Positions 1-36,113 of a DNA stretch of 36,113 nt are shown piece by piece. Each line of letters starts with the position of its first letter. Position 1 is the stretch's first letter. The position numbers and the translations under genes are program-made. The notes beneath the pieces are model-generated. The model did no database searches. It saw only the letters and a list, made by a program, of their open reading frames with translations, and was not told the DNA's origin. The DNA comes from a virus. The DNA is taken from positions 1-36,113 of IMG/VR virus record IMGVR_UViG_3300043772_001644, one strand, 5' to 3'.

Positions 1-905
1 AAAATATTTTTAAGTGTTAAATATTTTTCGATTATTGGTTTAATTTCTGGCAAATATTCAATATTACCAAATAGGTAAAAATGAGCATCGTCTTTTAACA
101 AAGGAATTGCCTGTCTAAGTACATTTTCAAATAATAATATTGTATCTTGAATTTTATCATTTGCGATTTTTTCTTTATCACTCCATCCGCTTTTAAAATC
201 CATACCATAAGGAGGGTCTGAAAGTAATAAATCATAAGAATTTTGTTCAAGTGTTGGTAAAATTTGAATACTATCACCATGTATTATAATTTGTTCAGTG
301 TTTGTTAGTTCAATAGGCTTTTCAAACTCTGCTTTTTTTTGTTCAAAATTTATTTTCTTTTCTTCTTTTTTTATTTCTTGGTAGGCTTGGTTTATTGATA
401 ATTCGCCTGTTGATAATTTTTCTTTTATTTCGGGAGCTGCCTTTTCTTCTATCTTTTTGACCTTTGCAATCGTATCGTGTGACACGTTTGCAACTTTTGC
501 AAGTTCTTGCCTTGTATCTATTTTTTGTTCTGCAGAAATCTGCAAAACAGATTCGGGTTTCCTAATTTGATTCTCCTTTGCCTTTGCTTTAAAAACATCT
601 TCCAATTCCAATGCCAAAACGCTTCTTTGATAGTTGCTCAAATTTCTTCTACCAAATTGGTTTAATATCATCCACTCTTTAACATCCTGTTCGCTATCAA
701 AATGTTTTTCTATTGTTTTGTATTCAATCCCCCAGCGTGTGACAATTTCGTACCTATTGTGACCATCAATAATATAACCGTTCCATGTGACTATTGCATC
801 TCTTATTCCCTCTTCAAGACAATTGTTTTCAAGTTGTGTAAATTCTTCTTGACTAAGTGGTGGTATTAGCTTTTTAAATTCGGGGTTAATCTTTAAATCA
901 ATCAT
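1..905 (-). CDS. ParB-like domain / DNA methyltransferase fusion (3' end cut by window edge)
   Basis: I translated this by hand from the ATG at 905. It stays open for 301 codons to the window edge. The N-terminus is a ParB-like domain (about residues 15-100) with the box DGHNRYEIV, followed by a helix-turn-helix-like stretch (ELAKVANVSHDTIAKV). After a Lys/Glu-rich linker a methyltransferase domain begins, with the catalytic motif DPPYGMDF at about residues 236-243. The S-adenosylmethionine-binding motif would lie beyond the edge. ParB-methyltransferase fusions are common in phages and usually modify phage DNA (N4-cytosine or N6-adenine). It has its own predicted promoter at 1020-1050 and a structured leader. 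The target sequence cannot be read from the sequence. Confidence 0.85.
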   Translation of the reverse strand, partial: MIDLKINPEFKKLIPPLSQEEFTQLENNCLEEGIRDAIVTWNGYIIDGHNRYEIVTRWGIEYKTIEKHFDSEQDVKEWMILNQFGRRNLSNYQRSVLALELEDVFKAKAKENQIRKPESVLQISAEQKIDTRQELAKVANVSHDTIAKVKKIEEKAAPEIKEKLSTGELSINQAYQEIKKEEKKINFEQKKAEFEKPIELTNTEQIIIHGDSIQILPTLEQNSYDLLLSDPPYGMDFKSGWSDKEKIANDKIQDTILLFENVLRQAIPLLKDDAHFYLFGNIEYLPEIKPIIEKYLTLKNI

Positions 906-924
906 GATAAATATTTAAAAAATT

Positions 925-1004
925 CAAGCCTCACAATCCGTCAGGTCTTCACTTCTAACTTCATGCAAGGCTTGTAAATCTTTATTGTTCTATAATGTGA
1001 AGAC
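925..1004 (-). promoter_or_regulatory. Structured leader with two interleaved stems (possible pseudoknot)
   Basis: In the leader of the ParB-methyltransferase gene, GTCTTCAC (rc of 997-1004) pairs with GTGAAGAC (rc of 945-952). CAAGCCT (rc of 968-974) pairs with AGGCTTG (rc of 925-931). The stems interleave, which is pseudoknot topology. The second stem is followed by six T's about 15 nt before the ATG, so it could also act as a weak terminator or hide the start site. Function is inferred. Confidence 0.45.
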
Positions 1005-1019
1005 GAACATAATGTACTT

Positions 1020-1050
1020 CAAATATAATCATAATTTTTCAGATATGCAA
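1020..1050 (-). promoter_or_regulatory. Bacteroidota-type promoter for the ParB-methyltransferase gene
   Basis: On the minus strand the -33 element TTG (rc of 1048-1050) is followed after 20 bp by TATATTTG (rc of 1020-1027), an exact match to TAnnTTTG. The start point would be near 1012-1015, giving a leader of about 110 nt. Confidence 0.6.
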
Positions 1051-1052
1051 AT

Positions 1053-1385
1053 TCATTTTGTAATTAAAATTATTGATGTTGTTAATAATCCGGTGAGTGC
1101 TGAGATTCCTATCATCTGCCAGACCTTTTTTTGTGTTTTCTCTTTTTTCAATTCTATGTTTAGGTAGCGCATTGTTATTTCGGAATTGTCGAATTGTTTT
1201 CTAAGTACAATATTTTCGGAAGTGATAAGCCTTGCATCGTCTTTGAGCAGTTTAATGAGTGTATCCTGTTGCAGAATCATGACCTTCGACCTTTGTAATA
1301 AATTCAAACATTCCGATAATTCTGACTGCGCCATTGTTCGAAAACAGAACAAAAGTAGGATGAAAATTAAACTACTTTTTGCCAT
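1053..1385 (-). CDS. Secreted coiled-coil protein with C-terminal membrane anchor (lysis accessory candidate)
   Basis: 110 residues. The N-terminus is a flavobacterial signal peptide (LIFILLLFCFRTMAQ, probable cleavage before SEL). A charged, heptad-like middle follows (about 25-85), then a C-terminal hydrophobic segment (about 88-108). It overlaps the end of the 88-residue membrane/coiled-coil gene by 14 bp, so the two are probably translated together. Paired small envelope proteins of this shape in flavobacterial phages resemble spanins or other lysis accessories. No family signature proves that here. The gene ends just before the next promoter. Confidence 0.7.
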   Translation of the reverse strand: MAKSSLIFILLLFCFRTMAQSELSECLNLLQRSKVMILQQDTLIKLLKDDARLITSENIVLRKQFDNSEITMRYLNIELKKEKTQKKVWQMIGISALTGLLTTSIILITK

Positions 1386-1638
1386 GATTTTTTAGGAAGT
1401 TGTCGATGTCAATTATTAAGTTTTCCTGTTCGAGGTTTATTCTATATTCCAGACTATCAATTGATTTTTTCAGTCGTTCCCGTTCCAACTTAATGGCCTG
1501 AATTTCGTTTTCGAGTTGTTCTCGATGGTGTTTGAAGATCTGATGTACGGCTGATGTCTGGTAGCGGACAATATAGATTATTGCAAAAACAAAAAGTATC
1601 AATCCGGCGCCGATTATCATTAAAGTTGTTTGTTTCAT
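1372..1638 (-). CDS. Small membrane protein with coiled coil (i-spanin-like candidate)
   Basis: 88 residues. A single N-terminal transmembrane segment (about 6-24) is followed by a long charged coiled coil (HREQLENEIQ...) to the C-terminus. This is the shape of an inner-membrane spanin or a phage coiled-coil accessory. It is the first gene of a two-gene unit with the 110-residue secreted protein. A clear promoter (TTG-N20-TATATTTG) lies 15-45 bp upstream. The spanin role is inferred from shape and pairing only. Confidence 0.7.
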   Translation of the reverse strand: MKQTTLMIIGAGLILFVFAIIYIVRYQTSAVHQIFKHHREQLENEIQAIKLERERLKKSIDSLEYRINLEQENLIIDIDNFLKNHGKK

Positions 1639-1652
1639 GTAACTATTTTAAA

Positions 1653-1683
1653 CAAATATAGTGAGGTTAATTGACATTTTCAA
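1653..1683 (-). promoter_or_regulatory. Promoter for the small membrane-protein pair
   Basis: TTG (rc of 1681-1683), a 20-bp spacer and TATATTTG (rc of 1653-1660) match the Bacteroidota consensus. It overlaps a divergent plus-strand promoter (1671-1701), so both cannot easily be occupied at once. Confidence 0.6.
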
Positions 1684-1701
1684 GTAAAATAATTACATTT
1701 G
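1671..1701 (+). promoter_or_regulatory. Plus-strand promoter diverging from the membrane-protein pair
   Basis: TTG (1671-1673), 20 bp and TACATTTG (1694-1701) match the consensus. It points rightwards to an intrinsic terminator about 70 bp on, with no reading frame between. It is the only convincing plus-strand transcription signal found in the window. Confidence 0.5.
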
Positions 1702-1705
1702 TTGT

Positions 1706-1774
1706 ATCATAAAATTTGTTGTTATATATTTTAATTTGTTAGCCTTTCCTGAGCAATTAGGAAGGGTTTTTTTT
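1706..1774 (+). ncRNA. Candidate small RNA of about 65-70 nt
   Basis: This is the predicted transcript from the plus-strand promoter (start near 1706) to the T-run at 1767-1774. It contains no ATG-initiated frame. The body is A/T-rich and ends in an 8-bp terminator stem. It lies between minus-strand genes and is antisense to none. Promoter and terminator agree in direction, which is the whole basis for the call. No target is known. Confidence 0.4.
1743..1774 (+). terminator. Intrinsic terminator, plus strand
   Basis: CCTTTCCT (1743-1750) pairs with AGGAAGGG (1759-1766) across an 8-nt loop with one G-U pair. Eight T's follow at 1767-1774. On the minus strand no T-run follows, so it serves plus-strand transcription. 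Confidence 0.65.
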
Positions 1775-1780
1775 GTGTAT

Positions 1781-1817
1781 AAAAAAAGAGGTCAGTATTT
1801 TTTTTACCAACCTCTTT
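1781..1817 (-). terminator. Intrinsic terminator ending the Gp157-like operon
   Basis: On the minus strand the arm from 1817 to 1805 pairs with 1797-1785 (13 pairs, two of them G-U) around a loop of seven A's. A run of four more T's follows. It lies about 40 bp beyond the stop of the 114-residue gene and abuts the plus-strand terminator tail to tail. Confidence 0.7.
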
Positions 1818-1856
1818 CAATGAGAATTACAAAACCTGTAAACAGTACAAATATAA

Positions 1857-2201
1857 TTATTTTTCTGATAGCGCCCTATTTACTGCGGCAAAAGTTAGTT
1901 TGTTCACCTCGCCCAAAAACCAATCAATTTGACCTGGAGGTAATAAACTCATGGTTGCCATTAGTTCTGTCATTAAAACTACGTTATCAAAGTTATACTG
2001 TTTTAGTTCCTCAAATTTTTCTTTTGTCGTCCGGCGTTCCAGACCTTTAAGAAAATTAAGCATATAATTTCTAAGGTTTTTAAAATTTACTTTGTCGTTA
2101 CCTTTCATTTTGTCCGGCTCCATCTCAGTAATGGCATAACAGGCAGCATTTAGGCAGGTAATGAGTAGATAAAAATCGGCTGCGCTTTTGTTGTCAATCA
2201 T
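1857..2201 (-). CDS. Hypothetical phage protein, 114 aa
   Basis: I do not recognise this protein. It is predicted soluble and helical with no signal peptide. It overlaps the Gp157-like gene by 4 bp (ATGA), so it is translationally coupled to it. It is the last gene before a strong terminator. The operon position beside Gp157-like and recombination-type genes suggests an early function, without further support. Confidence 0.65.
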   Translation of the reverse strand: MIDNKSAADFYLLITCLNAACYAITEMEPDKMKGNDKVNFKNLRNYMLNFLKGLERRTTKEKFEELKQYNFDNVVLMTELMATMSLLPPGQIDWFLGEVNKLTFAAVNRALSEK

Positions 2202-2689
2202 TTTATTTGTAAGTTTGATTTTGTTACTAATAAAGCGCCGGAAATATTTATGCCAGATTCAATCGCTTTTTTGATTGCGGTTTTGTCCGCGTTTATTTCG
2301 ATTTTCTCTTTCAAATATTCTTTTGGCAGTTGGTTACAATCTGTAATTTCTACGCTTTTTGATATTCGGTTACTTATTTTGTGAAGTCCTGTTTCAAAGT
2401 TCCCGAAAGTATCGACTGCCATTGAAAGATAATTTTTAATCCGGTCTATTTCGTTTTCGGTTCGCTTTTTCATCTCTTTGAGTCTGTCAATCTCAGCGTC
2501 AATGTTAGAAATAAGATTTTCTTTATTCCGGATAACGTAAATATAGGCCTTAGCTTTGTTATTTAGTTCGTCCCGACTATTGATATAGGCTTCGTGTAAA
2601 TCGTCCGTTATTTCGCCGTTATTTTGCTCAATAAGGCTTATAATGTTTTGGTATTCGTTACCGATTTCAAAAATTGTTGTACTTGTCAT
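2198..2689 (-). CDS. Siphovirus Gp157-like protein
   Basis: 163 residues. A long coiled coil covers about residues 30-100 (IDAEIDRLKEMKKRTENEIDRIKNYL). The C-terminal half has the Gp157-like pattern: SVEITDCNQLPKEYL, then a lysine-rich DKTAIKKAIESG and a final GALLV strand. Gp157-family proteins occur in many siphoviruses, often near SSB or annealing recombinase genes. They were first linked to phage resistance in Streptococcus thermophilus, but their molecular role is unclear. The start overlaps the upstream 84-residue gene by 23 bp. Confidence 0.7.
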   Translation of the reverse strand: MTSTTIFEIGNEYQNIISLIEQNNGEITDDLHEAYINSRDELNNKAKAYIYVIRNKENLISNIDAEIDRLKEMKKRTENEIDRIKNYLSMAVDTFGNFETGLHKISNRISKSVEITDCNQLPKEYLKEKIEINADKTAIKKAIESGINISGALLVTKSNLQIK

Positions 2690-2921
2690 AATCCATTTGT
2701 TGTTTAAGTCTTAAAAATAAAAAATCGTCTAATTCTTTTTCTGTCATTTCCAGAAGTTCTGCGAGTTCCTCCGGCTCGTATTCTGTTTCTTTAATTACTA
2801 AAGATATTATATCAAATTGTTCATCAAGTCCGGGTTCCTCCAGTGTTGCGGAATACCCTTCGTGATGTTCTGCCACTACTTGTATTACGTGGTTTTTAAA
2901 TCTTATTCTTGTTTCGATCAT
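2667..2921 (-). CDS. Hypothetical acidic protein, 84 aa
   Basis: I do not recognise this protein. It has a short beta-rich N-terminus and a strongly acidic C-terminal half (ETEYEPEELAELLEMTEKELDDF), with a possible small helical bundle at the end. It sits between the 98-residue phage protein and Gp157-like protein in the same unit. No signal peptide is visible. Confidence 0.6.
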   Translation of the reverse strand: MIETRIRFKNHVIQVVAEHHEGYSATLEEPGLDEQFDIISLVIKETEYEPEELAELLEMTEKELDDFLFLRLKQQMDYDKYNNF

Positions 2922-2942
2922 GGTTAAAATATTTTAAGAGTT

Positions 2943-2973
2943 AAAAAATACCGGTTTTGAGGATCCGGAAACC
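2943..2973 (-). terminator. Weak terminator-like hairpin
   Basis: After the 98-residue gene, short alternative stems (GGTTT with AAACC, or CCGG with CCGG) precede TATTTTTT on the minus strand. The stems are only 4-5 bp, so partial termination at most. Confidence 0.3.
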
Positions 2974-2981
2974 TTTTGTTT

Positions 2982-3278
2982 TTATAACTTAGTGTACATT
3001 CCTGTTATTTCAGTAAAAATATTTTGTAGTTGGTCATTATAGACATTTTCAAATATTTGAACTTCGGTAGTTGTATTTTTTGAATAATTAACCTTTAAAA
3101 ATTCAACATTGTAAAGATCTAAACCATTAAGAGTAATAATCAAATAATTTGCTTTGCTTTTGTTTGTTCTAAGTTTCATTGATAAAGCGTTTCCATGACT
3201 TAATAAAGTGTGAGCGCCTGTCATTGCTAAAAATTTGTTACCACCTAATTGAGCGAAAATTTGATTTGCAGTTGTCAT
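2982..3278 (-). CDS. Conserved phage protein of unknown function, 98 aa
   Basis: 98 residues. The N-terminal pattern QIFAQLGGNKFLAMTGA, the middle ANYLIITLNGLDLYNVEF and an ending of the type FTEITGMYTKL resemble a family I associate with Bacteroidota and other phages, with no assigned function. It is the first gene after a predicted promoter with operator-like inverted repeat (3319-3355). It is therefore probably expressed early and in step with the two other operons carrying the same site. Confidence 0.65.
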   Translation of the reverse strand: MTTANQIFAQLGGNKFLAMTGAHTLLSHGNALSMKLRTNKSKANYLIITLNGLDLYNVEFLKVNYSKNTTTEVQIFENVYNDQLQNIFTEITGMYTKL

Positions 3279-3318
3279 AATCTTAAAATTTGTTTGTTAT
3301 AAATTGTTTCCCTTGTAT

Positions 3319-3355
3319 CTTGTTACAAATTTATAACAACTTTTATTATTTACAA
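3319..3355 (-). promoter_or_regulatory. Promoter with operator-like inverted repeat (copy 1 of 3)
   Basis: On the minus strand TTTG (rc of 3353-3356) and TAAATTTG (rc of 3326-3333) are 19 bp apart. The -7 box is bracketed by GTTGTTA (rc of 3334-3340) and TAACAAG (rc of 3319-3325), a 6-of-7 inverted repeat. Similar sites lie at 11400-11436 and 22658-22694. Confidence 0.6.
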
Positions 3356-3376
3356 ACTTTGAACAAACTTTTTTTT

Positions 3377-3853
3377 CTATTTCTTTAATTTTTTTTCAAA
3401 ATCAATAGAAAATAATGCCAATTTATACGCGTCACGCTTGTCTTGCTCTGAAATTAAGCCTTTATAATTCAAAAAAACGGTGTGATTAAAGTGTTTTGAG
3501 TACAATTTTAACTGAGCATCATTCCACTTTTGGCCTTTTAACTTAGGACTGACCTCAAAAACGTTGTTTTTAAAGAGTTTTTGTAAGATTCTGAATGTAG
3601 CTTCCGATATTGCCTGATTCATACCAACGTGACGGCTTTTTTTGGCTATTTCCGGCTTGCTTCCTTTCATGTCAAAAGTTAGATCTTGAAGATAACTGTT
3701 TTCGACCGTATAAATACCAACCGGCGCAATCCAAACCCAATCTAAAAAGTGCATAAAGTCTTTGAAGACTATAAAATCAACGGTTTGATTTTCTATAATA
3801 CAGGCACAAAAGCCGTTTTTCCTGAATGCCGGGTCAATTCCTATGTAGATCAA
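3377..3853 (-). CDS. RuvC-like Holliday junction resolvase / RNase H-fold nuclease
   Basis: 158 residues from the TTG at 3853. The frame extends upstream to an ATG at 3961, but that would overlap the GH73 gene by 128 bp, and the conserved domain begins exactly at the TTG (IYIGIDPAF). Three acidic motifs fit a RuvC/RNase H fold: GIDP near the start, VENSYLQ in the middle, and QDKRDAYKLAL near the C-terminus. The segment KLKGQKWND before it is also typical of RuvC-like phage enzymes. It probably resolves branched DNA during replication or before packaging. It overlaps the upstream gene by 20 bp. Confidence 0.7.
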   Translation of the reverse strand: MIYIGIDPAFRKNGFCACIIENQTVDFIVFKDFMHFLDWVWIAPVGIYTVENSYLQDLTFDMKGSKPEIAKKSRHVGMNQAISEATFRILQKLFKNNVFEVSPKLKGQKWNDAQLKLYSKHFNHTVFLNYKGLISEQDKRDAYKLALFSIDFEKKLKK

Positions 3854-4292
3854 GTTTATTGAGTTTATAGTGTTCAATGATTTTGCCAATATGATGCCAA
3901 TAATTACCGGCACCGTATCCTTTGAGCATCTGCCAGTATTTATAATCTTTTCCGGTCGCATGTTTATAGTGGAAGATTAGGAATTGAGCGTGGTCAAAAT
4001 ACCCTTGTATTACGGTAGAATATTTGCGCCATTCCATTCCGGCGCGATCTGTAAAACAATCGCCTCGAAAAGCCTCTGGATAATATTTGATTCCGAAGTG
4101 ATTGTTTGAATGTTTACCAATATAAGATACACCTCCACCGGATTCTGCGAGCGCCTGCGCTAATTGAACGCTTGTAGGCACGCCATAGACAATCTCGCAT
4201 AGTTTGGCAACCGGATAATATTTAGTGATGTATTCCGTTTGGTTTTGCGGTTGAAGGAATAGAATGAGTGCGATTTTATAGATTAGTGTCAT
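3834..4292 (-). CDS. GH73-type glucosaminidase (peptidoglycan hydrolase)
   Basis: 152 residues. A weak N-terminal hydrophobic stretch (MTLIYKIALILFL) may be a signal or anchor. The core is a glucosaminidase domain: GVPTSVQLAQALAESGGG, with the probable catalytic Glu in LAESG, then SNNHFGIKYY and a C-terminal GYGAGNYWHHIGKII. Enzymes of this family cut the glycan backbone between GlcNAc and MurNAc. It sits among replication genes, overlapping the 103-residue gene by 4 bp. It is one of three cell-wall-active genes in the window, the others being at 9217 and 12065. Confidence 0.8.
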   Translation of the reverse strand: MTLIYKIALILFLQPQNQTEYITKYYPVAKLCEIVYGVPTSVQLAQALAESGGGVSYIGKHSNNHFGIKYYPEAFRGDCFTDRAGMEWRKYSTVIQGYFDHAQFLIFHYKHATGKDYKYWQMLKGYGAGNYWHHIGKIIEHYKLNKLDLHRN

Positions 4293-4600
4293 ATTACTTG
4301 CGGGTTAAATTTGTCAGATAAAGCGTTTAACATTCCAGAGTGAGCCTGTTCCGGCGTATCGTAAAAAACGCCGCCGAGCCTACTATCTAAAATCAAATTA
4401 TCTTTGTGTTCTACATGAAAACACCAACGGCCATCGGATAATTTTATTAACTCTGCGACCATTATTTTACTATCTACTTTGATGTTTAGTATATAGGCCT
4501 GATTTCCTTGTAGGCCGGTGTGATAGTGATAATATTCAGTATTGCTAAACACAAAGATAGGCTTTCGAACGTTTCGCGGTTTAAAAAATTGAATATACAT
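4289..4600 (-). CDS. Hypothetical protein, 103 aa
   Basis: I do not recognise this protein. It appears beta-rich and soluble (YYHYHTGLQGNQAYI, DGRWCFHVEHKDN). It lies between the replication-associated gene (4 bp gap) and the GH73 gene (4 bp overlap) in one operon. No signal peptide or membrane segment is visible. Confidence 0.6.
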   Translation of the reverse strand: MYIQFFKPRNVRKPIFVFSNTEYYHYHTGLQGNQAYILNIKVDSKIMVAELIKLSDGRWCFHVEHKDNLILDSRLGGVFYDTPEQAHSGMLNALSDKFNPQVI

Positions 4601-4604
4601 AATT

Positions 4605-5378
4605 TTAAGGTTTTAAAAATTCCCAAACAAATAACTTTGAATACATGGCATCACATTTGGCCTGAAACGTTTCATTTCCGGCTCCTTCAAAACTTTTTAG
4701 TAGTGCGCGGTTGTGTTTAGCCTCGTACAAATTAGTAAAATCTGCAGCCTTTTTCTGATGTTCGCGTTTTACTAAATGCTGCGCCTCAGACCAGACTCTT
4801 TTTTTTGTTTCGTCATCGAGTTGTATAATTCCGTTGTCGATTAAGATTTTCGGCCAGTGGATTCGTATTTCTTCGTGACTGTTATACTTTAGTGGAAGAC
4901 CGTTTTTTTTCTTATCGAGTTCGGCCTTAAATTCGGCGATTACTTCCTGTCGTGCGATAAAATTTTTATGGTCTACCTCGTTGACAAATGTTTCGCCGCG
5001 AATGTTTTTTTGATGCAAATGTTCTATTTCGACTATTGCTTTGTTTCTACGTTTTGAATATTCGCTTAAAATATCGCCTAACATAGATACGTTAAACTTG
5101 CCGTAATAGGCCACCATATTAACATCTATTTCATTGTTAGCGCCCATTTCAAAAGCCAGTTTAATTTCATTTATAGATATGTTTTTGTAGTTTCTATAAA
5201 CAAAGAGAACTGATTCTTTGAGTACGTTATCATTAAGGTCGTCGTTTTTAATGCCACAATAGACTTCGGCGCAAAATCTGAGTGCGAGCGATATTCCTGT
5301 TATTGATTCTTCATGATTTAGGTTTTTGATTATTAAGTAGTGATTGGATAATATTGTTTTCAAATTGTTCTTGCTCAT
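4605..5378 (-). CDS. Replication-associated phage protein (helicase-loader-like position)
   Basis: 257 residues if started at the ATG at 5378 (MSKNNLKTIL). An upstream ATG at 5462 would overlap the initiator-like gene by 152 bp, so I prefer the later start. The conserved-looking part is ISLALRFCAEVY...NISINEIKLAFEMGANNEID...YGKFNVSMLGDILSEYSKRRN. This resembles a protein that commonly follows the DnaD-like initiator in Bacteroidota phages. The C-terminal half is charged and helical. A role in loading the helicase or organising the replisome is inferred from position only. Confidence 0.6.
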   Translation of the reverse strand: MSKNNLKTILSNHYLIIKNLNHEESITGISLALRFCAEVYCGIKNDDLNDNVLKESVLFVYRNYKNISINEIKLAFEMGANNEIDVNMVAYYGKFNVSMLGDILSEYSKRRNKAIVEIEHLHQKNIRGETFVNEVDHKNFIARQEVIAEFKAELDKKKNGLPLKYNSHEEIRIHWPKILIDNGIIQLDDETKKRVWSEAQHLVKREHQKKAADFTNLYEAKHNRALLKSFEGAGNETFQAKCDAMYSKLFVWEFLKP

Positions 5379-6225
5379 TGAGAGCGTTGAGTGACATTTC
5401 GATAATGTTAGTAACAGATCGCTGCCTAATCTCTTGTTCTGATTGATAATTTCTATTTCCATTTTTCTGGTTGTTTTGATTGTTGTTAAATTGTTTTAAT
5501 AAATCGTTGTTTATAAATGTTCCGTCCCAATTATTTGCAATACAATTTTCAATACTTGCGATTACTATATTTTCTCCATATTGTTTTACTTCCTTTTCAA
5601 ATTTATCCATTCTGGCCTGAATGGTCATTTGTGTTTTATAAGGTTTTTTCTTTTGCCGTCTATGTTCAAAAAAGTCATTTATTTTCTGAATTAAATTAGG
5701 GGTAAATTCCGGAGGAAAAACTAAAGTAAAATTCTTTTTACTTTCTTTTTTAATTGAGTTAGTAATTGTGTTAGTAATTGAGTTAGTAATTGAGTTAGTA
5801 ATTGGTATTGTATTGACCATTTGGGCATTTCCATTTTCCTGTTTGGGCATTTCCATTTTACCATTTGGGCAAATGGATTTTACCGTTTGGTTACTTGCAT
5901 TTTCCTTTTTAGGCATTTGTAAAAATTGACTCTCATTATCAAAAGCATACCAGATAGTTCTATCAAAACCTAATTTGTTATAATTTCCCTTAATTAAGAT
6001 TTTGAGGTTTAAAAGGTTTTGAAGTATTGCCCTTACCTGTTTTTCACTCCAGAAAGGAAATAACTCAGAAAGTGCTTTAATTGTGTTATATGTCCAATAA
6101 TGGCCATCGTAATAATTAGAATTGTTAGCTTTGTTTAACCTGATCCAATATTGAAAAGATTTAATCATTATAGCTTCGTCAACTCCATAGCGTTTGGCTA
6201 ATTCAACATCAAAACTATATTCCAT
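5311..6225 (-). CDS. DnaD-like replication initiator / replisome organiser
   Basis: 304 residues. The N-terminal ~105 residues look like a winged-helix domain (VELAKRYGVDEAIMIKSFQYWI, then FWSEKQVRAILQNLLNLKIL). A low-complexity middle (about 105-160) is built of repeated Met/Pro/Lys/Asn and Ile-Thr-Asn-Ser units. The C-terminal domain ends in a DnaD-like motif (IENCIANNWDGTFI). A winged helix plus a DnaD-type tail is usual for phage replisome organisers that bind origin iterons and recruit the helicase loader. The repeats in the middle are direct DNA repeats that may be the origin itself. Confidence 0.7.
   Translation of the reverse strand: MEYSFDVELAKRYGVDEAIMIKSFQYWIRLNKANNSNYYDGHYWTYNTIKALSELFPFWSEKQVRAILQNLLNLKILIKGNYNKLGFDRTIWYAFDNESQFLQMPKKENASNQTVKSICPNGKMEMPKQENGNAQMVNTIPITNSITNSITNTITNSIKKESKKNFTLVFPPEFTPNLIQKINDFFEHRRQKKKPYKTQMTIQARMDKFEKEVKQYGENIVIASIENCIANNWDGTFINNDLLKQFNNNQNNQKNGNRNYQSEQEIRQRSVTNIIEMSLNALNEQEQFENNIIQSLLNNQKPKS
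5752..5804 (-). repeat. Four tandem AT-rich 12-bp repeats within the initiator-like gene
   Basis: Plus-strand unit AATTGAGTTAGT starts at 5752, 5764 (one mismatch), 5776 and 5788, with a partial fifth copy at 5800. They encode an Ile-Thr-Asn-Ser repeat. Lying next to the 22-bp array, they resemble the AT-rich unwinding element of an iteron origin. Confidence 0.6.
5820..5929 (-). repeat. Five 22-bp iteron-like direct repeats (candidate replication origin)
   Basis: Units begin at exactly 22-bp steps: 5820, 5842, 5864, 5886 and 5908 (plus-strand TTTGGGCATTTCCATTTT and variants). The first two share 18 identical bases. Copies three to five drift. A period near two helical turns places each unit on the same DNA face. 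The array lies within the initiator-like gene, as the origin lies within gene O of phage lambda. Confidence 0.55.
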
Positions 6226-6228
6226 AAT

Positions 6229-6474
6229 CTATATTTTTTTTAAAGCATTTATAAACTTGTCTAAAGTTTCATCAAAATTATCTACCTTCTTTTTTTCTCT
6301 TATAAAAATAGGTAAAACCACATATTTACCAGGTTCGTCAGGTATAAAATCAATTGCATCAATTTCGTTATTCCAAAGTTGTCTATTTTCTAAAAATTCT
6401 AATTTATCAACTGAATGATTATAGTAACCTTTACCAATTTCTGCAATCCTAAAAATTCCATACTTTAATTCCAT
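6229..6474 (-). CDS. Hypothetical protein, 81 aa
   Basis: I do not recognise this small soluble protein, which is acidic in the middle and lysine-rich at the C-terminus (REKKKVDNFDETLDKFINALKKI). It starts 13 bp after the T-run of a large terminator-like hairpin, so its expression, and that of the replication genes behind it, may depend on read-through. The initiator-like gene follows after 3 bp. Confidence 0.6.
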   Translation of the reverse strand: MELKYGIFRIAEIGKGYYNHSVDKLEFLENRQLWNNEIDAIDFIPDEPGKYVVLPIFIREKKKVDNFDETLDKFINALKKI

Positions 6475-6487
6475 AATTCTATAAATT

Positions 6488-6542
6488 AAAAAACCCGCAA
6501 CAATTCGCCGGAGGTCGGAGTCTCCTTTGAATTGATACGGGT
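6488..6542 (-). terminator. Long-stem terminator/attenuator before the replication operon
   Basis: On the minus strand the arm rc of 6529-6542 pairs with rc of 6493-6506 (14 positions, one G-U and one mismatch), followed by T's at 6492-6488. The loop contains CTCCGACC (rc of 6513-6520), which is exactly complementary to GGTCGGAG upstream (rc of 6583-6590). With one G-U pair this extends to ten base pairs. A loop-to-leader pairing of this kind suggests a pseudoknot or an anti-termination switch. Confidence 0.6.
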
Positions 6543-6622
6543 AAAAAGTTAATGTTAGTATTTAAAACAGTTCGTTATTCAGCTCCGACCCCGAAAAACA
6601 AACCTTAATTTTTTTTTAAATA

Positions 6623-6649
6623 AGGCAGCCGAACGTTGCCCGACTGCCT
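6623..6649 (-). terminator. Terminator-like hairpin with weak T tract
   Basis: AGGCAGTC (rc of 6642-6649) pairs with GGCTGCCT (rc of 6623-6630) over 8 bp including one G-U. Only TTATTT follows on the minus strand. It lies just after a 24-codon reading frame. It could be a terminator or part of a larger leader fold. Confidence 0.4.
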
Positions 6650-6657
6650 GATAATTC

Positions 6658-6732
6658 TTAGGATTTTTTATTCCAATCTTTGCATACAGTTTGCGGCTGG
6701 CTGCAAAGTAAACAATCAAAAACCATTGCCAT
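6658..6732 (-). CDS. Possible 24-aa leader peptide with cysteines
   Basis: A short frame begins MAMVFDCLLC, includes SQPQTVCKDW and ends before a TAA at 6658. It has three cysteines (CxxC, then C), so it may be a tiny zinc-binding peptide. A promoter-like site lies just upstream and a hairpin just downstream, which is the layout of an attenuation leader. Whether it is translated cannot be judged from the sequence alone. Confidence 0.35.
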   Translation of the reverse strand: MAMVFDCLLCSQPQTVCKDWNKKS

Positions 6733-6747
6733 AGTTTGATTGCAGCA

Positions 6748-6780
6748 CAAATATAGTAATAATATTCTAATTATCAGCAA
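6748..6780 (-). promoter_or_regulatory. Possible promoter upstream of the structured leader
   Basis: TATATTTG (rc of 6748-6755) is an exact -7 match. The best TTG (rc of 6778-6780) is 22 bp away, a little far. It lies in the end of the 63-residue gene. Confidence 0.35.
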
Positions 6781-6958
6781 CTAACAACAAAAAATCTTCA
6801 AAACTTTTTGAATTTTTGTAAGCCGAGTATAAGTCGCGCCGGATTAACGCATCGTGTTGGTGTAGGTAGATATAAACAACCTTGTCGATTGTAACGCTTC
6901 CGTACAACTTCGCCACGATGCTATAATTTGTCTTGCTGACGTTCTGAATGACTTTCAT
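6767..6958 (-). CDS. Hypothetical protein, 63 aa
   Basis: I do not recognise this small protein. It has a beta-rich first half (SIVAKLYGSVTIDKVVYIYL) and a helical end (SFEDFLLLVADN). It overlaps the MazG-like gene by 4 bp and is the last gene of the early operon before the structured leader. Confidence 0.55.
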   Translation of the reverse strand: MKVIQNVSKTNYSIVAKLYGSVTIDKVVYIYLHQHDALIRRDLYSAYKNSKSFEDFLLLVADN

Positions 6959-7239
6959 TCCTTGATAAATATTCCGTTTACTGTTTTACCTTTTCGGTCT
7001 TTAATCTCATGCCATGCAGCCTCCAGACAATGGTCGACATCAAGGTCGTACTGTTTGGCCAAAATAATTAAAACAACCTGAATATCGCCGATAGAATCAA
7101 TAATTTTGATAATATCGTTTTTAGCCATACCGGAAGCGAGTTCGCCGGTCTCCTCGATAAGTTTCAAAAATTGTTTGTTCTGATTTTCCTTAGTAAGGAG
7201 ATTACGTTCCTTCGCCCAGTTGATAATGTTTTCTTTCAT
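6955..7239 (-). CDS. MazG-like nucleotide pyrophosphohydrolase
   Basis: 94 residues, one all-alpha domain. The MazG metal-binding pattern is visible: KLIEETGELASG (EExxE type), then DSIGDIQVVLIILA (ExxD-like second helix, here DSIGD), and an ending with EIKDRKGKTVNG. MazG-family enzymes hydrolyse (d)NTPs to monophosphates. Phage versions may trim unwanted nucleotides or ppGpp-like alarmones. The gene overlaps both neighbours by 4 bp. The substrate cannot be told from the sequence. Confidence 0.75.
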   Translation of the reverse strand: MKENIINWAKERNLLTKENQNKQFLKLIEETGELASGMAKNDIIKIIDSIGDIQVVLIILAKQYDLDVDHCLEAAWHEIKDRKGKTVNGIFIKE

Positions 7240-7460
7240 CTTAGTTCTAATTGATTTTCGTTAAAAATGTGAAGCATTCCATTGTTTTCGAGTTCTGCCA
7301 CGATTCTAATTTCGCCCTTTGTAGTGGTGAAAATAGCGACTACAATTCCATCAAAGGAATAACCTTTTGGTTTTCTCACTTTGTCATTTAGTTTAAATTT
7401 CATTGATTTTTCTTTAAACATTTGTTGTTCAAATAATGATTCTAATAATCTGCTATTCAT
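7236..7460 (-). CDS. Small SH3/KOW-like phage protein
   Basis: 74 residues as annotated from the ATG at 7460, which overlaps the upstream gene by 4 bp. The recognisable part starts at Met20 (position 7403): KLNDKVRKPKGYSFDGIVVAIF, then GMLHIFNENQLE. This is a small beta-barrel type common in phages, function unknown. The extra 19 residues (MNSRLLESLFEQQMFKEKS) may not be translated. Confidence 0.65.
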   Translation of the reverse strand: MNSRLLESLFEQQMFKEKSMKFKLNDKVRKPKGYSFDGIVVAIFTTTKGEIRIVAELENNGMLHIFNENQLELR

Positions 7461-7693
7461 AGTTCCTTATTTAGTTCGTTATACACTTCAAACCACCAAT
7501 CAAAGGTTGTTTGTTGTTGTGTGTTGAATGGGTTACTATGAGGGTTTGATGCCAGAACGTGCCTGACGGTCAACTGAGCGCAACGTATCGCGATAAGCGT
7601 GCAAAGTATTTCATGCCCGCAATCGGTGTCTTCGTCTTGCAAGATGTTTTTAAATTCAGCGATTAACTGATCTTTTTTTTCTTTCGGTGTCAT
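7457..7693 (-). CDS. Hypothetical protein, 78 aa
   Basis: A small helical protein starting MTPKEKKDQLIAEF. Genes with this opening are frequent in Bacteroidota phage early regions, without a known role. It has cysteines at three scattered positions and an aromatic end (FDWWFEVYNEL). Both neighbours overlap by 4 bp. Confidence 0.6.
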   Translation of the reverse strand: MTPKEKKDQLIAEFKNILQDEDTDCGHEILCTLIAIRCAQLTVRHVLASNPHSNPFNTQQQTTFDWWFEVYNELNKEL

Positions 7694-7911
7694 AATAATT
7701 CACTTGCTTTAGTTAAATAATCTGTTTGTTTCGGTTCGTCAATAATCTGTATAAAAAAATCGCATTTATCATTGCCAGGTTCAAACCTACAATAGGATTG
7801 TACATGTTCGCTCGGCTTTGCCTTGTACCGAAAACAAAACTCGGTAAACTGGCAGTCTGAATTTGTGCAAAGTGTGAGGTCAGGCATTGTCATTGTTTTT
7901 ATAAACTGCAT
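7690..7911 (-). CDS. Small cysteine-rich, probably zinc-binding protein
   Basis: 73 residues from 7911; internal ATGs at 7896 or 7890 (MPDLTLC) would reduce the 32-bp overlap with the upstream gene and may be the true start. Cysteines are arranged as LCTNSDCQFTEFC, SYCRF and KCDFF, suggesting a treble-clef or ribbon-like metal site. Related small proteins are widespread in Bacteroidota phages. No function is known to me. Confidence 0.65.
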   Translation of the reverse strand: MQFIKTMTMPDLTLCTNSDCQFTEFCFRYKAKPSEHVQSYCRFEPGNDKCDFFIQIIDEPKQTDYLTKASELL

Positions 7912-8125
7912 TATAATAAACTTCTCCCATATTTGATTTATAGTTCCATTCTACGGCAGCAATTATCTGTTTCTTTTCTATCTCCAGAAACTTATGAAAA
8001 TGATGCACAAACTGTCTGCCTTTCTCGGTGTATATGTCAAATAAATTAGGATGTAATTTTTCTAATTCGATAAATACTTCCTGTACTGCTGTCTTTTTAT
8101 TCTGATTCATATTGTTGTCTATCAT
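7880..8125 (-). CDS. MTAVE-family small protein, divergent fourth member
   Basis: 81 residues. After a short extension (MIDNNMNQNKK) it reads TAVQEVFIELEK and later FLEIEKKQIIAAV. It thus matches the pattern TAVE-x-L...LELEKQQI of the three genes before it, so I regard it as a diverged tandem paralogue. The ending contains YYNAVY, similar to the YYDRNY or YYDRQQ endings of two others. It overlaps the preceding member by 29 bp. Function is unknown. Confidence 0.6.
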   Translation of the reverse strand: MIDNNMNQNKKTAVQEVFIELEKLHPNLFDIYTEKGRQFVHHFHKFLEIEKKQIIAAVEWNYKSNMGEVYYNAVYKNNDNA

Positions 8126-8345
8126 AATAATTTTTAAATGCTTCTAATACTTTTTCTGAATTAATTTCACTTTTTTCAACTATATAAGCATAAGTGAAAA
8201 AATTTAATAGTTGTGATTTTTCCAATAATAAGGCTTCCTTCAAAATATCTCTTTCAGTTGTTGAATTATCATTGATTTCATTCAATACTCTTTGAAAATA
8301 TATTGATTTTGATAATTCTTTGATTAAATATTCTACTGCTGTCAT
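8097..8345 (-). CDS. MTAVE-family small protein, member 3
   Basis: 82 residues beginning MTAVEYLIKEL, with central EALLLEKSQLLNF and C-terminal FKNYYDRQQ. It shares this skeleton with its tandem neighbours. It overlaps the preceding gene by 4 bp (ATGA), so translation is coupled. It is predicted helical and soluble. Such genes occur in Bacteroidota phages. No function is known to me. Confidence 0.65.
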   Translation of the reverse strand: MTAVEYLIKELSKSIYFQRVLNEINDNSTTERDILKEALLLEKSQLLNFFTYAYIVEKSEINSEKVLEAFKNYYDRQQYESE

Positions 8346-8551
8346 AATTTATTTCTTTTATAATTTCTATCATAATATTTTTCTGCATAATCAAATGGAG
8401 GTATTGCTTGATCATCGTTATAAGCTTCAATTATCTGCTGCTTTTCAAGTTCTAAGGCTGCATTAAAAATGTTTTGAACTAAAGAATCTTCTTTATATTC
8501 AATAAATCCTTGATTAACTAAATCATTAAAAAATATTTCTACTGCTGTCAT
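8342..8551 (-). CDS. MTAVE-family small protein, member 2
   Basis: 69 residues beginning MTAVEIFFNDL, with AALELEKQQIIEAY in the middle and YAEKYYDRNYKRN at the end. It overlaps its neighbours by 4 bp on both sides and looks like a tandem duplicate. Function is unknown. Confidence 0.65.
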   Translation of the reverse strand: MTAVEIFFNDLVNQGFIEYKEDSLVQNIFNAALELEKQQIIEAYNDDQAIPPFDYAEKYYDRNYKRNKL

Positions 8552-8751
8552 AATTTTATATAATCTATAAAGTTTAATATTGGCATTTCTTTCCTATCAC
8601 AATTGATTGCAAATTTTGCATAGTCTTGTGATTGCTGCTTTTCAAGTTCTAAGGCTTGTTGTAAAATAATTTTACTTTCTTCAAACTCACCTATTTTAAC
8701 ATAATCTAATTTTTTATTAATTTCATTTACTAACCATTCTACTGCTGTCAT
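8548..8751 (-). CDS. MTAVE-family small protein, member 1
   Basis: 67 residues beginning MTAVEWLVNEI, with QALELEKQQSQDYAKF in the middle. It is the first gene of the tandem array, following a non-coding structured stretch after the tRNA-like gene. The end differs from the other members (ILNFIDYIKL). Function is unknown. Confidence 0.65.
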   Translation of the reverse strand: MTAVEWLVNEINKKLDYVKIGEFEESKIILQQALELEKQQSQDYAKFAINCDRKEMPILNFIDYIKL

Positions 8752-8774
8752 AATTTAAGTTTTAAGTGTTAATA

Positions 8775-8923
8775 ATTTTATCCCCTGACCTTACCCCGCA
8801 CGTCTGCGGGGCAGTATTCAGGTTAAGTGTAACTTATGCCAGGTAATACCTAAGGTTCTTCATCACACATCTAAGACCACCGTTGTTGACCATCGTTGAG
8901 AGGGCTCGTGGTTCGATTAAAAA
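8775..8923 (-). other. Non-coding, GC-richer structured stretch downstream of the tRNA-like gene
   Basis: No plausible gene lies here. The strongest element is CCCCGCA-GACG-TGCGGGG (8811-8794), a 7-bp stem with tetraloop not followed by T's. CCTGA and TCAGG arms may enclose it. Further upstream AGGT-ATT-ACCT could form a small hairpin, and AACGATGGTC / AACGGTGGTC is an imperfect direct repeat. It may be a structured RNA processed from the tRNA transcript or the leader of the MTAVE array. Confidence 0.4.
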
Positions 8924-9017
8924 TAACCCTGACAGGATTTGAACCTGTAACGTACATCTCATATCTTTGATGTAAGCACTTGATAATAGTTGCGTCTACC
9001 AATTCCGCCACAGGGTT
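8924..9017 (-). tRNA. tRNA-Leu-like gene (class II) with poorly paired anticodon arm
   Basis: The acceptor stem AACCCTG/CAGGGTT pairs fully, with discriminator A and no encoded CCA. The D-arm (GCG...CGC with GAATTGGTAGA) is typical of tRNA-Leu. The T-arm ACAGG-TTCAAAT-CCTGT is perfect. A long variable arm (TACATC/GATGTA) supports class II. The anticodon arm does not form a normal five-pair stem in any register I tried. A CAA (Leu) anticodon with T before and G after would need a mismatched stem. It may be a degenerate tRNA, or a phage tRNA with an unusual arm. Confidence 0.7.
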
Positions 9018-9023
9018 TATCTG

Positions 9024-9038
9024 GGGACAATCTGTCCC
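9024..9038 (-). other. Short perfect hairpin just upstream of the tRNA-like gene
   Basis: GGGACA-GAT-TGTCCC on the minus strand (9038-9024) has a 6-bp stem and 3-nt loop, starts at the lipoprotein stop codon and ends 6 nt before the tRNA 5' end. It could mark a processing site. There is no T-run. Confidence 0.4.
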
Positions 9039-9220
9039 TAATGCTGATAACATCTACCGCTGCAATTCGTTGTTTTATTCTTGCATCTCGTTTTACTCTT
9101 TGTCATACCTCCGCACTGAGTAGTTGAACAATTACTACCATAAGATTTTGTTTTCATGATTGGCACCTGAGCGCAACTTGTAAAGAAAACAACTAACAAA
9201 AGATAGATTAAATTTTTCAT
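9038..9220 (-). CDS. Small lipoprotein with cysteine/histidine cluster
   Basis: 60 residues. The N-terminus is a lipoprotein signal peptide ending in a lipobox (VVFFTSC), so the mature protein would be lipid-anchored at Cys16. The C-terminal half has the pattern QCGGMTKSKTRC...NCSGRCYQH, like the short C-x-G-x-T-x-x-G/K-x-x-C...C-x-x-H metal-binding motif (DUF5763-type). It overlaps the GH73 gene by 4 bp, so it may take part in lysis as an outer-membrane component, which is inference. Confidence 0.65.
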   Translation of the reverse strand: MKNLIYLLLVVFFTSCAQVPIMKTKSYGSNCSTTQCGGMTKSKTRCKNKTTNCSGRCYQH

Positions 9221-9837
9221 TTGTCTAATTTGTAAAGTTTATAAGTTTCAATAATACTGATTAAATTCTTTTCGTAACGTTTCGATGTTGCATATCCGCA
9301 GCGCTGCAATTCCTTCGCCCAATGTTTGTAATCCTTAGATTTAAAACAACTTTTGTATCTGTCATTGAGCAAAATCTTTGAATGTTCCCGATAAGATTCC
9401 CATGCCGTTTCAAATATTCTAAACATATCATAAATGTCGTCATCCGCGTAATTAGCGCACCGGCAACCGATACATTTTGAATAGCATTTAATACCGAAAT
9501 GATTGTTATCCTTAATCGCCATCTTTGACTGTCCGGCTGCGCTTTCAATTATACCCTGAGCCAAAGTAATGGAGGCCGGAATGCCGTATTTGTCCTGTTC
9601 GATTAGTGCAACCTTTGTAAACCTTTCGATATATGCCTCAAATTTGCTTTTATTATCAGTTTTAAGCGCGTTTTGTGTCACGTTGGTAGTATTTACCGCG
9701 CTATCTTGTAAAACTGTCTTAAAAACCGTTTTTTGTGGCGTTGGTTTTGGACTTTTTTTGTCCAATCCGGAATTAAATTCTAAATAAGCGGTGCAATAAA
9801 GAAAACAACCGCTCAAGATCATAAATATTGTTTTCAT
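9217..9837 (-). CDS. GH73-type glucosaminidase with N-terminal signal/anchor
   Basis: 206 residues. A hydrophobic N-terminus (MKTIFMILSGCFLYCTAYL) is a signal peptide or signal anchor. A Ser/Thr/Pro/Lys linker reaches about residue 60. The glucosaminidase domain follows: YGIPASITLAQGIIESAAGQS, with the probable catalytic Glu in IIES, then DNNHFGIKC and later CGYATSKRYEKNLISIIE. Two extra cysteine pairs (YSKCIGCRCANY) lie in the domain. It is coupled to the lipoprotein gene. Within an early operon it may help entry or late lysis. It is distinct from the shorter GH73 gene at 3834. Confidence 0.8.
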   Translation of the reverse strand: MKTIFMILSGCFLYCTAYLEFNSGLDKKSPKPTPQKTVFKTVLQDSAVNTTNVTQNALKTDNKSKFEAYIERFTKVALIEQDKYGIPASITLAQGIIESAAGQSKMAIKDNNHFGIKCYSKCIGCRCANYADDDIYDMFRIFETAWESYREHSKILLNDRYKSCFKSKDYKHWAKELQRCGYATSKRYEKNLISIIETYKLYKLDK

Positions 9838-10274
9838 TTCCTGTTATATTTTCGTTTTTGTCCTCTGAGTTCTTCGGCCGTATCTTTTAAAATCTGCCAC
9901 TCTGAGGCGTTTAAATTAAGTTTTGATAGATACATTAACAAAGCCGCACAAATAGAACTCTGCTTCAATTTTAAAGCGCCGGGCGGATTAAATTCCTTAG
10001 CGAAATAAGTAACTTGTAACAGTTCATCAATCTTTATTCCGGAAGTTGCAAAGGTTTCTATTATCGCCGTTAGCGTTTCGGACTTGTTACACTTAAAATC
10101 CTTCGATAACCGTTCTAAATACTGATTAAGTTGTTGTTTTAAAGTTACCTGTACTAAGATATTATTTCCTTTTGCATCACTTACGATTAGATCAGGGGTT
10201 GCCACGCTTACGGGTGTGGCAATCCTGAATATGAAGTCTCTACTTGTTGCGCTTATTCTTATGTTAATTCTCAT
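9834..10274 (-). CDS. Hypothetical protein, 146 aa
   Basis: I do not recognise this protein. The N-terminus (about 1-50) is beta-rich and the rest helical, with FKCNKSETLTAIIETFATSGIKIDELL in the middle, which has the look of a small DNA-binding or regulatory helix bundle but no clear motif. It lies between the ERF recombinase (11-bp overlap) and the GH73 gene (4-bp overlap). Confidence 0.6.
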   Translation of the reverse strand: MRINIRISATSRDFIFRIATPVSVATPDLIVSDAKGNNILVQVTLKQQLNQYLERLSKDFKCNKSETLTAIIETFATSGIKIDELLQVTYFAKEFNPPGALKLKQSSICAALLMYLSKLNLNASEWQILKDTAEELRGQKRKYNRK

Positions 10275-10845
10275 CTTTTATGGTATTGTCGATAAATTCT
10301 AAATGCGTTTTACTTATTTCGTAATGGTTAAGTAATGTTTCGCGTTTTTCTGGATTCTTTTTAAGCCATTCGATTAACTTATTGCATTCCTCAATCGTTT
10401 GTACCTTCTTTTTTGTCGGCCGAAGTAATTCGTTTGTGATGTGGCCAGAGGTTTGAGCGTCGTCATCGTTGTCGGCCGAAATAGATAACATCGCACAAAT
10501 CTGATAGCGTTTAGCATAAGTCAACCCACCGCCCAAATTCTGAAGGTCATTTGTCCCTCTGCTGCCATTCATTGCAGAAAACGGCATCTCAGTTCGCAAA
10601 TATTGACCGCTGACATGATATAAAACCGTAGTAAGGTATGCGCCGGTCAAACTTTGAACGATAACTAAACCGTTTTTAGATAGTAAAGGCCGGATATTAT
10701 TAAGAATGTTATCCAAAGTGAGATAAGCATTTTTTAAATGGTCGTTTTTCCTGTCCTTTTTTAGACTGATTTCGTGAAAATCTTTTTGAAAGTTGATAAG
10801 AGCCTCAATTAAGAGGCTCACATTATCGCTTTGTTTGTATTCCAT
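10264..10845 (-). CDS. erf: ERF-family single-strand annealing recombinase
   Basis: 193 residues. The ERF core is recognisable: AYLTLDNILNNIRPLLSKNGLVIVQS, then HVSGQYLRTEMPFSAM, and NLGGGLTYAKRYQICAMLSIS followed by the acidic DNDDDA. ERF proteins anneal complementary single strands and serve phage recombination or genome circularisation. The C-terminal ~60 residues form a charged helical tail. It is the third gene of the early operon starting at 11376. An SSB-like protein (DUF3127) that could partner it is at the other end of the window. Confidence 0.85.
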   Translation of the reverse strand: MEYKQSDNVSLLIEALINFQKDFHEISLKKDRKNDHLKNAYLTLDNILNNIRPLLSKNGLVIVQSLTGAYLTTVLYHVSGQYLRTEMPFSAMNGSRGTNDLQNLGGGLTYAKRYQICAMLSISADNDDDAQTSGHITNELLRPTKKKVQTIEECNKLIEWLKKNPEKRETLLNHYEISKTHLEFIDNTIKDEN

Positions 10846-10854
10846 AGTTTTAGT

Positions 10855-11139
10855 TTAAAGTGTTGTGAAAATTCTTTTTAGTTCCTCTTCCTGTTCATAA
10901 AGCATTTCGAGTTCGTCATTGTTGTAAGGCCTTGTAACCTGCTCCGGACTAACCTCAATTTTTTGAACCCAGAACTGGTTCCCACTAAAAGACTGGTAAA
11001 AGTTTTCGTCCAATTGAATGGCTAAAAACCAATCATTATAATTTTTGATTCTTTCATTTCGCTTATGTGTACTTTCCTCGAAAATATCACATGGTGCGTG
11101 ATTGCGTCTAATCCAAAAATAATTTGTTTTCATTGTCAT
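10855..11139 (-). CDS. Hypothetical protein, 94 aa
   Basis: I do not recognise this protein. It is rich in aromatic residues in the first half (NYFWIRRNHAPC, NDWFLAI, YQSFSGNQFWVQ) and strongly acidic at the C-terminus (NDELEMLYEQEEELKR). It starts MTMKT, like other operon-entry genes here. It follows a 29-bp hairpin element also found at 22304, and precedes the ERF gene. Confidence 0.6.
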   Translation of the reverse strand: MTMKTNYFWIRRNHAPCDIFEESTHKRNERIKNYNDWFLAIQLDENFYQSFSGNQFWVQKIEVSPEQVTRPYNNDELEMLYEQEEELKRIFTTL

Positions 11140-11169
11140 AATTTTTAATTGTTATTTAATATTTAAAAG

Positions 11170-11198
11170 TAGCGGTTTAAGGTTGACCGCAAACCTAT
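11170..11198 (-). repeat. 29-bp hairpin element, copy 1 (second copy at 22304-22332)
   Basis: Both copies are identical except one base and share TAGCGGTTTAAGGTT at the plus-strand start. On the minus strand GCGGT and ACCGC can pair, followed by TACTTTT, so it may be a weak terminator. In both places it stands between the first and second gene of an operator-controlled operon. Confidence 0.65.
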
Positions 11199-11202
11199 TT
11201 TT

Positions 11203-11376
11203 TTACGCTGCCATAAACATCAATTGTAAAATACTTTCAACTATAATTTTATTTCCATTTTTAATTTCAAGAATTATATCCTCTGTTGTTCTTTTTGTTA
11301 GTTCTGAATAAGATTCAATTGCTAATTTTAATGTCGTTTCATTCATTTTTTCGATTGTTAAAGTTTTCATTGTCAT
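11203..11376 (-). CDS. Small early protein, 57 aa, first gene of the ERF operon
   Basis: A complete frame from ATG at 11376 to TAA at 11203 encodes a 57-residue helical protein starting MTMKTLTIEKMNETTLKL. It follows the operator-type promoter at 11400-11436 by about 25 bp, with the same AAAAATTATGAC context as other starts here. I do not recognise it. Its position as the first gene under the shared regulatory site makes it a likely early-expressed accessory protein. Confidence 0.6.
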   Translation of the reverse strand: MTMKTLTIEKMNETTLKLAIESYSELTKRTTEDIILEIKNGNKIIVESILQLMFMAA

Positions 11377-11399
11377 AATTTTTAATTGTTATTTAATTT

Positions 11400-11436
11400 G
11401 TTGTTACAAAGATATAACAACTTTTTATAATTACAA
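11400..11436 (-). promoter_or_regulatory. Promoter with perfect operator-like inverted repeat (copy 2 of 3)
   Basis: TTG (rc of 11434-11436), 19 bp and TATCTTTG (rc of 11407-11414) fit the consensus. The -7 box is exactly framed by GTTGTTA (rc of 11415-11421) and TAACAAC (rc of 11400-11406), a perfect 7-bp inverted repeat. A repressor bound there would block polymerase. It drives the early/recombination operon. Confidence 0.65.
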
Positions 11437-11467
11437 ACTTTTTATAAAAATATTTTTACTTTTTTAC

Positions 11468-11500
11468 AAAAAAAATAGGCAACCGGTTAAAGCTGCCTAT
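11468..11500 (-). terminator. Intrinsic terminator after the lysis genes
   Basis: ATAGGCAGC (rc of 11492-11500) pairs with GTTGCCTAT (rc of 11475-11483), nine pairs with one G-U and an 8-nt loop, followed by seven T's. It separates the late lysis genes from the early promoter at 11400-11436. Confidence 0.75.
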
Positions 11501-11526
11501 CAATTCCCTAAAAATAGTCAATAAAA

Positions 11527-11856
11527 TCAATCTTTGAGTTTGTCCTGAAGGGTTTTTATCTGTTCATCTTTGACCGTTATCTGTTTTTCCATCCTGTCGC
11601 GAAAGTCTTTGTGAATGTCGCTAATATCCTTTAGGTTACTTTGATGTTCAATTCTTAGTTTTTCAGTTTCTGTACTAAAGGTTGTAAGCTGATCTTTCAT
11701 CTGAATTTTCATATCTCTTAGCCAGAACCATAAAACCGCAACCACGCCAAACTTAGATATAATTTCGAAAAGTGTAGAATCTAAACCAACCTCAGCGCCG
11801 GTAAAAAGGAATAAGCCTGTGGCCGCCGTTAAATCTATAATTGAGTTATTATCCAT
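11527..11856 (-). CDS. Holin-like membrane protein with coiled-coil tail
   Basis: 109 residues. One clear hydrophobic segment (about 25-47, FEIISKFGVVAVLWFWL) follows a weaker N-terminal one (about 8-20). A long charged coiled coil then runs to the C-terminus. A membrane segment plus a charged tail resembles BhlA/UviB-type holins. It sits directly after the L,D-transpeptidase-like lysin and a 69-residue gene, and before a terminator, the usual place for a holin. The assignment rests on shape and position. Confidence 0.55.
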   Translation of the reverse strand: MDNNSIIDLTAATGLFLFTGAEVGLDSTLFEIISKFGVVAVLWFWLRDMKIQMKDQLTTFSTETEKLRIEHQSNLKDISDIHKDFRDRMEKQITVKDEQIKTLQDKLKD

Positions 11857-11858
11857 TA

Positions 11859-12068
11859 TTAAAAATCTATTTGTTTAGAAATGTATTCAATCAAAGGTAA
11901 ATTTTTAACCCAAAGATATAACGGATTTATCGTATTGTCAATCTCTTCCGTACTTATAACAAAATTTTCGTTAAAATCTGTAATGACATTATAAAAACTA
12001 TCCGGCGCATATTCCTTGCCGTTTATTTCATCTGCCTGTTCCAGCGTTAATAGTCCAACGTAGATCAT
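11859..12068 (-). CDS. Hypothetical protein, 69 aa
   Basis: I do not recognise this acidic protein, which opens MIYVGLLTLEQADEINGKEY, a pattern like tail-fibre or lysis-module accessory proteins in which the chain measures a residue or position. It overlaps the lysin gene by 4 bp and precedes the holin-like gene by 2 bp. The coupling suggests a role in the same lysis or late cassette. Confidence 0.6.
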   Translation of the reverse strand: MIYVGLLTLEQADEINGKEYAPDSFYNVITDFNENFVISTEEIDNTINPLYLWVKNLPLIEYISKQIDF

Positions 12069-12691
12069 ATCTCCAATAGTGTAAAGTTAGTTAATTGATT
12101 ATGTTTAAAAACTTTTATAGCCTCGAACCATCTTGAATCTGGCACGACCATACAACCGGCTGACCAATTATCGACCGCTGAACCAATGCCGCCCCTGTGG
12201 AAGTTTATTCCATAAAAACCGCGCGTGTTTATGTTTTTATCAATATTAAGATTTTTATTTCCGTCTCTCCAAATGTTAACCGCGCCTGTCTGCATGAAAT
12301 ATGGCGCACCTAACCAGAGACTTTTCCAATTTGCGGAAGTAATAAAAGTATGACTGTTTATTACTTGTTGTTCGCACGCAATGGCCGTTCCTGTAATGCC
12401 TCCGGTCGTTACTGGGTTATATATCCAATAATTGCCCGGCCTTGTTGAACATGGCAAAATAAGATCTACAATACCATTATTGAAACGTACACAGACATCG
12501 GTAAATTTATTATCAAAAGTTTTATTTAACCTCAGCCAGACTAATTCCGTTTGCGGTTGTTTCCAATCACGTTTAAATAATTCATCATTTACAAAACGTT
12601 TAGCACCGGTTAAAGATAAAGAGCCAATTATACCATCAATCGCGCCGGAATAAAATCCCCTATCTTTTAATATTTGTTGAAAGTGTTTCAT
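12065..12691 (-). CDS. Endolysin-like L,D-transpeptidase (YkuD-type) with peptidoglycan-binding N-terminus
   Basis: 208 residues. The first ~50 look like a peptidoglycan-binding domain (FQQILKDRGFYSGAIDGIIGSLSLTGAKRFV). The C-terminal part has the catalytic layout of YkuD-type enzymes: His165 in NFHRGG and Cys180 in WSAGCM. Phage proteins of this kind probably cleave peptide crosslinks as endolysins rather than form them. No signal peptide is seen, so release may need the holin-like protein two genes downstream. It abuts the receptor-binding-type gene (1 bp overlap). Confidence 0.7.
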   Translation of the reverse strand: MKHFQQILKDRGFYSGAIDGIIGSLSLTGAKRFVNDELFKRDWKQPQTELVWLRLNKTFDNKFTDVCVRFNNGIVDLILPCSTRPGNYWIYNPVTTGGITGTAIACEQQVINSHTFITSANWKSLWLGAPYFMQTGAVNIWRDGNKNLNIDKNINTRGFYGINFHRGGIGSAVDNWSAGCMVVPDSRWFEAIKVFKHNQLTNFTLLEI

Positions 12692-13482
12692 TATACTTGC
12701 CTTCCTAAAGCCGTTTGATATGTTTGTATAGATGTATAAAGGTTTAAAGATTCCGTATCATTTAAACCATTTCCAATCGTACTAAATGCCACTTCGCGAG
12801 GTGAATATAGTTGGATTGAACCATTATCATTAAAAGCATTTAGAACAATATTTTGATTAGCTAATCCATTACTTGCAGTTGTTCCTGTTACTACCTTAGT
12901 GTTATTTTTCCAGCCATTAACAACATTTGATGCTGATCTATTGCTCATGTAAAATCCCTCACTATTGATATTTGCAAAAGTTAAATCTGTTGCGTTTGCG
13001 CTATTTACTTTGTAATATGAAAGATTGCCTGTATAACGTGATATTATTGTAATACCACCTAAACCGGCTGCACCTCTCACACCTAAATCGGCACCTGAAA
13101 TAGTAACTGGATTTGTTCTGGAATAATAACTTACATGCGTACTATCTTGTATTAAATTTATACTTGGATTATTATAAGTATTTGCATATCCATTTACACT
13201 ACCTGTTGCACCTGTATTTGAGTGAGTCCAACCTCCAAAAAAAACTAATCTAAATGCTGCATTTGTATCAGCTGGATTCTTTAAATTATATTTGTGTGTC
13301 GTTGCAGTACCACCAACAAAAGGATAAATCGCAAAACATTTTGTCCATAATCCATATCCTTTTAAATCAATTACAAGTTGATTGATTGCAAGTTTTTGAG
13401 TATTGTCAGTAATTCCTGTCGCAGTCAAAAACGCGAGCGCATCAGGGTCTAAACCTGCATAAACATAAGAATTTATAATCAT
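12691..13482 (-). CDS. Tail fibre / receptor-binding-type protein, 263 aa
   Basis: It opens with the phage pattern YVYAGLDPDALAFLTATGITD...INQLVIDLKGYGLWTKCFAIYPFVGG, typical of a beta-sandwich (lectin-like) protein common in Bacteroidota phages. Many Gly/Asn/Ser/Thr residues follow and it ends YTSIQTYQTALGRQV. Related genes lie in tail-fibre regions, so host recognition is plausible. It overlaps the fibre-like gene upstream by 4 bp. Confidence 0.65.
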   Translation of the reverse strand: MIINSYVYAGLDPDALAFLTATGITDNTQKLAINQLVIDLKGYGLWTKCFAIYPFVGGTATTHKYNLKNPADTNAAFRLVFFGGWTHSNTGATGSVNGYANTYNNPSINLIQDSTHVSYYSRTNPVTISGADLGVRGAAGLGGITIISRYTGNLSYYKVNSANATDLTFANINSEGFYMSNRSASNVVNGWKNNTKVVTGTTASNGLANQNIVLNAFNDNGSIQLYSPREVAFSTIGNGLNDTESLNLYTSIQTYQTALGRQV

Positions 13483-14747
13483 GAGCGTACACCAATTAAA
13501 GTAATTTTTAATCCTTTTGCCGTTCCATCTCCAATCTGGTCAATATCGACCGTAATTTCAGCATCGTCCGTAATTGCAGAGGTTGTTATCGTGGCGGGCG
13601 TTGCAGCCGTTACGCTTGTTTTCTCTGTATTGTCAATTGTCAATTTTGTACCCAGAACCGAAGATCCGTTTTGGTTTATATCCACAGTAAAAATAGAACC
13701 AGATGCCTGAGCAGTTGTTAAACTTGCGCGAACGCCAGTAAGCGTAAAGGCTGCCGGTGTTCTAAATGTAACCTTTGCCGCGCCGGTTGTTAGTGCGGTC
13801 GTTTCATCACTCGCTGCCGCTTGTATGTCAATTACAGATGTTTCAAGCCTGTTAATATTGGCGTAAATTTTACCGTTTATAGCATGCGCATATTCAACGT
13901 AACCAACAATTATAATTTTGTTTGGATATTGTGGTTTTACGTTTGTAATTGCGCCTGCAGTTGTTGCACTTAAATAAAGTACATCGCCATCGTTCCACGT
14001 TTCGCCCTGTAAACTTCCCGTTGTGTTAATTTGTCTGACCTGCCCCAAAACCGTAACAAAACCCTCCTGATTTTTATTTATTGTTTCTGTTACTATTCCA
14101 AGTGTACTTTGACAGTTTGCTTCCGTATCGGACTGAGCCAAACGAACCGCTAATCTTTGACCTTGCGCACCGGCAATTCTTACGACTTGATAGTTAGCTT
14201 CCAACAAATCTATCAATGGAACAGTTTTATTTACTACCCTTGCGACAATCTCCTGACCTATTTGTAAAGTTACCGCGCCACCCTTTAAACCTAAATTTAA
14301 AGTTCCGTCTGTATCATTCCAATTAAGTTGACCAACGCCCGAAATTTCAGCCGTTGCTAAATTAAACGTTGTTTTGTCTACGTTTAATAAATCATTATTA
14401 TTAACATCAATATCAGTTGCACCGGCTGAATTACCAACCGTTAAAACCTGACTTAAATTCTGACTGCCGCCACTTAATTCAAAAAAAAAAGACCCTGATA
14501 ACAAGTCGGCCAAATCGTAAGCATCGCCGGAAAAAGTTATTGCCGCAGCCGGTTCTATTTGTGTAGATCTAATCTGTTCAATATTTAAACTTTTCCATTG
14601 GTTAAAGCCAAACTTTACAATAACTTCCGTACTGCTTTTGACTTCTAAAGCGTTCACATTTACAAACACAAACAAAACTAAATTTGTGATTGAATCTTTT
14701 AATACGACATTTCCTGTCGACTGTTTAACAATTTTATATAAGGTCAT
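13479..14747 (-). CDS. Fibre or tail-spike-like structural protein, 422 aa
   Basis: An N-terminal ~60 residues (MTLYKIVKQSTGNVVLKDS) may attach to the particle. The middle (about 190-310) has the fibre-type pattern AVRLAQSDTEANCQSTLGIVTE...GDVLYLSATTAGAITN. The C-terminal ~110 residues form a domain widely seen on phage fibres: AKVTFRTPAAFTLTGVRASL, FTVDINQNGSSVL, AEITVDIDQIG and a final KITLIGVR. It overlaps the genes on both sides by 4 bp. A receptor-facing or decoration role is inferred. Confidence 0.65.
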   Translation of the reverse strand: MTLYKIVKQSTGNVVLKDSITNLVLFVFVNVNALEVKSSTEVIVKFGFNQWKSLNIEQIRSTQIEPAAAITFSGDAYDLADLLSGSFFFELSGGSQNLSQVLTVGNSAGATDIDVNNNDLLNVDKTTFNLATAEISGVGQLNWNDTDGTLNLGLKGGAVTLQIGQEIVARVVNKTVPLIDLLEANYQVVRIAGAQGQRLAVRLAQSDTEANCQSTLGIVTETINKNQEGFVTVLGQVRQINTTGSLQGETWNDGDVLYLSATTAGAITNVKPQYPNKIIIVGYVEYAHAINGKIYANINRLETSVIDIQAAASDETTALTTGAAKVTFRTPAAFTLTGVRASLTTAQASGSIFTVDINQNGSSVLGTKLTIDNTEKTSVTAATPATITTSAITDDAEITVDIDQIGDGTAKGLKITLIGVRS

Positions 14748-15400
14748 CGGTAAAAAATTATATTGGTTGAAGAATTACGTTTGTTCTGGCATGAGTTACA
14801 ATAAACACCATATATGCTATAATAATTGCAAAGGTAAGGATTTGAACCGCAACCGCAATCATCACAACCTGAGTCGCAAGGGCAATGTTTTTTTGCATCA
14901 AATAGCGGATAATCGGCCTTATTCTGACAAAGGAATTTAATTAAATATTCTTTAAGGTTATCAATCTTTTGCATCATGTTATCCTGCATAATCTTGAAAG
15001 CCTGAGCGCCTCCATTCTGGGCGAACTCGGAATCATTCAAAAATATACCCTTTGATGCAACCTGAAAAGTAATGAAGGGTAAGGCCTCGTAATAAACAGT
15101 ATAAGCCGCGTATCTCAATAAATAAGATACCCATAGCGTTTCGTAACTCGCCGGTGCAGGAGGAATAAATTTGTTAACTATTGCGCCCGCGTCTGGATTG
15201 TAATTACTAACCGCCGCATTTTGTTCGGCCACTAAGTCATCGTAGAAAGCGCGCCCCAGAACCGGAATTAAAAACCGTTCCTCTGTACTTAAAATGTACG
15301 GACTGATTAAGTTAATATCAAACCTTGCATTAACCGGCGCTGCCCTGTATAATCCTGTATTTACGACCTCCTGAGGCTTAATTAGTGTTTGCATTGTCAA
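14744..15400 (-). CDS. Head-tail connector (DUF6712-type) with cysteine-rich tail
   Basis: 218 residues. The helical core fits phage gp6-like connectors of Bacteroidota: INLISPYILSTEERFLIPVLGRAFYDDLV, then YETLWVSYLLRYAAYTVYYEALPFITFQVASKGIF. The C-terminal ~50 residues carry eight cysteines in a short stretch (CPCDSGCDDCGCG, LC, YC, NSC), suggesting a metal site or disulfides. It directly follows the portal gene (23-bp overlap), the usual position of the first connector ring. The start may be the second Met (MQTL). Confidence 0.7.
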   Translation of the reverse strand: MTMQTLIKPQEVVNTGLYRAAPVNARFDINLISPYILSTEERFLIPVLGRAFYDDLVAEQNAAVSNYNPDAGAIVNKFIPPAPASYETLWVSYLLRYAAYTVYYEALPFITFQVASKGIFLNDSEFAQNGGAQAFKIMQDNMMQKIDNLKEYLIKFLCQNKADYPLFDAKKHCPCDSGCDDCGCGSNPYLCNYYSIYGVYCNSCQNKRNSSTNIIFYR

Positions 15401-17081
15401 TTTGTTTTAGCTTTCTTATTGCCCATTCAATCCCTTCATCGCCGCCCCACGCGTCCCACATTAAACCGCCGCAGCCTTCAGAATAAGGTACGTTTTTATG
15501 TTGTTGGTGTCGTTTAAAACTTGCCATGCGTGCGATTGTATCTCTCGAAATCTTTTCTTTATTTGCTAACTGATTAGCGCGCGCCTTACCTGTCGCCTCG
15601 CCGCACGAACCCCATCCGTTTTCTTCCGCCCATTTTATAGCGCGTTTAGCATTATTTACCGCTGCCTCTGGATAGTCATTATAAGTGTCCTCACTTCGTA
15701 CTTTTGCCATTACAACCGGTTGAACTTCCAACGGCGGAAATCCTAATTCTGCGCGTTGTTCGTCCATTGTTAGAACGGTTTTTATATCCAAATCGCCCGC
15801 GAATGATACCGGCATTGGCTTAGCAATATCGACCGCCATATTTGACCAATCGTAGCCAAAAAACGCGGCGGCATCTTGTATAACCGGATTCAAAAACTTT
15901 GTTAAAAACAATCTTTGGATCGGTCTGATAACAGTATTATAAACAATGTCAAATTCAGATCTTATTTGTTGGTTAGTTCCCAAACTTCCGGCGGTTCTTA
16001 GTCCGGTCAAACTATGTGTCCATCTGTGCGCGCTAATAATAGCCGTTTGTGACATTTCCTGCAACTTCGTGAACTCGCCGTCATTTTTACTTTCCAATAT
16101 TTGCACATCAGCTTTGTATGTTTCATCTCTCAAAGCCTGAATAAACATTTTAGAATTATTACCGGTGCCTGTAAAACAGTCTTTCATCGCCCTGACTAAC
16201 GTTTCCGCTTCCTCCTGATTCGTTGAACCAAACAAAGACACAATTGCAGAAGGAGTAAAGCCGTTTTCAAATTTTGACTGATTAAATTTTGGTATTCTAT
16301 ATTCAAGTTCCGCCCAAATTTTGGCGCTGATCCAATCCGGAACGCCCCAATAAGTCAACGTAGGCTCATAATTTTTAAGGTGAACAACGCTTTTTTCTAT
16401 TCCGTCAATCTTTTCAAAGTGCGGAAATAATGGTAATTCGTAAGGCGCTTTTGGTGTTGTCCAATAGTGCTGCTCAAATTCGCTCGATATACCTATGTGA
16501 GTTGGATACATCTCATGTTCGGCCGCTTTTTTAGGTCGACACCACATAATAGGCAAAAGTCTCATGTAGTATTTGAGCGTTTTACCAACTTTTATTTTGC
16601 TAATTTCGATAAAAGCATTCCCAAAACTGCAAAAATCGTTAATAACCTTTGATGTAAATTCCTCAATATTCTCACCCTCTGCATTTACAACCGTTAAAAA
16701 CTCATTTAATTGTTGTTCCTGTTCTAAAGTAATTTGACTTTTATCTATTTTTTGTTGTCTTAGACTTGTTAACATCGACATCGTTGCCGACGGAACGACA
16801 AAAAAACCATCTCCGACAGAATAATTAACTTTTTGCTGAATTATTGCCGAAGTAGTTGGGCTATTTGTTGTAATAGCCTGTATTCTGTCTAACTGCCAGA
16901 GGTCGAACGTCTGAAATGGTATATATTCAATGGTCGTTGTGTCTAACCATTCCTTTGTCGGTTGTCTAAAGATGTCGTCAATCAAAAAAGGTCTGATTCC
17001 TAATTGAACACCTGTCCACGCGTTGACCTTTTCGGGTTTATTCGCCGGTTTGATCTGTTTTATCGGTTGTCTGCGACTCAT
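15378..17081 (-). CDS. Portal protein with extra C-terminal domain
   Basis: 567 residues. Portal features include FQTFDLWQLDRIQAITTNSPTTSAIIQQKVNYSVGDG near the N-terminus, a central GNAFIEI strand and a later RTAGSLGTNQQIRSEFDIVYNTVIRPIQ. This is a PBSX/HK97-like portal that forms the twelve-fold DNA channel. From about residue 469 a distinct ~99-residue domain is fused: DYPEAAVNNAKRAIKWAEENG, GKARANQLAN and CGGLMWDAWGG. That domain also occurs attached to other head-assembly proteins in phages and has no role I know of. The gene lies downstream of a terminator after the tail tube gene. Confidence 0.8.
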   Translation of the reverse strand: MSRRQPIKQIKPANKPEKVNAWTGVQLGIRPFLIDDIFRQPTKEWLDTTTIEYIPFQTFDLWQLDRIQAITTNSPTTSAIIQQKVNYSVGDGFFVVPSATMSMLTSLRQQKIDKSQITLEQEQQLNEFLTVVNAEGENIEEFTSKVINDFCSFGNAFIEISKIKVGKTLKYYMRLLPIMWCRPKKAAEHEMYPTHIGISSEFEQHYWTTPKAPYELPLFPHFEKIDGIEKSVVHLKNYEPTLTYWGVPDWISAKIWAELEYRIPKFNQSKFENGFTPSAIVSLFGSTNQEEAETLVRAMKDCFTGTGNNSKMFIQALRDETYKADVQILESKNDGEFTKLQEMSQTAIISAHRWTHSLTGLRTAGSLGTNQQIRSEFDIVYNTVIRPIQRLFLTKFLNPVIQDAAAFFGYDWSNMAVDIAKPMPVSFAGDLDIKTVLTMDEQRAELGFPPLEVQPVVMAKVRSEDTYNDYPEAAVNNAKRAIKWAEENGWGSCGEATGKARANQLANKEKISRDTIARMASFKRHQQHKNVPYSEGCGGLMWDAWGGDEGIEWAIRKLKQIDNANTN

Positions 17082-17247
17082 TCTTATTGTCTATTTTTTT
17101 GTTACTTACTTTTTTTGTAGCCTCAATTGCGGAATGCCCTAAATGATACAAATGTTCTAACTGTTCCTGAGTAGCATCGTCAATTTTGACTGCAAATTTA
17201 TTGCAACTTACAAAACAACCTTTAAATTTTTCTTTAATTTTAAACAT
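17038..17247 (-). CDS. Small phage protein upstream of the portal, 69 aa
   Basis: The centre FAVKIDDATQEQLEHLYHLGHSAI resembles a small family frequent next to head genes in Bacteroidota phages. The tail is very polar (NKKIDNKNESQTTDKTDQTGE). It overlaps the portal start by 44 bp. I know of no function. It starts 16 bp after the T-run of a terminator, so it and the portal depend on read-through unless a promoter is hidden there. Confidence 0.6.
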   Translation of the reverse strand: MFKIKEKFKGCFVSCNKFAVKIDDATQEQLEHLYHLGHSAIEATKKVSNKKIDNKNESQTTDKTDQTGE

Positions 17248-17262
17248 AATCTTTATTTATTT

Positions 17263-17293
17263 AAAAAAAGGGTTGCATAATTAAATACAACCC
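17263..17293 (-). terminator. Intrinsic terminator after the capsid-tail tube unit
   Basis: GGGTTGTAT (rc of 17285-17293) pairs with ATGCAACCC (rc of 17270-17278), nine pairs with one G-U and a 6-nt loop. Seven T's follow (17269-17263). It separates highly needed capsid and tail tube genes from the portal unit. Confidence 0.75.
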
Positions 17294-17321
17294 CCTTTAA
17301 AACACCTTTTCTAATCAAAAT

Positions 17322-17855
17322 TTATACTGGTATAACAACCGCAGGATCTACCGGATAGGCCAAAGTAGTTCCGCGACTTACTAATGTCACGCTTGCTTGA
17401 TTCTGGTCATTGATAGCCGTTCCTGTTGTAGTTTCAAATGCTGTCAATTGTGCTGGGAATTGAACGCCTGCAGATGTTAAACTTTGAGGAACGCCCCAAA
17501 TCCATCTACTTCCATTGTTTTCTTCGTGGATAACAACGAAACCGCAGCAACAATTTTTCAACTCGTCAATCAATTCCTTCACATCTTGATTATGGCAAGG
17601 AAAAACGCCGGTAACGGTCTGCGTTACTACTGTGTTACAGTTCACGCGCTCGCCTGTTTCAACGAAAGAGCCTGTTTCCTGATAAGGAACAATTTCATAA
17701 AATTTTGTCAAACCTGTCATTGTAATGACTGTTAATTCTCCAGATACAAAAGTAAGCGATGCAATATCGCCAACGCTTGCAAGCCAAAAACGATTTAAAC
17801 CGCCGGCGCAACTGAGAGAACAGTCAACACTATATCCTGTGCTTAAGCAACTCAT
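17322..17855 (-). CDS. Probable major tail tube protein
   Basis: 177 residues. The pattern FYEIVPYQETGSFVETGERVNCNT..., then KELIDELKNCCCGFVVIHEENNGSRWIWG, and TGTAINDQNQASVTLVSRG matches the tail tube-type protein I know from Bacteroidota siphoviruses: self-assembling beta-sandwich, 'NNG.W.WG' and 'TGTA..DQN' motifs. It lies between the capsid gene and a terminator, as expected for an abundant structural protein. A CCC triplet and several other cysteines are unusual. Another structural role is possible. Confidence 0.6.
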   Translation of the reverse strand: MSCLSTGYSVDCSLSCAGGLNRFWLASVGDIASLTFVSGELTVITMTGLTKFYEIVPYQETGSFVETGERVNCNTVVTQTVTGVFPCHNQDVKELIDELKNCCCGFVVIHEENNGSRWIWGVPQSLTSAGVQFPAQLTAFETTTGTAINDQNQASVTLVSRGTTLAYPVDPAVVIPV

Positions 17856-17885
17856 ATTATTATTTTTTATTATTGTTATTTAAAT

Positions 17886-17905
17886 AGCCGGCTTTTACAC
17901 CGGCT
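17886..17905 (-). terminator. Hairpin between capsid and tail tube genes
   Basis: AGCCGG and CCGGCT (17886-17891 / 17900-17905) form a 6-bp stem with an 8-nt loop, followed on the minus strand only by ATTTAAA. It may cause partial termination or stabilise the capsid mRNA end. Confidence 0.4.
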
Positions 17906-17921
17906 TAATAGATAGGTTTAA

Positions 17922-18911
17922 TTAGTATGCAACCGTAATCAATTCGTTGTGCTTGTAGTTAAATCCTAAGTAAAACTTAAGTTTAGCTTTCAATTTTTCA
18001 TCATGCAAATCGTACCAAGAAAACACCTGATTCAATGGGCTTGCAATGTCAGTTCCCATCACCATATTGTCACGCTTAGTATAAAGTACATAGTTAGCGT
18101 TATTGATTCCCTGATAGTCTAAAGCGTACTGTTGCCAATCGTACATCGGCTTAACCTCTATGCCATTATAAGTCAATCTGGACTGTCCGTTCATCAATAA
18201 CTCAAGGTGCATATTTGAAGAAATACCGTTATTTTGTAAGTCTTTCAAATATTGTCTGTAAACGTTAGCAGAAACAAGCATCACCTTATCAGCCTCTGGA
18301 ACGGCAGTCAATACGTTGGAAGCGTTATCCCAAACTGCATTTAACAAGTCGATACCATCGCCCGCACCCAAAGGAATACCGCTATTGGAATTGATATAAG
18401 GTACCAAGTTTTGAGCAACTAAGTTAGGAAGGTAAACAGACCACATTCCATCGACGATATTCACATCGTTGTTACCGCTTGCCTTGTCGCCAAAGAATGC
18501 CAATAACAAAGCCTGTTTTCTAACTGACTGTTGTAATCTGGTCATTAACAAATCCATGAAGATCGTTCCATCAAGGTTATCAATCTGAGTTCCTTTTTTA
18601 AGTAACTGCTTATAGATTGTATCTTTAAATTCGTCAAAACAAAGTTCAACGTTTGCCTTAACAAATTCAGTTTCGATACATCTTTCAAAAATGCTAAAGT
18701 TACCTTTTGGAGTCCAACCGCAACCGTCACCGAGTTGAAGTGGATTTTCCAATAAACCAACATATCCGATATTCTGCTTTTTGTTAATTGTAACCATAGT
18801 GTCGAAAATATCAGACACTTCGGCGTCAAAAAATATCGGTTTAAGTAACAGTTCCTGAGCCTGTTCGCCAATCAAATTTATATTGAATTGACCGTTTTCG
18901 TATGTAGCCAT
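17922..18911 (-). CDS. Major capsid protein (HK97-like)
   Basis: 329 residues. The N-terminus is MATYENGQFNINLIGEQAQELLLKPIFFDAEV. The later sequence DKVMLVSANVYRQYLKDLQNNG, then GIEVKPMYDWQQYALDYQ and NYVLYTKRDNMVMGTDIASPLNQVFSWYDLHDEKLKAKLKFYLGFNYKHNELITVAY, fits the P-domain and C-terminal strands of HK97-fold capsids in this phage group. There is no clear long scaffolding delta domain, which fits a scaffold supplied by the protease's C-terminal coiled coil. It lies between the decoration-type protein and the tail tube gene. Confidence 0.8.
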   Translation of the reverse strand: MATYENGQFNINLIGEQAQELLLKPIFFDAEVSDIFDTMVTINKKQNIGYVGLLENPLQLGDGCGWTPKGNFSIFERCIETEFVKANVELCFDEFKDTIYKQLLKKGTQIDNLDGTIFMDLLMTRLQQSVRKQALLLAFFGDKASGNNDVNIVDGMWSVYLPNLVAQNLVPYINSNSGIPLGAGDGIDLLNAVWDNASNVLTAVPEADKVMLVSANVYRQYLKDLQNNGISSNMHLELLMNGQSRLTYNGIEVKPMYDWQQYALDYQGINNANYVLYTKRDNMVMGTDIASPLNQVFSWYDLHDEKLKAKLKFYLGFNYKHNELITVAY

Positions 18912-18943
18912 TATTTATATTTTTTTATTGTTTTATGAATGAA

Positions 18944-19750
18944 TTAAACTAAAGTAAAATCAATATCGATTGTGTAAGCCGTATTCGTGCTATCGTCTGA
19001 ATTAACTGTGATAGTACCTGTATAAGAACCTGCCACGCCGGAAGTGTCAACTGCGCCTTTGTAAGCAACTGATTGACCCGGATAAATCACATCGCCATAC
19101 GCAGTTATTGTAAAAGAAGTTACATCGGAAGTGTAAGCAACCGAGCTAACTGTCAATACCATTCCGCCATTGTTTTTAACATAAACGGTAAAAGGTTCTA
19201 TCGTTCCACCTGCTGCAAAACTACCGATTGAATAAGCTCCGCCATCTGCAACTACTGTACTGTTGTCGCCTTCAAGAAGTGCAATTCTTTGAGTGCCTAA
19301 AGTTGTAGTGTCAATTTCGATTGTACCGATGAAAGGATTGAAAAGGATATCAAATTCTTTCATGCAAGGGCATTCAATAGCCGGGTTTTCTCCAACCTCA
19401 ATAACAACGTTAATAGTCCATTCTGTATTAAGGTTTAAACCTGTTACATCGACTGTAATTCCAGATACGGTTCCTGTTCCTACGGTTGTAGCAAAATTAC
19501 CATTGCCGTCAGTTATTACAACTTTCAAATAACGTGTGTCGATTGTGCTTGTAGGCGATGAAAAACTTAAGTTTACTTCGCCGGTTGTGTAAGCTATTTC
19601 CGCAACTAACTGAATATCCACACCCTCGCAACAACAATCTTTGATTCTTAAAATCTCAGCATTGCCGGCGTTGGCCAATGGATTTGTACGGCTGAAAAAA
19701 TACTCTTGTGAGTTTCCTTCTTGATAAAAGTTTTCTTTATTAAAAGCCAT
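18944..19750 (-). CDS. Ig-like structural protein, probable capsid decoration
   Basis: 268 residues. After a short lead (MAFNKENFYQEGNSQEYFFSRTNPLAN) there are two beta-sandwich regions. The second (about 150-268) has the Ig/ASH-like pattern VKNNGGMVLTVSSV...IYPGQSVAYKG...SYTGTITVNSDDS. Such domains decorate capsids or tails and bind surface glycans. Between protease and capsid genes a decoration role is likely. A cysteine triplet (DCCCEG) and a CPC motif parallel those in the tail tube and connector. Confidence 0.65.
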   Translation of the reverse strand: MAFNKENFYQEGNSQEYFFSRTNPLANAGNAEILRIKDCCCEGVDIQLVAEIAYTTGEVNLSFSSPTSTIDTRYLKVVITDGNGNFATTVGTGTVSGITVDVTGLNLNTEWTINVVIEVGENPAIECPCMKEFDILFNPFIGTIEIDTTTLGTQRIALLEGDNSTVVADGGAYSIGSFAAGGTIEPFTVYVKNNGGMVLTVSSVAYTSDVTSFTITAYGDVIYPGQSVAYKGAVDTSGVAGSYTGTITVNSDDSTNTAYTIDIDFTLV

Positions 19751-19762
19751 GATTTTGATTTT

Positions 19763-20806
19763 TTATTTTTTAAATAATTGTTTTACTAAATCAGAAGACG
19801 CCTTAATCTGGTCTTTTGTATATTTGTTACTACTAACATTATTTGACTGAGCCGCAACTTTATAGTTTTGTTGTTTAGCCAATGCAACGGCAGCGGCCTC
19901 TTCCATTTTCTTCTCGCCCATCTCCATCGCGGATTTCATCTCTTTCATTTTAGATTCCATTTCGGACATTCCGGATTCAAGTTCGGCAATACGTTTTTTG
20001 TACCAGTCGATTTTTTCCTCCGGCGTATAATCTTCAAAAGATTTTTCTATTTCGATCTCCATCTCGGAAGTTGGCATTTCTTTATCTTCAACAATTTCCT
20101 CAACATATTCGGCCTTCATACCGAAAAACGATGCGAGTTGTTGTAAGAATGTTTTTTTGTCATTCATACTTTTTTCAATTTTTAATTTAGGAATATTTTT
20201 AAATTTGCTTTGTGCCCTAACTTTATTCATTACCGCCTCATAATTCTGATAACCGTCAACCTCACTTTCTTCAATAACGCTATCAATAAACCCCAATTCC
20301 ATCGCCTCGCTTGCGGTCAACCACGTTTCGGCCTTCATCATTTGTTTAACCGTTTCAAGTGTTTTGTCATAACTGCCCTTTATTAGTTTGTCTTTACTTT
20401 GTATCTGAACCGTATAGATTTTGGCCATCTGATCATCTATGCTATTCAAAAGGTTTAAAGACTTTTGCATTTTATCCGCGTTGCCTTCGACCATCGTCCA
20501 CGCTGAGTGAATCATAAAATAACTATTCTGTGTCATTACCTTTTCGTCACAGGCCATCATTATAATCGTCGCCGCGCTTGCAACTAATCCGACACCTTTT
20601 GCCGTTGTTTCGCCTGAATACTGCGCAATAAGTTCTGCCATTGCTAGACCTTCAAAAAAGTCGCCGCCTTCTGATGCTATGTTAAAAACTACCGGTTTGC
20701 CCTCAGCGGAATCTAAAGTTGATTTTAAAACCCCTTTGTTAGATTCCAGAAAACTGTCGATAGTGCCTAATATATTGAATTCTATTTGATTTAATTTCTT
20801 AGCCAT
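19763..20806 (-). CDS. Head maturation protease (ClpP/S14-type) with coiled-coil scaffold-like tail
   Basis: 347 residues from the ATG at 20806. A TTG nine bases upstream would add MHF only and is unlikely. ClpP-type core: NIASEGGDFFEGLAMAELI, catalytic Ser about 77 in GLVASAATI, His about 100 in FMIHSAW, and the acidic partner in NSIDDQMAKIY. After about residue 200 an acidic coiled coil (EMEIEIEKSFEDYTPEEKIDW..., then MSEMESKMKEMKSAMEMGEKKMEE) to a conserved basic end may act as a scaffold. The gene opens the capsid unit behind a terminator. Confidence 0.85.
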   Translation of the reverse strand: MAKKLNQIEFNILGTIDSFLESNKGVLKSTLDSAEGKPVVFNIASEGGDFFEGLAMAELIAQYSGETTAKGVGLVASAATIIMMACDEKVMTQNSYFMIHSAWTMVEGNADKMQKSLNLLNSIDDQMAKIYTVQIQSKDKLIKGSYDKTLETVKQMMKAETWLTASEAMELGFIDSVIEESEVDGYQNYEAVMNKVRAQSKFKNIPKLKIEKSMNDKKTFLQQLASFFGMKAEYVEEIVEDKEMPTSEMEIEIEKSFEDYTPEEKIDWYKKRIAELESGMSEMESKMKEMKSAMEMGEKKMEEAAAVALAKQQNYKVAAQSNNVSSNKYTKDQIKASSDLVKQLFKK

Positions 20807-20819
20807 AAAATGCAAAATT

Positions 20820-20841
20820 TATACAAAACTAAATTTGTATA
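20820..20841. promoter_or_regulatory. 8-bp inverted repeat upstream of the protease gene
   Basis: TATACAAA (20820-20827) and TTTGTATA (20834-20841) are perfect inverted arms with a 6-bp spacer, between the terminator at 20862 and the protease start. On the minus strand a TATAAATTTTG stretch there resembles, imperfectly, a -7 box, so this could be a promoter-operator for the capsid unit. Chance is possible in AT-rich DNA. Confidence 0.35.
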
Positions 20842-20861
20842 ATTCCAAAAAATAACGAAAT

Positions 20862-20891
20862 AAAAAAACCCCTTACCTGAATGGTAAGAGG
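20862..20891 (-). terminator. Intrinsic terminator before the capsid unit
   Basis: CCTCTTACC (rc of 20883-20891) pairs with GGTAAGGGG (rc of 20869-20877), nine pairs with one T-G, around a 5-nt loop. A run of seven T's (20868-20862) follows. It ends the unit that holds the methyltransferase and the tiny membrane peptides. Confidence 0.8.
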
Positions 20892-20922
20892 CCAACACTT
20901 ATGGAAAACAAAAAAATGAAAA

Positions 20923-21021
20923 CTATCTTCGGCGTTTATATTTCCTTTTGTACTTATGCAAAGAAACAAAAACGCTGGCAGTTATTAAAACGATTATTAA
21001 GACTAAAAAAAATCTAATCAT
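20923..21021 (-). CDS. Small membrane peptide, 32 aa
   Basis: Complete frame starting MIRFFLVLIIVLITASVFVSL and ending in a very basic tail (HKYKRKYKRRR). One transmembrane helix with a positive cytoplasmic end. It overlaps the preceding 25-residue peptide by 4 bp (ATGA). Tiny membrane peptides paired like this may be holin-like, or superinfection factors. Neither is shown. Confidence 0.45.
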   Translation of the reverse strand: MIRFFLVLIIVLITASVFVSLHKYKRKYKRRR

Positions 21022-21095
21022 TTTGGTTGTTCTGTTGTAGCCATTATAAGTCCAATCAAGATACAAATAAAAGCGATAATAAGTAATAAGGTCAT
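21018..21095 (-). CDS. Small membrane peptide, 25 aa
   Basis: Starts MTLLLIIAFICILIGLIM and ends ATTEQPK: one hydrophobic helix and a short polar tail. It lies 9 bp after the methyltransferase stop, in the same unit, and is coupled to the 32-residue peptide. Its start has the usual A-rich upstream context. Function unknown. Confidence 0.4.
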   Translation of the reverse strand: MTLLLIIAFICILIGLIMATTEQPK

Positions 21096-21104
21096 AGTTA
21101 AATT

Positions 21105-21929
21105 TTAAAATAAAGTAGGATAAATTTTGTTTGCTTTAGTTTTGTCAAATCCAAATTCTTTGATTTCTTTTTTTGTCAGTTTAACATCTTCTAACCATTG
21201 ATTTGCCTTAATCCAAAACTCTTTTTTTATTTCAAATCCGAATGATTTTCTATTTAGATTTTCTGCTGCTACCAAAGTCGAACCACTACCGGCCACAGGA
21301 TCAATAACAACATCGCCCTCGTCTGTAAAAATCTCAATAAGTTTTTCGAGTAGTTTTACTGGCTTTTGAGTTGGATGTATTTTTTCACTTTCGCCATCAC
21401 GTGGCCAATCAATACAGTTAAAAATCATTTTGCCATTATTTCTAAATTTAGGTAGTTTGTCCCGATATAATACTAATCCATATTCGCAGTTACCGACAAT
21501 TTTCATATTTGCTTTCAAAACCTGAGCCGAAAAGTTTTTGCGAAATACAAGATTGATATAATTATTCAATCCGTAACGTTTGGCCAATTCAATCAAATAC
21601 ATTTGTTGGTCAAAAGCACAAAATATAATCATGCAAGGTGCATCACTTTTTTGTCTTTTTTCGCCATCTACTTTATCTTTTTTCGGTTCTGCTCTTAACA
21701 TTGTACTACAAAAGTGCATAAATTCGGCCGGTCTAAAATCTTCATCAGTATCAAAAAACGATTTTCCAGCGAGTTCTGATTCTCCATTTGAATTATCGCC
21801 ATCTTTATACCATGCCGGATTACTTGCATAAGCGTTATTTCCTAAATTGTAAGGTATATCAGCAATAATCAATTGCGCTTTTGGAATAATATACCTTTTA
21901 TAGTTTTGAAAATGGTCTCTTATTATCAT
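21105..21929 (-). CDS. Orphan DNA methyltransferase (beta-class, N6-adenine or N4-cytosine)
   Basis: 274 residues. Catalytic motif ADIPYNLG lies near the N-terminus (about 23-30) and the S-adenosylmethionine-binding motif DPVAGSGST near the C-terminus (about 211-219). HPTQKP precedes the latter. This order is beta-class. ASNPAWYKDGD and FMHFCSTML are typical of phage orphan enzymes of this family. No restriction endonuclease gene is adjacent, so it probably protects phage DNA from host restriction. The recognition site is unknown. Confidence 0.85.
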   Translation of the reverse strand: MIIRDHFQNYKRYIIPKAQLIIADIPYNLGNNAYASNPAWYKDGDNSNGESELAGKSFFDTDEDFRPAEFMHFCSTMLRAEPKKDKVDGEKRQKSDAPCMIIFCAFDQQMYLIELAKRYGLNNYINLVFRKNFSAQVLKANMKIVGNCEYGLVLYRDKLPKFRNNGKMIFNCIDWPRDGESEKIHPTQKPVKLLEKLIEIFTDEGDVVIDPVAGSGSTLVAAENLNRKSFGFEIKKEFWIKANQWLEDVKLTKKEIKEFGFDKTKANKIYPTLF

Positions 21930-21931
21930 AG

Positions 21932-22282
21932 TTAAATTTTTTCATCTTTAAATAATAGGTACATTTTAGAAACCTGTTCCTTTGTGCGAGTTACCCTGAA
22001 CGCCTTGCCCCATTGAAACTGCCAGTTATGAAGCGCGGAATCCTGGTCCTCAACTGATTCATAGATAAATATAATTCTATAATATTTTTTCCCTTTGACT
22101 ACTGCCTCTTCAACCATTGGCTTATCGTACATCATGACAAAATAATCCGGCTTTAAAAGTTCTGGGTTTTCAGTCGAAACTACCTGAACACAATAATATA
22201 AACCAGTTTTTGAAGTCTCTTGACTAAATGCCAAAACTGAAAAAAGCATTCCAAAAATAAAAATTAAATTTCTCATTGTCAT
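21932..22282 (-). CDS. Secreted small protein with SPOR-like pattern
   Basis: 116 residues. Signal peptide MRNLIFIFGMLFSVLAFSQ, cleavage probably before ETSKTG, of flavobacterial type. The mature part has two short repeats of the form YYCVQVVSTENPELLKP and KYYRIIFIYES, faintly SPOR-like (peptidoglycan binding), which I cannot confirm. Translation may start at the second Met (position 22276), given MTM. It follows the 29-bp hairpin element and precedes the methyltransferase by 2 bp. Confidence 0.6.
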   Translation of the reverse strand: MTMRNLIFIFGMLFSVLAFSQETSKTGLYYCVQVVSTENPELLKPDYFVMMYDKPMVEEAVVKGKKYYRIIFIYESVEDQDSALHNWQFQWGKAFRVTRTKEQVSKMYLLFKDEKI

Positions 22283-22303
22283 AAAATTTTGTTGTTAAAA
22301 AAT

Positions 22304-22332
22304 AGCGGTTTAAGGTTAACCGCAAACCTATG
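22304..22332 (-). repeat. 29-bp hairpin element, copy 2
   Basis: One mismatch from the copy at 11170-11198. On the minus strand GCGGTT pairs with AACCGC across AACCTTA, followed by TATTTTTT, so this copy looks like a terminator or attenuator. It separates the first and second genes of the operator-controlled unit. Confidence 0.65.
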
Positions 22333-22340
22333 TTTAATTA

Positions 22341-22619
22341 CTACACTAAAGATAGGTAATATTTAAAATCATATATTTTAATAAAATGAATCATATCATG
22401 AGCAGATAAGCCTATTGCAGAACCTAATCTTTCAAGTTTAGAAATTGATTCAGTAGGTAAAACTGAATAAATAGAACGGTATTGAGGCCATTGAACGCCT
22501 TCGCAACCTTTTGAAAGGTTTTCTGATACAATATCAGATGCAATGTTGTTAAACATTGATTGAATAGTTTCAATCTGAGCCTTCATTTCTGTGAAAATTG
22601 TTCTTGTGTACATGGTCAT
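22341..22619 (-). CDS. Hypothetical protein, 92 aa
   Basis: I do not recognise this helical protein. It starts MTMYTRTIFTEMKAQIETIQ, with a short mid region WPQYRSIYSVLPTESISKLERLG. It is the first gene after the operator-type promoter at 22658-22694 and so is probably expressed with the early units. It is the counterpart, in position, of the 57-residue gene at 11203. Confidence 0.6.
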   Translation of the reverse strand: MTMYTRTIFTEMKAQIETIQSMFNNIASDIVSENLSKGCEGVQWPQYRSIYSVLPTESISKLERLGSAIGLSAHDMIHFIKIYDFKYYLSLV

Positions 22620-22657
22620 AATTTTTTTTGTGTGTTATAATTTTAATTCCCTTATTT

Positions 22658-22694
22658 GTTGTTACAAAGATATAATAACAATTTCATATAAAAA
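22658..22694 (-). promoter_or_regulatory. Promoter with operator-like inverted repeat (copy 3 of 3)
   Basis: TATCTTTG (rc of 22665-22672) is flanked by GTTATTA (rc of 22673-22679) and TAACAAC (rc of 22658-22664), 6 of 7 inverted. The -33 position has TTTT rather than TTTG, so this promoter may be weaker. Confidence 0.5.
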
Positions 22695-22723
22695 AATTTA
22701 TTTTCACTTTTGGCTAAAAAATT

Positions 22724-23059
22724 TTAAATTTTCATCTTATTCGGGTGGAAATAGCAATAATGGTTGCTCAAAATGTGATAAATGGCGTTAATTTCCAACG
22801 GTACGACCTTTGAAAGTTCCTTTACTGCCTCGTGGCGCGTATCGAACCGCTCGATATATTCCGGATAAAGCATAATTACAAGGTAGCGATTGACTATCGA
22901 CTGCCTGATCACATTATGTTTGACTAAAAAAGCCAATATATTAAAAAGGTTCTGGTCTTTTTTCTCAGATTGTAGACTTTCAATTATCTGAGCCTCCAGA
23001 ACCTCGCAAAATTTAACGTTTGCCTTTCGAGTTTTGGCAGTTAAAATGTTTTCTACCAT
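22724..23059 (-). CDS. Hypothetical protein, 111 aa
   Basis: I do not recognise this soluble helical protein (VENILTAKTRKANVKFCEVL, then RFDTRHEAVKELSKVVP and IYHILSNHYCYFHP at the end). It overlaps the 63-residue gene by 7 bp in the same unit behind the tape measure. The ending with Cys-Tyr-Phe-His may be a metal site, which is speculation. Confidence 0.6.
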   Translation of the reverse strand: MVENILTAKTRKANVKFCEVLEAQIIESLQSEKKDQNLFNILAFLVKHNVIRQSIVNRYLVIMLYPEYIERFDTRHEAVKELSKVVPLEINAIYHILSNHYCYFHPNKMKI

Positions 23060-23244
23060 TTCAAAACCTCATTTTTAAAATAATAGATTACTTTTCCGAT
23101 ACACGCTGAACAGTTAAAATCCTGTTTCATTCTTGATTGGAATGTTTCGCCGTTCTTCAATTTAACAATGTATCGGTAATAAAGGTTAAATAATGTTTCT
23201 TTGTCATTACCGGACAAAATTAAGTTGGTTTGTTGTTTCTCCAT
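23053..23244 (-). CDS. Hypothetical small protein, 63 aa
   Basis: Started at the ATG at 23244, 8 bp after the preceding stop in an A-rich context. An ATG at 23295 would overlap that gene by 43 bp. Residues NLYYRYIVKLKNGETFQSRMKQDFNCSACIG resemble a small phage family. CSAC may bind metal. It overlaps the following gene by 7 bp. Confidence 0.55.
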   Translation of the reverse strand: MEKQQTNLILSGNDKETLFNLYYRYIVKLKNGETFQSRMKQDFNCSACIGKVIYYFKNEVLKW

Positions 23245-23252
23245 GATTTTTT

Positions 23253-23642
23253 TTACAATAGATCTGGATTCAATCGGAATTTCTCTAATATACATAATAA
23301 TTTGTGAGTTTCTTGTTCTGCTAAAGTGATTATTTGTTCCTCAAAATATTCAATATCATAGTCGAATAATATTAAAGCTAAATGCATACATTCGTGCATA
23401 AGTAACGTGACATCTTTATAATTGCCCTCCAGACGATACAAATTTATAAACAAATACGGTTTGTCGGAACATGGAATAAGATTGCACATTCCGGCGATAT
23501 AAACGTTTTGAGGCGTTTCATCATATTGAATACAATCATAAATATTAAGTCCATGCAGTTCCGGAAGTTTAAAGTAATTGAATAAATCAATACTTTGTTT
23601 ACCTACCAAAAAAAGGTAACTATCAAAATCAAAAACTTGCAT
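23253..23642 (-). CDS. HExxH metallopeptidase-like phage protein
   Basis: 129 residues. HECMH at residues 83-87 in the helix VTLLMHECMHLALIL has the HExxH zinc-peptidase form, with acidic candidates for the third ligand about 10-24 residues later (EYFEEQIITLAEQE). The fold resembles small phage proteins with a similar helix. Catalysis is unproven. It overlaps the tape measure gene by 14 bp, which suggests a late or tail-linked role such as processing. Confidence 0.6.
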   Translation of the reverse strand: MQVFDFDSYLFLVGKQSIDLFNYFKLPELHGLNIYDCIQYDETPQNVYIAGMCNLIPCSDKPYLFINLYRLEGNYKDVTLLMHECMHLALILFDYDIEYFEEQIITLAEQETHKLLCILEKFRLNPDLL

Positions 23643-26600
23643 TTGCTTTTATTGTTTTCTTATCCGCGCGTGAAAGTTCCACATCGTAATCAGTGCTGGC
23701 AGTATAAACAACTTGTAACCTATCTACGCGGCCATTTATCGCTGCGACTGTTTCTTGAAACGCTGTAAATTGTTGTCTTTGTTCGGCCGCTACCATGTTT
23801 GACTCAGCTATTAAGGAAGTAGGCGCACCAACCACGCCACCGGCTGCGAATCCGGGTATTTTTGCACTCTTTAATGTCGAATATCCGATTCTGTTTTGTT
23901 GTTCGCGATTAAGTACGACCTCGCCTGTTTTTAGCGTTGCCAGAACGTTATCGCCGTTAGTTAATGGTTTTATATTGCCTTTACTTTTAACTACGCCACC
24001 GGCTGCGAATTGTACAATCTCGCCGTTAAGTTTACCAACAACGCCACCGGTCGCGAGAGGTTGCGCGGCGATTAGTGCCGTTTGTGCTGCTGCCTGAATA
24101 CCTGCCGCCACTATTGCCGGAATATTAAAAGGAGGCGGTGCGCTCGCGATTGCCTTACTGACGGCTAAAGCGCCCTGAATAATAGATTGAATAATCGCGA
24201 TTGCCTTTTCGCGTTTGGCCGCTTCCTGTTCGGCTTCCTCTTTTGCCTTTGCTATCTGATCCGCGTTTTTTTCTTCGCGTTGCAGTTGTTGTTGTAAGTA
24301 CCTACGTTCTAATCCTGTCGCGGTGCTTAACCGTTCGTTAAGGTCTTCAATCGCCTTTTGATTCTGTTCTTCCTGTGCGGCAAATCTGGCGTTCCTTTGT
24401 TCGTCTGCCGCCTGAGCGAATTGGTTGACTAAATCGAGCGCTTGAGTCGTATAATTCGCAGCGTCCTCAATATTCTTTTGGATTGCATCTCGTCGCGCTT
24501 GTAGTTCCTCATCACTTTTGGCGATACGTTCCTCAATCAATGCGCCTGACTTATCTGTATAATCTTTTTCGAGGTTTAAAAGGTCGGTATATAATTTTTG
24601 ATTTTTGTCTAATAAGGTAGCGTTTAGTTCCTCGTCTATCATTACGCCATCGGCCTTTAGTTTTTCATTTTCTTCAAACACCTTTTTGTTTGCCTCAATT
24701 TCTGCGTCAATTCGCTTTTTATTGATGTCAAATAATTGGCGGTTATATTGTTCCTCGCTTACAATTCCTTTTAACCTTGCCTGTTCTAAAGCGTTTATCT
24801 CGCGATCTTGAACGGTTGAAATTTCATCAATACGTTTGTTGTATGCCTCAGTCCTTTGTTCCTTTGCTTTTTCAAATCCATCTTTCTGAATAGCGTTTAA
24901 TTCCTCAATATATTTTTGTTCCTCCAATAACGTGAACGCCTGAAAATCACTTTGCGCCTGTTGTTCGGCCTCATTGTTTTGTTTTCTTAATTGTGCGACC
25001 TGCTGAGATGCCTCGCCAAAAGTTTTAACCGCTTCGGATTCCCTATCTTTGTTTAGTTTTTTTAGTTCCTCAGTCTGTTTTTTTGCCGCGCTGATAGATT
25101 CATCGAAGGCTTTCTTTGCCTCCGCTTTGCGTTTTTCCTGTTCGTCTTTAAGTAACTGAATTGTAAGATCGGCCGCCTTTTGTTGTAGGTTTGCAATTAT
25201 GCCGAGTTGCTGCTCCCTAAATTTCGCTTCGTCTGACAAAAACTTTTCGCGGTCTTTCTTCGCCTGTTCTGCCTGTTCTTTTGCTTTCTTTATTGCCTCC
25301 GCGTTTATTTGTGTGCGCTTTGCCGTTTCGGTCTTTGTTGTGTCTGTAATACTTTTTTCTGATTCCTTACGGGCGTTTTCGTACCCTTCGCGCCATGCTT
25401 CCCCAACGGTTCGGCTTTCGTCCGTAATGGCTGCGCGTTTTTTCCTCAGTTCCTCAATTGCCGCGTCAACATTTGCGCCAAAAAAACTTTTAATGTTTTC
25501 GCCAAATATCTGAGCATCGAGTGCCAGTACCTTAAAAAAGTTTACAAAGTTTTTACCTAACTGTTTTAATGCCTCAATGTTTCCGGCAAATATAAAAGGT
25601 AAGTTTTGAAAAAAATCGCCGATTGCACCGATAACAACTCGCAGCGGTTCAAAATTATTGACTGCCTCGTAAACTGCCACGCCTATATCGTAAAAAAAAC
25701 CTGCAATTGGTTTAATTAAATCGAATAAATAAAGTAAGGCTTTTAATAAATAGGTTTGTACATAGGTTCCAAAGGTTTGCATCTGATTGCCAAAGTCGGC
25801 AAACTTTGCAGCCGTTTCAATCTGCGCCTGTGCAAGTTCCCTATTTGCGCCTAATAAATCCTTTTGCCTTTCTGCATATTCTCCGGTTGCCTCGCCAATC
25901 TGATTCATTATTTCGGGAGTTTCAGATACAGATGAAAGAAATTCATCGCTGGCCATTGTACCGGATAGTAAACCGGTTTCAACTTGCTTTAAAGCATCGG
26001 AAAAACTTACGCCGGTCTTATCTGCTATGCTTTTTGCCGCCTCGTTTATCTCATTTGCATCAACGCCAAAAGTCTGAGCCAATGCCGTAACATCTCGCGT
26101 TAAATTGTTTAGTTCGTCACCGCTTGCACCGGAAAAGTTAGCGACTGCGTTTTTTGTTTCGTCAATCTTTTTGACTAATTCGTTTAGTTGGCCAACCGCT
26201 TGCACAATAAATTTACCGGCCTGAAAAGCTATAAAACCCCCGATTAAGGCTTTACCGAAACCTGTCAAATTACCTTCGCTATCCCTTAGCATATCATTGA
26301 ACGCCTCGAATCCGGGAATTGAGCTCATTAAACTTCGGGTTATCTTTGCGAATGTCTTCGGATAATTACCGACATTGCGCTGAAATTGTCCGGCGCTTGC
26401 GTCAACATCTTTTAACTGTTTATCGAGTTTTTGAATTTCCTCAAGTAGATCTTGCGCTTCTTTCGTGCTGGCCTTTTCACTTACTGCAAGGTCTTTATAT
26501 TCCTTTCTAAGCCTATTTAATTTGTTTGATAGCTTATCATAAGAGCCGATCGCATTTGATTGTTCTATGAACGATTTATTTAAGTCGTCCTGTTGTTTCT

Positions 26601-26778
26601 TAATTGCCTTTTGTTCGGCCTTTAGTCGTGCGAGTTCCTCTGCCTTATCGGCAAATTCCTGAGTTCCGGCTGCAAGGTTTTTAAGTTCCCCTTCCGTTTG
26701 TTTGATAGCTTTATTTAGGTCGTTTATGCTATCAATACCATCTATGTTAATCGTGAATCCAACTATCTTATTTGCCAT
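23629..26778 (-). CDS. Tape measure protein
   Basis: 1049 residues. Coiled-coil N-terminus (about 20-130; KQTEGELKNLAAGTQEF...), then the tape-measure-like block ANFSGASGDELNNLTRDVTALAQTFGVDANEI, hydrophobic segments at about 325-410 that may cross the inner membrane, long coiled coil (about 470-870), and Ala/Gly-rich C-terminus (ATGGVVGKLNGE, then AAGGVV repeats). About 1.5 Angstrom of tail length per residue suggests a tail near 150 nm. It follows the two tail-tip genes, the reverse of the usual order. Confidence 0.85.
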   Translation of the reverse strand: MANKIVGFTINIDGIDSINDLNKAIKQTEGELKNLAAGTQEFADKAEELARLKAEQKAIKKQQDDLNKSFIEQSNAIGSYDKLSNKLNRLRKEYKDLAVSEKASTKEAQDLLEEIQKLDKQLKDVDASAGQFQRNVGNYPKTFAKITRSLMSSIPGFEAFNDMLRDSEGNLTGFGKALIGGFIAFQAGKFIVQAVGQLNELVKKIDETKNAVANFSGASGDELNNLTRDVTALAQTFGVDANEINEAAKSIADKTGVSFSDALKQVETGLLSGTMASDEFLSSVSETPEIMNQIGEATGEYAERQKDLLGANRELAQAQIETAAKFADFGNQMQTFGTYVQTYLLKALLYLFDLIKPIAGFFYDIGVAVYEAVNNFEPLRVVIGAIGDFFQNLPFIFAGNIEALKQLGKNFVNFFKVLALDAQIFGENIKSFFGANVDAAIEELRKKRAAITDESRTVGEAWREGYENARKESEKSITDTTKTETAKRTQINAEAIKKAKEQAEQAKKDREKFLSDEAKFREQQLGIIANLQQKAADLTIQLLKDEQEKRKAEAKKAFDESISAAKKQTEELKKLNKDRESEAVKTFGEASQQVAQLRKQNNEAEQQAQSDFQAFTLLEEQKYIEELNAIQKDGFEKAKEQRTEAYNKRIDEISTVQDREINALEQARLKGIVSEEQYNRQLFDINKKRIDAEIEANKKVFEENEKLKADGVMIDEELNATLLDKNQKLYTDLLNLEKDYTDKSGALIEERIAKSDEELQARRDAIQKNIEDAANYTTQALDLVNQFAQAADEQRNARFAAQEEQNQKAIEDLNERLSTATGLERRYLQQQLQREEKNADQIAKAKEEAEQEAAKREKAIAIIQSIIQGALAVSKAIASAPPPFNIPAIVAAGIQAAAQTALIAAQPLATGGVVGKLNGEIVQFAAGGVVKSKGNIKPLTNGDNVLATLKTGEVVLNREQQNRIGYSTLKSAKIPGFAAGGVVGAPTSLIAESNMVAAEQRQQFTAFQETVAAINGRVDRLQVVYTASTDYDVELSRADKKTIKANASF

Positions 26779-26780
26779 TG

Positions 26781-28913
26781 CTATGCGTTTAATCTACTTA
26801 ATAATAAAGAGGAACTTATTTGACTTGCCTCAGTTCCATCGCCTAAATAATTATTCAATAAATATGTTTTTGTCGAACGGTTCAATGCTACATTAAAACT
26901 GTTAACCTCTTGCAATATAAAATTATCGCCATGAATTTTTATAAGTTTTCTAAAGTCAAGGTTAAATATTTCTACTATGTCCCAGAAAACATAACATTCA
27001 ACTTGTTTGCCTGATTGCTGCCTTATAAATTCGTATAAATAAAATCTTTCAAGTAAACCCTTAATAACAAAACCGTTTACAGTTTCATTCCCAAAAGTAA
27101 GCGAAATAAAATTACCGTTATTTGAATTATAGTCTACCATGTAACACAAAGGCGCGGAATATGCAAAAGTTCCAATACCTGTATTAACATAAATTTCGCC
27201 CCAATTATAATTTATTCCTACTTCGCTAATAAAAATACGCGGCAAAATATCATAATTTGCCTCAGTGCTTATTGGTGTTGTTAAAAAGTTTTGACTCCAG
27301 ATAATAGGACAAATAAAAGCAACTAAAGATGCAGGGGTTTGAATACTTGGATCGGCAATACATAAACTTGCGCTAAAAAAAGGATTTTCGATAACATCCT
27401 GTCCGGATTGAAATCGGTTTGAAGGAAAATTAAATTGCGCTTGCATTAAATCTAATCCGGCTCCGGCGTTAATTGATTCGAGTGTCGGGTCGTTAGAATC
27501 GTACTGCCATGACAAAATTAACTGATTAGGTATTTCTGAAACGCTGAATATTTCACCTTCCTTATCTAAATCTACATTCTGTGTTTTGTCTATTGATTGA
27601 GTAGTATAAAAACCGCTTTGTAAATTTGTAACGGTTGGAAAACTACTTTGATAAAGGTATGTATCTGCCGGTTCAATTGTTACGGTTTGATTGTTTACAT
27701 CTGTCTGGAAGGTAAGATTGAACGCGTGCGCTAACCCTTTGATAAAATCTAAAGAGTTCCACGTTTTATTTATAAAATAACGAAAATCTATTGTTAAACC
27801 ACTTTGAACTATTGCCTCGCCGGTTATATTCATTCTAATTTCGTAATCTATAAATCCAGCACCCATTAAAATAGCAACGCCCATTTCCACAGTATCGCCA
27901 GCCGCTAAATAATGTACCTCTTCGCCTGTTATAGTAGTATCTGTTGTTAAACCTCCTGTTCCATATGTAGTACCAACAGGATTACCGTTAATACTAAACC
28001 CAAATTGCAACTGTCCAGTTATTGTAATATTTGATATAATACCAATACCAGATAAAAGATAATAACCTGTTACTGGTACGGTATATATTCCATTTGTATT
28101 ATTATAAGGGTTTGGAATTGCTAATGGTGGTGTATAATTTTGAGTCGGGAAAATATATACACCAACAAATGCGGTTGTAGTATTTAAAACAACATCTGAA
28201 ACATCTATATTTAGATAATCTAAACCATATTGAGGGTCATATATTTTATCTTGTAATGGAACGGGCATCACTAACTTTGCAAACCAATTAGAATTAAAAA
28301 AATTACTTACAACCGTATAATTTATATCGGCAAAAATTTTGTTTACAATAGTTCTAATAAATATCGCAGGCGTAAATTCAAAAACGCTGACCTCATTCGC
28401 AACTAACCAGTCCTTCCACTTGATTAAAATATATTTATAATTATTACCAAAATAATTATTTACATAAATACCATCTATAATATTTGATGAATTATAAACG
28501 TGCGTGCCGTAATCATACTCATATAAAAACTTATTACCTACTTGAACAGTCCAATCGACATTATTTCCGTAAAACGCTACCTTATAAGTTTTGCCTTGCC
28601 AATAATATAAATCTGGCCTGATGTCTACGCCGGTAAGTTGACATTTGCCTTGAAAAAACGCCATGCCGTTAACCTCGATATAGGCATCAAGAAAAACTTG
28701 TTTGTTTGCCGTATTTTCTGCTATATCCCAAAACCTGCTAAATATCAAATTATTGTTATTTGTCGCCGGAAATTCAAATGAATATTCTGAGCGGCTGCCA
28801 GTATTGATAGCAATTCCGTTTTTATCCTTTAATGAATAGGTCATGTTTAGGATAAAAGAATCTGTCGGCAAATCGACCTGCTTATTGTCAATTAAAACTT
28901 TTATATTTTGCAT
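26781..28913 (-). CDS. Tail-tip hub-like protein with C1q-like insert
   Basis: 710 residues. Both ends look like a beta-rich tail-hub protein: FILNMTYSLKDKNGIAINTGSRSEYSFEFPAT at the start, and KSLDF-like TWNSLDFIKGLAHAFNLTFQTDVNNQTVTIEP before the C-terminal half. Between about residues 235 and 368 there is a jelly-roll segment like C1q/TNF (NGIYTVPVTGYYLLSGIG, HYLAAGDTVEMGVAI). It abuts the tape measure gene with 2 bp. Assignment as a Tal/gp27-like hub is inferred. Confidence 0.6.
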   Translation of the reverse strand: MQNIKVLIDNKQVDLPTDSFILNMTYSLKDKNGIAINTGSRSEYSFEFPATNNNNLIFSRFWDIAENTANKQVFLDAYIEVNGMAFFQGKCQLTGVDIRPDLYYWQGKTYKVAFYGNNVDWTVQVGNKFLYEYDYGTHVYNSSNIIDGIYVNNYFGNNYKYILIKWKDWLVANEVSVFEFTPAIFIRTIVNKIFADINYTVVSNFFNSNWFAKLVMPVPLQDKIYDPQYGLDYLNIDVSDVVLNTTTAFVGVYIFPTQNYTPPLAIPNPYNNTNGIYTVPVTGYYLLSGIGIISNITITGQLQFGFSINGNPVGTTYGTGGLTTDTTITGEEVHYLAAGDTVEMGVAILMGAGFIDYEIRMNITGEAIVQSGLTIDFRYFINKTWNSLDFIKGLAHAFNLTFQTDVNNQTVTIEPADTYLYQSSFPTVTNLQSGFYTTQSIDKTQNVDLDKEGEIFSVSEIPNQLILSWQYDSNDPTLESINAGAGLDLMQAQFNFPSNRFQSGQDVIENPFFSASLCIADPSIQTPASLVAFICPIIWSQNFLTTPISTEANYDILPRIFISEVGINYNWGEIYVNTGIGTFAYSAPLCYMVDYNSNNGNFISLTFGNETVNGFVIKGLLERFYLYEFIRQQSGKQVECYVFWDIVEIFNLDFRKLIKIHGDNFILQEVNSFNVALNRSTKTYLLNNYLGDGTEASQISSSLLLSRLNA

Positions 28914-28914
28914 A

Positions 28915-30231
28915 TTAGTTTTGTTGTACGCTTATTTCGTTAGCTTCCACAATAGTCAAAGTGACGTTTACAAGTTCGTTCGTTTCCTCAATCTTAATCT
29001 GCGAATCCTCAATCACTACGGCCACTAAACCGCTTGCTGTTTCCATGTAAACTTCCGGACTGCTTAACAATTCTGCTATCCATTGTCCCCAGAACGCATC
29101 GTAAAAAGTTGATTCAAGTTCGTAAGATTTATTAACAACTTGCTGAATTTTAAACCGCCCTTTGTCGTATGTAGTGGTCGGTGGTGTGGCGGAATAGTTA
29201 AATGATTGCGGTTTTTGTGCCTGTTCGCTTTTTGTACCTTCAAAAACAGTCTTTTTGTTTGTGAACGTGTAAGCATCTACGCCGCCCAACCTATTTAACC
29301 AGTGCAATCTAATTTTATTCGCGCAACAATCGACAATCTGAAACATATACTTAACAGATTGCAACGTGAAAGATGTTCCGATTAGATTTCCGGCTTGGAT
29401 TGAATAATACCAACCGACCGGAATACCCGGAAGGCCTATCGGAAATGCCGGAGGCGTGAAAGTAGTAACAGATAATTGCGGAATACCTACGCCGATTGAA
29501 CGCGGTGTAAATGTTAAATTTGGCGCAACTGAGATATAACCGGCTGAGCCTTGAATGACCTGATTATTGTCATAAATAATAACCCTTATCGCGTTTGTTC
29601 CACTTGTAGGGATATATGTCATGTTTAAATTATCCGTTCTGCAAATAGGAATCGGGTTTGTTGTTGTAGTCGCTGCAGTCGGGTAAACGCTCGGTAAGTT
29701 AGTAAGGAAATAACGGTCATAAACGCCTCCGACGGTCGGATAATCAATTGCGTAACTATCCATGCCAATAAAATCCAATGTTTGTCTGCAACCGATAACA
29801 GAATAAGTACCAAACGGTATTGTATCAACTACCAATACTGGAGGTGAACCCGTTGTAAGTGGCACTAAATCGTTTGTTATTGGGTCTCGGTACGCATAAT
29901 AAACTATTAACGCCGTATCTGTATGGCAGTCAGTACATAAAACATCATACGCCGCGTTTAAAAACTTTGGGAACGGCCTCGATATGTCAGTCGGGTTCGG
30001 TGCGCTTACTGATTGCAAAATCTTTGCTACATCAAACTCAAAATAATAATTTATCGGTGCTGCCCCTACCGTATATGCCGGCGGTTTGTATAATTCAGTT
30101 ACTAATAAACCATCGACAAAAACTAAAGCCCTTGCGCGAACTAAAGGGAATGCGCTCGGCTGAGATGTAACGTAATAGTTAGGCCGATACATACTATTCG
30201 GTAAGTATGGAGGCGTGTAAAATACTGCCAT
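28915..30231 (-). CDS. Tail structural protein, possible distal tail component, 438 aa
   Basis: A beta-rich protein with phage-typical IRLHWLNRLGGVDAYTF (about residue 305-322), which I associate with Bacteroidota phage tail proteins near the tape measure. The first half (YPNSMYRPNYYVTSQPSAF) has further strands and ends with KYELESTFYDAFWGQWIAELLSSPEVYM-like sequence. Cysteine pairs CTDC and CC occur. It lies next to the hub-like gene with 1 bp spacing. A Dit-like role is inferred. Confidence 0.6.
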   Translation of the reverse strand: MAVFYTPPYLPNSMYRPNYYVTSQPSAFPLVRARALVFVDGLLVTELYKPPAYTVGAAPINYYFEFDVAKILQSVSAPNPTDISRPFPKFLNAAYDVLCTDCHTDTALIVYYAYRDPITNDLVPLTTGSPPVLVVDTIPFGTYSVIGCRQTLDFIGMDSYAIDYPTVGGVYDRYFLTNLPSVYPTAATTTTNPIPICRTDNLNMTYIPTSGTNAIRVIIYDNNQVIQGSAGYISVAPNLTFTPRSIGVGIPQLSVTTFTPPAFPIGLPGIPVGWYYSIQAGNLIGTSFTLQSVKYMFQIVDCCANKIRLHWLNRLGGVDAYTFTNKKTVFEGTKSEQAQKPQSFNYSATPPTTTYDKGRFKIQQVVNKSYELESTFYDAFWGQWIAELLSSPEVYMETASGLVAVVIEDSQIKIEETNELVNVTLTIVEANEISVQQN

Positions 30232-30542
30232 TATTTTTCGTTTAGATAGTTTTTTAATTCAGGATCTGCGGCTGCCTCAGTATTAAAGTTTGAAACCCAA
30301 CTTTCGGCCGTTGTGTATGGTAAAGTATTTGTTTTTCTCGATACGCGAGCGAATGCCAATGCCTGCGAATTGTCGGCCGCTGCATATTTTGTTTTATAAA
30401 CTGCCGGAATTAAAACAATATTCCATTGCTTTTCAAATTGCAAGTTCCAATATTCGAAAACTTGATAAATAATCGTACCGGTGTAATCGACTATTATCTC
30501 ATTATTTGCGGTTGCGCTTGCCTGTGCCTGTTCTAATGTCAT
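30231..30542 (-). CDS. Hypothetical protein, 103 aa
   Basis: I do not recognise this protein. It begins MTLEQAQASATANNEIIVDYTG and has an N-terminal helix, with aromatic middle YQVFEYWNLQFEKQW. It overlaps the head-tail component gene by 4 bp and the tail gene by 1 bp, so it belongs to the tail assembly block. Confidence 0.6.
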   Translation of the reverse strand: MTLEQAQASATANNEIIVDYTGTIIYQVFEYWNLQFEKQWNIVLIPAVYKTKYAAADNSQALAFARVSRKTNTLPYTTAESWVSNFNTEAAADPELKNYLNEK

Positions 30543-31096
30543 TTGATATAGAATTTTATGTTATCAGAATCTTTTTTTTGTACTTCGGTTATAACATCGT
30601 AAAATTTACCTATTAAAAGTTCTTGAAAAGCCTTATTAATTAGTTTTTGTACTTCGTCCTCAGAATCTTTGAGCGCATCGAATATTGCTCCGGTTCGTTT
30701 TCCTGTACTACTATATTTATAACTGCCGCGTGTTGGCATTCCTTCCTGTTTCTGTTTGTAGGCAATGGCAAAAGCCACGCGCTCGGCTTCCTTATCGTTT
30801 TTACCGAGTTTTAACTTTGCAAATCTTTTTAAACCGTCAATATATTTAGAACTTTTCGCGCCGCTGCCCGGATTAAATGGAATCTTTTCAGGCGCTATTC
30901 CAAAGTTTTGAACCATTCCGTAATCTAACATCAAAAATTCGAGCATAACGCTATCCATAGTCGCGTTAACTTTGTATTCTATGCTATCATTTAACGCGCC
31001 TGTCATCTTATGGCCTTGCATGATAAAAGCCTTTTTAACGGCCATTACAATAACCTTACCGACCTCATCGCCTAAACTTTGGAATGTTTCTATCAT
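30539..31096 (-). CDS. HK97 gp10-like head-tail joining / tail component
   Basis: 185 residues. The motif KMTGALNDSIEYKV near residue 31, then YGMVQNFGIAPEKIPF, and GMPTRGSYKYSSTGKRTGAI match HK97-gp10-like neck or tail completion proteins of this host group. The C-terminus is a helix. It overlaps the tail-completion-type gene by 4 bp. Connects head and tail or caps the tail, in the family's known roles. Confidence 0.65.
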   Translation of the reverse strand: MIETFQSLGDEVGKVIVMAVKKAFIMQGHKMTGALNDSIEYKVNATMDSVMLEFLMLDYGMVQNFGIAPEKIPFNPGSGAKSSKYIDGLKRFAKLKLGKNDKEAERVAFAIAYKQKQEGMPTRGSYKYSSTGKRTGAIFDALKDSEDEVQKLINKAFQELLIGKFYDVITEVQKKDSDNIKFYIK

Positions 31097-31665
31097 TGCA
31101 GTTCGTAATCGGTTGTAGGTGGTGGAATATCGTCAAACGGTGCGGGCAACCCTGAAATATTTACAACATCAGTCGGACAATCCCAAATATAATAAATGGT
31201 GAAACGAGTTTCCAACAACACTAAACTGTTATTGTGTGCGTCACTAAGGTAATCAATATCAATTGCTCCGGTGATTCCACATTGGTAATTAGGTGTCCGG
31301 CCTACGCGGTTAAATTCGCTCAGTACATTTACCGCCAAATCTTCCAAATCACTTTGAACCTCAATAATTGAGCGTTGGTTTGTGCTTGCATCGTTATTGT
31401 AGTATTGCAAGTCAGAAAATATAAGGCTACAATTTAAAGTTCCCTTTACAGATTTTTCCTTTATTTCTACCTGAGCAGTTGGATATAAAAATAAAACCGA
31501 CGGATATAAAACCCCGACGGTATTTGTGCCTGTCCAATTGTTTTGGATATTTATGTTAATATCAGAATAATAACCGTAATGATAAAAACCTATTCGCCCG
31601 GCAGTCTGCGCGTTTATGCCTTGACATATCTGGTTAAACAGGTTTGATATTTGAACTAATTTCAT
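31093..31665 (-). CDS. Probable tail completion / terminator-type protein, 190 aa
   Basis: 190 residues. Beta-rich after a helical N-terminus (MKLVQISNLFNQICQG). VKGTLNCSLIFSDL, then EVQSDLEDLAVNVLSEFNRVG and LLETRFTIYYIWDCP, is like tail terminator proteins in Bacteroidota phages. Position before the HK97 gp10-like gene supports that, without proof. It overlaps that gene by 4 bp. Confidence 0.45.
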   Translation of the reverse strand: MKLVQISNLFNQICQGINAQTAGRIGFYHYGYYSDININIQNNWTGTNTVGVLYPSVLFLYPTAQVEIKEKSVKGTLNCSLIFSDLQYYNNDASTNQRSIIEVQSDLEDLAVNVLSEFNRVGRTPNYQCGITGAIDIDYLSDAHNNSLVLLETRFTIYYIWDCPTDVVNISGLPAPFDDIPPPTTDYELQ

Positions 31666-31697
31666 ATAAATATTTTTTAATTATCAAACAAAAGTAA

Positions 31698-31997
31698 TTA
31701 TTTTTTTTTCTTTTTACTTTGTTCCTCAGAATATTTATTTTGATATTCAAATTCTGCCTCAACTGCGGACAAATAAACAAAGGCGTCATATAACGGCGCT
31801 GCCTCTGCTGATTCCATCGGTGTCATGTCCGGTCGGTTAAATATACCACTTTCGGCCAATCGTTTGAGTGTTAAATACCAACCGTATTTAGATGTTAATT
31901 GCTCAATTCCCGCCTTAACTTCGATAAAGCTTGCGCGTTTGTATAGGCTTGAAAACTTAGATGCAATAGTTCGTTGCGTTTCAACAAAAAAAAACCC
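31698..31997 (-). CDS. -1 frame extension of the tail-chaperone-like gene
   Basis: This frame is reached from the upstream gene by a -1 shift at GGGTTTT and has no good start of its own (an in-frame ATG at 32024 is upstream of the slip site). The shifted part adds 97 residues (starting FFVETQRTI, ending EEQSKKKKK) to 201 of the upstream gene, a 298-residue fusion. A gpG/gpGT-like fusion carries the end that binds the tape measure in lambda. The downstream role is inferred. Confidence 0.6.
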   Translation of the reverse strand, partial: GFFFVETQRTIASKFSSLYKRASFIEVKAGIEQLTSKYGWYLTLKRLAESGIFNRPDMTPMESAEAAPLYDAFVYLSAVEAEFEYQNKYSEEQSKKKKK

Positions 31998-32593
31998 ACG
32001 CGCCAAACATCGTAAAGATTCCAATCTAAAAACATCTTTTCGCGCTTTAGTAAAGATGAATGATATTTCTCATCTTTCTTTCTACATAAAACGCAAAGTA
32101 TTTTTGCCATTGCTACCCAATCGCCGCCGGATAAATCTTTCATGTTTTGTTGGAATTGTGCTGACTCTGCGTATTCAATAACCGTACTGTTTTCCATGTA
32201 ACGCTCCGGAAGGTACCAAAACTCGCCATTAACCTCGATAACGTTTGAATATTCCGGTTCTGGAAGGTTGTTTAGTAACTTAGTAATGTATTGAAATAAC
32301 CAAACTAAAGATCCAACCTCCAAATCTTGCAAATCGCTTTCATTATTTCCCGACCAGTAACAGATGCACCGGATAAAATACGGATGCACCTGTTTGGAAA
32401 TGGTCAGGTCGTCAATTTCAGAAATAGCGGTTTCGCGTTCCTCTTCCGTTTCGGCCTTATCTATTTTAACAAGACATTGCGGTTTTGTAGGTTCGACAAA
32501 TTGTAGAAAGTCGATATAACGCTTTAGTGTTATTTCTTTTAACTCGCTTGGTATGTTTATATCAATGCCTGATTCTGTACTAATTTTGAGCAT
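31895..32593 (-). CDS. Tail assembly chaperone-like protein (zero frame)
   Basis: 232 residues, mostly helical, with no clear domain. It starts MLKISTESGIDINIPSELKEITLKRYIDFL and contains the heptamer GGGTTTT at codons 199-201, near its 3' end. The normal stop gives a 32-residue tail (LLKRNELL...ELSN). Frameshift plus a short second frame is the mark of siphovirus tail assembly chaperones. The position just after the terminase is unusual. It overlaps the upstream gene by 14 bp. Confidence 0.6.
   Translation of the reverse strand: MLKISTESGIDINIPSELKEITLKRYIDFLQFVEPTKPQCLVKIDKAETEEERETAISEIDDLTISKQVHPYFIRCICYWSGNNESDLQDLEVGSLVWLFQYITKLLNNLPEPEYSNVIEVNGEFWYLPERYMENSTVIEYAESAQFQQNMKDLSGGDWVAMAKILCVLCRKKDEKYHSSLLKREKMFLDWNLYDVWRVGFFLLKRNELLHLSFQAYTNAQALSKLRRELSN
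31985..31997 (-). promoter_or_regulatory. Predicted -1 ribosomal frameshift site
   Basis: On the minus strand the run is GGG followed by nine T's and G. In the zero frame the heptamer reads G GGT TTT (31997-31991), a fit to X XXY YYZ. The overlapping T TTT TTG fits as well. A short hairpin GTTG-AAACG-CAAC lies just downstream. A sequencing error in the T-run would mimic this. Confidence 0.6.
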
Positions 32594-32921
32594 CGTCGTC
32601 TGCTTTGTATTTGTTAGACTTTTTAAAACGTTTTGGTTTTGCCTCCTGTTCTGGTTCGTTTGCTATAAGTTCCTCGCGTATCTCTTTTGCTTCCATTAAG
32701 GTAACGCGCTTTTCGGTAATGATTTCAGATATTGTTTTTTCCTCTGGCTTTAAGATTCCGCCGCCTGTATTTTTTTGAGGTTGAAATCTATTTCCAGAAC
32801 CTTTGTTGTTTTGTAGGTATCTTTGAACCTGTTGAGATAGTGCGCGCAGTCCAAAGTCGGAAGGATATTTTGCGCTGAGTACGATAATTTCAGTTAGTGT
32901 TTTTAACTCTTCGTTTGTCAT
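32580..32921 (-). CDS. Hypothetical protein between terminase and tail-chaperone-like gene, 113 aa
   Basis: I do not recognise this charged protein. N-terminal helix MTNEELKTLTEIIVLSAKYPSDFGLRALSQQV, then Gly/Asn/Lys-rich linker (NKGSGNRFQPQKNTGGG) and lysine-rich tail (KPKRFKKSNKYK). It may bind nucleic acid. It overlaps the next gene by 14 bp and follows the large terminase by 8 bp. Confidence 0.6.
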   Translation of the reverse strand: MTNEELKTLTEIIVLSAKYPSDFGLRALSQQVQRYLQNNKGSGNRFQPQKNTGGGILKPEEKTISEIITEKRVTLMEAKEIREELIANEPEQEAKPKRFKKSNKYKADDDAQN

Positions 32922-32929
32922 GATAATAA

Positions 32930-34126
32930 TTATTTAGTTGTGAATGATAAAATGCCTTTTCCTTTGTTTGCTGCTAACATTCCGAGTGCGTAATATCTGC
33001 ACGCGTCCCAACAATGATTAAACGCGTCAATCGGCTTGTTTATTTTCGTTCCTGAGCGTTCCTCTTTCCATTTGTAAGCGTTCGCCTCCTTAATCCAATT
33101 ATAAGAATTGCGGGTCAGGTTTATATCGCCATAGCTTCGTAAAATATCGATTGAATAGTTTATACTGTCAGCGCCTTTGTCCGCGCCTTTAATATTCCAA
33201 CCGTAAAGTTTTAATTCTTGGATTGATTTAGGGTCGGCGCTATCAGCAAAGATTAAATCATGTTTAGTTACGCCGGCCTCAATCAATAGTTTATTTATAT
33301 CTCGGTTTGTTAGTCCTGTTTGATATATCAATTCTTCGCCGTACAAAACGCCATCTGATAAGCCACACTTAACAAGCGTTGTTGGGTCATTAGTGAAACC
33401 GAAGTCCATACCGTAAGCGAATTTATTTAATTGTTCCGGCATTTTGTCTACTGTTCGATAGTTAAATACTAAGCCTTGTATTTTACCGGTCTGTCCTAAT
33501 CCGTACACGCGCCAAAGTTGAGTGTCAATCGTTTTAAGCCTTAATATACCTTGAATAATATTATCGCTTAAAAACGGATTGTGTTCAAAGTTACTGATGA
33601 AATAGGCCACGTTTTGCATCGGTATAACTTTCTCATGAACCCAAAACTCAGCGTTTGGATTATAGTCTATAAATGTCCGGTAAGATGTTCTTAAATCAAG
33701 TTCTGAAAAAACATTATAATCAATACCATTTGCCTCGTTCACAAATAAAACGTGCCTTTTTCCATTCTTTGCATCCTGTGAACTTTCATAACTTGTAAAC
33801 TCGATAATTGAACCATTACGGAAGGTATAAATCTTATCACTATTATTCCATTTTAGAATTTGACTTGAAATGCTTAGATTTTCAGATACAATATTTTGAG
33901 CATCACGAATTGCGCCACGTTTTAGATTCGGTATATCCTGCCCTACAATGGTAATGACAAATTTAGGGTTCTCGATTGCGATTGTAAACAAAACCTGTAA
34001 TATAGAATAAGTCTTACCGGAGGAAGTGCCGCCCTGATTTACGATTGTAACCTTTTTTTTATTATCTAATTTTGGATAATATTTGTCTGGATACTTATTC
34101 CACAAATAAAGGCAGGTTGTTTTCAT
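32930..34126 (-). CDS. terL: Terminase large subunit (PBSX/Terminase_3-like)
   Basis: 398 residues. The ATPase has a Walker A motif GGTSSGKT (32-39) and a Walker B-like stretch HVLFVNEA (125-132, catalytic Glu131). The nuclease domain has GMDFGF (about residue 240) and LIFADSADPKSI, with an ending ...FNHCWDACRYYALGML carrying the last acidic residue. These fit PBSX/Terminase_3 large subunits, which cut and translocate DNA into the procapsid through the portal. It overlaps the DUF5681 gene by 4 bp. Confidence 0.9.
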   Translation of the reverse strand: MKTTCLYLWNKYPDKYYPKLDNKKKVTIVNQGGTSSGKTYSILQVLFTIAIENPKFVITIVGQDIPNLKRGAIRDAQNIVSENLSISSQILKWNNSDKIYTFRNGSIIEFTSYESSQDAKNGKRHVLFVNEANGIDYNVFSELDLRTSYRTFIDYNPNAEFWVHEKVIPMQNVAYFISNFEHNPFLSDNIIQGILRLKTIDTQLWRVYGLGQTGKIQGLVFNYRTVDKMPEQLNKFAYGMDFGFTNDPTTLVKCGLSDGVLYGEELIYQTGLTNRDINKLLIEAGVTKHDLIFADSADPKSIQELKLYGWNIKGADKGADSINYSIDILRSYGDINLTRNSYNWIKEANAYKWKEERSGTKINKPIDAFNHCWDACRYYALGMLAANKGKGILSFTTK

Positions 34127-34455
34127 TCCGGTTTGTATGGTAGTGTTTTTTCGCCTTGTAATACTTCAACCTTAAAGTCTATTTTTTCGCCATCTGCGCC
34201 TGTTATTTCGGTGCGTTGTGTTGGTTTACCATAGCAATATGATAAAAGCATGTCAACGGCCTTTAAATCGCCTTTGAGCGCCTTGTTTACTACGACTGTC
34301 ATTAAGCCGTCAACTAACTGCTGATTGTTTTTCTGTTGTTTGAGTAAATCGGCGATAACGGTTTTTATTTCGCGCAGTTCGTCTTTGGGTCGGCCGTTGG
34401 GGTTGCCTGTTTGACCTTTTTGCCATGGTGGTCTCAAATTTTCTTTTTTAGGCAT
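34123..34455 (-). CDS. DUF5681-type protein, possible small terminase
   Basis: 110 residues. The opening WQKGQTGNPNGRPKDELREI is the DUF5681 signature (GQ.GNP.GRP). A helical body (LIADLLKQQKNNQQLVDGLMTVVVNKALKGDLKAV) and C-terminal basic/acidic part follow. Such proteins often precede the large terminase and may bind DNA for it. It overlaps that gene by 4 bp. Confidence 0.65.
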   Translation of the reverse strand: MPKKENLRPPWQKGQTGNPNGRPKDELREIKTVIADLLKQQKNNQQLVDGLMTVVVNKALKGDLKAVDMLLSYCYGKPTQRTEITGADGEKIDFKVEVLQGEKTLPYKPE

Positions 34456-34476
34456 AATCGGTGTTTTTATCGGTGT

Positions 34477-34806
34477 TTAAAATGGAAGTCCTTCCTCAGA
34501 TTCTACTTCGGTTACTAACATAGATTTTGCGGCTTGTATCTTAGTCCCTATGACTGAATAAGCCTCCAAAGTGATATAATAGTTGCCGTTATATTCGCGC
34601 CCTTTGACGTTAAACTTAACTTCGACCTCTTCGCCGGTTTTGTATCCCTCGATTAGGTTGCAGTTGTCTTTAAAGAGTTCGAATTTTATTGTCTGCGGAT
34701 ATTTAGATTCTGATTCAGTAAGGATAAATTCACGTTTTTTGAAAGACTTTGTTTCGAAAATTTGGGTATCTTTAACCTCTTTGATTGTGCCTTTAAATTT
34801 GTACAT
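34477..34806 (-). CDS. SSB-like OB-fold protein (DUF3127)
   Basis: 109 residues. MYKFKGTIKEVKDTQIFETKSFKKREFILTE, then KFELFKDNCNLIEGYKTGEEVEVKFNVKGREY, is a DUF3127-type OB-fold pattern. The acidic C-terminus ending in EEGLPF resembles the SSB C-terminal tail (DDDIPF) that binds partner proteins. It probably coats single-stranded DNA. It lies 6 bp after the glycosyltransferase gene and before the small terminase candidate. Confidence 0.7.
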   Translation of the reverse strand: MYKFKGTIKEVKDTQIFETKSFKKREFILTESESKYPQTIKFELFKDNCNLIEGYKTGEEVEVKFNVKGREYNGNYYITLEAYSVIGTKIQAAKSMLVTEVESEEGLPF

Positions 34807-34812
34807 TGATTT

Positions 34813-35589
34813 TTATGGTTTTAAATTTTTCTTAAATACTTTCCAATCTACAAAATGATGGTATCTATTAAATCGAATTACGGTTTTTGCATATTGTGGC
34901 CATACAGCTTCTAACATTTTTGCTTTTAATAATTTCTTTTTAGGGTCATTCCCTTTGTAAAGTTCATCTTGATTTCCACCTTTTAATTTAACTACCGTAC
35001 TTACTTTATTTGTCATATAATAAATACAACTTGCAGTTGTTCCTTCGTTATGTAGAACTTGCAAACATAAATCTACATCTTCGTTATATTTTAATCTCCA
35101 ACGATAAGGTAATGAATTTTTAATTAATAAAGCTGAATATATATGAGTATTCATTTTAAATGATTTTTTTGGTGGTTTAGCAACAAAATATCTATATTCA
35201 AAACCTGCTATATCAATATTATTTTTTTCTGCATATTGTTCAACATATAATAATGGTATTATTCCTTCATTTATTTGTTGTTTTTTTGAATTTATCCATT
35301 TTGCAAAACCATAAATATTATCATCAAATATCCAATGTTTATTATATCCTAAAGATTTCGAATGTTCCCAACAAAAATTTCTTGCAGGGAAACTACCAAG
35401 TCCTAAATTAGAAAAAGGTAATTCTATAATATTTTTTTTACTTATTATTTTTTCATATAATAATTTTTCTTGAGGTTCTATTACAATATAAAAATCTATA
35501 TTATTTTTTATAAAATATTTTGCAGTAATTGGATTATCATATCTACCTTTTGATACTATATAAACTGGGTACTTAGATTCACTTGCCAT
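34813..35589 (-). CDS. TET-associated-type DNA glycosyltransferase (TAGT-like)
   Basis: 258 residues. The start PVYIVSKGRYDNPITAKYF, the central RNFCWEHSKSLGYNKHWIFDDNIYGFAKW (DDN at 89-91 as the nucleotide-sugar metal site), and YNEDVDLCLQVL with a closing YHHFVDWKVFKKNL resemble TAGT-family proteins. In phages these are predicted to add sugars to modified DNA bases. The gene is visibly richer in A/T than its neighbours, suggesting recent acquisition. It overlaps the ParB-like gene by 34 bp. No TET/JBP or base hydroxylase gene is in the window, though one may lie beyond the right edge. Confidence 0.7.
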   Translation of the reverse strand: MASESKYPVYIVSKGRYDNPITAKYFIKNNIDFYIVIEPQEKLLYEKIISKKNIIELPFSNLGLGSFPARNFCWEHSKSLGYNKHWIFDDNIYGFAKWINSKKQQINEGIIPLLYVEQYAEKNNIDIAGFEYRYFVAKPPKKSFKMNTHIYSALLIKNSLPYRWRLKYNEDVDLCLQVLHNEGTTASCIYYMTNKVSTVVKLKGGNQDELYKGNDPKKKLLKAKMLEAVWPQYAKTVIRFNRYHHFVDWKVFKKNLKP

Positions 35590-36113
35590 GCTTGTCCTGA
35601 TTTTTTAACATTTACACCTAAATTTTTTAAATAACTATCAGCTTCGTTAATACCATCAAATACAAATACAACTTTTTGTAAATTATTTGCGTTTCCTATT
35701 GGGTCAAATTCTTCTGTAAAATCGAGTTCATTTTCTGTCATTTGATTTATTTCAAGTGTATTGACAAAATTAGGAACTTCCATTCCCCATTCTTCAAGTT
35801 CTGTGCTGTCCCACTCGTTGGATAAACTTTCGAAGTCATCGCTGCCAAAAGAAACATTGTCTTTGATAACAATGGCGCGTATCTGTTCGCTTGTTAGGTC
35901 TGTTAATATTTTACATGGCAGTTCCTTATATCCTAATTCCTTTGCTGCCCTTAGTCTCATATTGCCACCTATGACAATAAATTGGTTTTCGTATTGGTAG
36001 ACTAACAGTTCACGCGCTGATAACATTTCTGGGTTATCCTGTAAACTTTTGACTAACTTTTCGAATCGCTCTGTTTTAATAAATCTGGGGTTTTTCGGTA
36101 CGTCAGGAATTTG
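35556..36113 (-). CDS. ParB-like nuclease-domain protein (5' end cut by window edge)
   Basis: The frame is open from the right edge. The ATG at 36026 is internal. ParB motif: GGNMRLRAAKELGYKELPCKIL, after PDVPKNPRFIKTERFEKLVKSL. The C-terminal half, after IVIKDNVSFG, is acidic and has no recognised domain. ParB-like proteins beside phage terminase and DNA modification genes are common. They may act as DNA-binding CTP/ATP enzymes or nucleases. The coupling to the glycosyltransferase suggests a joint role in DNA modification or its protection. Confidence 0.75.
   Translation of the reverse strand, partial: QIPDVPKNPRFIKTERFEKLVKSLQDNPEMLSARELLVYQYENQFIVIGGNMRLRAAKELGYKELPCKILTDLTSEQIRAIVIKDNVSFGSDDFESLSNEWDSTELEEWGMEVPNFVNTLEINQMTENELDFTEEFDPIGNANNLQKVVFVFDGINEADSYLKNLGVNVKKSGQAWQVNLSTQFI

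What the first reader, a model, noticed from the sequence alone, without database searches (positions are those of the whole stretch)
5752..5929. Candidate phage origin: 22-bp iterons plus AT-rich 12-mers within the initiator-like gene
Five units recur at exact 22-bp steps (5820 to 5929), next to four AT-rich 12-bp repeats. Both lie in the part of the gene that encodes low-complexity sequence. The layout (iterons beside an AT-rich unwinding region within the initiator gene) is that of lambda-type origins. Protein repeats could in part cause DNA repeats. However, copies one and two share 18 identical bases and the period is kept across poorly matching codons.
Basis: partly seen in the sequence, partly recalled or inferred. 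Interest (0 to 1): 0.75.

Follow-up and report, generated by a model that had tools for sequence, protein, structure and literature searches.

The report
Phage replication origin inside initiator gene
Part of this phage gene does two jobs at once: it encodes a flexible stretch of the protein that starts DNA copying and, in the same letters, carries the row of DNA sites which that protein very probably grips to start copying; hundreds of related phages share the arrangement, and the matching of protein and site can be read from their sequences.

Summary
Five 22-bp units (5813-5922) and about 4.5 AT-rich 12-mers (5751-5804) lie in the disordered linker of a 304-aa initiator gene (5311-6225, minus strand). 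Because 22 is not a multiple of 3, successive units are read in three frames (MPK / NAQ / CPN of ATGCCCAAAT), so no protein repeat explains them; 0 of 3000 synonymous shuffles reach the observed match. Among 165 non-redundant homologs 22 bp is the best lag in 136, and in 45 of 55 held-out ones. Each unit is a dyad (arm - AAA - arm') whose arms covary between phages. Two residues at the start of the recognition helix (62 and 65) outrank all other domain columns in covariation with the arm bases (D62 with C 8/8, K62 with G 32/36, E/D65 with G 10/10, R65 with C 43/51). Lambda O and RepA_N plasmid initiators have the same layout. Best reading: initiator dimers bind the iterons, the adjacent AT-rich tract melts, and helicase is loaded. 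Binding and origin activity are inferred, not shown. It is a new member of a known kind; the family-wide signature and recognition correlation seem unreported, as far as my literature searches reach.

The parts
5311..6225 (-). Replication initiator gene, 304 aa: wHTH domain (1-103), disordered linker (about 112-160), helical C-terminal part (176-298)
   Evidence: phrog_11233 E 7e-33, phrog_6493 E 1e-23, phrog_678 E 2e-18; AlphaFold model, mean pLDDT 81.6
6007..6045 (-). Codons of the recognition helix (residues 61-73); K62 at 6040-6042 and R65 at 6031-6033 are the columns that covary with the iteron arms
   Evidence: helix 61-73; covariation
5901..5922 (-). Iteron 1 (first in gene sense), TTACAAATGCCTAAAAAGGAAA, phase 0
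5879..5900 (-). Iteron 2, ATGCAAGTAACCAAACGGTAAA, phase 1
5857..5878 (-). Iteron 3, ATCCATTTGCCCAAATGGTAAA, phase 2
5835..5856 (-). Iteron 4, ATGGAAATGCCCAAACAGGAAA, phase 0
5813..5834 (-). Iteron 5, ATGGAAATGCCCAAATGGTCAA, phase 1
5751..5804 (-). AT-rich 12-mer array (TAATTGAGTTAG on the + strand), probable unwinding element, 8 bp beyond the last iteron
   Evidence: the least stable 70-bp stretch of the gene starts at 5721; the 70-bp stretches here reach the 97th percentile of the window for instability
4605..5462 (-). Next gene in the operon, 285 aa, overlaps the initiator 3' end by 152 bp; phrog_26016, function unknown; by position a candidate helicase loader
   Evidence: 18-67% identical relatives within about 1-2 kb downstream of the initiator in related contigs; no PDB fold match

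Best explanation
The 22-bp units are the DNA-binding sites (iterons) of the initiator encoded by the same gene, and together with the adjacent AT-rich 12-mers they form the phage replication origin, in the manner of lambda ori within gene O and of the Rep boxes within pSK41 rep. An initiator dimer binds each dyad, with the recognition helix of each wHTH (K62, R65) reading one arm (GGGC) beside a central A-tract. The 22-bp spacing, about two helical turns, puts all bound dimers on one face of the DNA. The assembled complex strains and opens the AT-rich tract, and the helicase is loaded there with help from the initiator's C-terminal part and possibly the next gene. The linker protein sequence is largely free, so the DNA can serve as origin. 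Shown here: the repeats, their frame independence, conservation, dyad covariation and helix-to-site covariation. Inferred: binding, melting, loading and origin activity.
For: Profile matches to replication initiators. Period 22 against codon frame and shuffles. Best lag 22 in 56/68, 136/165 and 45/55 held-out homologs; absent from the N domain and C part of the same genes. Synonymous-shuffle p < 0.05 in 60 of 68 genes. Dyad score 0.66 against 0.48 in column shuffles, 89% of 96 loci significant; arm pairs 2-6 complementary well beyond permutation when the centre is set by framework columns only (z 4.7-6.9) and in 26 held-out loci (z 4.0-5.8). Residues 62 and 65 are the top two of 91 domain columns (z 9.5 and 9.8, next 3.5), stay on top among pairs under 50% identical, and predict arm bases in held-out loci better than permuted (p 0.0005 and 0.0095). 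They lie in the helix 61-73 of the model. RepA_N initiator domains are the best PDB fold matches. AT-rich tract at the iteron end in 54% of loci against 15% expected. Lambda O control: dyads ATCCCTC-AAAA-CGAGGGA spaced 20, 24, 23 bp.
Against: No binding, melting or replication data for any member of this branch. GC skew gives no peak here: cumulative skew falls nearly steadily through most of the window. 20 of 165 homologs have neither 22 nor 23 as best lag, though several still score well at 22. Accuracy gains over the majority base in held-out loci are small (0.57 against 0.48) and based on 23 loci. The fold match to RepA_N is tied in Z with unrelated wHTH proteins. The dyad of the window's own units is imperfect (score 0.59).
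Confidence: 0.87

Rival explanations
1. The iterons are initiator-binding sites but serve mainly as an autoregulatory operator or copy-number control within the operon; the true origin is elsewhere.
For: The initiator-site covariation speaks for binding specificity, not for origin function; no skew peak here.
Against: The sites are deep in the gene, not at a promoter; they stand beside the AT-rich tract in most loci, as in lambda and SPP1, where origin function is established (PMC4488673, PMC6316719). No second array of the iteron was found in the window.
Confidence: 0.08
2. The DNA repeats are a by-product of a repeated, low-complexity peptide linker or of replication slippage.
For: The linker is low-complexity and disordered; the 12-mers have a period divisible by 3 and vary in number in the closest relative.
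Against: The 22-mers run through three frames, exceed synonymous shuffles, keep the same period while the unit changes, and have covarying arms.
Confidence: 0.03
3. The dyads act as RNA hairpins in the mRNA rather than as DNA sites.
For: Arm - AAA(N) - arm' would form small hairpins.
Against: The iteron RNA of the window folds no better than shuffles (-19.1 against -18.2 +/- 3.2); spacing is fixed at two helical turns; arms covary with the DNA-recognition helix.
Confidence: 0.02

Closest known systems
Phage lambda ori within gene O
   Same: Origin in the middle of the initiator gene; dyad iterons with a central A-tract; spacings near 22 bp (20, 24, 23); AT-rich tract on the 3' side (PMC4488673, PMC7466680); both proteins match profile phrog_678.
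   Different: Lambda spacing is irregular, here exactly 22; the best family profiles differ (phrog_277 against phrog_11233); no recognisable lambda P neighbour.
RepA_N plasmid initiators (pSK41, pTZ2162 Rep) and PLE RepA
   Same: N-terminal domain binds boxes lying centrally within rep, and the central protein part is encoded by the ori (PMC5703833); iterons are inverted repeats converging on a poly-A tract (PMC7145576); best fold matches 4pql, 4pt7, 5kbj, Z 9.3-9.7.
   Different: No Pfam RepA_N hit for the window protein at E up to 0.1; plasmid rather than phage; in PLE the ori lies in a non-coding region.
Phage SPP1 G38P and oriL within gene 38
   Same: Initiator binds direct repeats placed inside its own gene beside an AT-rich unwinding element (PMC6316719).
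   Different: SPP1 has a second origin, oriR; its record was not found in the collections held here, so sequences were not compared.
Staphylococcus phage DnaD-like helicase loader family (phrog_6493)
   Same: Same protein superfamily (E 1e-23); phiIPLA88 has a weaker in-gene 22-bp lag.
   Different: Annotated as helicase loader rather than origin binder.

Membership tests
Lambda-type in-gene origin | Direct-repeat iterons inside the initiator gene | tested here: met
Lambda-type in-gene origin | Iterons are imperfect dyads with a central A-tract | tested here: met
   lambda control
Lambda-type in-gene origin | AT-rich, easily melted tract adjoining the iterons on the 3' side of the gene | tested here: met
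   5751-5804; family
Lambda-type in-gene origin | Initiator related to lambda O by sequence | tested here: inconclusive
   Both match phrog_678 (E 2e-18 and 2e-35), but their best families differ
Lambda-type in-gene origin | Helicase-loader gene follows the initiator | tested here: inconclusive
   ORF 4605-5462 overlaps the initiator end; phrog_26016 of unknown function, no PDB fold match
Lambda-type in-gene origin | Initiator binds the iterons and replication starts there | not testable with these tools
   Only indirect: helix-to-arm covariation
RepA_N initiators | RepA_N domain by sequence profile | tested here: not met
   No RepA_N hit in Pfam at E up to 0.1
RepA_N initiators | N-terminal wHTH fold of the RepA_N type | tested here: inconclusive
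   Best matches are RepA_N domains (Z 9.3-9.7), but tied with the wHTH of NtcA at 9.4
RepA_N initiators | Binding boxes centrally within the rep gene, inverted arms around a poly-A tract | tested here: met
   PMC5703833, PMC7145576
Phage replication initiator family phrog_11233 | Profile match over the N-terminal domain | tested here: met
   E 7e-33, residues 3-127

The most novel reading that the evidence does not exclude
Across a very broad family of phage initiators the origin can be located, and its half-site partly predicted, from the initiator sequence alone, because two recognition-helix residues (62 and 65) follow a simple code (basic residue with G, acidic residue with C, one on each strand) and both partners lie within a few hundred bases of the same gene. 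Phages would thereby change replicon specificity by coupled drift of helix and iterons in one small cassette.
Probability: 0.7. Interest if true: 0.72.

Novelty: new member of a known kind. Interest (0 to 1): 0.56.

Why it matters
Replication origins are unknown for nearly all phages known only from metagenomes. A 22-bp lag running against the codon frame in the linker of an initiator gene marks the probable origin from sequence alone, over phages of Bacteroidota, Pseudomonadota and Bacillota. The residue-to-base correlation makes initiator-origin specificity, known in principle from lambdoid type specificity and PLE RepA, testable over hundreds of natural pairs. It also shows one stretch of DNA under two constraints, coding and binding, where the binding constraint dominates.

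Tried and rejected
Protein-repeat and mRNA-hairpin origins of the 22-mers were tested and rejected. A leave-one-out test restricted to pairs under 40% identical had too few pairs to be informative (12-41 usable loci); thresholds of 50-60% were used instead. A first transfer test had only five usable loci, so further loci were fetched. The PDB by sequence gave nothing useful. GC skew did not locate an origin. SPP1 could not be fetched. The neighbour ORF 4605-5462 was modelled (pLDDT 87) but matched no solved fold with confidence, so its role as a helicase loader stays a guess from position. Literature searches for a published family-wide description or recognition code of these initiators found none in the open library; subscription papers are not held.

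Full report
WHAT IS THERE. The gene at 5311-6225 (minus strand) encodes 304 residues. It matches replication-initiator profiles phrog_11233 (E 7e-33, residues 3-127), phrog_6493 (DnaD-like, E 1e-23) and phrog_678 (O-like, E 2e-18) and no Pfam family at its cut-off. The window is a whole virus record of 36,113 bases. AlphaFold with 43 sequences gives a confident winged-helix domain (helices 7-13, 15-33, 49-55 and 61-73, strands 77-80 and 92-95), a linker of very low confidence (112-160) and a helical C-terminal part. The repeats lie in the DNA that encodes the end of the domain and the linker.

THE REPEATS. Five 22-bp units occupy 5813-5922 and 12-mers occupy 5751-5804. The point that decides against a protein cause is arithmetic: 22 = 7 x 3 + 1, so each unit is read in the next frame. 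The common core ATGCCCAAAT is read as MPK, as NAQ and as CPN in MPKKENASNQTVKSICPNGKMEMPKQENGNAQMVN. The observed lag-22 identity (0.70 over 88 nt) was not reached in 3000 shuffles that keep the protein and the codon usage, nor in 2000 dinucleotide shuffles at any lag of 10-30, and it is the strongest such signal in the window. The 12-mers are also non-random, but their period is a multiple of 3 and the closest relative has fewer of them, so for them DNA selection and slippage cannot be told apart from this genome alone.

CONSERVATION. Homologs were taken from named phages, IMG/VR and GTDB genomes. In 68 non-redundant genes the mean best 44-nt identity in the linker is 0.67 at lag 22 and 0.55 at lag 44, against about 0.36-0.44 at most other lags up to 50 (0.46-0.47 at 23, 24 and 45; 0.54 at lag 12), while the N domain and the C part show nothing at 22; 22 is the best lag of 15-30 in 56. 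In 165 genes under 70% identical it is best in 136, and in 45 of 55 genes fetched later and under 70% identical to all earlier ones. 60 of 68 genes exceed their own synonymous shuffles at p < 0.05. The unit sequence changes between phages while the period stays.

DYADS. Stacking the units shows a common frame, A(T/A)TT-arm-AAA(N)-arm'-AAAT, with arms such as GCCC/GGGC, GTCA/GACA, CACC/GGTG and TGCA. Mean dyad score is 0.66 against 0.48 for column-shuffled units with the centre re-chosen, and 89% of 96 loci are individually significant. To avoid choosing the centre by symmetry, I fixed it by the framework columns alone: arm pairs 2-6 are then complementary in 59-87% of 71 loci, z 4.7-6.9 against permuting arms between loci, with all four base pairs seen at pair 4. 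The held-out 26 loci repeat this (z 4.0-5.8). This is what a dimer-binding site does when its specificity drifts. Lambda iterons have the same form, ATCCCTC-AAAA-CGAGGGA, and spacings of 20, 24 and 23 bp.

PROTEIN-SITE COVARIATION. Mutual information between each domain column and the arm bases puts residues 65 and 62 first of 91 columns (z 9.8 and 9.5; the next is 3.5). Residues inside the linker also correlate, trivially, because the iterons encode them, and were left out. Restricted to pairs of domains under 50% identical, 62 with arm position 4 (z 16.7), 62 with position 2 (9.5) and 65 with position 5 (7.9) lead all combinations. Rules learnt on 71 loci beat permutation in 23 usable held-out loci (p 0.0005 and 0.0095), although the gain over always guessing the commonest base is small. 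Over all 97 loci: K62 with G 32/36, D62 with C 8/8, H62 with C 3/3; R65 with C 43/51 (G on the other strand), E65 and D65 with G 10/10, G65 with A 5/5. Basic with guanine and acidic with cytosine is the expected chemistry of helix-base contacts (general knowledge). Both residues sit at the start of helix 61-73, the recognition helix of the wHTH. All columns share the same phylogeny, so the excess of these two is unlikely to be descent alone, but no formal phylogenetic model was fitted. The window protein has K62 and R65, the class whose commonest arm is GGGC; its left arm reads GCCC.

UNWINDING TRACT. In 54% of 96 loci the most AT-rich 40 nt of the gene begin within -20 to +90 of the iteron end, against 15% expected, and 92% of strong 12-nt arrays lie there. 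In the window the least stable 70 bp of the gene start at 5721. Lambda and SPP1 origins place an AT-rich unwinding element beside the repeats (PMC4488673; PMC6316719).

COMPARISON WITH KNOWN SYSTEMS. Lambda ori lies in the middle of O with iterons and an AT-rich tract (PMC7466680). pSK41 Rep binds four boxes centrally within rep through its N-terminal domain, and its central part is encoded by the ori (PMC5703833). RepA_N iterons are inverted repeats converging on a poly-A tract, and in PLE the DNA-binding domain covaries with the origin (PMC7145576, PMC8263062). The model of the window protein best matches RepA_N domains (4pql Z 9.7, rmsd 4.4, 104 residues; 4pt7 9.5; 5kbj 9.3), but unrelated wHTH domains come as high (NtcA 9.4), so fold alone does not place it. 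It works like these systems; it is filed as a phrog_11233-type phage initiator with a lambda-like in-gene origin, not as a RepA_N member, because the sequence profile was not met.

WHAT IS SHOWN AND WHAT IS INFERRED. Shown by computation: repeats, frame independence, conservation, dyad symmetry, arm and helix covariation. Inferred: that the protein binds these sites, that the AT-rich tract melts, that helicase is loaded there, and that this is the phage's origin. The downstream ORF 4605-5462, kept near the initiator in related phages, is a candidate loader by position only.

MODULARITY. The closest relative (L001) is nearly identical over the domain and iterons (6 of 300 and 3 of 110 bases differ), while its C-terminal part is clearly diverged (alignment). 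This fits domain and iterons travelling as one unit, as reported for PLE RepA.

Noticed in passing
6475-6766, minus strand: The 292-nt leader upstream of the initiator operon folds far better than shuffles (z -4.6) and ends in a hairpin followed by six U (about 6492-6542), like a terminator. A TATATTTG promoter-like motif lies at its start. A 7-nt segment GTCGGAG in an upstream loop (6583-6589) is complementary to CTCCGAC in the hairpin loop (6514-6520); in relative L001 both have changed and still pair (GTAGTGG / CCACTAC), which suggests a kissing-loop control of the replication genes.
   Followed up: partly
8924-9017, minus strand: A tRNA gene of unusual form: ARAGORN reports a four-base anticodon (atca), Rfam scores it as tRNA at 41.9 bits.
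   Followed up: no
4605-5462, minus strand: A gene of unknown function (phrog_26016) overlapping the initiator end by 152 bp, all-helical model of good confidence (pLDDT 87) with no match in the PDB.
   Followed up: partly
L001 against window 5311-5750: The initiator C-terminal part is strongly diverged between two phages that are 97-98% identical over the domain and iterons, suggesting exchange of the C-terminal module at the origin.
   Followed up: partly
3834-4292 and 9217-9837, minus strand: Two separate glucosaminidase-domain genes in one small phage, one beside the replication genes and one near the ERF recombinase.
   Followed up: no
L190, initiator linker: This homolog has a near-perfect 24-bp repeat encoding SPSESEAG with no 22-bp lag (0.98 at lag 24): here a protein repeat seems to have replaced the iterons, so its origin may lie elsewhere.
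   Followed up: no
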